From: Acidobacteriota bacterium
Lineage (GTDB): Bacteria > Acidobacteriota > Terriglobia > Acidiferrales > UBA7541
NCBI GenBank assembly: GCA_003223245.1
Contig: QHYI01000147.1
Coordinates: 44,841-101,003, forward strand
DNA length: 56,163 nt
Reading direction: 5' to 3'
The notes under the pieces are model-generated. The model was not told where the DNA came from and did not search any database. It saw nothing but the letters and a program-made list of their open reading frames with translations. Below are positions 1 through 56,163 of the stretch, one piece after another. The first letter of the stretch is position 1. Every line of letters begins with the position of its first letter. The translations under genes and the position numbers were made by a program.

Positions 1-2
1 AC

Positions 3-686
3 ACCTATTCCAAGTGCATGTCCGACAGCACCGGTTACTATGGAGCGTGGAATAACGCGCTCAGCGCGTCGGCCTACTGGCAGAACGTTTACGACGCCAA
101 ATCGGAATGGGCGCCGTGCTACTACGATGCTACCCACGTCCTCACGGGCTATGCCGTGTATGAGTTACCCGTTGGCCGGGGCAAACTACTGGCAAAGAAC
201 GTCAACGGAGCCGTGGATACCGTTGTCGGTGGTTGGGAATTTAGCCCGATCTTTACAGTGCGCAGCGGCTGGCCTATGCCGGTTTATGGTGCGCAAGACG
301 AATCGGGAACGTTCGGGCGGGGTGCGCGCGCCAACTGCAATTCGCTTCCGAGTATTTCGAATACGCCAATCGGCGGCGGAGTCGGTGGAATCCAGTGGTT
401 CACAAATAACGGCAGTTTTACAAACCCAGCTGTCGGAGCATTTGGTAATTGTGCTCCGCAGCTCGGTGGGCTGCGAGGGCCGCGTTACACCGATTTAGAC
501 CTGAGTCTGCATAAGGACTTTCAGATGACGGAACGCTTTAGGCTGCAGTTCCGAAGCGACTTTATCAATGCGTTCAACCACGTGCAGCTCAACGCACCCA
601 ACATGAGCCTCGGTTCCACGATGGGGCAAATTACGAGTGCTCAGCCACCAAGAAATATTCAGTTGGCCTTAAAGCTATACTACTAG
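3..686 (+). CDS. TonB-dependent receptor, Oar-like, C-terminal part (5' truncated by window edge)
   Basis: The reading frame is open from the first bases of the window, so the ATG at 18 is internal and the true start lies outside. About 227 residues remain and look like the last strands of an outer-membrane beta barrel: alternating aromatic/polar strands, a segment on a cited 'VVGGWEFSPIFTVRSGWP' type turn, an 'FRLQFRSDFINAFNHVQ' strand typical of Oar-like receptors, and a C-terminus rich in aromatics (LALKLYY). Acidobacterial receptors of this type end almost the same way, as does the full-length receptor at 29437-33129. The role would be uptake of a large substrate across the outer membrane with TonB energy; the substrate is unknown. 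It is followed by a TPR gene and a CRTAC1 gene on the same strand. Confidence 0.85.
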   Translation, partial: TYSKCMSDSTGYYGAWNNALSASAYWQNVYDAKSEWAPCYYDATHVLTGYAVYELPVGRGKLLAKNVNGAVDTVVGGWEFSPIFTVRSGWPMPVYGAQDESGTFGRGARANCNSLPSISNTPIGGGVGGIQWFTNNGSFTNPAVGAFGNCAPQLGGLRGPRYTDLDLSLHKDFQMTERFRLQFRSDFINAFNHVQLNAPNMSLGSTMGQITSAQPPRNIQLALKLYY

Positions 687-706
687 GCGCAAACCAGAAC
701 ACGTAT

Positions 707-740
707 AATGAGGCAGGCGAACACCCCCGCCTGCCTCATT
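707..740. terminator. Perfect 13-bp stem hairpin after the receptor gene
   Basis: Arms AATGAGGCAGGCG (707-719) and CGCCTGCCTCATT (728-740) pair perfectly around an 8-nt loop. It lies 21 nt after the receptor stop and 5 nt before the ATG at 746. There is no T-run, so it is either a T-poor terminator or a structure affecting translation of the next gene. A TATAAT at 704-709 overlaps the left arm, but no -35 is visible at the right distance. Confidence 0.6.
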
Positions 741-745
741 CTCGT

Positions 746-1708
746 ATGACCGGGCTTAGACGTAGATTTCTGGTGATGAGTTTTGGTTGCGTGACCCTAC
801 CGGCGTCCATGGCAGCGCAATCGGGGGCAAGTACCGGTGCTGCAGACACCTCCTCCGCCACTCAGAAGGGGCTTGGCTTAGCCGAAAAGGGGCGTTGCCA
901 GGAAGCGTTGGCGATCTTGAAGAAGGCCGCTCCGGTAACGTCCGACAAGCAACTGAAGATCAAGGCAGGTCTTGCAATGGTTCGCTGCGGGCTTCAGTCG
1001 AATCAGACCGAGGCTACCCTCAACGCACTACAATGGCTGAACCGTGAATTTCCGACCGATCCCGACGTTCTTTACGTCACTACGCATGCATTCTCCGACC
1101 TTGCTACGCGTGCCGCGTTAGAACTGGCAAGAACTGCACCTCTTTCGACGCAGGCGCGGGAGCTAAATGCAGAATCTCTAGAGTCACAGGGAAAATGGGA
1201 CGAAGCAGCAGCCCAATACAACCTTATCCTAAAACAGCAGCCGCGCGTGCCGGGAATCCATTACCGCCTGGGCCGCATTATTCTATCCAAGCCACCAACT
1301 CCAACAACGGTAGACAATGCGCGAAGAGAGCTTCAGGCAGAGCTGAAAATCGATCCGAACAACGCGGGAGCCGAGTACGTGCTGGGTGAACTTTCTCGCC
1401 AAGCCCAGCAATGGGAGGATGCCATCGAGCATTTCTCCAGAGCTTCGAAACTGGACGCGAGCTTTGCTGACGCGTTCTTGGGCCTCGGTTTTGCTCTGAA
1501 TTCCGAGGGCCGCTACGCGGAGGCCATCCCACCCTTGGAAAGAGGAGTAAAACTACAACCGGCAAACCCCACCGGGCACTACCAACTGGCGATCGCCTAC
1601 AATGGCGTGGGTCGCAAAGAAGACGCCAAGCGGGAAGTAATGCTGCAGCAGGAGGCGGCGGAGAAGATCGAGCAGGCAAAGCAGAAAGCCTCAGAGAATC
1701 CGCAGTAG
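746..1708 (+). CDS. Secreted TPR-repeat protein
   Basis: 320 residues with an N-terminal signal-like segment (Arg-rich start, hydrophobic stretch ending near ASMAAQ, about residue 26). The rest is built of tetratricopeptide helices; the clearest repeats are in the C-terminal half, where W/Y-E-A-I and A-L-x-P-x-N/A patterns recur about every 34 residues. TPR arrays act as protein-binding scaffolds; no catalytic motif is seen. The start at 746 comes directly after a strong hairpin and has no visible ribosome-binding site; the ATG at 776 (MSFGCV...) is an alternative that keeps a hydrophobic leader with a possible lipobox-like Cys. The gene lies between a TonB receptor and a CRTAC1 protein, the same partner set found at 26-38 kb. 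Confidence 0.8.
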   Translation: MTGLRRRFLVMSFGCVTLPASMAAQSGASTGAADTSSATQKGLGLAEKGRCQEALAILKKAAPVTSDKQLKIKAGLAMVRCGLQSNQTEATLNALQWLNREFPTDPDVLYVTTHAFSDLATRAALELARTAPLSTQARELNAESLESQGKWDEAAAQYNLILKQQPRVPGIHYRLGRIILSKPPTPTTVDNARRELQAELKIDPNNAGAEYVLGELSRQAQQWEDAIEHFSRASKLDASFADAFLGLGFALNSEGRYAEAIPPLERGVKLQPANPTGHYQLAIAYNGVGRKEDAKREVMLQQEAAEKIEQAKQKASENPQ

Positions 1709-1830
1709 CTTGCCCGCGAGCAGGGCAGTCTGGATATCTTGCCTGGATTTTTTGTTGCGATTATTCGTCGAAAGCAATCACGAAGCGAGATTCGCAAACT
1801 TGAATGGGCCTGAAGGACAGCAGCTTCCAA

Positions 1831-3519
1831 ATGTTTTTCTCCCGCAGAGGGTTTCTGCGAGCGCTGGCTGGAGCAGCAGCGGCGCGCGAAATTCCAGCCT
1901 TCACTTTTCCCGGAAATGAGCAAGGAACTTTTTTCTCCGAGGTTCCGCCCTCCGCAAGCGGAATTACGTGGAGACACGTGAATGGACGCTCGGCGGACAT
2001 GTATTTGCCGGAGACAACCGGGGCAGGCTGCGGTTTTCTCGATTACGACAACGATGGGTGGATGGACATTTATCTGGTGAACAGCGGAGCATGCGATTTC
2101 TACACACCGCCGCGGCCGCTGCGCAACGTGCTCTATCGCAATAATCGGGACGGGACGTTCACGGATGTAACCGAGAAAGCAGGCGTTATGGGAGGCGGCT
2201 ACGGGCAAGGCATTGCCGTCGGTGACTATGACAGCGACGGTTTCCCCGACATCTATTTGACGCAGTATGGCCGTAGCATTCTGTATCACAACAATGCAGA
2301 TGGCACCTTCAGCGATGTGACGGAAAAGGCCGGGGTCGCAGCACCAGGTTGGGCGACCAGCGCGGTGTGGTTCGATTACGACAACGACGGAAGGCTCGAT
2401 TTGTTCGTGTGCCGGTTTGTGGATTTTAGCAAAGCGAAAAACAAATGGTGTGGCAACCGTCAAACCAACGACCGTTCCTACTGCATTCCTCGAGTGTATG
2501 ACCCCATGCCGTGCTGGTTGTTTCACAACAATGGCAACGGCACGTTCACGGACGTCAGCAAGGAGTCGGGGATCGCTCAATCCATGGCAAAGGCGTGGGG
2601 AGTGGTGGCCTGCGACATCAACAACGACGGTTGGATGGACCTGTTCGTGGCCAATGACACGGAGCCAAATTTTCTGTTTGTCAACCGCAAGGGCAAATTT
2701 GAGGAAGATGGAGTGTTGGCCGGTGTTGGGGATAACGCTTATGGCCGTGCCAGGTCGGGGATGGGCGTGGACGCCGCCGATTACGATGAGGACGGATGGG
2801 CGGATTTGTTCGTTTCGAACGTAGACCAGGAAATGTTTTCGCTCTACCACAACAGCAAGAACGAAACCTTCAGCGATTTCGCGATACTCACTGGCATTGG
2901 GCCGACCACCAAGTTGATGAGTGGATGGGGAGTCAAGTTCTTCGATTATGACAATGACGGCGACCTGGATCTGCTGCTGTGCAACGGCCATCCCGACGAC
3001 AAGATTGACGGGCGCGTGGAAGGCGTGAAATACCTCGAGCCCATGTTGCTCTACCGCAACACGGGAAACGGGCTGAAGAATGTCAGCGCGCAGGGCGGCT
3101 CGATTTTCTCAAAGCCGCTGGCGGGCCGCGGAATGGCCATCGGCGATTTCGACAACGACGGAGCAGTGGACGTGCTGATCGCGGTGAATGATGGAGCGCC
3201 GGTGTTGCTGCGCAACAACGCTGGAAGACAAAACAACTGGCTGGGAGTAAAACTCGTGGGCAAAAAATCGAATTCGGATGCGGTGGGAGCGCGGCTAGCC
3301 TATCACGCGGGAGATTTGAAGAGGAGCCGGATAAAAGTGGGAGGCGGGAGCTATCTGTCCTCGCATGATCCCCGAATGGTGCTGGGGATCGGCAAGCGCG
3401 AGAAGGTGGACTGGCTCGAAGTGAAATGGCCGGCGCCAGGGGAGAGCACGCAACGCCTTACCGGGCTCCCGATCAACCGGTACATTACGATCGTGGAAGG
3501 CCAGGAGCGCTGGAGCTAG
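1831..3519 (+). CDS. CRTAC1 family protein (FG-GAP/VCBS repeats + ASPIC/UnbV), Tat-exported
   Basis: From ATG 1831 the protein has 562 residues and opens with a twin-arginine leader (SRRGFL, then an Ala-rich stretch), so export through Tat is likely; an in-frame ATG at 1804 would only add nine residues before it. The body contains many Asp-rich calcium-binding-like loops (DYDNDG, DYDSDG, DINNDG, DFDNDG) typical of FG-GAP/VCBS beta-propeller blades, paired with 'NNADGTF'-type strands. The C-terminal ~100 residues (NNWLGVKLVGK... through VEVKWP-like) fit the ASPIC/UnbV domain. The family is common in Acidobacteriota and Planctomycetota; its biochemical role is not established. It is a close paralog of 26063-27829. 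An upstream AAGGA at about 1812 may serve the 1831 start. Confidence 0.88.
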   Translation: MFFSRRGFLRALAGAAAAREIPAFTFPGNEQGTFFSEVPPSASGITWRHVNGRSADMYLPETTGAGCGFLDYDNDGWMDIYLVNSGACDFYTPPRPLRNVLYRNNRDGTFTDVTEKAGVMGGGYGQGIAVGDYDSDGFPDIYLTQYGRSILYHNNADGTFSDVTEKAGVAAPGWATSAVWFDYDNDGRLDLFVCRFVDFSKAKNKWCGNRQTNDRSYCIPRVYDPMPCWLFHNNGNGTFTDVSKESGIAQSMAKAWGVVACDINNDGWMDLFVANDTEPNFLFVNRKGKFEEDGVLAGVGDNAYGRARSGMGVDAADYDEDGWADLFVSNVDQEMFSLYHNSKNETFSDFAILTGIGPTTKLMSGWGVKFFDYDNDGDLDLLLCNGHPDDKIDGRVEGVKYLEPMLLYRNTGNGLKNVSAQGGSIFSKPLAGRGMAIGDFDNDGAVDVLIAVNDGAPVLLRNNAGRQNNWLGVKLVGKKSNSDAVGARLAYHAGDLKRSRIKVGGGSYLSSHDPRMVLGIGKREKVDWLEVKWPAPGESTQRLTGLPINRYITIVEGQERWS

Positions 3520-3543
3520 CTCTTTTCCGCTAGCGCCTCGTTG

Positions 3544-4332
3544 TTAGAGCAACTGCAAGCGTTGCGCACGCTGGCTGCCGTCTGTCATCAGCGCGACGGC
3601 ATGTTTAAATCCGGAAAGACACCCGCGCATGACCGAAAGGCTGCCGTAGTAATCGTTGTACCGAAAAAAACCTGTTTGTCCTCGCCACATGGGATAGAAG
3701 TCACAAGCCCGGAGCCATTTCTCATAGACAGGGTCGACGTCGATGTAGGTGTCCGCTACGAAGCGGTCGGCATCCTCCCAGTTGTCCGCGTAGAAAACTT
3801 TAGAGACGGAATGGGCGGCGCGGCTCCGCTCAAGAGTTTCCAGCCCTGCGAAGAAGACGGCATCGCGGACAATCCTATGGCAGTTTCGGTGATCTTTGTG
3901 CCAGCTTCCCTTCCAGTGAGTCACTACGATGTCCGGTTTATGTCCGCGGATTGCGTCACAAACTCGCAGCGCGCTCTCTTCATTGCATGGGATCTGGCCA
4001 TCTGGGTAGTCCAAGAAGACGGCATCGATGCCGAGCAGGCGAGCGGCTTTCTCAGTAGCCGTGCGCTGCATTTCGCCATACAGTTTGACGGGCGTGTTCT
4101 TGGGAGCTCCCCTTTCTCCGAGCGAAAGGTTCACCAACACTGCCGCTCCTCCGCGCCCGGCCTGCTGCGCAAGAAGGGCGCCCATGGTGAAGAGGCCGTC
4201 CCCAGGATGAGCCGCAACCGCCATGATCTTGCCGGCGCTGGCACTCTCGGATTCGCTCCTGGGTGACGCTTTCGAAAGTGCCGAGAGTATTGCCGCGCTT
4301 CCTACTGCCTGAGCAAAGGAGCGTCGGTTCAT
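3544..4332 (-). CDS. PIG-L family deacetylase, exported, altered HPxD motif
   Basis: 262 residues from ATG 4332, chosen because AGGAGG sits 8 nt upstream; ATG 4338 is two codons earlier and too close to it. The N-terminus (NRRSFAQAVGSAAIL) resembles a Tat or Sec leader. PIG-L/LmbE enzymes remove acetyl groups from N-acetylated sugars using a zinc held by AHPDD and HxxH motifs. Here the first motif reads AHPGDG: the zinc-binding His and second Asp are kept but the first Asp, the general base in MshB-type enzymes, is Gly. The second motif HKDH near residue 147 is intact. It is the last gene of the SIS-MFS-deacetylase operon, 29 nt after the MFS stop. The substitution makes activity uncertain. 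It converges on the CRTAC1 gene with a 24-nt gap. Confidence 0.85.
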   Translation of the reverse strand: MNRRSFAQAVGSAAILSALSKASPRSESESASAGKIMAVAAHPGDGLFTMGALLAQQAGRGGAAVLVNLSLGERGAPKNTPVKLYGEMQRTATEKAARLLGIDAVFLDYPDGQIPCNEESALRVCDAIRGHKPDIVVTHWKGSWHKDHRNCHRIVRDAVFFAGLETLERSRAAHSVSKVFYADNWEDADRFVADTYIDVDPVYEKWLRACDFYPMWRGQTGFFRYNDYYGSLSVMRGCLSGFKHAVALMTDGSQRAQRLQLL

Positions 4333-4361
4333 GTCCATTCCCTCCTTTCCATGTGCATGCA

Positions 4362-5534
4362 TTAAGCTGGGACCGAAGGTTTCAAGACAGGCCGCGGGGG
4401 CCGCTTGACAATAATGGCGGCCAGCACGGCTACTGCTACAGCAGCGAAAATCGGAATCAGCAGCACCTGCCTGATATCGTAGGGAGCAATGCAACCGGCA
4501 ATCTTTGGCCCGGCGGTCCCGCCCACCAGCGCGACGGCCATGATAGCGCCGAAGACGGTGCCCGTTTCTTTTGGAAAGCGATCCCCAGCCATGCCGAGGG
4601 CTGTCGGGAAGATGGCTGACAATCCTAGACCGAGAATTATCGCGGCCATGATCATGCCGGACATCTGGATCGCGTTCCGCATAATCATGCTGCCTGCCAC
4701 TATAATCGCAGTCGATAGCCAAATCGTGCGAGCGCTACCAAGCCATCTCAGAAAGAGCGCTGCCGCAATTCTGCCCGCACCCAGAGCAGCGCTCAATGCC
4801 ACGAGTGCCATGTTCGCCCGGTTCGGCGAGCTATGTAGCACATCGGCGACAATCTTGCTCGTCCAAACAAACGTGCAGTTTTCGCTTCCCGATTCGAAAA
4901 ACAGCAAGGCAGCAAAAAGCCACACCGGCCCGGGCTTCAGAATCCTCAGAAGGCTCCTCAGGCGTGTTCCGAATTTTGCGGGTGGCGGGAATCGGAGCGG
5001 GAGAACGAAAAGCAGGACTACTAGGCATAACATCGCCAGAATCCGCAGAACCATGGACGTAGAAAAACTACGTTCCACGGAAGACAGCATCAGAGGGGCC
5101 GCGATCGCCCCCAGGCTAAAAAAGAATCCGAGCAGGTTGAGTGCCGCAGCGCGGCCAGCCGCGCTTATGTCGGCAACCAGAGCGTTGGCAGCTGTGTTGA
5201 GCCCGCCTCCGGCCAAGCCATAGGCGAAAGCTGCTGCCGCCAGTTCAGAATACGAATGCAGCGCCGGCATCACTCCCAGCGAAGCCGCGACGAGCCCGAG
5301 CGAGGCTACCAGGACCTTCTTGGCGCCCATTAGGTCCAGGATTGGTCCGACCAATACTGTCGAAACGAGTATGCCAGCCAGCGGGAATGAGCCCAGGTTT
5401 CCCGAGCGCGAATAGGTAAAGTGCAAGGAAGGGAGCAGCGAGCCCATCAATAGCAGCACCGCACCAAATATGAACATGGAGGCGTTGGCTGCTGCCATGA
5501 GCGGAACTCGATTGGTATTGCGCACATCAGGCAT
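4362..5534 (-). CDS. MFS transporter, probable sugar permease
   Basis: 390 residues starting at ATG 5534 (MPDVRNTN), preferred over an upstream ATG at 5618 because a GGTGG lies just before it and the extra 28 residues are not membrane-like. About twelve hydrophobic segments are visible with the major-facilitator signature between TM2 and TM3 (GPILDLMGAKKVL) and a cytoplasmic basic loop in the middle. The fold resembles the fucose/glucose-type and MFS_1 permeases, but the substrate cannot be told from sequence. It sits between a SIS-domain gene and a PIG-L deacetylase on one strand, opposite a ROK kinase, so import of a sugar or amino sugar is the reasonable inference. Confidence 0.85.
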   Translation of the reverse strand: MPDVRNTNRVPLMAAANASMFIFGAVLLLMGSLLPSLHFTYSRSGNLGSFPLAGILVSTVLVGPILDLMGAKKVLVASLGLVAASLGVMPALHSYSELAAAAFAYGLAGGGLNTAANALVADISAAGRAAALNLLGFFFSLGAIAAPLMLSSVERSFSTSMVLRILAMLCLVVLLFVLPLRFPPPAKFGTRLRSLLRILKPGPVWLFAALLFFESGSENCTFVWTSKIVADVLHSSPNRANMALVALSAALGAGRIAAALFLRWLGSARTIWLSTAIIVAGSMIMRNAIQMSGMIMAAIILGLGLSAIFPTALGMAGDRFPKETGTVFGAIMAVALVGGTAGPKIAGCIAPYDIRQVLLIPIFAAVAVAVLAAIIVKRPPRPVLKPSVPA

Positions 5535-5635
5535 GCGTTCGCCACCTTTCAGGCATTCGCGCACATCTCCTGGTCTGGAAACAAAGTGAAGAGCCCCACT
5601 AGTTCCAACAGCCCTCAACCATCCAGCTTTGCATC

Positions 5636-6391
5636 TCAGAATTTTCGGCTCGCCATTCTTCGAGCGTATTCTTGAAAAATCCGCTCGTTGTGGCCCGGTG
5701 ACGAGCCGATGTTGGGCGAAACGAAAGTCAGCGGCTGCTTTCCACCTCGCACAAGCCGTATGCCCACTTCCGCTACTAATGCCATTGCAATCGAGACTGC
5801 AGCAACGGTCGACCCAGCCGCAAACTTCTCTGGGAGCCCGTCGACTACGATTAGGGCATCCTCCGGCGGAACGCAGTTATCGATGGCGATGTTGGAAACG
5901 TCCGCTAGTTTCTTCTTGCTTGAATGCGTGGCTGCAGCGCGCTTGTAATTCTGGTGCGAAGAAATGGAAACAACCTGGGCACCCTTCTCGCCGGCCGCCA
6001 TTGCCATTTCTATCGCTGCGGCGTTCAGGCCTCCGTGAGAAAAAATCAGAAATGAATCGTGCGGCTCGAGTTCGTAGCTGGCCAGGATGACCTTCGCGTA
6101 TCCTTCCTGCCGTTCCAGCCACAGCAGTTCTCGCGCCCCACCCGGGCCGACAACGTTGAACCACATCAGGCGAGGGTCATAAATCGGATAGAATCCAACA
6201 AAGCTTCCGTATCGCGGGAAGATGTCTAGAACCGGGATGACCGAATGGCCGCTGCCGAAAAGATACACGCGCCCGCCATTTGCGATCGACGCAGCGAATC
6301 TCTCCGCGGCGGCCCCCATCTTTTCTTTTTGTGTTGTCTGGATTTTAGAAATAATTTCGCTGACGCGATTCAGATACTCTTGAGCAGACAT
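5636..6391 (-). CDS. SIS-domain protein, UPF0309-like (sugar-phosphate binding)
   Basis: 251 residues from ATG 6391 with a GAGAGAGGGAAG purine tract before it; the open frame extends upstream but that part crosses the promoter. A sugar-isomerase fold is indicated by VYLFGSGHS near residue 45 (phosphate-binding loop), a second Ser-rich turn (LIFSHGGLNAAAIEMAM) and VVSISSHQ. Length and pattern fit the UPF0309 group of SIS proteins, which bind phosphosugars; the reaction is not known. First gene of the minus-strand operon with the MFS permease (101-nt gap) and the deacetylase. A good promoter lies at 6426-6454. Together with the divergent ROK kinase it suggests handling of a phosphorylated amino sugar. 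Confidence 0.82.
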   Translation of the reverse strand: MSAQEYLNRVSEIISKIQTTQKEKMGAAAERFAASIANGGRVYLFGSGHSVIPVLDIFPRYGSFVGFYPIYDPRLMWFNVVGPGGARELLWLERQEGYAKVILASYELEPHDSFLIFSHGGLNAAAIEMAMAAGEKGAQVVSISSHQNYKRAAATHSSKKKLADVSNIAIDNCVPPEDALIVVDGLPEKFAAGSTVAAVSIAMALVAEVGIRLVRGGKQPLTFVSPNIGSSPGHNERIFQEYARRMASRKF

Positions 6392-6425
6392 CTTCCCTCT
6401 CTCCCGCTTCTTGCTTCGATTCGTG

Positions 6426-6454
6426 CATATATGGCGAGACGGTGTCCCTGTCAA
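6426..6454 (-). promoter_or_regulatory. Sigma-70 type promoter for the SIS-MFS-deacetylase operon
   Basis: On the minus strand TTGACA (6449-6454) is followed after exactly 17 nt by TATATG (6426-6431), placing a transcript start about 30 nt ahead of the SIS start codon at 6391. The -35 box is consensus; the -10 matches 4 of 6. The 150-bp gap between the divergent SIS and ROK genes contains this site; no clear promoter was found for the ROK direction. Confidence 0.6.
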
Positions 6455-6542
6455 GCAAATTTCGCCTTGCAGGGTGGTTGTCCATTGGACGCTAGTGCCT
6501 GCTACCATGCGTCGCGGCGCTGTCACTATCAAGGAACGTAGA

Positions 6543-7490
6543 ATGCCCTCGCAAGTCTTTGTGGTGGATCTCGGAGGCACGAAGTGCTCGGCCGCGACGG
6601 TGGATCGAAGTGGCCGCATTCTTCGCCGTAGCACTTTGCCCGTCGATCTCACTTCCGCGTCGGGGCCAATCCGTCAGATTTGTCAACTCGCTCGCGAATT
6701 CGCTGGCGAACAGGGGCCTGCAAAGGCCTTCGCGGCGGCGGCAATCTCCGTGCCCGGGCTCGTGGAGAAGAACGGGACGGTGTGGGCGCCTAATCTTCCA
6801 GGCTGGAAACGAATACCCCTGGCAAAGCGCTTGAAACAATCGCTCGGACTTCCTTTCGCTGTTGAAAGCGACCGCAATGCCACAATCCTAGGCGAATCCT
6901 GGCATGGTGCGGCACGCGGCAAATCTGACGCGATTGTTTTGATGCTCGGCACTGGAATTGGCGCTGGTATTCTGAGTGGGGGGCACATCATCCGCGGTGC
7001 GCACGAACTCTCTGGTTGCGCTGGATGGATGACGATCACGCGGGAGGAGGTTCAGGACGCCCCGCAGTTGGGAGAATTGGAATCTTTGGTTGCTGGGCCG
7101 GCGATCGCGCGGATTGCTCGGCAACGACTGCTAAAAGGAGGACAGAGCAGTCTGTCCCGATTGGACCTGGCGAAAATAACAGCTCATGACGTTGCAGCCG
7201 CCGCGCGCCAGCACGACCCGCTGGCACTGGATATATTTAACAAGTCCGGCAGGTTGCTCGGTTTTGCGGTTGCTAACCTTGTGAGTCTTTTTGATCCGGA
7301 AATTGTAGTTCTTGGTGGAGGAATGGCAGCGGTCGCCGACCTGTATCTTGGCTCGCTACGCAGGGCAATGCTTGAACGCGCCCAACCGCTCGCGGCGAGG
7401 CGAGTAAAGATTGTAGTGAGCAAGCTCGGGCCCAAAGCCAACTTGCTAGGTTGTGCGCGTTTGGCTTGGGGGTCATTAGCGAGAGCCTAG
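6543..7490 (+). CDS. ROK family sugar kinase (glucokinase/N-acetylhexosamine kinase type)
   Basis: 315 residues from ATG 6543, which has AAGGA 8 nt upstream; the longer frame from 6411 runs through the divergent promoter and is not used. Residues 8-14 (VDLGGTK) form the ATP phosphate-binding loop, with a second nucleotide motif LGTGIGAGIL near residue 140 and a third VLGGGMA near 260. ROK kinases phosphorylate glucose or acylated amino sugars. The usual cysteine-rich zinc motif (GxxGCxxxxxS/E after the HExGH region) is not present: the segment after ELSG reads CAGWMT, so this member lacks the structural zinc or belongs to the zinc-free subgroup. Its divergent partners (SIS, permease, deacetylase) support an amino-sugar role. 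The stop codon directly abuts an IS end. Confidence 0.87.
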   Translation: MPSQVFVVDLGGTKCSAATVDRSGRILRRSTLPVDLTSASGPIRQICQLAREFAGEQGPAKAFAAAAISVPGLVEKNGTVWAPNLPGWKRIPLAKRLKQSLGLPFAVESDRNATILGESWHGAARGKSDAIVLMLGTGIGAGILSGGHIIRGAHELSGCAGWMTITREEVQDAPQLGELESLVAGPAIARIARQRLLKGGQSSLSRLDLAKITAHDVAAAARQHDPLALDIFNKSGRLLGFAVANLVSLFDPEIVVLGGGMAAVADLYLGSLRRAMLERAQPLAARRVKIVVSKLGPKANLLGCARLAWGSLARA

Positions 7491-7817
7491 CAGGCTGCTG
7501 AAAAAAGTGCGTCTAGCAAGTGATTCCTTTCCCCATGCACTAGTTTTGTGGTGTGAATTGGTGTGCATCTATTTTCTCCTATGATTTTTGTTCCGCTGCA
7601 CGTGCCAACTAGGCGTTTCCGCTTCGTTCGAAGACACGACGGCCCGAACTTACTGCGCCGAAACTGCGCTGGCCATCAGGTTTCGCATGCGCACCAGGTT
7701 GTAGGCGGCGCAGGCGAAGGTAAAGATCCAATCTACCTTCAAGGTTCCGCGATGAAGCACTTTGCGCAACAACGCGATGGTCTTCAGCTCCAGCCAGCCA
7801 AAACATTCTTCGATGCG
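7491..7817 (-). mobile_element. Remnant of an IS5/IS1182-type DDE transposase
   Basis: A 55-residue open stretch (7650-7817, minus) reads as the typical C-terminus of these transposases: IEECFGWLE, then a 'HRGTLKVDWIFTFACAAYN' strand and LVRMRNLMASA before the stop. A stop codon (TGA at 7818-7820) closes the frame upstream and no N-terminal part is found. The sequence CAGGCTGCTGAAAAA at 7492-7506, immediately after the ROK stop, looks like the transposon's terminal inverted repeat. Only about 320 bp remain, so the element is dead. Family assignment is from memory of the C-terminal pattern. Confidence 0.6.
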
Positions 7818-7944
7818 TCACGACAACGCAACTTCTACAGATTGCGCGTTTTCCCTCCAAAGGGGACTACTTCCGGATTGCCCGGAAGTATTCGGGGCTT
7901 GACCAGCGTAGTGACAGCTCAACTGTTGCGCACACGTTGCGAGT

Positions 7945-8124
7945 CTACTCTTCCTCGGGTTGCGGCTGGTTATCGGTGGTCGCGGCAGTATCGGCCGACG
8001 CTGCGGTGTCGCCTTCTTTTGCAGCGCGTCTAGCCTCTTTCTTTTGGGCACGCTTTTCGGCTTTGACGCGCTGCTTTTCCAGGCGTTTCATTTCTTTCTG
8101 GCGCTTTTGGAACGTGACACTCAT
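7945..8124 (-). CDS. Small highly charged protein (59 aa) in RNA-binding operon
   Basis: A 59-residue protein starting at ATG 8124 with a strong GAGGAGG ribosome-binding site 5-6 nt upstream. The first 36 residues are almost all Lys, Arg, Glu, Gln and Ala (MSVTFQKRQKEMKRLEKQ...), predicting one long basic helix, followed by an acidic/Gln-rich tail ending QPQPEEE. Similar short helices are known next to glycine-rich RRM proteins in several deltaproteobacteria and acidobacteria; I recall the pattern but have no name for it. It starts 36 nt after the RRM gene stop on the same strand, so it is likely co-transcribed and may bind RNA or the ribosome. Confidence 0.75.
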   Translation of the reverse strand: MSVTFQKRQKEMKRLEKQRVKAEKRAQKKEARRAAKEGDTAASADTAATTDNQPQPEEE

Positions 8125-8160
8125 AGAGCCTCCTCGGGACCGGTCAATGAAAGACAGGAG

Positions 8161-8544
8161 CTACCAGCGCGGCTCGCGCGGCTGGCGAGCGGATTCGCGG
8201 TAATCCTCGTTGGAGAATCCGCCGCGACCACCTCGGCCTCCACGACCACCGCCATGACCACTGGCGTTGTGGCTACCGCTGCCACCGCGCGGACGGTCGC
8301 CTTTTGGCCGGGCTTCGTTGACCTTGAGATTGCGGCCGCCGAGCTCTTTGCCGTCGAGGGCGGCCATAGCTTTGCCAGCTTCGGCATCATTGGGCATTTC
8401 CACGAAGGCAAAGCCGCGAGCCCTGCCGGTCTCGCGATCGGTGACAATGTGGATGCGCCCGATTTGGCCGAAGGGTTGGAACAAAGCGGTCAAATCGGCT
8501 TCGGTGGTTTGAAAACTCATATTCCCGACAAAAAGACTTTTCAT
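8161..8544 (-). CDS. Glycine-rich RRM RNA-binding protein
   Basis: 127 residues with a single RNA-recognition motif: RNP2 LFVGNM at residues 4-9 and RNP1 RGFAFVEM at 43-50, giving the two central strands that stack on RNA bases. The last ~40 residues are an Arg-Gly-rich tail (GGGRGGRGGRGG) that typically strengthens nucleic-acid binding. Proteins of this size and form are the cold-shock type RNA-binding proteins of cyanobacteria and other phyla. GGAGAAA lies before the ATG. It is paralogous to 11563-11886 and shares the strand with the sigma factor that ends just outside the opposite side of its promoter. Confidence 0.9.
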   Translation of the reverse strand: MKSLFVGNMSFQTTEADLTALFQPFGQIGRIHIVTDRETGRARGFAFVEMPNDAEAGKAMAALDGKELGGRNLKVNEARPKGDRPRGGSGSHNASGHGGGRGGRGGRGGFSNEDYRESARQPREPRW

Positions 8545-8601
8545 ACAATTTCTCCATTTGAATTTTTCTGATGCGGGCAGAGACTGTTCATGGGCGCTGC
8601 C

Positions 8602-10335
8602 TCAGAAAGAACCTTGGTAAAATGTGCGGAGCAAGCTGGAACGCGAGGGATGCCGCAGTTTGCGAAGCGCCTTAGCCTCAATCTGGCGAATGCGCTCGCG
8701 AGTCACGTCGAAGGTCTCACCCACCTCTTCGAGGGTGTGCGGAATGCCGTCTTCAAAGCCGAAGCGCATGCGGATGATGCGCTCTTCGCGCGGATTCAAA
8801 TGCTTCAGCATCGAGGCGACATTTTTGTGAAGGCTCAGGCGGATGGCGGTTTCCGCGGGTGAGGCCGCCGCTTTATCTTCGATGAAATCGCCAAGATGCG
8901 AGTCTTCCTCTTCACCGATGGGAGTCTCGAAGGAGATGGGCGTCTGCGCAATTTTCCGAGTATGGCGGACTTTTTCGACGCTGACGTCCATGCGGCTGGC
9001 CAGTTCTTCGCAGGTAGGCTCGCGGCCAAATTCCTGTACAAGTTGCCGGGTATGCCGGGCGAGCTTGTTGATGACCTCGATCATGTGGACAGGAACGCGG
9101 ATCGTGCGCGCCTGGTCGGCAATTGCGCGAGTGATGGCCTGCCGAATCCACCAGGTCGCATAGGTCGAGAATTTATATCCGCGGCGCCAGTCGAACTTAT
9201 CCGCGCCTTTCATCAAGCCCAGATTCCCTTCCTGGATGAGATCGAGAAACTGCAGGCCATGATGGGTATATTTTTTGGCGATAGAGACCACCAGGCGAAG
9301 GTTGGCCGCGGTGAGTTCCTGCTTGGCCTGTTGGGCGTGGGCTTCGCCACGCTGAACAACGCGGAGCGTGCGTTTGAGCGCGATCAGACTGCTGTGACTC
9401 GACAGTGCCATTCCGCTCAAAGAGACGCGCGAGCAACGAAGCTGTCTGCGCGCCTCGGCGGCGACTGGGTCTGCCAGACGCCGCAGGCGGCGAACCTCGC
9501 GTTCCAGAGTTTGGAAGCGCTCGACGAAGGCCCGGAAGTGGTCCACGAGGCGCTTGCGTTCGTGCCAATGGAAAGGAATCTTGCGGATGGCGAGAGAAAT
9601 GTGGATGCGCGTGCGGGCCAGCGCCCACTTGCCGCGAATGTAGGATTGCTTCTTCGATTTTGGCGTAGCGGCGAATTTCTCTGCTTGGCGGAGGGCGGTT
9701 TCATGGAGTAGAGCTATGGAATCGATTTGACGGAGAGTGTCTTTAGTTTTGCGGGTAATTTTCTCTTCGGTGATCTCTTCATCAGCGAATTGGACAACTT
9801 CCTTGATGGCACGCGTGCCTTGGCGTAAGGCGGCGGCGACGGAAACGAGTTCCTCAACAATGATGGGCGAGCGGGTGATGGACTTCATCACCACGACATT
9901 GCCGCGTTCGATGCGCTTCGCAAGAGCCACTTCACCTTCACGAGTGAGCAAAGGCACGGAGCCCATTTCGCGAAGATAGAGCCGCACGGGATCCTGAGAT
10001 TTGGAAACTTCGCCAATACTCAGGTCGAGAGCCGACTCCGGAGCTAATTCCCCTTCGTGGCTGGCTTCACGCGAATCGACCGGTATCACACCAGGTACGG
10101 AATTGGGTGCGTCCAAATCTTCGCGTATTTCGATTCCGTGGCGATCCAGGAGGGCTAAGAGGTCGTCGATTTCTTGAGACGCAAGCACACCCGGTGGAAG
10201 GTTGGCGTTGATTTCATCATAGAGGAGATAGCCTCGGTCCTTGCCGATGGCCAGAAGTTGCTGGATATAGCCGAACTCGTCTTCAATGAGCCGTGCCAAG
10301 AACACTCCTATGGTTGCCGGTATGGGATGTTGCAA
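8602..10335 (-). CDS. rpoD: RNA polymerase sigma factor, RpoD type
   Basis: Sigma-70 group 1/2 factor, up to 577 residues. An acidic region-1.1-like segment is at the N-terminus, followed by region 1.2 ([13 protein letters not shown]), a nonconserved spacer, region 2 with the core-binding and -10 recognition helix ([34 protein letters not shown]), region 3 ([12 protein letters not shown]) and region 4 with the -35 recognition helix ([18 protein letters not shown]). It directs RNA polymerase to -10/-35 promoters such as those proposed here. The ATG at 10335 has no obvious ribosome site, while TTG 10299 has AGGAG at a good distance and would give 565 residues. It is shorter than many RpoD proteins, so a paralogous group 2 factor cannot be excluded. 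Confidence 0.88.
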
Positions 10336-10341
10336 ACGAGA

Positions 10342-10678
10342 TCAAAAGTCTTCCTCTTCCCTGTCCGGCTGGCCACGCTTGGCCTCGGGCGTGTGCGCCT
10401 CATTGCATTCGGCCAGCTCGGCATCGGTCACCGAGAACGTGGCGGAGGGAGGATTGACCGCCCCGGATGGCAAACTCGCGGCGAAGCCTGATGGAGCAGA
10501 TCGCGGGGGTATCCTGGTAGCGCGCGCGGTGCGCCGCAAGCGTCTCATTAGCGATGGTAACGAAGTAATGGGATTGGCCCTTGACTCCGCGACGGCTGAA
10601 GGCATATTTGCGGACCACTCCCTTGGACTCGAATCCAAGGTATTGCAAATCAACAGGTTGATCCACGAAAACCGCCAT
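10342..10678 (-). pseudogene. Frameshifted small protein, paralog of 10878-11204
   Basis: Two overlapping frames together match the neighbour at 10878-11204. From ATG 10678 the first frame gives VDLQYLGFESKG ... HRARYQDTPAICSIRLRREFA, aligned with VQYLGFAAKP ... HRARYQDAPGICAARLHAELT. The match then moves to another frame (LPSGAVNPPSATFSVTDAEL ... EAHTPEAK, stop at 10342), aligned with the neighbour's ITDEELDKFRESHSPK. The shift lies near 10475-10490. It is either a broken gene or a one-base sequence error; restoring the frame gives about 112 residues. Function unknown; the domain is not one I recognise. Confidence 0.65.
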
Positions 10679-10877
10679 TTCTGAACGAAAGGCAGTCGCA
10701 AGTTGAACTTAGGAGCCTCGCCGGACTAAGGAGGTGCCGAAAGGGCAACGAACGCAGCCAAAACGATGATGACACACTTATTGGCTAGCGTATACGTGTA
10801 AATAATCATCGATTGAGATTGCCACGCTGAGCTTGAGCACCTTGCAACAGCGTTTCTCCGGGTGCAACCGCGTGTGG

Positions 10878-11204
10878 CTAAAAGTTCTCTTGCGGCTTCT
10901 TTCCCCAGACGTTTTGCCCAATCTTTGGCGAGTGAGACTCCCGAAATTTATCTAACTCCTCGTCCGTGATGTGGAATTGCGTTTCGGCAGGACGATTCGA
11001 GGAGGCGGTTAACTCGGCGTGGAGCCTAGCCGCGCAAATCCCGGGTGCATCTTGATACCGAGCACGGTGAGAGATAAAAGCTTCGTTTGCTATGTCGAGC
11101 CTGAATTCGCGCTCCTGGCCTGCTTCGCGCACATTGAAAGTGTATTCGCGCGCCTGCGGTTTCGCTGCAAAGCCCAGGTACTGGACGATAGGACCGTTGC
11201 TCAA
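10878..11204 (-). CDS. Conserved hypothetical small protein
   Basis: 108 residues starting at TTG 11204. The start is supported by GGAGG 6 nt upstream and by a TTGA overlap with the stop of the preceding gene (11201-11443), which implies coupled translation. The fold is not recognised: an N-terminal strand-rich part (IVQYLGF, REYTFNV, REFRLDI) followed by a helix (AFISHRARYQDAPGICAARL) and a charged C-terminal helix. The paralog next door (10342-10678) shares about half the residues, so the pair is a tandem duplication. No signal peptide or membrane segment. Position among RNA-binding and sigma genes hints at an expression-related role, which is only inference. Confidence 0.7.
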   Translation of the reverse strand: MSNGPIVQYLGFAAKPQAREYTFNVREAGQEREFRLDIANEAFISHRARYQDAPGICAARLHAELTASSNRPAETQFHITDEELDKFRESHSPKIGQNVWGKKPQENF

Positions 11205-11443
11205 TTTGCGCCTCCAACTGCTGTGGGTGAAATTTGCGCCTGCCTTGTCGCCTTCCTGCGCCTAGCGCGACGGCGCTTCGGAGGAACGCCCTCCGCAGGT
11301 TCGACTACCATCAGGCTGGTGACGAACTTCTTGATCCCATGGATATCGAAGTCGATCGTCGTCCGGCTGGGGTCCGATTCGGTTATAACTCCGCAGCCGT
11401 ACTGAGAATGCTTGATGTATTGTCCTGGCAAGAAAGTCTGCAC
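11201..11443 (-). CDS. Small Tudor/SH3-like protein, similar to UvrD/PcrA C-terminal domain
   Basis: 80 residues from GTG 11443, chosen because AAGGAGGA lies 6 nt upstream; the longer frame (to 11551) crosses this site. Residues 5-50 (FLPGQYIKHSQYGCGVIT, then TTIDFDIHGIKKFVTSLMVVE) match the pattern of the C-terminal Tudor-like domain of PcrA/UvrD helicases (GDxVxHxxFGxGxV ... IKxL). In PcrA this domain contacts RNA polymerase, so a free-standing copy might bind polymerase or nucleic acid. The C-terminus is very basic (KRRRARRRKATRQ). Translationally coupled to the downstream unknown gene by TTGA. Similarity is by eye. Confidence 0.65.
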   Translation of the reverse strand: MQTFLPGQYIKHSQYGCGVITESDPSRTTIDFDIHGIKKFVTSLMVVEPAEGVPPKRRRARRRKATRQAQISPTAVGGAN

Positions 11444-11562
11444 AAAATCCTCCTCCTTTAGGAAGAGAAACAGAGCGTGTGGGCTCCTCGGAACTTCACT
11501 GGCAACGAAGTGATCAGGGTCTTGGGCAGTTTCGCCGCAAGACGCAAGCAATCTCGATTGGG

Positions 11563-11886
11563 TTAGTAGCGACCGTTGCGACCCGATCGCCCGGTGGAGC
11601 CCCGACCGCCGCGAGGACGGTCTCCGCCACCACGGGACTCCTGCGGACGTGCTTCATTTACCTGTAGCGCGCGGCCTTCTACGTTGAGCCCGTTCATCTC
11701 ACCGATGGCTCGCGCCGCATCGTCGCCGGACCCGAGCTCGACGAATCCGAAACCGCGCGAGCGCCCGGTTTCCCGGTCGGTAATCACGCGGGCTGACGCG
11801 ACTTGATATCCTTTGCCGATGAACAGCTGTTGTAAGCCGTCATCGGTCACCTCAAATGAGAGATTTCCGACATATAGTTTTGCCAT
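11563..11886 (-). CDS. Glycine-rich RRM RNA-binding protein
   Basis: 107 residues. One RNA-recognition motif with RNP2 LYVGNL (4-9) and RNP1 RGFGFVEL (44-51), followed by a short Arg/Gly tail (GGGDRPRGGRGSTGRSGR). It is a paralog of 8161-8544 and of the same cold-shock-like class; such proteins bind single-stranded RNA, often as chaperones. A run GGAAAAG lies ahead of the ATG (11886). The upstream neighbour on the same strand is a broken secreted-protein gene, the downstream one the Tudor-like gene after a 119-nt gap. Confidence 0.9.
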   Translation of the reverse strand: MAKLYVGNLSFEVTDDGLQQLFIGKGYQVASARVITDRETGRSRGFGFVELGSGDDAARAIGEMNGLNVEGRALQVNEARPQESRGGGDRPRGGRGSTGRSGRNGRY

Positions 11887-11916
11887 TTTCTTTTCCTTTC
11901 AGTTTGACGACAAGCA

Positions 11917-12592
11917 TTACGGCTGGAAGATCTTCCTGTTCTTCTGACGAGTCATTTCCAGGTCATCCGTTTCCTCTTTCTGACGCTCTGCTTCTCTTTT
12001 CGGGCCTTCTTGTTCCTCCAGTTGCGCGGCTGCCGCGATCGCAAGTTCAGCTGCTGCCTATACTCGTTTGGAATAAATGACCAGCCCAAAGGTATCGGTA
12101 AAAGAAGAACGGACAAGATTAAGGGAATATTGCGAGTCTTCCCATGACGCAACGCCTTTCTGCTTCGCCGTATCGGTCGCTCGCTTTTGAATCGATTTCC
12201 AGAGCAACACTTGTCGGCGGGCCATACTTCTCCGAAATCGCTTTCACCATGTCCGATGCGGTGAGCCCCTTCGTGGAGTTTCGATCGTACGTCACGGAAA
12301 CCTCGTAGAGCTCACTGTTGTAGAAGGAGAAAAGAATCTGTTCGACGGCATCAGAGCGCAAGGAAGTCCTAAGGGGGTTCGGCCACCACGTGAACTCCTG
12401 AAACAACGATGAACGGCCATGCGTTATCTTTACGTCTGCTAACTTCCCGTCTGTATGCTTCAGCACGGCGGCCAAACTCGCTCCAAGTGAAAAAGTCCGA
12501 TACTTGGACAAGTCCTGCGCGTACAGCCTCGAGGCCGTGAGAAGCAAGCCAAAGAGGCAAAGAATTGCAGTGCGCATCTTTTTCTTTTTCAT
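11917..12592 (-). pseudogene. Broken gene for a secreted protein (frameshift plus in-frame TAG)
   Basis: From ATG 12592 a signal peptide (basic start, hydrophobic core, LYAQ) leads into about 150 residues ending ...ASDRYGEAE, after which that frame stops at 12119. A one-base shift near 12165 continues with GVASWEDSQYSLNLVRSS, TDTFGLVIYSKR and then TAG at 12058-12060. The same frame then stays open through a Glu/Gln/Lys-rich helix (AAAAQLEEQEGPKREAERQ ... NRKIFQP) to TAA at 11917. I recall acidobacterial secreted proteins with this order, ending in such a charged helix, so both lesions appear real. Function unknown. Sequence error could explain the frameshift but the TAG would need a second error. 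Confidence 0.6.
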
Positions 12593-12607
12593 ATCGCCGA
12601 TGATCTT

Positions 12608-13054
12608 TCAGAACTTGAGATCAGGCCCGTCTCCACTTGACGTGGCAGGCGTTCTCAAGACGAAGTCCTTTGCAGGAACTAGGCCGATATCCTTTTGGAT
12701 ATGCCGGGAATGGGCGACAACGGTCATGAAAGGAAAGCCGAGGAATCGTTTTGACACGACCTTCGTAATCTCGAGAGAGTTAAACTTCCTCCCCTCCTGT
12801 TTTGCCAAAACGCACTTCACTGCCCTGCGCACGGTTCCAAGCCGGTCGCGGCCAAGGACGATGGCTTTTGTTTCACCGGCCAGATAGAAAAAATTCCAGT
12901 TGGCGCTCTCAATTTCCCGAGTTAGCGCTTGGCGATCAAGATTCTTGACCACCCGCCAGCCAGGCAGGAACGCATCGCTTTCGACCGAAAGCGTTGTTGG
13001 CAGTGGGGTATCTTCTCTGATGAAGACAGCCCTGGTTTGATTGGCCTCTGGCAT
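12608..13054 (-). CDS. Hypothetical protein
   Basis: 148 residues, no recognised domain. No signal peptide or membrane segment. Composition is mixed alpha/beta with conserved-looking hydrophobic strands (WNFFYLAGETKAIVLG, TVRRAVKCVLAKQ) and an 'LVPAKDFVLRTP' stretch near the end. It stands 15 nt upstream of the broken secreted gene and 26 nt downstream of the GlsB-type gene, all on the minus strand, so it may belong to the same transcript. An AGGGAGAAG purine stretch precedes the ATG, which supports the start. Confidence 0.6.
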   Translation of the reverse strand: MPEANQTRAVFIREDTPLPTTLSVESDAFLPGWRVVKNLDRQALTREIESANWNFFYLAGETKAIVLGRDRLGTVRRAVKCVLAKQEGRKFNSLEITKVVSKRFLGFPFMTVVAHSRHIQKDIGLVPAKDFVLRTPATSSGDGPDLKF

Positions 13055-13080
13055 TTGAGCTTCTCCCTGTGTCGGGACGC

Positions 13081-13347
13081 CTAGAGTTGTCGTGCGTAAA
13101 GCCTTCTGCCGGTCACGAAACCCACGAGCAGCGTCAGAAGAACAGCGCCAATGATGGCAACGAGAGTCGTGACAACGGTTCCCCTATAGCCAAGAAAGCC
13201 TGCGGACTCTATGAGAAGTCCGCCAAGGACAGCTCCGCAGATGCCCATGGCAATGTCCATAAGCGGACCGTAACCGTTGCCCTTTAGAATCTTGCCGGCC
13301 AACCAGCCGCCGGCGATCCCAACGATGATCCACGATACAAGGTACAT
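13081..13347 (-). CDS. GlsB/YeaQ/YmgE family stress-response membrane protein
   Basis: 88 residues with three hydrophobic helices: residues 3-20 (glycine-rich WIIVGIAGGWLAGKI), 30-48 (DIAMGICGAVLGGLLIE) and 56-78 (TVVTTLVAIIGAVLLTLLVGF). The length, the Gly-zipper pattern and the order match the transglycosylase-associated/GlsB family of small inner-membrane proteins induced by stress. The precise role is unknown. AGGAGAG is placed 6 nt before the ATG. It groups with the stress-like genes of this block. Confidence 0.85.
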   Translation of the reverse strand: MYLVSWIIVGIAGGWLAGKILKGNGYGPLMDIAMGICGAVLGGLLIESAGFLGYRGTVVTTLVAIIGAVLLTLLVGFVTGRRLYARQL

Positions 13348-13401
13348 ACAACTCTCCTTTAGCTCTTACTTCTCTCTCTTTCGGGTCGACACTGCCGCTA
13401 A

Positions 13402-13807
13402 CTAAGCCCGCCGCGCCTCACTCGGCATCCCGCAAACTGAAGGAATGGATACTTTCTGCCCGTCCCACTTCATCCTGTATAGCTCGCCGTCTGCCGCGCG
13501 AAGCAGAGCTTCCATCGTCTCGCCGTCCTCAGGAGACAGAGCCACCCCGATACTCGCGGAGAGAGGTGGCTCCAAAACTATCCGCGGGTAGCCGACCACA
13601 GATGCGTGATGCAACGAGCCGGGCTGCTACGCCCGCCGTTTCCGGCAAGATGACGGCAAACTCGTCACCACCGTGGCGCGCCGCGGTATCAATGAATATC
13701 GGCGAGGCAATAGCCTCGACTAGGGTGTGAAAGCTCGCCCCACCTTCCCGGAGCGGCTTACCCTTCGCCCGGGCCTCTGCGGCCCGCTTTGTAGCTCTCA
13801 TCGACAT
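13402..13807 (-). pseudogene. Degenerate GGDEF (diguanylate cyclase) fragment
   Basis: A start codon at 13807 with a good AAGGAT site begins a short basic segment that enters a GGDEF domain only at its middle: ARHGGDEFAVILPET carries the catalytic signature. The frame then drifts; a second frame continues the domain (VLEPPLSASIGVALSPEDG, ALLRAADGELYRMK) to the stop at 13402. The shift is near 13595-13610. The first half of the cyclase fold (DxLTGLxNR) is absent. With half a domain and a frameshift the product cannot make cyclic di-GMP. Confidence 0.7.
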
Positions 13808-13880
13808 CGAAAATCCTTGTTGTAGCGATCCTCGTCGAAGATTAAAGGGGGGCGGACTTGCCTGCCCCCCGAACAGAGAC

Positions 13881-14207
13881 CTATCGGCTTAAGGCCGCGG
13901 CAGCAGCGGCGATCTTGTGGAAGGTGGAATTGGCAACCTCATAGGTCTCTACCTGAGGAGTTCCGTCAATCACCTTCGCCAGGACCTTCGCTACTTCGGC
14001 GTAGGCTCCGCGGTTGTAGCTTTCCGCGTTTTCGGCCTGGTCCCACAAACTGATGCCGAATGCTTCCTTCCCGGCCGGTCCAACGAACGTGATCTCGTCC
14101 CGGAATCCCTTCTGTTTTCGAAGCAGGGGAAGAACTTCTCTTTCCAGAGTCTGGGTGAACTCGGAAATGCCGCCCTTCAGCTGCATGGAGACTTTGCGTG
14201 CAAACAT
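13881..14207 (-). CDS. Small ABM-like (dimeric alpha-beta barrel) protein
   Basis: 108 residues from ATG 14207, with AGGAGG 7 nt upstream; the longer frame to 14297 has no such site. Sequence pattern (FARKVSMQLK, LEREVLPLLRKQKGF, DEITFVGPAGKEAFGISLWDQ, AESYNRGAYAEVAKVL) fits a ferredoxin-like alpha-beta barrel as in antibiotic-biosynthesis-monooxygenase-like proteins, usually involved in small-molecule oxidation or just binding. No catalytic residue can be assigned. A good promoter with an overlapping palindrome lies upstream (14296-14326), shared with the divergent regulator at 14386. Confidence 0.65.
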   Translation of the reverse strand: MFARKVSMQLKGGISEFTQTLEREVLPLLRKQKGFRDEITFVGPAGKEAFGISLWDQAENAESYNRGAYAEVAKVLAKVIDGTPQVETYEVANSTFHKIAAAAAALSR

Positions 14208-14295
14208 GTCAACCTCCTTGGTTGGCTGACCAAGAGGGCATTCAGATAACTTGCTTTGGTAAGGAAAACCTGAAGACTCCCTCAGTTGCTTAACC

Positions 14296-14326
14296 ACAAT
14301 AAGTTAATTCACTTGACTTGTCAAGT
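14296..14326 (-). promoter_or_regulatory. Promoter TTGACA-17-TATTGT with overlapping palindrome
   Basis: On the minus strand TTGACA (14319-14324) and TATTGT (14296-14301) are separated by 17 nt and would drive the gene starting at 14207. A palindrome ACTTGAC-TT-GTCAAGT (14311-14326) overlaps the -35 box. It lies between the divergent ABM-like gene and the XRE-type regulator, so it is a good operator candidate for that regulator. Inference from spacing and symmetry only. Confidence 0.6.
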
Positions 14327-14385
14327 ATAGTATTAGAGTATTTTCTATGATTAATCAGATGTAGGTTAAGAGCGCTGGAGGGGCC

Positions 14386-15369
14386 TTGGATGTCTGCTTA
14401 GTGATTAAAAAGCGGCTAGAAGAATTAGGGCTTGAGCAAAGAGATCTGGCAGGCGCCGCCGAGGTTACGGAATCCTACATTTCGCAGCTGCTAACCGGAA
14501 AAAAATTGCCTCCGGAACCTAACCGGTCAGACATTTATGACAAGATTGCGAAGTTCCTGAAACTCCCGAGTAGCAGGCTTTCGAAACTGGCGGACCATCA
14601 ACGCAAGGAAGTATTGAAGCGAAACCTAGAGGATCCGCCTCAGCCGTTGCTCAAAGAAGTTCGACAGTTGATTCTCAGCAAGTGCGCGCCCGAAAAAGAG
14701 AAACAAATTCGCGTGATTTTTGAGAAGCAGCCCTTCGGCGAACTCGAACGTCTCGTCACACAAAAGCTTCTGGACGTCGCGAAAAAGATCGCCAAAAACG
14801 AGCTGCAAAGTAAAAAGTGGCTTCACTCGGTGGCGCGTCTCAGCGGCAAGAGCTACAAAACGATGCGAGTCCGCATTCTCGAGTTTCTGGATACCGACGT
14901 CTTCAGCATATCGGCCGAGAACTGCGCTTCCTTCCTCGATCCGTTAATCGATTCCTGGGATATCGATCTCGCAACTTTCGGCATGGAAATCGTCTTGAAC
15001 CGGAGACTTATTCCTGGTTATGCAAGGAAATTTGAGTTCGTCGAAAAGGAAGTTGTTCACCATCAGCAAGAACCTGGCCTCAGGGAGTTCCTGAGGGACT
15101 TACCCGTGAATGGCGGTGCGACTCAGGAGGAAATAGAGTTTCTAAAAAGGCTGACATTCGAGGGGAAGCATCCCACGCCTCTTTATTACTACCGAGAATT
15201 GCAGAACCTGCGAGATCCACTCCATTTTCAGGATGGCTCTGTCCCCGCGATGCACAAGCGTCGGAATCCTGATGAAGCGAACAAAAAGGCACAAATTGCT
15301 TCGAGAAAGAAGGCAATCCGACGGTGGGCACGGAATAGCAGTGTTTTACAGATGAACAGCAAATCATGA
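14386..15369 (+). CDS. XRE-family helix-turn-helix protein with unknown C-terminal domain
   Basis: 327 residues starting at TTG 14386, preceded by GGAGG 5 nt upstream. The N-terminal 60 residues are a Cro/CI-type helix-turn-helix (LEELGLEQRDLAGAAEVTES, YISQLLTGKK), so it should bind DNA as a repressor or activator. About 260 residues follow: a helix-rich, Lys-rich region with no recognised domain. The final part is basic (KKAQIASRKKAIRRWARNS). It is divergent from the ABM-like gene across the TTGACA/palindrome region. It runs straight into a radical-SAM remnant; the stop overlaps the start of that open frame. Confidence 0.7.
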   Translation: MDVCLVIKKRLEELGLEQRDLAGAAEVTESYISQLLTGKKLPPEPNRSDIYDKIAKFLKLPSSRLSKLADHQRKEVLKRNLEDPPQPLLKEVRQLILSKCAPEKEKQIRVIFEKQPFGELERLVTQKLLDVAKKIAKNELQSKKWLHSVARLSGKSYKTMRVRILEFLDTDVFSISAENCASFLDPLIDSWDIDLATFGMEIVLNRRLIPGYARKFEFVEKEVVHHQQEPGLREFLRDLPVNGGATQEEIEFLKRLTFEGKHPTPLYYYRELQNLRDPLHFQDGSVPAMHKRRNPDEANKKAQIASRKKAIRRWARNSSVLQMNSKS

Positions 15370-15382
15370 CTTCGCGCCGGTT

Positions 15383-15877
15383 GCCGAGCCTAGCCACTTG
15401 GGGGCCGCTGGTCCGTTACGTCAATTAACAGATTACAAAGGCGAGGCCCAGGTGTCAGGTGTCCTGGCGCTGATCCGACATTTCAAGCCCACGCATATCT
15501 CTATTGTGGGAGGCGAGCCATTGGTTCGCTATCGCGAATTAGAGATTTTGCTCCCGAAGCTTGCGGACATGGGCGTTGAAGTACAACGCGTCACGAGTGC
15601 CGTTCGCCCCATCCCCACAGAGTGGGGAAGTCTACACCATCTCCACTTGGTGGTCTCTGTGGACGGCCTCCAGCCGGAGCATGACAAGCGCCGCTCGCCT
15701 GCCACCTACGATCGCATTTTGAATCATATCGCTGGGCACCAGGTGACGATCCACTGCACGATCACGCGGCAGCTAGTTCACCGGCCCGGCTATCTCAGTG
15801 ATTTTGCAAGCTTTTGGTCGAGCCGACAGGAAGTGCGCAACATTTCTCGAAGATCTTCGCCGTTTGCGAAGTCTTAG
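15383..15877 (+). pseudogene. Radical SAM protein fragment lacking the iron-sulfur motif
   Basis: From about 15383 the frame reads EPSHLGAAGPLRQLTDYKG, HISIVGGEPLVRYREL, VVSVDGLQPEHDKRR and TIHCTITRQ, the middle of a radical SAM (SPASM-like) protein. The N-terminal CxxxCxxC cluster that binds the 4Fe-4S and S-adenosylmethionine is missing, since the upstream bases encode the regulator's tail. After EVRNIS the frame goes off track; a related stretch (FLEDLRRLRSL) follows in another frame and soon ends. Both ends are thus lost and no activity is possible. It is a remnant left by a deletion. Confidence 0.65.
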
Positions 15878-16000
15878 GAGACCGATATCCCCAATGGTTT
15901 GCGCCGGGGGGATGAAGACTACCCTGATCGAAGTTGGTCGAACTCACGTGTCGCAACGTAGTGCAACGTAGTTTGCCCGCGAGCGTTTTTCTCTAACCTG

Positions 16001-16009
16001 TGGTATACT
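16001..16009 (+). promoter_or_regulatory. Extended -10 element upstream of the DEAD-box helicase
   Basis: TGGTATACT contains a TGn extended -10 followed by TATACT, about 170 nt ahead of the helicase start at 16180. No -35 is recognised. A leader of that length would be consistent with cold-shock control, as seen for some DEAD-box helicases, but no structure was identified. Low-moderate confidence. Confidence 0.35.
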
Positions 16010-16179
16010 TCGTTAGCGCTTATTACAGCGGTTGTGTTGTGCGGTCCTCTCTTATTGTGTTGAGAATACCCGCCCTCAGTTTCCTCCGTACGTTTTCAGC
16101 GTAATCAAAAGAAGCTGCGCCACTCAAAGCAGCACGCGGATTTGTGTGCATGCCTCAGTGTGCCGGCAAGAAAGCAAAA

Positions 16180-17403
16180 ATGGAAAACTTTTTCGAATTC
16201 GCAATTTCTTCTTCCCTGAAGGAGCAACTTTCGCACGCTGGTTTCGTAAATCCCACGCCGGTGCAAGCCGCGGCGATCCCGCCCGGCCTAGAAGGCAAGG
16301 ACGTACTCGCGACGGCTCAAACTGGGACGGGCAAAACCTTGGCCTTCCTGATTCCCATCCTCCAAAGACTTCTGCGGGATGGCACAGAAGGAGTTGCCGC
16401 GCTGGTTCTGGTGCCCACTCGCGAATTGGCTATGCAGGTGGCAGCGCAGCACGATGCCCTACGCGGCAGGAAGCTGCCTTTGGCTGGCTTGATTGTGGGA
16501 GGCTTATCGGAGTTTCAACAGCTCGAGGCCTTGCGGCGGGGGAGTCGGGCGGTAGTGGCGACGCCCGGTCGCCTCCAAGATTTCCTGGACCGTGGCCTCA
16601 TTCAGTTCAGCAAGTTGAGAATGTTGGTTTTGGATGAGGCTGACCGCATGCTGGATATGGGATTTCGGCCTGCGATTCGCAGGATCGTTGCGGCCCTGCC
16701 TGAAGAACGGCAAACCATGTGTTTTTCGGCGACGATGGAAGGCGATACGGCGCGCCTTGTAACGGACTACACCAGGAATCCCGTGCGCCTGGCGTTCGGG
16801 TCTACGTTGAAGCCGTCGGATAGCGTGCGGCTGCAGGCCCTGGAGGTAGCCGCAGAAGCCAAGCCGCAGGCCTTGCGCCGATTGTTAAAGAGCGAGACAG
16901 GACCGTGCCTTGTCTTTGCGCGGACCAAGCGCGGCTCAGAGAGAATTGCTGCCCAGCTACTGCGCGACGGCATTCACGCTGCCGTGATTCACGGTGACCG
17001 CTCGCAATCGGAACGTACGGCCGCACTCAAGGGCTTTCAGCAAGGCCGCTATCGCGTTCTCGTGGCGACCGATCTTGCTTCGCGAGGAATTCACGTCGAG
17101 AACATAGCGCACGTCATTAATTACGATCTGCCGGAAGTGGCCGAGACTTTCATCCATCGCGTCGGGCGCACCGGGCGGGCCGGGAATCGCGGCACGGCGT
17201 CGACTCTGTTCCAAAGGGAGCAACGATGCGACCTGTTTCAACTCGAGCGACAGCTCGGCATTCGCTTGGAGAGAATGCCCATGGAAAGCCTTGTACGCGA
17301 AGGCGTGCAGCCCATGGTTAAGGAAATCCCGCGTTCACAACCCGCCCGCAAACCCAGCATCGTTCGGCTTCCGGGTGAAGTATTGCAATTGCAGATGGCT
17401 TAG
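16180..17403 (+). CDS. DEAD-box RNA helicase, RhlE-like
   Basis: 407 residues from ATG 16180; the longer frame from 16144 adds 12 residues unlike the family. All superfamily 2 motifs are present: Q-motif FVNPTPVQ, motif I AQTGTGKT at 46-53, Ia PTRELAMQ, Ib TPGRLQD, II DEAD at 152, III SAT near 183, V ATDLASRGIH and VI HRVGRTGRAG near 326. It unwinds RNA duplexes using ATP, commonly during ribosome assembly or cold adaptation. The C-terminal extension past motif VI is short and basic (PRSQPARKPSIVR), as in RhlE relatives. With two RRM proteins nearby, RNA handling is a theme in this block. Confidence 0.92.
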   Translation: MENFFEFAISSSLKEQLSHAGFVNPTPVQAAAIPPGLEGKDVLATAQTGTGKTLAFLIPILQRLLRDGTEGVAALVLVPTRELAMQVAAQHDALRGRKLPLAGLIVGGLSEFQQLEALRRGSRAVVATPGRLQDFLDRGLIQFSKLRMLVLDEADRMLDMGFRPAIRRIVAALPEERQTMCFSATMEGDTARLVTDYTRNPVRLAFGSTLKPSDSVRLQALEVAAEAKPQALRRLLKSETGPCLVFARTKRGSERIAAQLLRDGIHAAVIHGDRSQSERTAALKGFQQGRYRVLVATDLASRGIHVENIAHVINYDLPEVAETFIHRVGRTGRAGNRGTASTLFQREQRCDLFQLERQLGIRLERMPMESLVREGVQPMVKEIPRSQPARKPSIVRLPGEVLQLQMA

Positions 17404-17536
17404 CCTTTCGAATCAGGGTAGGAGCAGCAAATTCGGGCAGGACAAGCGATCATAATGGAGAAACGGCGCTGGGGCGGGAGCCAGCACGACCTTCTGGACG
17501 AGTAGTCGCCCATTCGTAGAAGTGCGTCTCGTTACA

Positions 17537-17733
17537 ACGGTCATTGAATCCATTGCGTCGGATTGATTTCCGTTCTGCTAGCCAAAGGCGCCACCCAAGA
17601 GGCTCGGTTTAGTTCTTATTGCCGTCTTTTGCCGCCGCGACCAATCGCTAATTTATTAGAGGGAAACAAGATAACTGGAGCGGGCGATGGGAATCGAACC
17701 TATCGCCAATCCGCTAAGTCCCGTTGAAGTCAG
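17537..17733. repeat. Inverted repeat copy A (partner at 55970-56163)
   Basis: About 195 bp that reappear as the reverse complement at the right window edge, with only a handful of differences (for example TGGAGCGGG here against TTGAGCGGG there). Both copies include a tRNA-Gly 3' end and the sequence AAGTCCCGTTGAA beyond it. The partner is cut by the window end, so the true length is unknown. A 38-kb segment therefore lies between facing repeats. No open frame is supported in this stretch. Confidence 0.85.
17676..17700 (-). tRNA. tRNA-Gly 3' end fragment, attachment-site-like
   Basis: On the minus strand GGTTCGATTCCCATCGCCCGC-T-CCA reproduces the T-loop, acceptor 3' strand, U discriminator and CCA of a glycine tRNA. 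The other half of the tRNA is absent: the preceding bases (ATTGGCGATA) do not fold into an anticodon arm. Such 3' ends are typical leftovers of integration at tRNA genes. The same 25 bases occur at 25495 in direct orientation and at 55999-56023 inverted. Confidence 0.7.
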
Positions 17734-17847
17734 ATGGAGTCCCGCTGTCGTGGGACTCGACATATGTGGCTGTTTTGTATTGCAGCCGGGCACGGGGCAG
17801 TGTGGGTTCTTTTTTTTCCATTCATGGCCACAAGCCTTTCCACCGCT

Positions 17848-18153
17848 TTAGCGGCCTGACGCGGTTTCCAGCGGTTGCACGTCGCGTTCGACTTTGGCCG
17901 CGAGTTCGTCCTGAGCAACCTCCAAGTCGTAGCGTGTTTGGAGATTCATCCAGAAAACGGGCGTGTTCTTAAAATAGCGGGCCAGCCTTAGAGCGGTGTC
18001 GGCGGTGATACCACGACGCTCGCCAACGATATCGGCGATCCGCGTGACCGGCACGCGCAGGTCCAGAGCCAGCTTGTTCATGCTGAGGCCCAAAGGCTTC
18101 ATGAATTCCTCGTGCAGAATCTCGCCAGGATGCACCGGCTTCAGTTTCTTCAT
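17848..18153 (-). CDS. higA: HigA antitoxin (XRE family)
   Basis: 101 residues, a Cro/CI-type helix-turn-helix (MNKLALDLRVPVTRIADIVG) after the HigA hallmark HPGEILHEEFMKPLGLS. Binds the HigB toxin and the operon's promoter. It starts 9 nt after the higB stop, with AGGAGAG in the gap, the usual toxin-first higBA order. A second copy at 51952-52260, over 90% identical by eye, stands without a toxin on the other side of the island. Tail: ERDVQPLETASGR. Confidence 0.9.
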   Translation of the reverse strand: MKKLKPVHPGEILHEEFMKPLGLSMNKLALDLRVPVTRIADIVGERRGITADTALRLARYFKNTPVFWMNLQTRYDLEVAQDELAAKVERDVQPLETASGR

Positions 18154-18162
18154 CTTTCTCTC

Positions 18163-18444
18163 CTAGTGGTAGTCCACAATCTCGACTTCGTAGGCATGCC
18201 CCCCGCGCCACACAAAGCAAACGCGCCATTGGTCATTGATGCGAATGCTGTGCTGCCCCTCACGGTCGCCTTTCAATTTCTCCAGTCGGTTTCCTGGAAG
18301 CGTCGACAGTGTTCTCAGGTCCGGCGCCGCGTCGAGTAAGTCCAGCTTCCGAAGCGCTGGTCGCTCAATCGCCTTGAACCGGCGCACCGACTCACGGCGG
18401 AAAAGGCGCTCGGTATCGGTACAGCGGAAGGACCGGATCACCAA
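18163..18444 (-). CDS. higB: HigB toxin (RelE/ParE superfamily)
   Basis: 93 residues. The typical HigB pattern is clear: RSFRCTDTERLFRRE at the start, LPGNRLEKLKGDREG in the middle, then QHSIRINDQWRVCFVW and a C-terminal VEIVDYH. These mRNA interferases cut messages on the ribosome when the antitoxin is lost. The gene is complete and in frame with its antitoxin partner. AT-rich sequence (18470-18570) upstream probably holds the promoter. Confidence 0.92.
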   Translation of the reverse strand: MVIRSFRCTDTERLFRRESVRRFKAIERPALRKLDLLDAAPDLRTLSTLPGNRLEKLKGDREGQHSIRINDQWRVCFVWRGGHAYEVEIVDYH

Positions 18445-18671
18445 CCAACCCTATACTGCTGTCCGTTAAATGTCAAGGAGTACGATCTTGCTGGGTGTAC
18501 GAGATAAAAGTTGGTTCTTTATATTTAGTCTTCGATTATGATACTTAGACTATAATATAAAAAGATCCTATCCGATTACGCAAACCTCCGGCAGCAACGT
18601 CAGCAGCTTCTCCAGCAACTCTCCGGCTTGCAAGAACCGCGGCGCAGCTCGCTCACCGAGCAAAAACAGGC

Positions 18672-18916
18672 ACAGTATCGGGGAAGTCAGAGACGATCGC
18701 GAACTTCGTGAACGCAGATTTCGAGGTCGCGAAGCTCGAACCAAGCGATGTGAAAATTCGAGTTTACGGAAACGTTGCGGGTCATGACCGAACTGGTGAC
18801 CTCCGTTGGTGGACCCAAAGGGAAGGCTCCCACCCAGCATGTTTCTCGGCAAACCGACAGTCTGGGTGAAGCAGCACGACATTTGGCAGAAGCACGTTCT
18901 CCAGATGGAGCGTTGA
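18672..18916 (+). pseudogene. Possible DUF4440/NTF2-like remnant
   Basis: One frame reads FEVAKLEPSDVKIRVYGNVA, close to the central strand of DUF4440 (SnoaL-like) proteins; the following part is out of frame and a later frame gives VKQHDIWQ-like residues before TGA at 18914. No start codon or complete domain is found. The rest of 18445-19110 has no supported gene. Assignment is from a short match and is weak. Confidence 0.35.
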
Positions 18917-19115
18917 GGGAGGGTCTGTCGGTCCAGCAATGAGGACGGAGTTCACCGTGGGTTGCTATAATCGCATGAATCGTTGCAAACCTTGTGTTCT
19001 CAAAGCGGATGGGGTTTTCGGTAGGGATAGGCCATCACTGATCGCCACATCTCACGGCGGACGAGTGCCACGCTGGTCCTTCGCTCCCAGCATGATCAGC
19101 GCAACGCCTCGATCG

Positions 19116-19934
19116 CTACTTGATGCCTTGGATGGCCAACGGGAAGACCGGCTCCATCGCGGAAGCGCCGCCATCAACGTACAGCAGCTGCCCGGTGATG
19201 AAGCTCGCCTGGTCAGTGCAGAGGAGAACCACGGCGTTGCCGACGTCGGCTGGCAGGCCGAGGCGCCTCATGGGCGTCCAGCCGCTCTCGTGCCAGTCCT
19301 TGATCATCTGGAACACCTGGGGCGGCAGCCCGCTGAGGACGCTGTCGTCGCAGGCGCCCGGACTGATGATGTTCACCGTGATGCCCTTCTGGGCGAGAGC
19401 GACCGCGAAATAACGAGCCAGCGCCTCCTTCGCGGCTTTCGCTGAGCCCATGGCGACCCAAGGCTGCCAGCTGCCGGTTTGCCCGCCGGGCGCATAGGTG
19501 ACGGCGATGATCCGGCCGTTCTTGCCCATCATCGGCACCGCTGCGCGGACCGCAACCAGGAACTCCGTCGCCTGGGTGTCAAACGTCGCCTGCCATGCCT
19601 CCAGCGGGATCTCCATGGGTTCCGCGTAGAAGCCTGTGGCGAGCGTCGCCCTGGCGTTAGAAACGAAGATGTCCAGGCCGCCGAATTGGGACTTGATGGT
19701 CTCGAACATGCGCTGGATGTCCGCAACCTTGCCGATATCCGCCTTGATCACAAGAGGCGCCGCACCGCGCTCTTTGAGGAGGCGAGCGGCCTCTTCGGCG
19801 GCCGCGTCGTTCTCCTTGTAGTTGATTGCAATTCTTTTCACCCCCTGCTCAGCGAGCTTCAGCGCGATTCCGCGGCCAATACCGCGTGATGCCCCTGTGA
19901 TCAGAGCGGTCTGCTGCGTGAGCGTGATTGGCAT
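19116..19934 (-). CDS. SDR family oxidoreductase with altered active site
   Basis: 272 residues of Rossmann fold: NAD(P)-binding TGASRGIGRGIA at 14-25, NNAG-equivalent VSNARA near 91, and C-terminal PGACDDSV and ITGQLLYVDGGAS. It resembles the FabL-like/SDR group in which the catalytic pair is Y-x6-K rather than Y-x3-K. Here the corresponding positions read W-VAMGSA-K: Lys is kept but Tyr is replaced by Trp, and the upstream Ser position is Thr/Tyr (AVTYAPGG). Proton transfer by the usual mechanism would be lost, so activity is doubtful or the enzyme uses another residue. GGAGGGTG precedes the ATG. Flanked by remnants and toxin-antitoxin genes, it may be horizontally acquired. Confidence 0.85.
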   Translation of the reverse strand: MPITLTQQTALITGASRGIGRGIALKLAEQGVKRIAINYKENDAAAEEAARLLKERGAAPLVIKADIGKVADIQRMFETIKSQFGGLDIFVSNARATLATGFYAEPMEIPLEAWQATFDTQATEFLVAVRAAVPMMGKNGRIIAVTYAPGGQTGSWQPWVAMGSAKAAKEALARYFAVALAQKGITVNIISPGACDDSVLSGLPPQVFQMIKDWHESGWTPMRRLGLPADVGNAVVLLCTDQASFITGQLLYVDGGASAMEPVFPLAIQGIK

Positions 19935-20422
19935 GACACCCTCCCTTTCGCGTGTACGGAATCGACAGGATTGATCTCGATCTCGTGTAATACTACCCTC
20001 TGCACATGTCCATGGGAAACCCCAATCCGTCAGCCGGCACCGGAGCGCGCTCGGGCTTCCATCGTTTCCAATCCTCGTTTGTGGAAACCGACTTCACCAG
20101 GCCTACCGCATTTTTCGGAGAAGGTGGGCAATCTTCATCAGGGGCTATGGGAGGGCGTTACTCCCGGAAGCTCAAGTCTCGAGGGGGAACGGCAATTCCC
20201 CTTCGGGGCGCTCTCTCGCCAACGAGGAGAGCGGGATCCTCGCTACATTACCCCAAGCTCAGATCGGATCAAACTAGCGGATGAAATGTAATTGAGTGTG
20301 GGGGAACTGAACAGCAGCATTCACTCGAGGACCGTCTGTTTCTTGTGCCCGTTCAAATCTCGCTAGCAAGGTAGGGTCGTTCCTGAAAAGCGCCCACAGG
20401 TGAGTGGAAGGCACAAATTAGC
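19935..20422. other. Noncoding interval, no feature recognised
   Basis: About 490 bp between the SDR gene and the small RHH-like gene. Open frames here are short and lack ribosome sites. Short GC-rich inverted repeats occur around 20150-20235 (CTCGAGGGGGAACGGCAATTCC and GGGGCGCTCTCTCG region) but nothing I can name. Confidence 0.5.
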
Positions 20423-20608
20423 TTGCGAGTCCGGCAAGCTCTGAGAGCTGAGCTTGAGGAGTTTGCTGGTCGCGAGAGGCGCAAGCTCGGGAATGTGGCG
20501 GAAGTCATCCTGGAGTGGGGGTTCGAGCAGTTGAAGGCCGCTGGTTCGATTGATCGCTTGCTGAAATACAAGATTCGGGTTTCTCCTGCTCATCCTGAGC
20601 GGCAGTGA
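20423..20608 (+). CDS. Small ribbon-helix-helix-like protein
   Basis: 61 residues from TTG 20423; in-frame codons upstream (…WKAQIS) extend the beta-strand, so the true start may be earlier or lost. A strand (ISLRVRQ) followed by two helices (LRAELEEFAGRERRKLGNVA, EVILEWGFEQLKAAGSIDRL) matches Arc/MetJ-type DNA-binding proteins, often antitoxin-like or element regulators. It precedes 20630-20890 by 21 nt and may form an operon with it. Identity of the pair is not known. Confidence 0.5.
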   Translation: MRVRQALRAELEEFAGRERRKLGNVAEVILEWGFEQLKAAGSIDRLLKYKIRVSPAHPERQ

Positions 20609-20629
20609 GCTATGCGGTAGGCCAAGTCT

Positions 20630-20890
20630 GTGGAGGTTGCTGTGGGAAGAGAACTGGATGTGCTCAGCGCGAAAGACAGCCGCAAGTTCGACGTGGAATG
20701 CAGCGCAGGCAACGCCGGGGAGTTACGAGTTGGAACGGATTCTGTTTGCGTTAAAGTCGGCCAGCGCGTTCGAATGGATGGGGCGGAAGAAATTTGGCAT
20801 TCGATTGGCGTGTACGCGAAGGAAGATGAGAGTGGCAACCTTGTGATTCGAGTCCTGGTGTTCAACCCTGATTGGGATGGCAAAGAGTGA
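20630..20890 (+). CDS. Hypothetical protein (86 aa)
   Basis: From GTG 20630, 86 residues with a strand-rich composition (RKFDVECSAGNAGELRV, VCVKVGQRVRMD, LVIRVLVFNPDWD). No domain recognised. It follows the RHH-like gene closely on the same strand. A start further in (GTG/ATG) is possible, because no clear ribosome site precedes 20630. Could be the partner protein of a small accessory module. Confidence 0.4.
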   Translation: MEVAVGRELDVLSAKDSRKFDVECSAGNAGELRVGTDSVCVKVGQRVRMDGAEEIWHSIGVYAKEDESGNLVIRVLVFNPDWDGKE

Positions 20891-21308
20891 AGAAGGAAAT
20901 CGCAAGCTGATACTGTACATGGCGCAGAAAATGGCCGGCACAAAGTCCCGTCGACCACGACCAAGCAACTAATTCCGTAGGCCGGGGTTTGATTTCGGGA
21001 GGTAATTGCGAATCGTAGTGAGAAAGGATTGATAGCCACTGATCAACCTGGTAACGCAGTTCGTTAATGATTGGCGTGGGGTCGTAGAGTTGTTTCTCTG
21101 TCGAAAGCCCCTTGCCTTCGTCGAAGATGAGTGAATCTTGCTTTTGTTTCTGCTTCTTGGGTTTCGGAATTGGCGTAATGAACTCGGCCTTGCGACGACT
21201 CTCGAGAATGTGTTGGGTGGGCTGACCTTGGGAATCCAGTTCCCAATGTCGCTCGGGTGGATCGTAAGGCGAGTTGAGGATGGGGCGCTCAAAAAAATGG
21301 TTATCCAT
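20862..21308 (-). pseudogene. N-terminal remnant of a type III restriction/DEAD-type helicase
   Basis: From ATG 21308 the sequence MDNHFFERPILNSPYDPP, RHWELDSQGQPTQ, AEFITPIPKPKKQKQ and YDPTPIINELRYQVDQW matches the start of BPTD_3080-type restriction endonuclease/helicase proteins as I remember them. After about residue 100 the match ends and the frame runs into unrelated residues. The ~900-residue helicase body is missing. It is the trace of a defence gene deleted from the islet. The other strand holds the tail of 20630-20890. Confidence 0.6.
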
Positions 21309-21471
21309 GTCCTAGTTTCATTTCGCAATGCCGACCTAAAACGTTCCGCTCCAACTGGATACACTACGCGGAATCGGGTTATTGCCCGGATACTACCACG
21401 ATTAGTGACCCCGGTTGCCGACGATTCAATGAACGAGTGCTGATTAAAGCTAATAGGCGAAAGTCAGGAAA

Positions 21472-21810
21472 TCAAGCTGCGGTCACTAGAATTCGCGCTG
21501 TCTTGCGGGACTTAGCTTTCGGACGGATCACAATCTCAACGTCACGGTCGAGGGCCGTGAGAAAATTCATAAGCCGTTCTACAGAGAAACCCTCAAGCTG
21601 ATAATTGCGAAGGGCGGAAATCTTGGGCTGATTCACTTCCAGGGATCGCGCAGCTGAGGCTTGCGACAGACGTTTGTTCGCGATGATCTGATTGATTGCG
21701 AATGCAAGACGGACCTTGGTTTGCTTCTCTTCAGCGTTGGTAATTCCGAGGTCAGCAAAAACGTTGCCGGAACTGGGCACGACTTTTGTCCTAGGTTTTT
21801 CCTTTGCCAT
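21472..21810 (-). CDS. Antitoxin, XRE family (HigA-like, toxin partner 21791-22177)
   Basis: 112 residues: a basic N-terminus then a Cro/CI-type domain (FAINQIIANKRLSQASAARS, LEVNQPKISALRNYQLEGF) ending with VEIVIRPKAKSRKTARI. The pattern fits XRE antitoxins paired with Gp49-type HigB toxins (COG5606-like). It overlaps the toxin's 3' end by 20 nt and follows it, so translation is coupled. It neutralises the toxin and represses the operon. Confidence 0.85.
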   Translation of the reverse strand: MAKEKPRTKVVPSSGNVFADLGITNAEEKQTKVRLAFAINQIIANKRLSQASAARSLEVNQPKISALRNYQLEGFSVERLMNFLTALDRDVEIVIRPKAKSRKTARILVTAA

Positions 21811-22177
21811 ATCGCTCCTCGAAGTTCATCCTGGCTTCGTTAAGCCGTCGTCCTATCAGCTCCACATCTTTCCTAGGCGTCCTTATCCCACTGGGCGACT
21901 TCTTTTGGAACGCATGGAGGACATATACAACGCCCTCAAATCTAACCGTATAGATAGCCCGGTATGTGTCGCCGCGATGGTCCTCGACCATCTCGAAAAC
22001 TCCCGATCCCTGACCCTTCCAAGGCTTGGCCTTGGGGTGCTTCCCACCAAACTGTGCGATGCTCAGAGCCGTTCCAATCTCATCCTTGACGGCCTCGGGA
22101 AAAGCCAATAGATCGTGCTTGCTCGAACCGACCCAGAATAGCGGCTTTTCGCCGCGAACCCTCGTCGCTCTTGTCAT
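21791..22177 (-). CDS. HigB-like toxin, phage Gp49/RelE superfamily
   Basis: 128 residues from ATG 22177 (MTRATRVRGEKPLFWVGSSK), preferred to ATG 22210 because homologs begin at the WVGSSKxDL strand region. Core motifs: FPEAVKDEIGTALSIAQFG, KPWKGQGSGVFEMVEDHRGD, TYRAIYTVRFEGVVYVLHAFQKKSP. Such toxins cleave ribosome-bound mRNA. The partner antitoxin gene follows with a 20-nt overlap. This is the second toxin-antitoxin module of the 17.7-25.5 kb islet. Confidence 0.88.
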   Translation of the reverse strand: MTRATRVRGEKPLFWVGSSKHDLLAFPEAVKDEIGTALSIAQFGGKHPKAKPWKGQGSGVFEMVEDHRGDTYRAIYTVRFEGVVYVLHAFQKKSPSGIRTPRKDVELIGRRLNEARMNFEERYGKGKT

Positions 22178-22214
22178 GTTAATTATCCCAATTCTAGGAT
22201 ATCGAGTCAAGCCC

Positions 22215-22394
22215 TCAAACTGCTGAATGATCCTCGTAGAGAAAAACTTCCTCTACGAGCTTCCCAAAGGCACGTGCAATTTTAAATGCCAGGCGCAAGT
22301 TGGGATGATACCTGCCCTTCTCGATAGAGTTGATCGTCTGGCGCGTCACTCCCACCACTGCGGCGAGCTTCGCCTGGGACCACTCGTGCTCCGC
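22215..22394 (-). pseudogene. XRE regulator, 3' part, disrupted by IS21
   Basis: Encodes AEHEWSQAKLAAVVGVTR through FGKLVEEVFLYEDHSAV, a YgzD-type short helix-turn-helix regulator. Upstream the frame enters the IS21 terminal repeat at 22395. Removing the IS and one TCCGC copy joins this part to 25291-25331 and restores MALIKTRLRVLRAEHEWSQ in frame. The remaining open frame read through the IS end would give a fused N-terminus with no good start, so the regulator is probably inactive. Confidence 0.85.
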
Positions 22395-22462
22395 TGATTC
22401 CGTCAACTTGATTTGGCTCCTTTTGATCTTTTCATTTGGCCCCACCCCTCTGTCGAATCTCC

Positions 22463-22543
22463 TCCCGCACCCAGGTCGGAGCGGAGCCCTGCGGCGCCCG
22501 AAGGGCGACGCGTTTAGGGCGAAGCGCAGACCTGGGCGCGGGA
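22463..22543. repeat. Long GC-rich hairpin inside the IS21 left end
   Basis: Arms of 15 nt (TCCCGCACCCAGGTC, 22463-22477, and GACCTGGGCGCGGGA, 22529-22543) pair with one G-T. The 51-nt loop is itself GC-rich with GCGCCC/GGGCG repeats. It lies between the left terminal repeat and the istB stop. It could be a terminator for istAB or a small palindromic repeat carried along by the IS. Confidence 0.6.
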
Positions 22544-22853
22544 AAATCTCTAACTCATCTAGATAGATCCTTGTTGTTGGGCCTGTGGGAACTGTGAAAA
22601 AGCCGAGCGTCTTTTGCGAGGCTCTTTTCAAGCTGCTGTGGGAATCCGCGTTCTTTGCGGACTTCCATCAGCAGCGTCAGTTTCCACAGGCCCTCTTTTC
22701 TTTCTTTTTTGCTACTTTTTTCTTTCTTCGTGCCTCGCTCTCGTTTTCCACAGAGAAATGTCGTGCCAGGATCGCCCAGGAACGGCGATCGCCAGCTCGC
22801 TTGACCCATAGCATCCCCGGTTTTGCCCCTCCTTGGACGCATTTCCCGTTGTC

Positions 22854-23630
22854 TCATCCCTTGCCGCCTTTTTTCTTATTAAGCGTTCTGCGGAATCGAT
22901 ATGACTCCGTGCCCGTCTCAATGATATGTGCCTGGTCGGTCAGTCGGTCCAGCATGGCCTTGCACAACCTGGCGTTCGGGAACATGGTGGTCCACTCCGA
23001 AAACGGCAGATTCGTTGTTACGATCGCCGCCGCTCTCTCGGCTCGTCCAGAGATGATCTGGAACAACAGCTCGGCGGCGGCTTCCGGCATCGCTACATAC
23101 GCCATCTCGTCGATCACGATCAACTCATAGCGCATCCACCGGTTGGTTACGCGATTTAGTTCGCTCCTGTTCTTGGCCTCCGTCAGTTCGTTTACCAACT
23201 GCGCCGCGGTCGTGAATCGTACCCGTTTCCTCTGACGACAAGCCGCTATCGCTAGCCCCGTCGCCATGTGCGTCTTACCCGTTCCGGTTTCCCCAAGAAA
23301 GATAATCGGCTCACTACGACTCAGGTACCCACCCTCAGCCAGGTTCCGGATCTGCGCTGCGGGAAGGTGTGGTGCATCGGAGAAGGCAAAGTCCTCCAGT
23401 GTTTTCACCTTGGGAAAATGGGCTTCCGTTATCCGCCGTGCCACTCCGTGCTGATAGCGATCTTCCACTTCCGCTCCGAGCAGCGCTTCCAGATAACTCA
23501 GATGCCCGTGCTTCTGCTTGACGGCTTCTTCGGCCATCGTCAGAAACTGGCCACCCACCGTCGCCAGCTTCAGGTCTTTGGCATACTGCCGAATCGTCGC
23601 CTGTTGCACGGGAATCGTCGCGGCGCTCAT
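22854..23630 (-). CDS. istB: IstB-type ATP-binding transposition helper
   Basis: 258 residues. Walker A GETGTGKT, Walker [11 protein letters not shown] and the AAA+ sensor region ([17 protein letters not shown]) identify IstB, which forms ATP-dependent oligomers on target DNA and directs IstA. Its ATG at 23630 overlaps the istA stop (ATGA, 23627-23630), so the two are translated together. The C-terminus is basic ([12 protein letters not shown]). Full length for the family. Confidence 0.93.
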
Positions 23631-25177
23631 TGAATCACCCCGTTCCCGGAATAGTTCTCCAGCAACTGGTCGTAGTTCCTGGTGGTCGGTTGTGGCCGGT
23701 CATACACTCGCAAGGCCCCGACCTCGACCGCTTCACGCGGCTCTCGTTTCCCGTTTCGTTCCGCCTCCAGGAGCAGGCGCACGGCTTCCACATCGAAACA
23801 ACTCATTTCCAGAGCCTTTTCGATCGACACTTGCAGCTGCGGGTAGCCGTGCTGCCGGCCCAGCAAGAGCACCTCGATCATGGCCCGTGTTCCGGGTTGC
23901 TGGCCCCTTCGTTGCTTCAGCATCTCCCAGTAGCGATCAAAACTGACCGGCCAACGTCCTTGTGCCCGCCACTGCTCGAGCGGTGTCGAACCAGCGAACG
24001 CTCCGGGCTTCTTCGTCAATGCTTCCAGGTAGTGCTCCAGGTTGAGTACTTTCTGCTGCCGGTTAAAGCACCGTTCGTGCCGCGCCACACACTCTCCCTG
24101 ATGCCAAAGCTCCACGTAGGACGAATGCACCTTGGCCTGCACTTCGACACCGACGGGCAGAGGAACGGAGTAGAAGTTGGTCAGCACCTTCACGCAGCCG
24201 CTGGCGTTCACATGTGGAAAGTGAATCGCTGCCAAATCAAAACCTTCTTCCGCCAGTGCCTGCAGGTGTTCTCGCTCCAGATGCATCCCGGCACCAACCG
24301 TCTGGGCCCGCTCGCCGATCAAACGCTGCTCATCCTGCCTGGATGCTTCCAGCAAGAAGAGGTTCAGCGCTTCCCAGCTGGCAACCTGCGGAACCGGCAC
24401 CATGTGGTTCCGGCGAAAGTATCCGCCTTCTCCTTCCACGCCACCCTTCTCGTGGCCTTCTGCCGGGGTGCAGAACTCCGACTGGAAACCCCCATGCGAT
24501 CGGAAGGCTATGAATCGCGTGGTCTCCTCTCGCTGGTGCCCTCGCAAAATCTTCTTCACCGCACTCTTAAGGTTGTCGTACCTTAAGACAGAAAATACTC
24601 CACCAAAATAGAGAAACGCTTGTTCATGCGCTTCCAGAAACGCTTGTTGACTGGCGTGCGGGAAAGCGCAATGGAACGCTCCTCCACTGGCCATACTGCG
24701 CATGCAGAATACGTAGGCCAGCTCCCGCTCTCCGCAGATATCCGCGTAAGCTTCATACCAGTCCACCTGCGCTTCTCCACCCCAAACGTAGGACTGCGGA
24801 ATGAATGTCTCGCGGTGGAGCAACGCTAGCGCGAGTTTTCGTTCGCGAACGTGGCGTCGTATCGTGGATTCGGCCACTTCCACTTCCGGCATTTCCGCCC
24901 GGATCCGGCACCAGATCCGATGTGCGGTGTGCCGCTGCTTCCGGGGGGCCTGCTTGTCCGCTTCCAGAACCGCATCGACGAAGGCCATCGCCGGTTCCAG
25001 CTTCGGTCTCTCTCGTACCGGTGTCTTGCGCCCCACCGGAACAGCGCTGAGCACCGCCTCCCGTACCATCCGCCGATGAATCCCCAACTTCTTGGCGATC
25101 CCTCGAATCGTGCCACCACCATGCTCGTACTCGCGTCGAATCTGCTCAAATAGCTCCACCTTGGTTCTCCTATCCAC
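23627..25177 (-). CDS. istA: IS21 transposase IstA
   Basis: 516 residues. An N-terminal helix-turn-helix ([21 protein letters not shown]) is followed by the RNase H-like core: first Asp in [10 protein letters not shown], second in [11 protein letters not shown], and Glu in [12 protein letters not shown]. The C-terminal domain carries the [20 protein letters not shown] segment that contacts IstB. It cuts and joins the IS ends. Full length and uninterrupted. It carries no sign of decay, unlike the other elements of this window except the serine recombinase. Confidence 0.94.
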
Positions 25178-25290
25178 CCGGTCCTCCCTTGGGGCGGTTA
25201 GGCCCGAAGCAGAGTCCAGCGTATATGGTTTTCAGTAGGGTGGGGCCAAATCAAAGTATCGAATGGGGCCAATTCAGAGTATCGAAATCA

Positions 25291-25331
25291 TCCGCACGCA
25301 ATACGCGCAGTCGGGTCTTAATCAAAGCCAT
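25291..25331 (-). pseudogene. XRE regulator, 5' part, disrupted by IS21
   Basis: ATG 25331 begins MALIKTRLRVLRAE, reaching the IS21 right end at 25290. A purine-rich AGGGATAAGCG precedes the ATG. Together with 22215-22394 it gives a 73-residue helix-turn-helix protein after taking out the IS and one TCCGC copy. See the IS21 entry. Confidence 0.85.
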
Positions 25332-25386
25332 CGCTTATCCCTAAGTAGAGCTATGCTCACAACTCAATCGGTGAGCGACAAAAAGT

Positions 25387-25437
25387 GGGGTCCAATTGAA
25401 CCGACTGGGGTCCATTGGGGGTCCAAAACGGTCCATT
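25387..25437. repeat. Three GGGGTCCA repeats
   Basis: GGGGTCCA at 25387, 25407 and 25418, with a further GGTCCA at 25430. The wording resembles the internal repeats of IS21-type ends (GGGGCCAA at 25241 and 25264) but differs, so it may be the end of a second, lost element or binding sites next to the tRNA-like sequence at 25495. Confidence 0.5.
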
Positions 25438-25494
25438 TTTTAGATGGATTCAGCTAGCTTAGCCGTGTAAGACCAATTGGATCATCGTGAGTTA

Positions 25495-25544
25495 TGGAGC
25501 GGGCGATGGGAATCGAACCCACGTCCGAAGCTTGGGAAGCTTAC
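25495..25544 (-). tRNA. tRNA-Gly(CCC) 3' half, attachment-site-like fragment
   Basis: Minus strand: anticodon arm TAAGC-TTCCCAA-GCTTC (anticodon CCC), short variable loop, T-arm GTGGG-TTCGATT-CCCAT, acceptor strand CGCCCGC, U discriminator and CCA. The 5' half (acceptor 5' strand and D-arm) is not present upstream; the bases there do not fit AGTTCA...GGTAGA. So it is a 3' partial tRNA, the best preserved of the three copies in the window. Not a functional gene. The GGACGTGGGTTCGA wording also recalls tmRNA 3' ends, but the acceptor fits glycine tRNA. Confidence 0.6.
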
Positions 25545-26062
25545 GATATAACTCAAAAACACGCTGGATTGGCGGCTTTTTTGCGATTTTCGGATCGCCT
25601 TAATTGGAAAATAATGGAAAACGGCTTAGCTCAATGGTTTCATGCGAGCGGGTACGAATAATCTGTGAGTGTTTCTTTATTTGCCTTGCCTCGCCCTTCC
25701 TGTAGAAGGTCTTTCTGTAGCCACGCATTGCGTCCACGGAACTCTGTATCCAAAATCTATGCGTAACGATGAAGAGACGGCTGGCCCGAGCGGGTCGCGC
25801 GATCTGGGTATTCGTGGAGTGCTGGGGAAGGACGGGATTGGTATGCTTACGTCGGAGGCCTACGGGCGGCGTCGTTTGGAACGCCAACCGCGGAGCCATT
25901 TCGCGGCGCGCCATAATGCGCGGAAAAGCGGTCGACGTAGGCCGGCAGTTCGAAGGGGTGAACGCATTCGAACGTGCGTTGCCGGCGATGGTGCGGCTTG
26001 CCGATACGCTTGGTCGGATGGCGACAGCAAAAGCCGCCATGAATCGCTGAACGGGCTGGAAA
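25545..26062. other. Interval without supported gene
   Basis: About 520 bp. A 93-residue plus-strand frame (25769-26050) ends 13 nt before the CRTAC1 start and its ATG is not preceded by a good ribosome site; its composition (Arg/Ala-rich) is not convincing. The long minus-strand frame (25600-26316) runs into CRTAC1 and is antisense. No terminator seen. Confidence 0.4.
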
Positions 26063-27829
26063 ATGTCGAAAGATAGAAGTGCACGCACACGCTTATCCCG
26101 TCGAGGATTTACGAAAGGGTTAGGACTGATTGGCCTTGCGGTCACATCGCTTAGAGGTACCTTAGAGTTCTTTGCCGGGCCGGAGCTAATCCGTGCTCGG
26201 CCGGACATGCTGCCGGAATTTCCACCTGCCTTCGAACCGATTCCGTCATCTTCCAGTGGGATCACGTGGGTGCACCGCAACGGGCGGTCGCCGGAGATGT
26301 TTTTGCCGGAAACCACAGGAGCGGGTTGTGCTTTCCTCGATTACGACAATGACGGGTGGATGGACATCTATCTGGTGAACAGCGGCAAGTGCGATTTTTA
26401 CGATCCGCATCCGCCGCTTCGCAATGCGCTCTATCACAACAATCGCAACGGCACGTTCACGGACGTTACAGACAAGGCGGGCGTTGCGGGGAGCGGTTAC
26501 GGGATGGGGGTGGCGGTTGGGGATTACAACCACGACGGTTTTCCCGACATGTATGTCACGCAATATGGCCGAAGCATTCTCTATCGCAACAACGGCAACG
26601 GCACGTTCAGCGATGTTACTGAGAAGGCCGGTGTCGCTGCACCGGGCTGGGCTTCAAGCGCCGTCTGGTTTGACTACGATAATGACGGGAGGCTCGACCT
26701 TTTTGTGTGCCGTTTCGTCGACTTTGACAAATCCAAAAATAAATTCTGCGGCAACGCTAAGACGGGAGACCGCTATTATTGTATTCCTCGCGTTTACGAC
26801 GCGGCCGCAAGCTGGCTCTTTCACAACAATGGCGACGGCACGTTTACGGAAGTGGGACACTTGTCAGAAATCGGGAGGTCCCTGGGCAAGGCATGGGGCG
26901 TCGTGGCGGCGGACATTAATAACGACGGCTGGATGGATTTATGGGTGGCCAACGATACGGTACCCAACTTTCTGTTTGCCAACCGCGGCAAGGGGAAATT
27001 CGAGGAAATTGGCCTACAAGCCGGCGTGGGCTACAGCGCGGACGGGCGAGCTCGTTCGGGCATGGGCGTAGACGCTGCGGATTACGATCAGGACGGCTGG
27101 ATCGACCTGTTCGTAACCAACGTAGATCAGGAAATGTATGCGTTTTATCACAACAATCATGACGAAACGTTTGACGATGTCTCGGTACCCACGGGCATCG
27201 GCGCAGTCACGCGCCTCATGAGCGGCTGGGGCGTGAAGTTTTTCGATTACGACAATGACGGTAATCTTGATTTGTTCATCGCCAACGGCCATCCCGACGA
27301 CAAGATTGAAGAGCGCTACAGCAATGTGAAATATAAGGAGCCGCTGCTGTTGTTCCACAACAACGGCAAGGAGTTGGAGAATGTTAGCGCAAGAAGCGGT
27401 GAGGTTTTTGCGGGTCAAATCGCGGCGCGCGGAATGGCCCTCGGCGACTTCGATAATGATGGTGCTGTGGACGTGCTGGTCGCGTGCAACAACGACGCCC
27501 CTCTGCTACTGCGCAACAATGCTGCGAAGCAGAACCACTGGCTGGGTGTGAAGTTAGTGGGCAAGACGGCCAACCCTGACGCCGTAGGTGCGCTGATTCG
27601 TTGGCAGGCAGACGATTTGAAACGGCACCTCTACAAGGTGGGAGGAGGGAGCTACCTGGCGTCTCATGATCCTCGCTTGGTGCTCGGTATTGGCACGCGT
27701 ACCAAATTCGACTGGGTCGAAGTCAAATGGCCGTTGCCGAGCGGAAGAGTCGAGCGATTTACGAATCTCCCCATCGGCCAGTACATAGTCCTTACCGAGG
27801 GTGAGGGGACCCCGGTTAAGGCGGGGTGA
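26063..27829 (+). CDS. CRTAC1 family protein (FG-GAP/VCBS + ASPIC/UnbV), Tat-exported
   Basis: 588 residues. Twin-arginine leader with LSRRGFTKGLGLIGLAV. Repeated calcium-loop motifs DYDNDG, DINNDG, DYDQDG, DFDNDG with HNNRNGTFT/NNGNGTFS strands indicate a beta-propeller of about seven blades; the last ~100 residues (HWLGVKLVGKTANPDAVG ... FDWVEVKWPLPSG) are ASPIC/UnbV. It is a paralog of 1831-3519, matching over the whole length. GGCTGGAAA precedes the ATG. It converges with the TPR gene 27816-29312, overlapping it by 14 bp at the 3' ends. Function unknown; probably periplasmic or surface-associated, perhaps binding another cluster product. Confidence 0.88.
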   Translation: MSKDRSARTRLSRRGFTKGLGLIGLAVTSLRGTLEFFAGPELIRARPDMLPEFPPAFEPIPSSSSGITWVHRNGRSPEMFLPETTGAGCAFLDYDNDGWMDIYLVNSGKCDFYDPHPPLRNALYHNNRNGTFTDVTDKAGVAGSGYGMGVAVGDYNHDGFPDMYVTQYGRSILYRNNGNGTFSDVTEKAGVAAPGWASSAVWFDYDNDGRLDLFVCRFVDFDKSKNKFCGNAKTGDRYYCIPRVYDAAASWLFHNNGDGTFTEVGHLSEIGRSLGKAWGVVAADINNDGWMDLWVANDTVPNFLFANRGKGKFEEIGLQAGVGYSADGRARSGMGVDAADYDQDGWIDLFVTNVDQEMYAFYHNNHDETFDDVSVPTGIGAVTRLMSGWGVKFFDYDNDGNLDLFIANGHPDDKIEERYSNVKYKEPLLLFHNNGKELENVSARSGEVFAGQIAARGMALGDFDNDGAVDVLVACNNDAPLLLRNNAAKQNHWLGVKLVGKTANPDAVGALIRWQADDLKRHLYKVGGGSYLASHDPRLVLGIGTRTKFDWVEVKWPLPSGRVERFTNLPIGQYIVLTEGEGTPVKAG

Positions 27830-29312
27830 TCTCCAGGCTTTTTTCGAACTTCTTCTTTTCCGCGCTGGACGAACTTTGAATCTCGCGGAACTTCACTAGC
27901 ATCTGTCTTTCCAATTCTTTCTGACCTGCTTTCCGATAGGCTTGGGCCAATTGGTAGTAAAGAGTCCCATCATCATCGAGGGGAAGAGCCGTCTTCAGGT
28001 GCGGGATGGCCTTTTCCACCTGCCCGATTCGCAAATAAGCGCGGGCAAGCTCTCTCTGGGGTTGCAGCACCGTAGGATCCCCTTTCACTGCTCTCTCCAA
28101 GTATGGAACAGCATCCTCCGCCTTCTCTAGACCTAATAATGTGAAGCCAAGCCAGTAGTTCAGCTCCACCGAGTCAGGAGACTGCTTAACGGCTCTCTCC
28201 AGGAGAGGGCGGGCGGCTTCGTAGTTGCCGCCAGCGCTGACTGATATGGCGAGCCCCTGCTCATAAAAGGAATTCCCGGGCGCGAGCTTCAGAGCTTCTG
28301 CCCAATCTTTGGCTGCGGAAGCATAGTTCTTCTGCGAGAAGGCCTGTCGGGCTAACTCATTGTATGCACGCGTTCGCCAATAATACTCTTCTGCGGTCTG
28401 AGAATTTGCTGCCACAATTCTGCGGTACCGGCCAGCCAAGAAGTCGCATTCCATCTCGCTGGCCCTGTGATTGCGATTGGCACGCGACGGCGCACTTGAA
28501 TTCGCGCGCCCGTCTCTCAAACCCTCGCGACCTTCGCAATTGAGCGGGGGCAACTGACGCTCCTTTTCCTCCTCAACAATCGCCCAATCTTCGTGGCCTG
28601 ATTTTCTATAGATTTCAGCGATTGCGGCGTGGACACCCCGGAGGGTGGGCGTCTTGGCCAGAGCCTCTCGATAAAGAAAGAATGCGTGACTATAGTGTTC
28701 TGCCTTTACTCTCGTTTCAGCAACTAACACGAGCCAGTAAGAAGATTCCCTGGCAAGCTTTTCTAAGGTATCGAAGCTCTGGCTTGCGAGTCCTTCGAAG
28801 CTCTCACCAAGCCCACTCCAGACCTTCGGATTCGCTGGATCCAACCTGGATAGCTCTTCGTATTGTTCCAGCGAGGCGAGGTAGCGCCCCATGGACAAAA
28901 GGCCATCGCCCAGCATCAAGCGAGCTTCGCTATTATCGGGTTGCGTTCGGACGACGACTTGCAGCGGTTCTACCGCCTTATTTGGCTCCCTCAAGGCTAA
29001 GTAAGCTGCGCCCAAAAACAGCCGCGCCGGTAGATGGCCCGGTTCCAGCTTCAGCACTTCCTGGAATTCTCGAACCGCCTCCTCTTCATATCCCGCCATG
29101 TGCAAAGCCATCCCTAGATTCATCACAGGGCCGGGGTTGTCGGGTAGTTCTTTCACCAACTCCCTGTAAATGGGGATGGCTTCTTCGAACTTACCAGCCG
29201 CCATGAGTTCTTTGCCATGCTTGGACTTCCACGCCAACGCGTCCGTCTGAGCATTGGCCTGCGGGCATAGAAGCACTAGGATTACCGCGCACTTTGTGAT
29301 GGGGTCTCTCAC
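27816..29312 (-). CDS. Secreted TPR-repeat protein
   Basis: 498 residues beginning with a signal peptide (ITKCAVILVLLCPQANAQ). About ten TPR units follow, e.g. FEEAIPIYRELVKELPDNPG, EEAVREFQEVLKLEPGHLPA, DSVELNYWLGFTLLGLEKAEDA; one stretch in the middle (NCEGREGLRDGRANSSAPSRA) is less regular. TPR arrays bind partner proteins or peptides. Last gene of a minus-strand series downstream of the TonB receptor, 125 nt after its stop. 3' ends with CRTAC1 overlap by 14 bp, which suggests co-conserved neighbours. Confidence 0.87.
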   Translation of the reverse strand: MRDPITKCAVILVLLCPQANAQTDALAWKSKHGKELMAAGKFEEAIPIYRELVKELPDNPGPVMNLGMALHMAGYEEEAVREFQEVLKLEPGHLPARLFLGAAYLALREPNKAVEPLQVVVRTQPDNSEARLMLGDGLLSMGRYLASLEQYEELSRLDPANPKVWSGLGESFEGLASQSFDTLEKLARESSYWLVLVAETRVKAEHYSHAFFLYREALAKTPTLRGVHAAIAEIYRKSGHEDWAIVEEEKERQLPPLNCEGREGLRDGRANSSAPSRANRNHRASEMECDFLAGRYRRIVAANSQTAEEYYWRTRAYNELARQAFSQKNYASAAKDWAEALKLAPGNSFYEQGLAISVSAGGNYEAARPLLERAVKQSPDSVELNYWLGFTLLGLEKAEDAVPYLERAVKGDPTVLQPQRELARAYLRIGQVEKAIPHLKTALPLDDDGTLYYQLAQAYRKAGQKELERQMLVKFREIQSSSSAEKKKFEKSLEITPP

Positions 29313-29436
29313 GGTCCGTATTTAACTCTCAGGTCGTCGTCTTGACAAGAAGCGAAGGGGATGGATTCCGGAAGAGAAAAAGCGGGCATGCACTTATGAC
29401 GCAAGCCCGCTAGGAAAGATTCGTCAAAATGTGTTG

Positions 29437-32400
29437 CTAGAAGGCCAGTCGCAATCCGAGGCGAATGACGCGGTGGCCGGAAGCACCCGGAGCCTGCATG
29501 AACGTGCTGCCTGATCCTCCGCATGGATTGCCCGTCGGACCTCCTCCCCAACAGTAATTAGACGCGCCCCATTCATCGGTCGTCCAGGTCCAAGTCGGAT
29601 GGTTCAGGAAGTTAAGCCCCTCCGCTCGGAACTGCATATCAAAGCGCTCTGTTAGCTTGAAATGCTTAAACAGGCCAAGATCCAGGTTGCTATGCCCTGG
29701 CCCATAGACGGCGATGTTGCGGCCTGTGTTGCCGAAGCGGTGTTGCCGCTGGATTCCATCCGGGTCGGTAACGAGAGGGACGGGCGCGAACGAACTCGGA
29801 TCGTACCAGTGACAGTTGTCTCCGGGCCCCAGGCAACCAAGCTTCTTGAGGGGCGCGACCAAATCGACAGTTTGATGGTTACCCGATGACCGAAATTGCG
29901 GATCCCCAAAGATGGTGGTGGGCGCGCCCGTGACCGTGCTCCAAACTCCATTAAGCTGCCATCCACCGAGGACCGCCCTTCCGATGGCATTGTGGCCGCT
30001 TAGCTTATGACCCGCCCCTACCGGTATCTCCCATACGTAGCCCATGCGGAAGATTTGGCGGCGGTCGATGTCAGCCATACCCCGGTTCTTGCTCAAATAG
30101 CTGGGCCCGGAGAAGAGCGGAGGCTGCCAAAAACCGCCGCTCCAAGCGTCCGTGTCATAAGCCTCGTTGATAGCTTTAGAATAGGTATACGCACCCTTGA
30201 GGTACAAACCCTTGCTGAAATTCCTGTCGAGCGTTACTTGCAGGGCGTTGTAGTGGGAATCTAGGAAGCCTTGGAGTTGATACGTGCCTCCCGTTCGCCC
30301 CCACAGAGTGCTCAAAGGCGCCTGCTGATCGATATCGGAAGCGTTGAGGTCCTTGATACCCCAGCCGTCGGTCTGGGAGTTGCCGACGTAGCCGACGCCG
30401 AGAAGCATATTCCCCGGCAGGCTCCGCTCCGCGGTAACGTTCCACGTCTCGATCCGGCCTCGTTTGAGTAATCCGGGGCCGATGAACCTCATTTCCACGT
30501 CGGTAGGAATGGGAATCGCTCCGGTACTGACATCCGGAATGGGAACCGGCGCGATGCCGCGTGAGAAAGTCCCCAACCCCTGAAAATCACACAGGACACT
30601 AGGTCCGTTGGCGCAGGCTGCTGCCGTGTCGAAAGTTGGGTCGGTGGAGTTATACTTCGTATCGGTCGAAATCGTGGCAGGATAGGCCCCTCGCGTCGCA
30701 CGCAGGATGGGGAACGTGTCGAAGGTGGTCCCGAAACCAGCGCGAAACACGGTCTTGTCGTTCCATTGGTAAGCTACTCCAACGCGCGGCTCAAGCATAT
30801 TCTTTTGTGTTCGAGTCCCGAGACTCTTCGGGTTGCCACCGAGCCCCCCGAGCAAAACGGTATTTGTTGCTGGATCGTACTGCTCCAAGCCTTTGCCAAG
30901 GGAGTCGCGTGTCATCAGTGGGAAATATTCATAGCGCGCTCCCAGATTGAGGGTTACCCTCTTACTGAGCTTCCAGTGATCCAGGATGTGGAACCCATAC
31001 CAGGTGTCTTTGCCGTTGGCTTTTTGGAACTGCACGGTCCGCCCCGCCTCGTCGTACACGCCAAGCAGGAAATTCGCAAATTGATTGTCCCGGAAGGCAA
31101 AAAACGGCGTATTTGGGTCTGTCAGGATAGGGTTTCCGGCGGCGTCGAGAAGATGCAGAGATGTATAATCACCGTTGTTGAAATTCATTCCGCCACGAGG
31201 TCCGAAGCCGTTTTCCGGCTGCCAGTGATTCAAATGGTTATGGACAATGTCCACACCAAAGCGAAGACTATGTGTGCCATGCGTCCAAGTGGCGTTTTGT
31301 GCGAGAGTCACGCTCCAGTCGTTGCGATACAAGGGCAACCAAGTGTACGAGCTGCCTAATTGGTCGAAACCGGCGATCGTGATTTCCGGGGTGCCGCTAT
31401 AACGCAAGTCGTTCGGGTCGTTCGTGCCAGGGATCTTCAAAAGGTCCAGCCCATTGTTCTTTCCAAAGTCGGGCGGCAAGCCAAGATGATCCATACGCGA
31501 GAAACCCAAGCTTCCGTCGAGAAGGAAGTGCGGACTGAGAGTCCAAGTGTGCCCCAAGCTAGCCGTGTGTACCGCCACATGCGTATTGCCATCGCTCCCG
31601 TCGGGGCACGGCCCGCCGATCACTGGACCATACCCGCAATGCACGGTCGTATTGGCATTCATTCGGCTGTACTTGACCCAAACGGAGTGCTTGTCGGTCC
31701 GGTTCCAGTCCACTCGAAAGTCGTAGTTGTTGCGGCGGAAGAGCTGCGGGGGGCTTAGGAAGTAGTTCCGCGTCGGGACCCCCTGCGAATCCAGACTCCC
31801 ACTGGTATTTGGCAAAGGCCACAAACCCATAATCGTTTGCGCCGTGGGATTAATGAGGTCGGAGGGCATGACGTTGAGATTTCCTCCGGCGGCATACACT
31901 GCGCGTCCCGTTCCATCCGGATTGCCTGTCAGCGGGTCGAAGACCATCCCTTGTTGTAATGGGACCATCATCCCCGTGAGGTTTCCGTGGCCGTCCGATG
32001 TTGGCACCATCACTGGGCCAATGGGATTCCCTTTGGCATCCACTTGGATAATCTGTTTCCCCAAATAAGCGCTGAAGTCTCCCTTGCGCATGTCGCTGGG
32101 GGGAACTGAATAGCGGTTATCCGTGGAGGGGTCAACAATCGATGTATGCTGAAAGACTCCGTCCCAGTTCACGAAGTAGAAGAGTTTCCCCTTCTTAATG
32201 GGTCCCCCCAAGTTACCACCTACGTCGTTTACGAGGTCCAATAGTTTGCTCTTTGGATGGCTGGGATCGAGTCCCTTGCAGATAAGGTCGAACGCATCGC
32301 AGGAATTCAAATGTTGGTCGTTGTGATACTCAAAAGCCACACCGTGGATCACGTTATTCCCCGACTTTGTGATCACGTCCACAGAGGCAGCGCCAGCCAT

Positions 32401-33129
32401 TCCTTTCTCGGGTTCAAAGCTATTCGTTGTGATTTTTACTTCCTGGATGGCTTCAATCGGCGGAACATACAGCGTTCCTCCTCCGGGCTTCCAGAGGAAA
32501 ATGCTTTGCGCGCCATCAATGCGCGTGGAGTTCGAGGATGGATCCAAGCCGTTCACAGGAATCGCAATGGCCCGCTCCGGTGTGTCCGCCGCCGCACCAG
32601 TAAAGCCATAGTCGCCAACGGCTCCGGGAGCAAGCAACAGGAGAGCCTGGAAATTCCGATAGAAGTTAGTGGGTAAGTTCTCCACCGCCACGGTGCCAAG
32701 TTCGGTGCTGACGTCCGTGTTCTCGGTCTTCAGCACTGTGGCAGCGGCCTCCACAGTCACGTGTTCCGCTGTGGGACCGACGCGCAACGTCGCGTCAGCG
32801 CGCGTAATCAGGCCGGCGTGAACGACAACTCCCGTTTGCTTGAATTCCCGGAAGCCCGAGGCCGTGATGACAATATCGTAAGTGCCATCGGGAAGGTTCG
32901 GCACTGTGTATTGACCTGCGGCGTTCGCGTCGACTTCGCGTTTCAAGCCTGTGAGCGGGTTGGTGACGGTTACATGAGCGTTGGCCAATGCCGCGCCGCT
33001 CTGGTCGGTCAAAGTGCCGTCGATTGAGCCGTACAGGACCTGAGCGGGAGCGGGCGAGGGTTGAATGGTGAGGCAAAACGAGAGCACCCAGGCAGCGAGT
33101 ACCACCAGACTGCTACTCCTGCGAGCCAT
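29437..33129 (-). CDS. TonB-dependent receptor, Oar-like, with carboxypeptidase-regulatory N-terminus
   Basis: 1230 residues from ATG 33129 with GAGGAAGG upstream; the longer frame to 33189 adds 20 residues ahead of the signal peptide. Signal: RRSSSLVVLAAWVLSFCLT ... APAQ (1-30). Residues ~32-115 are a CarboxypepD_reg domain (GTLTDQSGAALANAHVTVTN, PDGTYDIVITASGFREF). A plug domain with VENLPTNFYRNFQAL, VNGLDPSSNSTRIDG and EAIQEVKITTNSFEPEKG follows, then a ~900-residue beta barrel ending HRVIRLGLRLAF with the terminal Phe. It moves a large substrate, perhaps a glycan or peptide, through the outer membrane. A 280-bp AT-richer gap lies upstream. Partner of the TPR genes and CRTAC1. Confidence 0.92.
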   Translation of the reverse strand: MARRSSSLVVLAAWVLSFCLTIQPSPAPAQVLYGSIDGTLTDQSGAALANAHVTVTNPLTGLKREVDANAAGQYTVPNLPDGTYDIVITASGFREFKQTGVVVHAGLITRADATLRVGPTAEHVTVEAAATVLKTENTDVSTELGTVAVENLPTNFYRNFQALLLLAPGAVGDYGFTGAAADTPERAIAIPVNGLDPSSNSTRIDGAQSIFLWKPGGGTLYVPPIEAIQEVKITTNSFEPEKGMAGAASVDVITKSGNNVIHGVAFEYHNDQHLNSCDAFDLICKGLDPSHPKSKLLDLVNDVGGNLGGPIKKGKLFYFVNWDGVFQHTSIVDPSTDNRYSVPPSDMRKGDFSAYLGKQIIQVDAKGNPIGPVMVPTSDGHGNLTGMMVPLQQGMVFDPLTGNPDGTGRAVYAAGGNLNVMPSDLINPTAQTIMGLWPLPNTSGSLDSQGVPTRNYFLSPPQLFRRNNYDFRVDWNRTDKHSVWVKYSRMNANTTVHCGYGPVIGGPCPDGSDGNTHVAVHTASLGHTWTLSPHFLLDGSLGFSRMDHLGLPPDFGKNNGLDLLKIPGTNDPNDLRYSGTPEITIAGFDQLGSSYTWLPLYRNDWSVTLAQNATWTHGTHSLRFGVDIVHNHLNHWQPENGFGPRGGMNFNNGDYTSLHLLDAAGNPILTDPNTPFFAFRDNQFANFLLGVYDEAGRTVQFQKANGKDTWYGFHILDHWKLSKRVTLNLGARYEYFPLMTRDSLGKGLEQYDPATNTVLLGGLGGNPKSLGTRTQKNMLEPRVGVAYQWNDKTVFRAGFGTTFDTFPILRATRGAYPATISTDTKYNSTDPTFDTAAACANGPSVLCDFQGLGTFSRGIAPVPIPDVSTGAIPIPTDVEMRFIGPGLLKRGRIETWNVTAERSLPGNMLLGVGYVGNSQTDGWGIKDLNASDIDQQAPLSTLWGRTGGTYQLQGFLDSHYNALQVTLDRNFSKGLYLKGAYTYSKAINEAYDTDAWSGGFWQPPLFSGPSYLSKNRGMADIDRRQIFRMGYVWEIPVGAGHKLSGHNAIGRAVLGGWQLNGVWSTVTGAPTTIFGDPQFRSSGNHQTVDLVAPLKKLGCLGPGDNCHWYDPSSFAPVPLVTDPDGIQRQHRFGNTGRNIAVYGPGHSNLDLGLFKHFKLTERFDMQFRAEGLNFLNHPTWTWTTDEWGASNYCWGGGPTGNPCGGSGSTFMQAPGASGHRVIRLGLRLAF

Positions 33130-33470
33130 GATAAACCTTCCTCTCTGCTTCGCCCCAAAGCCGATTGATGTAACAAAAGGTGCCGTCAAGGCAGCTGAAC
33201 GTGACTGCAGATAAACCCACCCCCAGACCGGCGTAGGGGATTAATGCCCGTCACTGTCCCGCTTCTTGCTGGCCACAGGGCGAATAATACAAAAACACTA
33301 CCAATGATGATGCCCGTTATCATGAACGCGAGGAGATGTCAAGCATTTTATTATGCATTTTCATGCATTTTATTATTGAAGCGTTTAAATAACCCTTCGA
33401 CGGCCCTGCTCAGTGAGTGGAATAGAAATGCTCAGCTTACCGGCCAGGGGCGAAAATTAGGCCGAACTTT
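33130..33470. other. Interval upstream of the TonB receptor
   Basis: About 340 bp between the receptor start and the next TPR stop, AT-richer than its surroundings (for example 33340-33395). It should contain the receptor promoter, but I find no convincing -35/-10 pair. Palindrome-like ATGCATTTTCATGCAT at 33353-33369 is the only symmetric site (ATGCAT repeated). Confidence 0.4.
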
Positions 33471-34940
33471 CTATGGGCGAACAGGATTTATCTCTTCGAG
33501 CGCTCCCAGGTCGCGATCAATGCTGGTGAGGAGGTTGAATTGGTTGCGGGAGGCTGCCTGGTCGCGAGCCATGTGCAGATAGCGGATCGCATTGTCCAGG
33601 TCACGTGCGCGAGCGTAAGCCGCACCAACAGCGTAAAGATAGCTTGCCTTGGCTTCTTCGTCCCGAGTACTGAGGGTCTTCAGCAATTCTTCGATGGCCT
33701 CTTTGTACATTCCCTGGTTCACCAGCAGCCGGCCGAGGTTGAAATGCGCCTGGGGAAAGTCAGGCTTATCTTTGATCGCCATCTCAAACTCTGTCATGGC
33801 TTCCGTCAGTTTGCCCTCTCGTTGTAACAGGTCGCCGAGGTTGTTGTGCGCCTCCGCGTATCGAGGATTAGCCGCCAAAGCTTTTTGGAAAGCCTCTTTC
33901 GCTTCGGCCTGCCTGTTCTCCAGCAGAAGAAGGACGCCGTAATTGTAGTGGCTCTCTGATTGCCTTGGATCGAGCCGCACGGCAGCAAAATAATGCTCCT
34001 CTGCTTTCTCAAACTCATGGACTCGGCCATAAAGCGAAATCAGATTGATGTGGGCCCGAATAAGTTTAGGATCGAATTGCAGGACAAGTTCGTGCTTGAC
34101 AATGGCCTCTTCCCACCTTCCATGGTTTCCAAGTTCAATGGCCAGACCGAGCAGCGACTGCGGATCCATGTAAATTTCATCCAAGTCCGCTTGCAGCCGA
34201 TCTCCCGCACCCGGAATGTCGTACTTGTTTTCTTCATACCGTGCCAACTCTTCCTTTGCAGCGTCGGCCTTGCCGAGACGCTGGTACGCGCGGGCCAAGG
34301 CATAATGGGCCGCCCCAAAGTAAGGAAATAGCTCGCAGGCTTTGCGAAAAGAGTCTACGGCTTTGCCCAGATTCCGCATGCTTTCGTAGGCTTGTCCCAG
34401 CGCGTAGAGGGCCTGCGCGCTTTCCGGATGCTGCTGGGCGATTTTCTCAAAAGTATTCGTGGCTTCCTCGGAGCGCCCTTCAGCCCTCAGATACTCACCG
34501 ATCTTTAGCTGCGCCGGGAAGTATTCCGGGTCAAGTTGGAGGGCTTGCCGGAGTGTGTCGATGGCTTCCTCGTATTTCGTTTGTGCTGCCAACACTGTTG
34601 CCAGATAGTAAGTCCACCGAAAAGATCGCGGGTCCAATTGATGGGCGCGGCGATAACAGGCTTCCGCTCTTTCGTCGCTGGGCCGAAAAGCTTCTAGAAC
34701 CATGCCCAGCTTTCCGTTGGCGGACGCGTCGAGCGGATTAGCCGCGACGGCGGCATACGCCACACGGACTTTGTCACGAAGGACACCCGGGGGAAAATCC
34801 TCAGGAGTAATGAGCGGCAGATCAGGCAGGCTCGCTTTCTGGTCTGGCCAAGCCGCTAAGCTTGGACCACACAGAACAGACAGCGTCAGAAACAGAAGCG
34901 AGAATCCACGAGACAACTGAACTCTCCACGTATCCCTCAT
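33471..34940 (-). CDS. Secreted TPR-repeat protein
   Basis: 489 residues from ATG 34940, which begins a signal peptide ([19 protein letters not shown]); the longer frame lacks one. Around ten TPR units, e.g. [56 protein letters not shown]. The first TPR is preceded by a conserved spacer ([15 protein letters not shown]) also present in the next two genes, so the three are a tandem paralog family. No enzyme motif. They lie between a HTH gene and the TonB receptor. Confidence 0.87.
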
Positions 34941-35058
34941 CTTTGTTCGACTCTTGCCGGGTCTTCGTAGTGCGCAGCTTCCGCCGGAAGGCCGGTCCAC
35001 TCTGTGCATAACAAACTGTTCATTACAAATGAATCGGACGTGCTCCATACCGCTTTCG

Positions 35059-36507
35059 TTACTGCGGGCTTTTTCCGGATTCCAAAAGGCGCAAGTCGTC
35101 CGTAATGCTTGCGAGTAAGCTTGCCTGCTTTCGAGCTTGTGCCTTATCGCGCGCCAGACGGAGGTACCGCCGCCCATTCTCCAGGTCGCCGGCGTCGGCG
35201 AAAGCGATCCCGACTGCATAAAGGTAAGAGGCTCGGGTGTCTTCGTCTCCTGTCTTGAGGGCCTTCAACAAATGCGAAATGCCCTCTTCGAACTTCTCCT
35301 GTTTCACCAGAAGCCGACCGAGGCTGAAGTTGGCTTGCGTAAAGTCGGGCTTGCTCTCAAGGGCCTTTCGGTACTCCTCGACTGCTTCCGCTGATCTTCC
35401 TTCGCTCTCCAACAAATACCCAAGATTGCTGTGGGCCTCAGCATAATGCGAATCTATTGCGATCGCCTTTTGGAAGGCCTCCTTGGCCTCATCGGCTCTG
35501 CTGCGGCTCATAAGAAAGACGCCGTGATTGAAATAGGCCTCCGTCCCTTTCGGATCGAGCTGCACCGCGGCTCGATAATGCTCCTCCGCCTTGTCAGGTT
35601 GGCCTAACTGCCCATAAACATAAATTAATTTTGTGTGGGCTTCCGGAAGCTGCGGATTGATTTCCAGTGCTCCTTCGAAAGCATCCGCAGCGTCTTGAAG
35701 CCTTCCGGCAGCCAGAGACTGGGCCCCGACCTTGAGATAGGCTTTGAAGTCCCGGTTCAGCGCGTCGACCTCTGCCAACAACGGGTCATTGATCTCTGGT
35801 GTCCCACCGTCACTTTGGTTGGAGAGTTCCAGCTCTTGCTGAGCCTCCTGGAACCTCCCGAGGTGCCGGTAAGCGCGCGCCAAAGCGAAATGTGCCGCCG
35901 AAAATTTGGGGAATAATTGACAAGCCTTGCGCAAAGACTCGATCGCTCGAGCGAAGTCACTTCGGGCGGCGCGGACGCGCCCAAGTCCGTAGTACGCTTC
36001 CGCGTTCTCCGGATGCTTTTCGACGATTCCCTGGTACAGCGTTCCAGCTTCGTCCCATTGAGACGAGACCAAAAAGCACTCACCCAATCTCAGTTGGGTG
36101 GCAAGGTGATTAGGATCCAGGCGTAGCGCCTCCCGAAATGCTGGGATCGCCGCACTACAGTTCCGCTGATCCACTTGGACCATTCCCAAGTAGTAGGCCC
36201 AGCGGAACGATGTAGGATCCAGGAGGTGGGCTCGCCGATAGCAAATTTCCGCTTCGGTAGGCATATCATGCGCATGCAGAACCATGCCTAGGTTTCCGTT
36301 GGCTGTGGCATCGCGCGGATGAGCCAGTACAACGTCGTATGCTTTTTGCACCTCTGCCCGCACCGTGGAAAGCATCTTGTCATAAGCTAGCTGGGGGAGT
36401 TCAGGCAGGCTCGGCCCTTGATCGGCCGCCCGTGCAAAACGGAACCAGACACTATTTGCCAGCCAGAGGGAAATCACGACGCACGAGGTCACACGGAGTC
36501 GCAGCAT
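35059..36507 (-). CDS. Secreted TPR-repeat protein (tandem paralog)
   Basis: 482 residues with a signal peptide ([22 protein letters not shown]). TPR pattern as in its neighbours: [77 protein letters not shown]. Its ATG overlaps the preceding gene's stop by one base (TGATG at 36505-36509), which implies coupled translation. Likely surface or periplasmic scaffolds; substrate or partner unknown. Confidence 0.88.
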
Positions 36508-37925
36508 CAGTTCTGACTCCCCGGCGTTGCCAAAGCTCGGAGATCAGTATCGATACTTTCGACCAACTGCGATTGACCTAGCGCTACAGCCTTCTCGCGC
36601 GCCAGGTGTAGATAACGCTGGGCATTTACGGTATCCCCAGAGCGCGCATAGGCTGCGCCCAGCGCATATAGGTATGTCGGCTGGTTGTTTTCGTCGCCGA
36701 CGTTGATGCTTTTCAGTAGATGCTCGATACCGGCTTTGTAATCCTCCTGATTCACCAAAATGCGTCCTAAGCCAAACTGGGCTTGTGCGTCTTCCGGATT
36801 TTGGTCTAGCACCTTCCTGTATTCCGCCATCGCGTCCGACAGTTTTCCTTGAGCTTCCAGCATACTGCCGAGGTTCAATCGTGCGCCAAGATACTGGGGG
36901 TTGATCTCCAGCACTTTCCGAAATGACGACTCGGCCTCGGCAAATTCTTCTTGGCTAGCGAGGACCAGCCCACGATTGAAGTAGCTCTCGGGATTTCGCG
37001 GTTCAAGGTGGACCGCCGCTTGAAAGTGCTCCTCCGCCTTCAGCGGCTGCCGGAGTTGGCCGTATATCCCAATGAGCTTGATGTGGGCCTCCGAAAAGCG
37101 AGGGTTCTTCTCGAGCGCTTCTTCGAGAACTCCTGCTGCTTCCTCTAATCTGCCCTCTTTAGCCAGCTTCAGTCCCGAACTTAGCTGGTCATCAGTATTC
37201 GTGCTCAACGCCCTTACATGGTCGAGCAATTCGTCAGGCAAATCCGGTGCCAATGTCCCGCTCTTCTCGTAAAGCGCTATCTGTTCGAGCGCCAGATCCA
37301 TTTTGCCAAGACGCTTGTAAACTTGAGCAAGACCGTAATGAGCTGACCCGAAATTAGCAAAGAGGTTGCAGGCTTTCCGGAAAAGATCGGCGGCCCCATT
37401 AAGGTCGTTGCGGACTGCTTTGACACGTCCGAGCCCGTAATAAGCCTCGGCCCGGTCGGGGTGCGTGGCAATCATAGTCTCATAAAACTGTGCGGCTTCC
37501 TGCCACTTGCCGGACGCTAACAGATATTCACCTAAACGTAGCTGAGCTGGAAGATATTTTGGATTTTGGTGCAGCGCCTGGCGCAGCGTCGCAGTCGCCT
37601 CAGCGAACTCGCCATAGCCGCCTTGAGCCAATCCCAAGTAGTAGACCCAATCAAATGCTGAGGGGGCAAGCATGTGTGCACGGCGATAGCAGACCGCAGC
37701 TTCAGCATCGAAGTTATATGCATGCAGAAACATTCCCAACTGTCCGTTAGCGGATGCATCGCTTGGATTCTTGAGCGCTTCGTCGTAAAGCTGCTTCACG
37801 CGTGGCCGAACCTCTTCCGGCAACAGCGCGAGCGGTGGTTCGTGGATCGCGGGCAATGTTGGATTTTGAGCGGCTAGTGATGACGCAGCAACGACACATG
37901 CGGTAACGATCAGCCATCGTGACAC
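36507..37925 (-). CDS. Secreted TPR-repeat protein (tandem paralog)
   Basis: 472 residues: signal peptide (WLIVTACVVAASSLAAQ) and about ten TPR units (DASANGQLGMFLHAYNF, AVCYRRAHMLAPSAFDWVYY, LKAEEHFQAAVHLEPRNPE, NAQRYLHLAREKAVA). The stop overlaps the next ATG by one base. It is 12 nt downstream of the HTH gene 37938-38162, so the four genes could be one transcript. Closest relative is the neighbour at 35059. Confidence 0.88.
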   Translation of the reverse strand: MSRWLIVTACVVAASSLAAQNPTLPAIHEPPLALLPEEVRPRVKQLYDEALKNPSDASANGQLGMFLHAYNFDAEAAVCYRRAHMLAPSAFDWVYYLGLAQGGYGEFAEATATLRQALHQNPKYLPAQLRLGEYLLASGKWQEAAQFYETMIATHPDRAEAYYGLGRVKAVRNDLNGAADLFRKACNLFANFGSAHYGLAQVYKRLGKMDLALEQIALYEKSGTLAPDLPDELLDHVRALSTNTDDQLSSGLKLAKEGRLEEAAGVLEEALEKNPRFSEAHIKLIGIYGQLRQPLKAEEHFQAAVHLEPRNPESYFNRGLVLASQEEFAEAESSFRKVLEINPQYLGARLNLGSMLEAQGKLSDAMAEYRKVLDQNPEDAQAQFGLGRILVNQEDYKAGIEHLLKSINVGDENNQPTYLYALGAAYARSGDTVNAQRYLHLAREKAVALGQSQLVESIDTDLRALATPGSQN

Positions 37926-37937
37926 GATTGATTCATT

Positions 37938-38162
37938 CTACGCCTGCACCGACATCGCCACGCAAGTCATATCAGGTTCTGAAACCAAAGCGCCAGCAGG
38001 ATTCGCGGGACGCAGGAGCTTGTTCAAGTCCGCGCGAGCCACGCGCACGTGAAGCCCCGGAGTCTTTGCGGACTTTAGTTGCCCCTCGGCGGCCATTCTC
38101 TTAATCGTGCGAACACTCAAGCCCGTCAACCTCGCGGGCCTCTGAAACGGAGACCCATTCAC
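37938..38162 (-). CDS. Small excisionase/MerR-type helix-turn-helix protein
   Basis: 74 residues from GTG 38162; the longer frame to 38363 reads through a palindrome and lacks a recognisable N-terminus. PARLTGLSVRTIKRMAAEG and KTPGLHVRVARADLNKLL make the winged HTH of excisionase-family proteins: it binds DNA and in mobile elements bends attachment sites. Here it is just upstream of three TPR genes, so it may instead be their regulator. A perfect palindrome (38209-38237) lies 46 bp upstream of its start. Confidence 0.6.
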   Translation of the reverse strand: MNGSPFQRPARLTGLSVRTIKRMAAEGQLKSAKTPGLHVRVARADLNKLLRPANPAGALVSEPDMTCVAMSVQA

Positions 38163-38208
38163 TCGCTGAGATCCCTGCAATGTGAACAACAGGATGGGAC
38201 TTTCCAAG

Positions 38209-38237
38209 TCCGAAAAATTAATCCTGAATTTTTCGGA
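38209..38237. promoter_or_regulatory. Perfect 11-bp-arm palindrome upstream of the HTH gene
   Basis: TCCGAAAAATT (38209-38219) and AATTTTTCGGA (38227-38237) pair exactly around AATCCTG. A related TCGAAAAAATCCGA occurs near 38376. The site could be an operator for the adjacent HTH protein or a bidirectional terminator, because the T-run and A-run are inside the arms. It separates the TPR locus from the JAB/ThiF remnant. Confidence 0.5.
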
Positions 38238-38444
38238 TAGGAAAAAGGTACCGTTGCTACCCTGCCGCCACTGTAAGTTCGACATGGTCGGCGACTGCGC
38301 CCCTTGCAGTAAATACCGGCCGAAACCGGACGGCCATGCTTCTCTGAAGCACCGTTTTGCCAACTCTGGTTATCCTCGAAAAAATCCGAATAACTGGTCC
38401 GGACGGCGCTCGGTCGGCCACCTAAGCTGGTTTGCGCGTCACAC

Positions 38445-38844
38445 GTGTGGCACGTGTGGCACGAAGGCGTCGACAAGCTGGGACGGCGCGCCGCAGGAAC
38501 GCGTGAAAGTGGAGCGTTTCTTCTGGGCCACGCCAAGGGAAAGACTTGCCGAATTGAGCAGTTTCTTTTTTACGACGATGTAGACCCAAATTGTTTTGCG
38601 CATGGGATTGTTGAGTTCGACGGCGGCAAATTCGGAATCGTTTGGGAAGAATGCCGTATCCGGAAAATGAAGGTGGTGGCTGATGCCAGAAATCGGACAC
38701 CTGGCATTGATTATTCCGGACTTTGCGTTGGGGAAACGGGTGCCGGGCGGAATCGGTATCTATGAATATCTGGGAGCCCGCCAGTGGCGGGACCATAGCC
38801 GGAAGCGTACTCATATATTCCACGTTCGGTGGTGGCCGCGATGA
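38445..38844 (+). pseudogene. JAB/MPN metallopeptidase, JAMM motif deleted, frameshifted
   Basis: From GTG 38445: WHEGVDKLGRRAAGTRESG, AFLLGHAKGKTCRIEQFLFY, FDGGKFGIVWEECR then KVVAD in one frame. Functional JAB/JAMM peptidases next have HxHPG...S..D, which bind zinc and cut ubiquitin-like tags. Here that stretch is gone; the sequence resumes in another frame with MPEIGHLALIIPDFALG, KRVPGGIGIYEYLG and HIFHVRWWPR to TGA at 38842. The deletion is near 38676-38682. The enzyme cannot be active. The ThiF gene ATG overlaps its stop (ATGA). Confidence 0.65.
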
Positions 38845-40266
38845 AAGTCGATACGGAGAGATCACGGATTCGAGCCGCCCTCGTGAATAATAGCCGCTAT
38901 TCATTCGAACAAGCCGATCAGAAGCTTGCAGCCTCCAAACTGTCTTTGTTTTTGGGAAATGAAACCGGAGTTACCCCCGCTGGGCAAGCTGCATTTCTGA
39001 CGGCGACCGTTACGGCGGCTCGATGCTTTGGTGAAGTAAGCGTTCATGGCCGGCTCGATGTTCCTTTGGTGATTCCTGTCCCGCTTGGCGTACGCACTGT
39101 AGCCGACGCGGTGGCTGTCCTCGGTGCCAGAAGAACAGCTACTCCGGTGCCGGGGCAGAAGGGTCTTTATTGGTCCCGCATCGGAGGACGTGGAAGCCTG
39201 GTCGGTGCAAGCACATTGGAACGGGTGGAATGCGGGAATTGGACCAGCCCACGAACACATCCGAATTGGGCGCAGTGATTGTGTTCTGGCGGGCATTGCA
39301 GCAGGAGCGCTCGCAGTTGGGCAGGCCTTTCTGGCGGAACAGGGCGATCCTCGCGCCGGTAGGACTATGCAGAGTTTGTCGCTCTGGTCCCCGGAATTGG
39401 GCGAGAGGGGGACTGACGATCCGGGGCCTGAGACATTCTACTTGCCGCTCGAACTCTGGCTGATAGGACTAGGAAACCTTGGGCAGTCGTATTTGTGGGC
39501 GTTAACCATGTTGCAGTACCCATCCCCTGACAGCGTTCTTCTCTTCTTACAGGATGATGATCTTGTGCAGGAGGGGAACTGGGGAACTTCGATTCTTGTG
39601 GATCGCGGGCGATATGATGTTCTGAAAACACGCGTCGCGGAAGAATGGGCGGAGCGTCGAGGATTCCGCGCGCGTCGTGTCGATCGTCGTCTCGACGAAT
39701 ACCTGCGTCGCTCCGATCGCGAGCCCACGCTTGCTCTGGCCGGTCTTGACCGTATGGCACCCCCGCGCATTCTCGGGCGTCCGGGTTTTGAGTACGTGGT
39801 CGATGCCGGGCTTGGCTCAACGGCGGCGGACTATCAGAAGTTTCGCATCAACGTCTTTGATCGAATGTCAGATCCCGCGGTCCACTTTGCAGGTATTGAA
39901 GATGAGACGGAGCGTGTTGTGAAAGAATTGATGGAATTGCCCGCTTATCAAGAGCTCGCGCTCAGGGATGGCGATGGTGGATGTGGCGCGGCAATGCTTG
40001 CGGAGCGAAGTGTCGCGGTTCCTTTCGTGAGTGCGTTCGTGGGTGCCCTTGCGGTGACGCAGGCGATTCGAATTAGCTGTGGCGAGGGTCACCACACCAG
40101 TACAACGGGTAATGTTGGTGACATGAGAAGCATCCGGGCCACAGTTGGGCAGCGGCCGGAGCGCATAAACCTAGCGAGTACTTCAATAGGTTCCGGGGAT
40201 ACGAAAGCAATTCAAACACCGTCCGTTATCTACGGTGATGGCCTTGACGCCATGGCAAGGACATGA
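38841..40266 (+). pseudogene. ThiF/E1-like adenylyltransferase, frameshifted
   Basis: ATG 38841 overlaps the JAB stop. The N-terminal part (RSRIRAALVNNSRYSFEQA, ... VPLGVRTVADAVAVLGA) runs in one frame to about 39150; the remainder (RRVFIGPASEDVEAWSVQAH onwards) continues in another to 40266. The nucleotide-binding core has LIGLGNLGQSYLWALTML and VLLFLQDDDLVQEGNWGT, typical of E1/ThiF/MoeB enzymes that adenylate a ubiquitin-like C-terminus; CGAAMLAERSVAVPFVSAF carries a candidate Cys. With the JAB gene it forms a pair as known from bacterial ubiquitin-like modification loci. The shift makes it inactive or is a sequence error. Confidence 0.65.
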
Positions 40267-40362
40267 TGCCGTAAGTGCGTTGGTTTCAGGCGACGGAGCC
40301 TCGCGCATCCGGAGTTAAGTACTGGCCAAATACCTCATCGCGTACCGTATGATCTTCAGTAA

Positions 40363-41034
40363 GAACGTGCGCGCGCAATATCGAAGCGGTTGCATGCCAT
40401 GGGCTCTGAGCGGTATCGAGACGGATTCAAACCCACCCTGCATGATGACCTCATTGATCTCCCGAAGCGCTGGAAAAAATCGCGGCTCATTTTCGTAAAC
40501 TCGATGAGTGATCTTTTCCAGGACGCGGTGCCGGACGACTTCATCCGCCGCGTGTTTTCAACGATGGAGGCCTGTCCGCAGCACACTTTTCAGATTCTCA
40601 CGAAACGCAGCGAAAGGTTGCGGAAGATCGGAGCAAGTCTGCCGTGGCCGGGTAACGTCTGGATGGGGGTCAGTGTTGAAGACGCGCGGGTCATAGGGAG
40701 GATACCTGATCTAGCGGCGGTAGCCGCACGAGTGCGGTTTCTATCCTGCGAACCGCTCATTGGCCCCCTGGAGAATCTCCCTTTGAAGGGCATCCACTGG
40801 GTGATTGTCGGGGGCGAATCTGGACCAGGAGCGCGCCCCATGAATAAGCAATGGGTTGAATCAATCCACCGACAATGCCAATACGACAGCGTCCCCTTCT
40901 TTTTCAAACAGTGTGGTGGCGTGCGGAAGGATATGACTGGACGAAAACTGCACGGACGAACCTATGACGAGATGCCATGTCTGACAACAATTGAGCCCCC
41001 GCTGGATATGCGTCTTTCGCTCTGTGGAGCGTAA
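40363..41034 (+). pseudogene. DUF5131 (phage Gp37/Gp68-like) protein, N-terminus missing
   Basis: Open from 40363 (ERARAISKRLHAMGSERYRD) after a TAA at 40360-40362; the ORF's first standard start is TTG 40390. The body fits DUF5131: GFKPTLHDDLIDLPKRW, SRLIFVNSMSDLFQDAVPD, FSTMEACPQHTFQILTKR, HWVIVGGESGPGARPMN, FFFKQCGG. Complete proteins start with a Cys-rich CTxxSPGCxxCYA segment about 35 residues earlier that is missing here, so it is 5' truncated. The Cys segment is thought to bind a metal cluster. Third broken gene in a row here. Confidence 0.75.
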
Positions 41035-41280
41035 GAGGATTCCGATTCGCCAGATCCAAGGCAGTGCCCTAGTTGGGCTTCACATACGACTTGTGGACAC
41101 CTGAACCGAAATGTAAAAATCCCACCTTCGCCGCCGCGTATCTCGACTCGCTCCCAGCGCGGTTTGCGGGATGCGCGTGTTTGCCGCAATCACCCGGCGC
41201 AGAACAACCCTTCGCGGAATTTGAGCAACCAATATGACAATTGGTGCTGGTGCGCATTCTGCCACGGAGGGCGGGAGACG
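41035..41280. other. Interval ahead of the macroglobulin gene
   Basis: 245 bp; the longer open frame from 41164 gives residues unlike a start, and the supported start is 41281. GGGAG precedes it. The stretch ACCTGAACCGAAATGTAAAAATCCCACC (41090-41122) is of the kind seen at some transposon ends; not identified. Confidence 0.4.
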
Positions 41281-44200
41281 ATGCGGACGGGCATCCTGCG
41301 GGTGGTTTTGCTGTGTCTGTGTGCTTCCTCAGCTTCACTTCTTGGATACGGTGAAGGGCGCGCTGCTGCGCCGTCGGTCCACGCGAACGAGCCCGGCGCG
41401 CGTCTCGATCTGAAAGACGAGACTTCTGTCTTTTCCATCGACCTCTCAGCGAATGCTCCGCAAATTCTCTCCGCGACACTCTCGGTCAAGGTCATGGCGC
41501 CGGATGACAAGCTTCTCGCTGAAGCGTCTATTGCTGTGCGTCTCAGCTCAACTCCAACGCGAGCAGAGGTGCCGATCCGGTGGGTTCCTGACACTGGTCT
41601 CGATCACGTTTCGAGTTCCCGCCTTTTTTACGAAGTGCGGCTTGAAGGAGCATCCTCGGCGGCAGCTTCTGGAATCCTTTCGCCCTGTGCCCTGATCCCA
41701 GACCTTTTTGAGCTTCGCTTCATGGGACTGGATGCCATCGGTCTGGGACACAGCTACGTCGCTCGCGTCTGGGCCACGCGTCCAGATTCAGACAAGCCGG
41801 TGCAAGGAGTCTCGCTTACCGCCTTCATCGGTGATGACGAACAGGACACTCCGAAGGGCACGAAGGCTCGCGCGAGGACCAACGCGCGTGGACAAGCACA
41901 ATTGACGTTCCAGCTTCCCGAATTGGCAGGTGCGCGTGAAGACCAAGAAGTCGATCTCGAAATCCGAGGGACGAGGGGCTATTTCCATAATTCCCTGACT
42001 TCAACACTTCACTTTTGGCGCCGAGCGGCCATTCTGCTGTCTACGGACAAGCCTCTCTACCAGCCTGATCAAACCCTGCACATGCGTGCGTTAGTCCTCG
42101 ATGACCAGCGCCACGCCTGGGGCAAGCAGCCCGTCCGCTTCGCCGTCCACGGTCCCGATGCCACTGTCGTGTTTTCGGCTGATGCGCAAACTTCGCGCTT
42201 CGGAATTGCTTCCGTCGATTGGGGCATTCCCTCATCTCAAAAACTGGGCAATTACCGCGTGTCCGCCGATATCGCGGGCGACGCCGATAGCAGGGATTTG
42301 GAAGGAGGCCAATTCGTCCGCATAAGCCGCTATGAGCTTCCCACCTTCACCGTAAACGTCGTGACGGACAAGCCTTTCTATCTCCAAGGCCAGAATGCTG
42401 ATCTCACCGTCAGTGCCAGCTATATGTTTGGCAAGCCTGTTCTTCGAGGCCGCGTGCGGATTGTTCGTGAAACTTCGCGCCAGTGGAACTACAGCGATCA
42501 GAAATGGGAAACGGAACAAGGACAAGTGCAGGAAGGCGAACTAGATGCCAAGAATGAATTTCACGCAACCCTGGACCTTTCCAAGGACCATGCCGACTTA
42601 CGTGACACTGACTGGAAGCGCTTTGAGGACCTTCGATACGCGGCTTACGTGACCGATTCCTCGTCCCGGCGGACCCAGGAGCGCCATTTCGATGTACGCA
42701 TTTCCCGCGATGCGGTTCACCTTTATGTGCTGAACACCGGCGGAGTACTGCCGGTCGGCCTCCGGCCTGTGTTTTACATTTCGAGCTCTCTGGCAGACGG
42801 GACTCCCGCGACTGTCGACGTCCTCGTCAAGCTGTACACCCAGGATCCCGCCGGCGCTGGATCGTCAAAACCGGCGGCCCAGCCTTTTGCCACGGCACAG
42901 GTACGTACGAATCGATACGGCATCGCCCGAGTCCGTTCCTCCGAGCCGCTTCGAAATCAAAGGAACGACGAGAACAAACGTACCGACCGCATCTATGTCG
43001 CCCTGGAAGCAAAAAGCCCGGATGGGCGCACCGGTCGCCACCTCGAATCCTATTCGCTGCAGGAAGAACCAGCTCTGCGAATCACTCCCGTGAAGGCCAT
43101 TTTGAAACCGGGCGATCCAATCGAAGCTGAAGTCGAATCTTCGGTACCGCAAGTCCGCGTCGGCGTCGAAGTCATCCAAACTGAAACGCAAGCCATTCTC
43201 GCGTCCCAGGAACTCAAGCTCTCCCATACTTCGGGCCGCGTCACGTTTCCCGTGAATGAGCAATTCACAGGCAGACTCTTGCTTGCGGCCTATCCGCTCA
43301 ATGTCGAAGTCGAGCCGTACGCGATGTACTCACGCACCGCCAGTGCGTCCGTCGTTGTTCCAAAGCCGAGCAATCTTCAACTGGACGTTAAACCAGTCAG
43401 GACCACTTATCGCCCCGGCGAGGCGGCGACAGTGAACCTCAGCGTGCGTGACCCCGAAGGTGATCCCGTTGAAGGCGTCCTCGGTCTGTTGGTTTACGAT
43501 CAAGCGGTTGAAGAACTCGCCCGTACCGAGGCCAGCCTATTCACCGACGGGTACGAGCGGTTTGACCCTCGCCTTGGCTTTCGCTCTTTGGACGAAGAGA
43601 GCGACTCAATCGGAGGAGTCTCCGTTGGAAAACTCCTCAATCGCCAGCCGGATGCTGCCGTTCCTCAAGACCTCGAACTGGTGGCGGAAGCTTTGCTCTT
43701 CAGTCAGGGTGGCGCTCCCTTCCGCATGGAATCTTCGGATAACCCACGCTACCTCGACCAGGTTTTTCAAAAGCAGATTCACTCCGCACTCGATCCGGTT
43801 ACCAAACTTTTGCAAGAGCATTTCGCCGACACGGGCCATTTCCCGGCAGATGACGTGGAGTATGCAACCCTCCTTAGGGAAAAGGGAATCGATGCTTCCC
43901 ACCTCATGGATCCGTGGGGCCGCCCTTACCACGTTCGACGGACCTATGAATGGGTGAACGAAGTCCTCGAATTTCGCAGCGAGGGACCTGACAAGATTCT
44001 CAGCAGTTCCGACGATTTCACGGCGCTGAGCCTCTCTCGGCCATTTTTCGAGCATGAAGCGCAGCGCCTTCGCGGCATCGTTGATTCGTATCACGCCCGC
44101 ATGGGCAGCTACATCCGCGATCAGGCCACACTCGAAACAGCCTGTGCCCAAGAGCACACTTCACTTTCCACTTTCATCGATCCCTGGGGCACGCCCTATC

Positions 44201-46377
44201 ATTTTCTCTTCGAAGTCGTCCGCGAAAACTACACGATCAAAGTCGTGAGCGCCGGGCCGGACAGACGCTTTCGGTCAGGCTCCAACGATCCCACCGACGA
44301 TTGGGACGACTTGGTCGTGTCGGTTCAGAACATGCCCTATTTTGGCGAAATGGCTCAGCGAATTTCCGACGCGCTCTTCGAAAGTGCCAAGACTTCCGCT
44401 CATTTTCCCGAAACCGAGGAGGAATTCCGCAAAGGGATGGCGGATCACGGAATCGACTGGGATGCTCTTCGCGATCCTTGGGGTCGGCAATATCGCATCG
44501 TGCCGACAGTCGAAACAGGGTATAGCGACAAAATCGCGCTGCGCGCGTACGGGCAGAATATCAGCACATCTCAGACGCCGGTTTCCCGGACTGCGAAGGC
44601 GATCAGCATCGTCAGCGATGGCCCAGACCTCACGGCCAATACAGCCGACGATTTTGTTTTGGCTAAATTCGCCTCGCCGTTCTTAGAGGAGTCTGGCGGC
44701 ACTACTGGCAAAACTGTGGTCCCGCAAAAGCCGCAGCCCATTTACAGCGGCAATTCCGGCGCCGTGCGTGTTCTTATACAGGACCAATCTGGCGCAGTCA
44801 TTTCCAACGCTAAAATCACTCTTACCAATGAGGCGACCGGTGTCGCGTATGACGGGACGGCGGACGATCAGGGCGTTTGCTTGCTCTCTAATCTTCCTCC
44901 TGGCACCTATCGCCTTCTTGCGGAGAGCGCAGGGTTTCAATCATATGTTCTAACTGCTATTCCAGTGCTTTCCAGCAATGCGACGGATGTCCAAGTCACG
45001 CTCCGAGTTGGAGCTGTGACGCAGACGGTCGAAGTTGCAGCGGAAAATGTCAGACTCCAAACCTCGGCATCTCAGGTCGCAGCGCTTGCGCCCGGATTGA
45101 CGTTAACCACGAAATCCGGCGCCGGTTCCGGCCAAATCAAGATGCCCATTGCCACGCCGCGCTTGCGCGAGTATTTCCCGGAAACGCTCCTGTGGCAGCC
45201 GGAAATTCTTACCGGGAGGGCTGGTCATGCAACCGTAAAAGTTCCTCTCGCCGACAGCATCACCACCTGGAAGGTCTCCGTCATTGCATCCACGCTGGAT
45301 GGACATGTTGCCACGGCTTCCGCGGACCTACGCGCCTTCCTGCCGTTTTTCGTCGAACTCGAACCGCCCAAAGTTCTCACCGTAGGAGACGAACTCCATT
45401 TGCCCGTCACAGTTCGCAATTACCTCGACAAGCCGCAAGACGTTTCTCTCGACTGGGCCGCAGAGCCGTGGTCTGAAGTTCTCTCCCAGCATACAGCTCA
45501 CATCAACGTCGCCGCCGGAGATTACGCTGAGGAAACGTTCTCCTTCCGCGCTGCACGTCCCATGAAAGAGGCCAAGCAGCGTCTCACTGCGTTCAACCGC
45601 TCCTCAGCAAATGACAGCGACGCCATCGAAAAGAAGCTCCGCATCCACGCTGACGGCCAGCAACGGCTTGTTCAAGCGAGCTCAATTTTCATCGGCGACA
45701 CTTCACTGTCGGTGGAAATCCCTGAAGGCGCTCTTCCTGGCTCAGTGGAAGCCGAATTCGTCCTTTACCCAAACCTGGTTGCTCATGTCAGCGACGCCAT
45801 CGAGGGCATCATGGAGCGGCCCTACGGCTGCGCGGAGCAAACGATCTCTTCCGCCTACCCGAGCCTTCTCTGGCTACAGCTTCAAAAGTCTCGGCAGCTC
45901 CCGGTTTCTTCGCTGGATGCACGGGCGCGCCACTATCTCAATCTGGCTTACGCGAAGCTGCTCCGCTACCGTGAACCGAGTGGCGGATTCTCGCTCTGGG
46001 GCAAGGGCCAGCCCGAACTCTCGGTTTCTGCATACGCACTTCGTTTCCTCACGGAAGCTTCCGAATTCATTGAAGTGGATTCCGACGTGGTCGCAGCCGC
46101 CCGTCGCTGGTTGCTCCAGCAAACCGCACCGCAGGGCGGTTGGATGGAAAAAGACTCGAACGGCAAATACTTGGAAGGCTCCGGGCTATACCTCACCGCC
46201 TACGTAGTCGAAGCACTCGCCCGCGATCTGCAACGTCGCAAGCCTGACGAAAAAGATATCGATGCGGAACGCCAGGGCGTACGAAATGGCATCGCATATT
46301 TTTCCAAACACTTTCGTGCCACTTCCGACCCTTACGACATCGCTCTCATCGCACTCGCTAACCCACATTATTCGTGA
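41281..46377 (+). pseudogene. Alpha-2-macroglobulin family protein, 5' part (interrupted by transposon)
   Basis: 1698 residues from ATG 41281, with signal peptide (RVVLLCLCASSASLLGYG). Macroglobulin domains start near residue 60; MG2-like LLSTDKPLYQPDQTLHMRAL is near 255. Residues ~835-1100 hold three pseudopilin (GspG)-like repeats ending DPWGRPYH, DPWGTPYH and DPWGRQYR at about 877, 967 and 1064. A CarboxypepD_reg domain (VRVLIQDQSGAVISNAKITL, LPPGTYRLLAESAGFQSY) spans ~1160-1260. Next come the bait-proximal LLWQPEILTGRAGHATVK and the thioester domain with YGCAEQ (Cys1517, Gln1520). The frame stops inside the thioester domain where IS1380 enters; the rest is at 50723-51700. It would trap proteases in the periplasm. 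Confidence 0.9.
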
Positions 46378-46562
46378 AAACTGACTTCGCGATCGATTTT
46401 TTGTTGTTCTTCTTCACTTCAAGACGGCAGTTGACAAGGGTGAGAATTTTGTTGAATCGCGAGTTGATTCTAAAGCGCTTAGGCGGACAGAAGACAAGAA
46501 ATGGAGACACCTCAAGTAGCACGCAACAAGTCAAAAGTTCCTAGCGCGGGGTAAGGAGGAAG

Positions 46563-47142
46563 CTACCCACTTCGCGCGCCCAAGCTCAAGGCCAGACGAT
46601 GAAAGTTATTGAGATAAGGAAAGGACTGAGGTAAGTGCAGCACGATCCGACGTACTGAAGTCACCACCCGAGCTCCGATTTTCAGAAAACGCTCTCGCAA
46701 GATGGAGACCTGTGCCCGGGCGGAAGCTGTGCCAGCCAAACCTAAGCGCATCTCTTGCATCAACACGTAGGCCGCAGCAGTCATCGACACGCGGAACTGG
46801 TTGGCCCAGAATTTTGTGCAACTGGTGCGGCCGATCTCCATTCCATAGTGCAGTTCCTTTATTCGATTCTCGATGTCACCTCGTTGACAGTAGACCTCCT
46901 CGTAGAGCCATCGCGGACTCTGCTTCATGTTGGTCACCACGAAGCGCGGATTGTCTTTGGGTTTCTTACCCTCCGCCCGCACCACCTCGGCTTTATAAAT
47001 GACGCGACGTTTCCACGGCCAGGTCTTGCGCGTGCGGTACTGACACTCGCCGTAAACATGCTCGGTTTGCTGCGAGCTCTCCGAAGCACGACGGGCCCGT
47101 TGCATGGCCGACTCCGCTTTTCGCTCCAACACCGCATTGGAG
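46563..47142 (-). pseudogene. IS1380 transposase, C-terminal part
   Basis: After the break this part begins NAVLERKAESAMQRARRAS and continues TEHVYGECQYRTRKTWPWKR, VIYKAEVVRAEGKKPKDNPR, QRGDIENRIKELHYGMEIGR (with the last catalytic Glu), FWANQFRVSMTAAAYVLMQE and ends SLGARSG. It completes the N-terminal part at 49831-50639. The joint SN/NAVLERK is intact when the inner element is removed, so the transposase was whole until the second insertion. Confidence 0.85.
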
Positions 47143-47164
47143 CCCATCACATAATGCATACGTT

Positions 47165-47632
47165 CTGGAGACCGTCACGGTTCGCTATCGTTGGCATCCG
47201 CTCTTTGGACAGGCTCTTCGTGTTGTGAAGCGGGAGAGGGACCGACACGGACACGGGGAATATCTATTCTGTGAATTACCGGATCGCACATCACGTTCTC
47301 TTCCCGCTTGGATGTTCAGCTCCGAATGCACCGCATTTTCCGTGGGTCCACCCGCCATCGCCATTGAGGCGCTCAGCGACCTCCGCGATCTCCTAAGCAG
47401 CTTGCAAAAATCCAGCCCCTGCGATAAAGCTTCAGCCACATCGCCGCTATCGCAGGAGGAAAAGCGTGAAATCGCATCCGAAGTCCGTCCGTTCGCAACT
47501 CAATCTCGCGTTGCTCGATCGCAGGCCGACCGAACTTCCGTCGCACGAACAACACGAACTCGCCCTCGCTCTGGTCGAGCTGCTCATCAACGCCGCCGCT
47601 CCCGGCACGCCCGGAGGAGGAGGTCCGAATGA
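47165..47632 (+). CDS. DUF5372-like protein
   Basis: The frame gives ETVTVRYRWHPLFGQALRVV, KRERDRHGHGEYLFCEL, PAWMFSSECTAFSVGPPAI and EALSDLRDLL, the pattern of DUF5372 proteins that stand upstream of serine recombinases in many elements. A TAA at 47153 limits the 5' end and no ATG or GTG precedes the motif; CTG 47165 would be the start, otherwise GTG 47225. The tail after ~110 residues overlaps the next gene in another frame. TGA at 47630 overlaps the recombinase ATG. Function unknown; perhaps an accessory of recombination. Confidence 0.55.
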   Translation: METVTVRYRWHPLFGQALRVVKRERDRHGHGEYLFCELPDRTSRSLPAWMFSSECTAFSVGPPAIAIEALSDLRDLLSSLQKSSPCDKASATSPLSQEEKREIASEVRPFATQSRVARSQADRTSVARTTRTRPRSGRAAHQRRRSRHARRRRSE

Positions 47633-47651
47633 ATCCGAAACTCACGAATGA
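47466..47651 (+). CDS. Small accessory protein of the recombinase element
   Basis: 61 residues from GTG 47466 with AGGAGGA 6 nt upstream, the best ribosome site of the element. Sequence SQLNLALLDRRPTELPSHEQ, HELALALVELLINAAA is one amphipathic helix plus a Gly-rich tail. I recall short proteins of this kind (ending ALADLLLNAA) directly before such recombinases. It overlaps the recombinase start by 23 nt. Role unknown. Confidence 0.6.
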   Translation: MKSHPKSVRSQLNLALLDRRPTELPSHEQHELALALVELLINAAAPGTPGGGGPNESETHE

Positions 47652-49749
47652 ACGGTTGAAACGGAGGGCGATCGTCTACCTTCGGCAGTCTTCCCCCGAA
47701 CAAGTGTTTCACAACCAAGAGAGTCAACGACGGCAATATGGTTTGGCCGACCAAGCACGCGACCTCGGTTTTCGCGACGTCCTGGTGATCGACGAGGACT
47801 TGGGACGCACGGGGTCCGGATTGGTGGAGCGCCGAGGATTTCAGCGCCTGGTTGCGGAAGTCTGCACCGGTGAGGTCGGTGCCGTATTTTGCATCGAGGC
47901 TTCGCGATTGGCGCGGAACGGCCGTGACTGGCACCATCTGATCTGGATGTGCGGCCTGGTGGGCGCGGTGTTGGTGGATTTCGATGGAGTCTACGATCCG
48001 AATCTGGTGAATGATCGGTTGCTCTTGGGCATGAAAGGAGAGATGGCAGCGTTTGAACTGAGCCTGCTGCGGCAGAGATCGCTCGAAGCCATCCGCCAAA
48101 AGGCCCGGCGGGGCGAACTGCAGTTTTATCTTCCCGTGGGCTTCTGCTGGAGCGAGAACGGCAAGATGGAGATGGCCCCGGATCGTCGGATCCAAGACAG
48201 CATTGATCTGGTATTCAACAAGTTCACTGAGCTCGGCAGTGTCCGGCAAGTGACGTTGTGGTTCCGCCGTGAGAAGATCGCTTTGCCGGCTATTCCTTCA
48301 GGGCGAGGCGAGCGCCGTCTGGGGTGGAAGCTGCCCCTGTATCACACCATCTGGGCGATACTGACGAATCCTCTGTACGCGGGAGCGTATGCGTTCGGCA
48401 AGACGGAAGCGCGAATGCAGATCGTGGAAGGGCGGGCACACAGGACCAGAGGGCATTGCAAACCACGCGCCGAATGGATGGTGTTGATTCGCGATCATCA
48501 TCCCGGGTACATTTCCTGGGAGCAATACGAGAAGAATCAAGCGATGATTGCGGCCAACGCGCACATGAAATCACACATGGAGCCAAAGGCGGCGCGGGGA
48601 GGACGCGCCCTGCTCGCCGGGTTGTTGCGATGTCGGCGGTGCGGTCGGATGCTGCGCGTGGAATACAGAAGCCTCCATATACAAGGACGCTACTGCTGCC
48701 GCGATGCACAAGCGAATGCGCGTGAGGATTGTCGGTGTATTTCTTTCGGGAGTTGGCGGCCAGACGAGGCGGTCGCAAAGGAGGTGCTCGAAGCCATCGG
48801 AGGCAACGCCGTCGAGGCGGCGTTGCAAGCGGCCGAGCAGATGAGGCAGCAGCAAGAAGCACGCCAGCGCGCGTCCGAGATGGAGCTGGAGCAGGCTCAC
48901 TACGAAGCCCGACTGGCGGAGCGGCGCTACGAAGCGGTCGATCCGGAGCAACGGTTAGTCGCCGCAGAGCTGGAAGCTCGCTGGAATGCGGCTTTGCAGA
49001 AGGTACGAGATTTGGAGAAGAAGCTGCAGACACTCGGGAGCGACCCACAGGCGGTTTCGATTCCGTCCAGAGAAGTGCTGTTGAGCCTGGCGCAGGATCT
49101 TCCGGCCGTGTGGAATGCTCCCTCGACGGACATGCGCTTGAAGCAGCGGATTGTGCGGATTTTGATCCGCGAGATTGTCGCGGACATAGACAAGGAGAAA
49201 CAGGAGATTGTCCTACTCTTGCACTGGGCCGGAGGTCGTCATTCGGAGTTGCGGATCAAGAAGAACGCTATCGGCCGGCATCGTAATTGCACGAAGCCGG
49301 AGGCGGTGGAAGTGGTGCGACAAATGGCGGGTCAGTTCAGCGACGAGCAGATCGCTTCCACTCTGAATCGTTTAGGGATGCGAACCGGTGCGGGCAATGG
49401 CTGGAGCGAAGTGAAGGTGCGCGCGCTGCGGAACTACCATCAACTGCCCGCCTACGATGCGAGTCGTGTCACGGCGGACAGTCTCACGCTCGAGCAAGCT
49501 GCCGGACGGTTGGGAGTGAGTGTCACCGCGGTGCGGCACTTGATTCAGCGTAAAACCATTCCAGCCACGCAAGTGGTGCCAGGAGCACCGTGGCAGATTC
49601 CGGTCGCGACCGTGGAAGCTCCGAATGTCCGGCGAGCCGTGATGGATATCAAGAGTCGCCGTCATCCACGCGGAGCTCAGTTTCGCGACGAGCGCACGCT
49701 GGAGTTGATGGGGTTCTCTGAGCCGGAGGCGCCAGCTGTGGAATCTTGA
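47629..49749 (+). CDS. Large serine recombinase
   Basis: 706 residues. The resolvase domain begins RRAIVYLRQSSPEQV with the nucleophilic Ser at 21 or 22; further catalytic arginines in DRLLLGMKGEMAAFELSLLR and EASRLARN. A recombinase domain follows (VGFCWSENGKMEMAPDRRIQ, FTELGSVRQVTLWF), then a zinc ribbon with LLRCRRCGRML...YCCRDAQ...CRC, a Glu/Arg-rich coiled coil, and near the C-terminus a small HTH (LTLEQAAGRLGVSVTAVRHL) not typical of all family members. It catalyses site-specific integration and excision. Intact, so the element may be mobile. Confidence 0.93.
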   Translation: MNPKLTNERLKRRAIVYLRQSSPEQVFHNQESQRRQYGLADQARDLGFRDVLVIDEDLGRTGSGLVERRGFQRLVAEVCTGEVGAVFCIEASRLARNGRDWHHLIWMCGLVGAVLVDFDGVYDPNLVNDRLLLGMKGEMAAFELSLLRQRSLEAIRQKARRGELQFYLPVGFCWSENGKMEMAPDRRIQDSIDLVFNKFTELGSVRQVTLWFRREKIALPAIPSGRGERRLGWKLPLYHTIWAILTNPLYAGAYAFGKTEARMQIVEGRAHRTRGHCKPRAEWMVLIRDHHPGYISWEQYEKNQAMIAANAHMKSHMEPKAARGGRALLAGLLRCRRCGRMLRVEYRSLHIQGRYCCRDAQANAREDCRCISFGSWRPDEAVAKEVLEAIGGNAVEAALQAAEQMRQQQEARQRASEMELEQAHYEARLAERRYEAVDPEQRLVAAELEARWNAALQKVRDLEKKLQTLGSDPQAVSIPSREVLLSLAQDLPAVWNAPSTDMRLKQRIVRILIREIVADIDKEKQEIVLLLHWAGGRHSELRIKKNAIGRHRNCTKPEAVEVVRQMAGQFSDEQIASTLNRLGMRTGAGNGWSEVKVRALRNYHQLPAYDASRVTADSLTLEQAAGRLGVSVTAVRHLIQRKTIPATQVVPGAPWQIPVATVEAPNVRRAVMDIKSRRHPRGAQFRDERTLELMGFSEPEAPAVES

Positions 49750-49830
49750 CGCCCGCAAACTGAGATTTGATTTCCGATTTTCTAATATTTTCAAACACTT
49801 AGCGAGGTGCAGCAGAATGTCACAGGATCG

Positions 49831-50639
49831 TTGGACGCGAAATTGACGAGGTATTCCACTTTCGGCTCGCAATCCAGAAAATACAAAACTTCCGGAGCCG
49901 CGAAGCCACCATCCAAACGCACCCGGATCTTGGCTTTCGGAAAAGCTTCCGTCAGCCGCTCGATCAGACGGCGCAGGATGCCCACGGCTCCTGCCGAGCC
50001 GGGGGCGTTCCCCGGACGCAACACCGCGGTGACCAGATACTGCTCGGCCTCTTGGTCAAAAGTCACGAACCCCACCATCGGCAGGTAGCAGTAGCTATCA
50101 TAGTGCCAATTAAAAAAGCTCATTTGTTGAGCACCATATGTGGGATCGTCAGTTGGATCCAGATCTATAGTGATCAGACGGGCGCGACCCTTCAGTCGTT
50201 TACGATGTCGTTCGATCACCGTGTCGGCCAATGCTTCGGCCATACGAAACAACTCTTTACGACCCACACCATTTTCAAAACGCGAGAGGGTCGGCTGCGA
50301 GGCCAAATCTTCTCCTTCCACGGGATCACGACCGACCAATAGTTTGTGCACCGGGTCGGAAGCCAGCTTTGCGGCATCGTTGGCATCTGCGTAGCCGCAG
50401 GCGATGGCCATGATGCGCTGCGTGAGGAGCTCCTCGAGTTCGTGGTCGACCTTGACCGCCTGCCGCTCGTCTTTGAGACAAGCCGCCAACGCAGCCGTTA
50501 GACCTAACCCTCGGTCCGCGGCTTTGAGTAACACCGCACCCCCATCGGAACTGCCTTGCGATTGATCGAACTTGGCGACTACCGAGCGATCAAAAATTTC
50601 TGGGAACAGTAAACACTGTGTTGTGGTATGTTCGTTCAT
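49831..50639 (-). pseudogene. IS1380 transposase, N-terminal part
   Basis: From ATG 50639 (MNEHTTTQCLLFPEIFDRSV): DQSQGSSDGGAVLLKAADR, LEELLTQRIMAIACGYADAN, LITIDLDPTDDPTYGAQQMS (first catalytic Asp), YCYLPMVGFVTFDQEAEQYL, KIRVRLDGGFAAPEVLYFL (second Asp) and PKVEYLVNFASN at the break. After 49831 the frame runs into the inner element and stops at 49791. With 46563-47142 it makes a ~460-residue IS1380 transposase. Confidence 0.85.
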
Positions 50640-50722
50640 CGAAAGCCTCTGGATTGGTCTCAAAACCGCGTCGACAACGGCTTTTTACCATGAAAGAGGC
50701 TTTTCGTGTCTCAAAAACATGA

Positions 50723-51700
50723 ATTATTCAGGCTAAGCTCGCCGCCCGCGATGATGCCTCGCAGGAAATCCGCACTCTCCTATCGCTGGAGCGCACCGAG
50801 GGCGAAACCAGCTATTGGGACCTGCACCACAACACAATCTTCTACGGCTGGGGCTACACAGGCAGGATTGAAACCACGGCTCTCGTCCTTGACGCACTTG
50901 CCATCGCCAGGCAACAGAGCCCTTCCTCAGCGGAACTTGACCGCGCTCTGAGCCGCGGCACGCTCTTTCTCTTGAAGAACAAGGACCAATACGGAGTCTG
51001 GTATTCGACGCAGGCGACGGTCGATGTCTTGCAAACACTGATTCGGCAATTGGAAGCTGGCTCGCCTGATGCGTCGCGCGTGCCCCTGCGCATCTTCGTC
51101 GATGGAAAGCCCGGCCCCGCTCTCTCCTCGTCGTCAGATGCCCGCCAGCTCACGCCACAACGCGCCGACCTCACGCCATTCCTATCGCCAGGGAAGCACA
51201 CTATTGAGCTTCGGAGCGGCACGTCAGCCCACGCCAGTGCTTACGTCAACGCTAGCTATTACTTGCCTTGGACCGACCCCACCGTTATCGGCTCCTCCGT
51301 TCCGAGCGGCGACGCAGAGTCCTTGCGTTACTCGGTCAAGTTCGATCGCTCTGCGGCTTCCGTCGGTGATTTGATTCAATGCACCGTTCATGCCGAGCGC
51401 GTCGGTTTCCGCGGATACGGAATGATGTTGGCTGAGGTGGGCTTGCCTCCGGGTGCCGATGTGGACCGCGCTTCTCTCAACTCTGCGGTCTCCAGTTCTG
51501 GTTGGGACCTGCAGAGCTACGAAGTTCAACCGGATCGCGCGGTCTTTTACCTTTGGCCGCGAGCCGGAGGCACGACATTCTCCTTTACGTTCAAGCCTCG
51601 ATTTGCAATGACGGCACAGTCATCGGAATCCGTTCTCTACGATTACTACAACCCCGAAGCGCGGGCCTCGTTGCCGCCGGCGCGTTTTGTCGTCAAGTGA
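50723..51700 (+). pseudogene. Alpha-2-macroglobulin family protein, 3' part
   Basis: Continues the thioester domain: QAKLAARDDASQEIRTLL, ETSYWDLHHNTIFYGWGYT, RIETTALVLDALAIARQ, GVWYSTQATVDVLQTLIRQL, then the receptor-binding-like C-terminus (SVGDLIQCTVHAERVGFRG, VFYLWPRAGGTTFSFTFKP) ending PPARFVVK. About 325 residues. It starts right after a TGA at 50720. Collapsing the ATTATTC repeat puts it one base out of frame with the 5' part, so a second change in this gene or a different breakpoint must be assumed. The continuous product would be about 2,020 residues. Confidence 0.85.
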
Positions 51701-51951
51701 GAGTCTCGGGCCGTCTAAACCATCCTCCAGGGACCTATTAGCGGACTTTTTGCCTCACACGCTGGACATGCGATGAGTCTAAGTGTCTCATAATGCTGTC
51801 CGTTTTTATGATCGGAGACCACGCAGAAAACCGGACATTTCGGCGGACTTGACATCGCTGAAAGATCGTTGGAATCGCCCGTTGATATTGGAGCCTTTCC
51901 TGATCGGAGAAACGTCCCGATCTCGATTGTGGGCTACCACTAGGAGAGAAG
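51701..51951. other. Interval with vestige of higB
   Basis: Between the macroglobulin tail and higA. The last bases before the ATG at 51952 (ATTGTGGGCTACCACTAGG, 51925-51943) match the end of higB at 18163 (VDYH, TAG), so a higB gene was deleted up to its last few codons. The rest holds short GTCCG/CGGAC repeats (51797-51848) resembling transposon ends. Confidence 0.6.
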
Positions 51952-52260
51952 ATGGGGAAGAAACTGAAGCCAGTGGATACTGGCGAGATTCTGCACGAGG
52001 AATTCATGAAGCCTTTGGGCCTCGGCATGAACAAGCTGGCTTTGGACCTGTGCGTGCCGGTCACGCAGATCGCTGACATCGTGGGCGAGCGCCGTGGTAT
52101 CAACGCAGATACCGCTCTGAGGCTGGCCCGTTACTTTAAGAACGCACCGGTTTTCTGGATGAATCTCCAAACCCGCTACGACCTGGAGGTTGCTCAGGAC
52201 GAACTCGCGGCCAAGGTCGAACGCGACGTGCAACCGTTGGAAACCGCGTCGAGCCGCTAA
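51952..52260 (+). CDS. higA: Orphan HigA antitoxin (XRE family)
   Basis: 102 residues, almost identical to 17848-18153: GEILHEEFMKPLGLGMNKLA, LDLCVPVTQIADIVGERRGI, ARYFKNAPVFWMNLQTRYD, VERDVQPLETASSR. AGGAGAG precedes the ATG. The partner higB is reduced to its last codons, so only the antitoxin remains; it may protect against the intact HigB of the other copy or act as a repressor. Inverted relative to the intact module. Confidence 0.88.
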   Translation: MGKKLKPVDTGEILHEEFMKPLGLGMNKLALDLCVPVTQIADIVGERRGINADTALRLARYFKNAPVFWMNLQTRYDLEVAQDELAAKVERDVQPLETASSR

Positions 52261-52308
52261 AGCGGTCGAAGGGCTTGTAATCGGTGGCCAGGAGCTTCAA
52301 GCCATCCA

Positions 52309-52324
52309 AATGACATTTGTCATT
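52309..52324. promoter_or_regulatory. Palindrome AATGACA-TT-TGTCATT
   Basis: Seven-base arms pair perfectly around TT, 115 bp ahead of the AAA+ ATPase start (52439) and 49 bp after higA. It is a reasonable operator for the ATPase pair or for HigA; no -35/-10 pair is clear near it. Confidence 0.4.
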
Positions 52325-52438
52325 GCGTAATCTATATGGGAAAAGAATTCCACTTTCGAGCCGGAATCACGGATCATTGAACTGATCCACCTACTCGACT
52401 GAATTTTGTCAGGCATCAATTTTCGAAATAAGGGTCAC

Positions 52439-53803
52439 ATGAAAAGAAAGAAAAAGACTGGCTTGCAACTTGTGGAAACTGCTCTAAGAAAACACTTTGG
52501 CGGATACCGCCTCCACAACTTAGTGAGCGCGAGTCGTATGTTCCCAACCAGCGCGCGGGTGGACTTGCAAACTGCTCTTGAGAAGTTATTGCCTGGGGGA
52601 TCGGGCACGCAACAGTTCGGCTTCCATAGACAGTATGATCACTCTACGTTGACGTTTGCGAATCTGATGGGTAATGTCCACGACCCAGCAATCATCGCTC
52701 CGATGCAGTACGAAGAAATCGACATCGGAGATCCCTTGCCTGCGCGGTGTTTACGCCAAGGACTGTGGCTGTCGCGGGCGGAAAATACGCCGTTTGCGCT
52801 GCTTTTGAGCCCTGCAGAACGTTATGGACAGACAAGTGGAGCGCATTTGGAAATTGCCGTCCCGCCGGGAGAAGTCGGGGCGAATCTCTCACGCCGACTA
52901 CTAAAAGAAGTCGAGGAGTTGGTCAGATCAACGGCTTCCTTCAAGGGTAAGGTCATTTCGTTTGAGGTGACACACAGATATAGCGGCGATACTGGCAATT
53001 TGCGCGTTCACAAGCTTCGGACCGTCCGTCGAGAGGATGTTGTTCTCCCAGAGAAAACCTTGGGGCTTCTCGATCGAAACATTCGTGGCTTCATCGAGCA
53101 ACGGGAGCAATTACAAAGACTCGGCCTTCCGATCAAAAAGGGATTGCTGTTCTACGGACGGCCCGGCACAGGCAAGACTCACACCATTCACTACCTGGCC
53201 AGTCAGCTTCCAGACCACACGACGTTGCTCATTACATCCGAACAAGTAGCCTATTTGGACCACTACTTCCAACTCGCGAGGTTTCTTCAGCCAGCCATGA
53301 TTGTGATCGAGGATGTCGACTTGATTGCTCGTAAGCGGGAAGAAATGTATGGGCCGTGCGACGAAAGCCTGCTGAACAAACTTCTAAATGAAATGGACGG
53401 TCTCCGTGAAGATGCAGCCGTTCTATTCGTCCTGACCACGAATCGCCCCGAGCATTTGGAGGCAGCATTGCCCTCGCGACCTGGCCGGATTGACCAGGCG
53501 ATTGAATTCCCTTTGCCAGATGAGCAAGGCCGCAGGCAACTGGTTGGACTTTACGCGTGCGGACTCGCACTTACTGACGAAGCTGTGGAGCTTGTGGTCA
53601 AAAAGACTAAGAACGCGAGCGCGGCTTTTATTAAGGAGCTGATGCGGAGGTCTGCCCAGTATTGTCTCCAGAATGGCGGGAGTGCTGCGCTTAAGCCGCA
53701 AGCCCTCGATGCCGCCCTGGAAGAGATGCTATTCACAGGTGGCTCGCTGAATGCCAAACTGCTCGGAGCCGCGGAGGTAGAACAAGATCGCTCCGTAACG
53801 TAA
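52439..53803 (+). CDS. AAA+ ATPase, classic (FtsH/Cdc48-like) type
   Basis: 454 residues from ATG 52439; AAGGG precedes it, and the longer frame from GTC/GTG at 52406 has none. About 235 residues of N-terminal domain without recognised motif are followed by one AAA+ module: Walker A FYGRPGTGKTHTIHYLASQ, Walker B AMIVIEDVDLIA, sensor 1 FVLTTNRPEHLEAAL, arginine finger PSRPGRIDQAIEFPLPD. Such proteins unfold or remodel proteins. No protease or membrane domain. A 32-nt gap separates it from the COG4637-like ATPase, so they are probably co-transcribed. Next to a tRNA end and toxin-antitoxin modules, a defence role is possible but unproven. Confidence 0.85.
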   Translation: MKRKKKTGLQLVETALRKHFGGYRLHNLVSASRMFPTSARVDLQTALEKLLPGGSGTQQFGFHRQYDHSTLTFANLMGNVHDPAIIAPMQYEEIDIGDPLPARCLRQGLWLSRAENTPFALLLSPAERYGQTSGAHLEIAVPPGEVGANLSRRLLKEVEELVRSTASFKGKVISFEVTHRYSGDTGNLRVHKLRTVRREDVVLPEKTLGLLDRNIRGFIEQREQLQRLGLPIKKGLLFYGRPGTGKTHTIHYLASQLPDHTTLLITSEQVAYLDHYFQLARFLQPAMIVIEDVDLIARKREEMYGPCDESLLNKLLNEMDGLREDAAVLFVLTTNRPEHLEAALPSRPGRIDQAIEFPLPDEQGRRQLVGLYACGLALTDEAVELVVKKTKNASAAFIKELMRRSAQYCLQNGGSAALKPQALDAALEEMLFTGGSLNAKLLGAAEVEQDRSVT

Positions 53804-53835
53804 AGTGCCACGCCTTGTAACTATAATGTTCACCG

Positions 53836-55008
53836 ATGCTCACGGCCGTAGCAATTTCCAACTATCGCTCTTTGCGGAAATTAATCGTTCCCCTCAAAGG
53901 GCTGAACGTGATTACAGGGGCGAATGGAAGCGGAAAATCGAGCTTCTATCGCGCGCTGCGACTTCTCGCTGACACGGCACAAGGTAGGGTCGTGCCATCG
54001 CTGGCACGAGAGGGCGGATTGCAGTCAACGCTCTGGGCCGGGCCAGAATCTATTTCGCGCAGGATGCGTCAGGGAGAGATTCCCGTACAGGGTACTTCTC
54101 GGAAGCAGCCCGTTAACCTCCGCCTTGGCTTTGCAGGTGATGAGTTCGGGTATCTCATTGACTTGGGTTTACCGCCACAAGGAAAGGACAGTCCATCCGC
54201 GTTCTGTCTCGATCCCGAGATAAAACGGGAGTGCATCTGGCATGGGCCGGTGCTCCGTCCTTCTACCACCCTAGTTGACCGGCAAGGACCGCTTATTCGC
54301 GTTCGCGATGATCAGGGAAGCTGGAACCTCGTGAGGAAGAACCTCTCCACCTTCGACAGCATGATGACTCAGGTAGCCGATCCCCGGCACGCGCCGGAGA
54401 TGCTCCTCTTACGGGAATCCATTCGAGCTTGGCGCTTTTACGACCATTTGAGAACCGATGTAGAAGCACCTGCGCGCTCGCCCCAGATTGGTACCCGAAC
54501 CCCTATCCTCGCCAACGACGGGGCAGATCTCGCAGCAGCGGTTCAAACAATCCGGGAGGTTGGCGACTGGGACGCACTCGTCGCAGCGGTGACGGACGCT
54601 TTTCCAGGTAGTGCTCTTTCAGTGGTGAGCGACGACGGAAGATTTGCGTTAACGATGGAGCAGCATGGTCTGCTCAGACCGTTGAGCGCCGCAGAATTGT
54701 CGGACGGAACGCTTCGATATGTCCTTTGGATTGCTGCCCTTCTAACACCCAGGCCTCCAGCATTGATGGTTTTGAATGAGCCGGAGACGAGCTTGCACCC
54801 TGATCTACTCGCACCACTCGCACGCCTAATAGGGCAGGCGGCCAAAAAATCGCAGATTATAGTTGTCACGCATGCATCCAGGTTAATCGAGGCACTCGTC
54901 CAACAGCCCGGCTGCCATTCCATAACGCTCGAAAAGACGTTTGGCGAAACCACGATTTCTGGATTAAGGGAAATGGATATTCCCACTTGGAATTGGCCAG
55001 GACGATAG
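53836..55008 (+). CDS. ABC/SMC-like ATPase (COG4637-like)
   Basis: 390 residues. Walker A VITGANGSGKSSFYRAL at the N-terminus (32-42), ABC-type signature LSDGTLRYVLWIAAL, Walker B ALMVLNEPETSLHPDLL and the H-loop IIVVTHASRLIEAL. No zinc hook or long coiled coil, so it is the short RecF-like/AAA_21 type. Related predicted ATPases (COG4637) occur alone in many bacteria, and others are part of defence systems with a nuclease; no nuclease is seen in this gene. Start ATG with GTTCACCG upstream lacks a strong site. Follows the AAA+ ATPase closely. Confidence 0.87.
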   Translation: MLTAVAISNYRSLRKLIVPLKGLNVITGANGSGKSSFYRALRLLADTAQGRVVPSLAREGGLQSTLWAGPESISRRMRQGEIPVQGTSRKQPVNLRLGFAGDEFGYLIDLGLPPQGKDSPSAFCLDPEIKRECIWHGPVLRPSTTLVDRQGPLIRVRDDQGSWNLVRKNLSTFDSMMTQVADPRHAPEMLLLRESIRAWRFYDHLRTDVEAPARSPQIGTRTPILANDGADLAAAVQTIREVGDWDALVAAVTDAFPGSALSVVSDDGRFALTMEQHGLLRPLSAAELSDGTLRYVLWIAALLTPRPPALMVLNEPETSLHPDLLAPLARLIGQAAKKSQIIVVTHASRLIEALVQQPGCHSITLEKTFGETTISGLREMDIPTWNWPGR

Positions 55009-55071
55009 GCATTCAAGCGCGAGCCGCCTTCGGCAGGACGCACGATAGCGAGTGCTTTGGAAAAAGGCCGT

Positions 55072-55482
55072 TCAGCGGGAAAGCAATTTGAGAAACTCCG
55101 CAGGCTTGACGATCCCGATGCCTCGATGACCTCTTACGCGCAATAAAGCCGCATCGCCGCTGACCACGTAGTCGGCGTTGGCAGCAACTGCGGCTTCAAG
55201 GAATTTGTCGTCATCGGGATCGCTGCAAACTGCTTTTGCGAAAGAGACGGGTTCGACCATCTCCGAGTGAAGCTCTATGAGCCCGAGGATCGAATGAGGT
55301 ACAGGGGAGAAATGCTCTCCTACCATTTCGGCCAAGACGCGCCGATATTCCTCTAGGATCGGCACCGAGATCACAAGGCGAAAGCGCTGTTCCTGCCAGG
55401 CTTCCAGAATCCTAAAGGGTGGACCTTTCCAGAAGATTCCTGAAATTACGACGTTTGTGTCGAGGATAGCCTTGATCGTCAC
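55072..55482 (-). CDS. PIN-domain toxin (VapC-like)
   Basis: 136 residues. The PIN active-site acids are in ILDTNVVISGIF (Asp at the N-terminus), VLAEMVGEHF/EEYRRVLAE and SDPDDDKFLEAAVAANADYV with a final VSGDAALL. PIN toxins cut RNA. The putative antitoxin gene overlaps its start (ATGA at 55479-55482). It belongs to the COG1569-type group of putative PIN toxins. Complete. Confidence 0.85.
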   Translation of the reverse strand: MTIKAILDTNVVISGIFWKGPPFRILEAWQEQRFRLVISVPILEEYRRVLAEMVGEHFSPVPHSILGLIELHSEMVEPVSFAKAVCSDPDDDKFLEAAVAANADYVVSGDAALLRVRGHRGIGIVKPAEFLKLLSR

Positions 55483-55745
55483 TTCGCGCGGCGCCTGACC
55501 TTGGCGATTGCAGATTTCACGTCTGCTTTCTTGATTCCTAGTCTTTTGGCTTCCGCACGAGCTCGGCTCAACAGCTTTTGGAATTCCTCAAGTTTGGGCG
55601 GCGTGATGACCTTCAGTATGACGGCATCCCCTTGACCGATAACAACAAATTGGTCGCCCTCGCTGAGGCCGAGGTCATTACGAACGTCTTCGGGAATGAC
55701 CACTTGGCCTTTTGAGGATAGCTTTGTAGTGGCGTATGGTGCCAT
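55479..55745 (-). CDS. AbrB/MazE-type antitoxin
   Basis: 88 residues from ATG 55745 (MAPYATTKLSSKGQVV), favoured over 55784 because family members begin here. The swapped-hairpin DNA-binding domain is KLSSKGQVVIPEDVRNDLGL, with DQFVVIGQGDAVILKVI; the C-terminal helix region (EEFQKLLSRARAEAKRLGI) binds the toxin. It overlaps the PIN gene. The operon is likely autoregulated; TTGGGCG repeats and a palindrome lie 85-170 bp upstream. Confidence 0.85.
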   Translation of the reverse strand: MAPYATTKLSSKGQVVIPEDVRNDLGLSEGDQFVVIGQGDAVILKVITPPKLEEFQKLLSRARAEAKRLGIKKADVKSAIAKVRRRAK

Positions 55746-55829
55746 TTGTAGTGTGGCCTCCGCTCTTACCAGTAAGATTAGCATAGATCGGACTGGCCAT
55801 CAAATTCGTGGCGTGGAGACTGCCCAATT

Positions 55830-55915
55830 GCGCCCAAATCCAAGCGACTTTTTGGCTTTGCTCACATCGCCCAAACCATTTGGGCGATGGGGAAATTTGG
55901 GCGCAACTTGGGCGC
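55830..55915. repeat. Five TTGGGCG copies and a perfect 11-bp palindrome
   Basis: CGCCCAA at 55831 and 55868 and TTGGGCG at 55880, 55897 and 55908. CATCGCCCAAA-CCA-TTTGGGCGATG (55865-55889) is a perfect inverted repeat, and GCGCCCAAAT (55830-55839) mirrors ATTTGGGCGC (55895-55904). Likely binding sites, either the AbrB/PIN operator or recombinase arm sites beside the tRNA end. Confidence 0.65.
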
Positions 55916-55969
55916 AAAATCCCCTTTTTTTATACCCCAATACGGTCTTCGAGGAGTGTAAGGCCAACT

Positions 55970-56163
55970 GATTCAACGGGACTTAGTAAATTGGCGATAG
56001 GTTCGATTCCCATCGCCCGCTCAAGTTATCTTGTTTCCCTCTAATAAATTAGCGATTGGTCGCGGCGGCAAAAGACGGCAATAAGAACTAAACCGAGCCT
56101 CTTGGGTGGCGCCTTTGGCTAGCAGAACGGAAATCAATCCGACGCAATGGATTCAATGACCGT
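55970..56163. repeat. Inverted repeat copy B with tRNA-Gly 3' end
   Basis: Reverse complement of 17537-17733, ending at the window edge. It contains GGTTCGATTCCCATCGCCCGC-T (55999-56021) of tRNA-Gly on the + strand, here followed by CAA instead of CCA. No open frame. Because it runs to the last base, the repeat probably continues. Confidence 0.85.

Follow-up and report, generated by a model that had tools for sequence, protein, structure and literature searches.

A bacterial alpha-2-macroglobulin from Acidobacteriota with pseudopilin-like domains and a CarboxypepD_reg domain at the bait position

Results

The window analysed here is a stretch of 56,163 nucleotides from an acidobacterial contig (QHYI01000147.1), in which the open reading frame at 41281-46377 encodes an alpha-2-macroglobulin (A2M) core. 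Pfam matched MG2, MG3, A2M_BRD, A2M and TED_complement in that order, bearing out the macroglobulin domains that the initial annotation had placed around an insert. The N-terminal part of the gene (residues 1-1693; 41281-46361, forward strand, as for all A2M features below) has a signal-peptide-like start as judged by eye and includes MG2 (residues 252-334, 42034-42282; 79.9 bits), MG3 (351-433, 42331-42579; 38.1 bits) and the pre-bait part A2M_BRD (599-745, 43075-43515; 34.5 bits). Further downstream are the alpha'NT plug (from residue 1291), which aligns with human A2M from residue 702 onward, together with the Pfam A2M domain (1302-1390; 45151-45450, 64.5 bits), and the first part of the thioester domain, TED (1502-1693, 45784-46359; 87.2 bits over profile positions 14-206 of 312). 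The thioester CAEQ lies at 45829-45840 within YGCAEQ and has Cys1517 and Gln1520 as first assigned. The C-x-E-Q motif was kept in 70 of the 70 thioester-domain rows. An apparent thioester loss in the clade carrying one pseudopilin-like unit (1/20 by a pattern lacking phenylalanine) was ruled out, as these sequences read GCFEQ.

A PDB profile search placed the core nearest to CD109, A2ML1 and A2M, with CD109 the best match (E 4.7e-69) and the type I bacterial A2M of E. coli and Salmonella (YfhM) far weaker (E about 6e-24). MG2, MG3, BRD, alpha'NT, MG7, a CxEQ thioester domain and a receptor-binding domain are shared with CD109, A2ML1 and human A2M. YfhM is likewise bacterial, with a CxEQ thioester, and is secreted, as is predicted here, but the window protein has no lipobox pattern within its first 45 residues. 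Among 10 neighbour ORFs tested in six intact relatives, no PBP1c gene, which lies adjacent in the YfhM type, was seen.

The window gene is broken inside the TED, which the initial annotation had overlooked: the reading frame ends there because a 4370-bp mobile insertion (46362-50731), itself nested, interrupts the gene. Copies of GCTAA to its left (46357-46361) and right (50732-50736), both on the forward strand, are the presumed target duplication. Two transposase fragments on the reverse strand (46563-47159, DDE_Tnp_1_4 profile positions 246-428 of 435; 49791-50663, positions 2-252 of 435) have between them a forward-strand serine recombinase with Resolvase, Recombinase and zinc ribbon domains (47629-49749). 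The C-terminal part of the A2M gene, comprising the rest of the TED and A2M_recep (E 3.8e-8), follows at 50732-51700; this receptor-binding domain is cut off by the insertion from the reading frame of the window A2M, whereas intact relatives have it in a single frame with the core. One relative, with 99.8% nucleotide identity to the window DNA, has an empty, uninterrupted site. The insertion had no match to plasmids, and a single copy of its first 1267 bases is present in the genome. The interrupted window copy should yield no working trap.

The bait position, inside MG6, lies between A2M_BRD and alpha'NT and is about 545 residues long. It contains three GspG-type pseudopilin C-terminal domains, followed by a CarboxypepD_reg domain and a linker that runs up to alpha'NT, the conserved channel plug. 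The corresponding interval in the CD109 alignment is about 86 residues, without these foreign folded domains. With A2M_BRD on one side of them and the conserved alpha'NT/A2M segment on the other, the units replace or extend the bait region, as the initial annotation had proposed; the surface or protease-sensing architecture that it derived from this is putative.

Unit 1 (residues 825-920, 43753-44040; pLDDT mostly 80-92) and unit 2 (919-1018, 44035-44334) were matched at 34.0 and 29.4 bits, respectively, by an HMM built from the unit of 19 one-unit A2Ms, for which the maximum among 200 shuffled control sequences was 4.1 bits. Unit 3 (1016-1129, 44326-44667), which has a longer loop and was also covered by a structure model, was matched in two parts, 1016-1092 (16.5 bits) and 1077-1129 (10.7 bits). 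The DPWG motifs at 877 and 967 agree with the positions reported earlier, while the third is at 1065 rather than 1064. A Pfam search, as first recommended, gave T2SSG at 24.6 bits against a cut-off of 21, with the best stretch at 929-996 in unit 2; unit 1 by itself scored 13.2 bits, under the cut-off. Single-unit Pfam scores were weak, with 19 of 22 single units matched by T2SSG at E <= 1 and a best value of 4e-5. A PDB profile search of the units returned 1t92 (E 1e-4), 3g20, 29jd and 5wda, and the unit profile retrieved short ORFs, GspG genes, in another phylum, all ten of those inspected carrying the prepilin motif. The model of unit 2 (pLDDT 83.6) had 1t92 as its best structural match (Z 6.4 over 86 residues, 3.1 A), and the first 13 of the 40 matches listed were all pilins or pseudopilins; Foldseek alone had no match to the unit model within E <= 0.001, its lowest E-value being 1.4.

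Sequence searches and the predicted fold thus confirm the GspG-type assignment first suggested from the DPWG hallmark, and the units are homologous to the C-terminal domain, with DPWG and a calcium loop, of GspG proteins such as PulG, EpsG and XcpT. The units differ from these in being tandem copies within another protein; the prepilin leader motif is absent from the window protein and from all 64 unit-bearing A2M ORFs, and the units are therefore domain homologues rather than GspG proteins. The strict PERCAL calcium-loop motif occurred 22 times in 76 A2M ORFs versus 0.005 in shuffles and, by eye, in none of the three window units, while a relaxed calcium pattern, run without a shuffle control, fitted 120 of 142 units. 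A recent origin of the units from a GspG of the same organism was rejected: its genome lacks any PF08334 match and any TIGR01710 hit above the cut-off, so that no donor was seen.

The transthyretin-like CarboxypepD_reg domain (residues 1162-1242, 44764-45006) scored 59.5 bits in Pfam and had a structural match at Z 13.5, and its likeness to the domain of TonB receptors, as originally noted, was upheld by alignment with a TonB receptor start. In several relatives the domain and the segment after it align with this start, over up to 172 of 188 residues, and for the window protein the alignment extends over 110 of 134 residues without reaching alpha'NT. This blastp comparison set the window protein and seven relatives chosen by eye against 14 proteins, and its E-values apply to that tiny set; of the 14, the window ORF at 29437-33189 is the sole one confirmed by Pfam as a TonB-type receptor. 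By pattern alone the TonB signature was weak (8/57 linkers; 2/13 own-genome ORFs with CarboxypepD_reg). Unlike a TonB-dependent receptor, whose N-terminus comprises CarboxypepD_reg and the plug start, the window A2M protein had no beta-barrel family match in Pfam. The alignments in several relatives argue that the domain and linker were probably acquired together, as a single block, from the N-terminus of such a receptor.

The linker between CarboxypepD_reg and alpha'NT (residues 1243-1290, 45007-45150) was modelled at pLDDT 22-25, and this low-confidence stretch extends beyond it over alpha'NT too. It had the highest dN among the compared segments in 12 of 15 pairs, another segment being faster in the remaining three, and is most likely the cleavable bait. 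The units are conserved to the same degree as A2M_BRD (mean identity 39-42% vs 37%) and are under purifying selection, with dN/dS of 0.05-0.19 and 0.09-0.16 in two pairs of relatives.

The design is spread across the phylum Acidobacteriota and is not peculiar to the window protein. Sampled A2Ms form a ladder of 0, 1, 2, 3 or 4 units that largely tracks the core tree, with 34 of 66 near-complete ORFs on the three-unit plan in a sample partly selected for units, and bait intervals in the acidobacterial lineage are 486-595 residues long with folded domains inside. In the class sample, 28 of 399 genomes had a unit-bearing A2M at E <= 1e-5. Several copies are broken, including the window gene and one split by a stop (L090). 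One-unit forms without the CarboxypepD_reg/TonB piece were also found in records named for other phyla. Among the 12 strong loci L035-L046, L037 is titled Betaproteobacteria and has coordinates and length identical to G006, which falls in the genus of the window, and L044 is titled Actinomycetota on a contig whose name reads Acidobacteria. No conserved neighbour gene was present among 10 neighbours tested in six loci. The insertion thus proved common among acidobacterial macroglobulins; an existing description, which the initial annotation had allowed for, was not found, as openly licensed PMC papers yielded no printed account of an A2M with a pseudopilin/TonB bait.

Discussion

The sequence establishes which domains are present and in what order, that they lie between A2M_BRD and alpha'NT, and that relatives conserve them. 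The reading we favour, with a probability of roughly 60%, is an ordinary thioester-type A2M trap in which the linker serves as bait and the pseudopilin units form a folded arm. Intact forms would be secreted thioester A2Ms whose bait has grown into a chain of folded domains. A protease would cleave the flexible, usually fast-evolving linker just ahead of alpha'NT, which would then leave the MG2-MG3 channel, following the channel mechanism described in PMC9352918. The molecule would collapse, and the exposed CAEQ thioester would capture the protease covalently, like other family members. The units themselves, probably stiffened by calcium, may present the bait outward, restrict protease access to it and add bulk next to the captured protease. 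Counting against this mechanism, the whole-region structure model is poor (pTM 0.40), and its MG6 matches, though they extend over the two halves, have an rmsd of 8-15 A, too loose to demonstrate closure of MG6 around the insert; structural Z values of the units are all below 8; and, according to a passage of PMC9352918, a longer bait destabilised native human A2M.

Bait regions vary freely. Drift, in which a bait that tolerates insertions has captured domains without a function of their own, is an unlikely alternative that draws on this free variation, the patchy occurrence in the class sample and the several broken copies, against which stand the purifying selection on the units, their identity on a par with A2M_BRD and the recurrence of the three-unit plan, in that partly selected sample.

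It is doubtful that the units are instead a calcium-dependent binding module that anchors the trap at a surface, to a partner or to one class of protease. The GspG-type calcium loop is retained in many units, and PERCAL peptides are described in a passage of PMC3396595 as binding calcium and, in a different protein, as connected with attachment to root surfaces, but no partner or surface is known and no conserved gene was seen among the 10 neighbours tested in six loci.

In complement C3 a folded domain, the anaphylatoxin, also sits between the first MG6 part and alpha'NT, and by analogy flanking cuts might free the units as a signal or effector. Here the folded domains occupy the C3a position with a linker on either side, the one between unit 3 and CarboxypepD_reg being variable too (20-26% identity). 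The domains are other ones, however, in three to four copies, and their release is hypothetical; ordinary trapping needs only a single cut and no receptor or downstream system is known, which makes this account improbable.

Both captured pieces derive from envelope machines, the pseudopilus and the TonB receptor, so the bait might mimic the envelope proteins of the cell, and enzymes attacking its secretion or uptake machinery would spring the trap; this decoy reading is improbable. A broader version, with a decoy mosaic tuned in domain number by lineage within a complement-like covalent trap against enzymes of predators, phages or competitors, seems equally improbable. Co-occurrence with GspG was rejected as support for a decoy, since GspG over the TIGR01710 cut-off was found in 10 of 28 unit-bearing and 119 of 371 other genomes, and the window's own genome is among those without it. 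A chance resemblance to pseudopilins, to which the weak single-unit Pfam scores and the empty Foldseek search might point, was rejected because the shuffled-HMM control, the PDB profile, the structural matches and the retrieval of GspG genes with the prepilin motif are concordant.

The trap with a linker bait and a folded arm would bear on how the family evolves. In a passage of one review the bait region domain is put at about 66-126 residues, bacterial ones being smaller than eukaryotic ones (PMC12939704). If the trap works as proposed, baits would not have to be short loops, specificity for proteases could evolve through exchange of entire domains, and bacteria too would have arrived at the C3-like arrangement with a domain in the bait position.

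Domain organization of the alpha-2-macroglobulin

The ORF at 41281-46377 encodes an alpha-2-macroglobulin (A2M) with Pfam matches to the macroglobulin domains MG2 (residues 252-334) and MG3 (351-433), the bait region domain A2M_BRD (599-745), the A2M domain (1302-1390) and the thioester domain TED_complement (1502-1693). The thioester CAEQ was found at residues 1517-1520, where the initial annotation had placed Cys1517 and Gln1520, and the conserved alpha'NT, the channel plug after the bait, started at residue 1291. The interval from A2M_BRD to alpha'NT comprised approximately 545 residues made up of three pseudopilin-like units, a CarboxypepD_reg domain and a linker, while the matching interval in human CD109, whose pre-bait stretch aligned weakly, spanned only about 86. 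The three DPWG sites read at the outset were borne out at residues 877, 967 and 1065 (the third was given there as 1064). CD109, A2ML1 and A2M were nearest to the A2M core (E 4.7e-69 to 4e-60), while E. coli YfhM was far more distant (E about 6e-24). A DUF5131 protein is encoded directly upstream (40390-41034).

The units are homologous to pseudopilin domains

Of 22 units taken from seven proteins, 19 matched the Pfam family T2SSG with E values up to 1 (best 4e-5), single-unit matches lying mostly under the curated cut-off. A profile of the 22 units searched against solved structures placed GspG on top (1t92, E 1e-4; 3g20, 29jd, 5wda and 2kep). Of 68 genomes from another phylum (titled Hydrogenedentota, after the record of L049, a one-unit A2M), 59 had a match to a 37-unit profile. 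The top ten places there were ORFs of 1077-1690 aa, among which the L049 gene was the one looked at, followed by short ORFs; all ten short-ORF loci inspected (L184-L193) carried a prepilin motif. A model of unit 2 (104 residues, 37 rows) reached a pLDDT of 83.6 and a pTM of 0.75. Foldseek gave no significant match with this model, and in the rescoring of its candidates by VIA every one of the top 13 of 40 listed rows was a pilin or pseudopilin. PulG 1t92 scored Z 6.4 over 86 residues at 3.1 Å and the highest unrelated row Z 4.1, values below 8 not being strong taken alone. The pseudopilin assignment of the initial annotation thus held, and we consider the homology to GspG settled because the structural match stands together with the sequence evidence.

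A one-unit HMM built from 19 one-unit A2Ms, with no three-unit protein included, detected all three window units (34.0, 29.4, and 16.5 plus 10.7 bits; maximum in 200 shuffles, 4.1 bits). Applied at E < 1e-3 to 39 proteins with at least three units, it recovered three or more units in 20 proteins, two units in 17 and a single unit in the other 2. Aspartates 3 and 11 of the PERCAL motif are calcium ligands in GspG 3g20 (PMC3396595). The motif occurred 22 times in 76 A2M ORFs, 21 of these within units (0.005 in shuffles). The strict form was present in only 21 of 142 units and absent from all three window units, and a relaxed pattern retaining the aspartates matched 120 of 142, a figure that carries no shuffle control.

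The units are not tied to the type II secretion system, since GspG above the TIGR01710 cut-off was found in 10 of 28 unit-bearing genomes of the class versus 119 of 371 others.

Distribution and architectures

Of the 399 genomes of the class, 28 from 18 of the 136 genera matched the three-unit model (E <= 1e-5) and 115 matched the model of the A2M core (E <= 1e-10). Of 297 genomes sampled from the phylum, 41 had a match at E <= 1e-3, about half as short ORFs, and 21 had a match inside an ORF of at least 1134 aa; twenty such stretches were fetched and all 21 of their ORFs carried A2M domains and units.

Sixty-six near-complete ORFs were compared, partly selected for units so that the counts are not frequencies. 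The interval from BRD to MG7 grew stepwise with architecture: 52-59 residues without units (10 ORFs, one of them an outlier at 136), 202-240 with a single unit by itself (7 ORFs, including L110 with a weak CarboxypepD_reg match and 377 residues), 316-372 with one unit and CarboxypepD_reg (12 ORFs), 391 and 515 with two (2 ORFs), 486-595 with three (34 ORFs) and 632 with four (1 ORF), the last three classes also bearing CarboxypepD_reg. One-unit A2Ms lacking CarboxypepD_reg were found in Acidobacteriota (L170-L172) and also under record titles that name Armatimonadetes, Hydrogenedentota and Deltaproteobacteria (L048-L050). The additional unit of the four-unit A2M (L029/L039) was close to the first. 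One genome held three consecutive unit-bearing A2M genes (G445:C112; L157, L158, L159) and another two that overlap or adjoin (G405:C23; L168).

A tree of 70 A2M cores (MG7 to TED, quick method) split off the ten unit-less forms by one branch (support 100) and grouped the 19 one-unit forms (99) and the other 41, which have two to four units or are partial (99). Architecture changed nine times on the tree, against a minimum of six and 32 in shuffles, with the label of L110 assigned by hand.

The linker and the CarboxypepD_reg piece

In a model of residues 590-1400 the units had pLDDT values mostly of 80-92 and CarboxypepD_reg about 74-86, while residues 1245-1305, covering the linker and alpha'NT jointly, were mostly at 22-25. 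Mean identity was lowest of all parts in the linkers (20-31%, versus 35-42% in the units). The linker between CarboxypepD_reg and alpha'NT had the highest dN of the segments compared in both the window-L026 (0.35) and L030-L031 (0.68) pairs, in which unit dN/dS was 0.05-0.19 and 0.09-0.16, respectively. The same held for 12 of 15 additional comparisons, which repeat L030-L031 and use some rows in two pairs (exceptions L093-L097, L163-L164 and L155-L042).

In seven relatives chosen by eye, CarboxypepD_reg and the linker aligned to the start of long CarboxypepD_reg-bearing ORFs of the window's own genome, and the alignments extended past CarboxypepD_reg itself. In L161 residues 10-181 of 188 aligned at 36% identity, and in L164 residues 12-148 of 152 aligned at 40% to the window ORF 29437-33189, a TonB-type receptor by Pfam. 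For the window protein, also compared, residues 4-113 of 134 aligned at 35% and the final part was unaccounted for. Pattern search alone placed the plug motif in just 8 of 57 linkers. The window's own genome gave 74 matches to the protein, mostly to CarboxypepD_reg and in ORFs mostly of 1000-1400 aa; the CarboxypepD_reg ORFs of this genome are a large set of receptor-like proteins.

A nested insertion interrupts the gene

The A2M reading frame enters foreign DNA past residue 1693. The insertion (46362-50731) is flanked by two copies of GCTAA (46357-46361 and 50732-50736), and the A2M C-terminus resumes at 50732-51700 (A2M_recep, E 3.8e-8). The near-identical relative G030, of the same genus, matched the window at 99.8% on either flank and lacked the insertion. 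The insertion is nested, with a serine recombinase gene splitting one DDE_Tnp_1_4 transposase in two (profile 2-252 and 246-428); we take this transposase family to be IS1380-like. The first 1267 bases of the insertion occurred once in the window's own genome, and a search of a plasmid collection found no counterpart of it.

Upstream of 41198, 83 bases before the A2M start codon, the window had no counterpart in the G030 contig (L032 3313-6937), although the gene itself was 99.6-99.9% identical; the promoter region of the window gene may have been replaced. The G030 copy may be damaged as well. It carries an in-frame 54-base deletion relative to window 42185-42238 and is split over two contig ends (L032, L033) with 3 bases in common (window 44560-44562). 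The window's own genome has another A2M N-terminal piece (L002 1501-1872; G000:C221:132457-132828), a degenerate one at 44% identity whose frame contains two TGA stops. In L090 a TAG stop inside the A2M domain breaks a three-unit A2M.

Implications for the trapping mechanism

No published account of such a bacterial A2M bait architecture was found in the portions of the openly licensed PMC literature covered. The 10 neighbours tested at six loci included no PBP gene. In the A2M family the post-bait alpha'NT threads the MG2-MG3 channel, and cutting of the bait lets it retract so that the molecule collapses (PMC9352918). The alpha'NT residues TPRLREYFPE are kept here. In human A2M a longer bait reduced native content (PMC9352918), which speaks against the following proposal. 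Given the family channel mechanism and the conserved alpha'NT, the linker preceding alpha'NT would be the trigger, and the units would form a folded arm between MG6 and this trigger linker.
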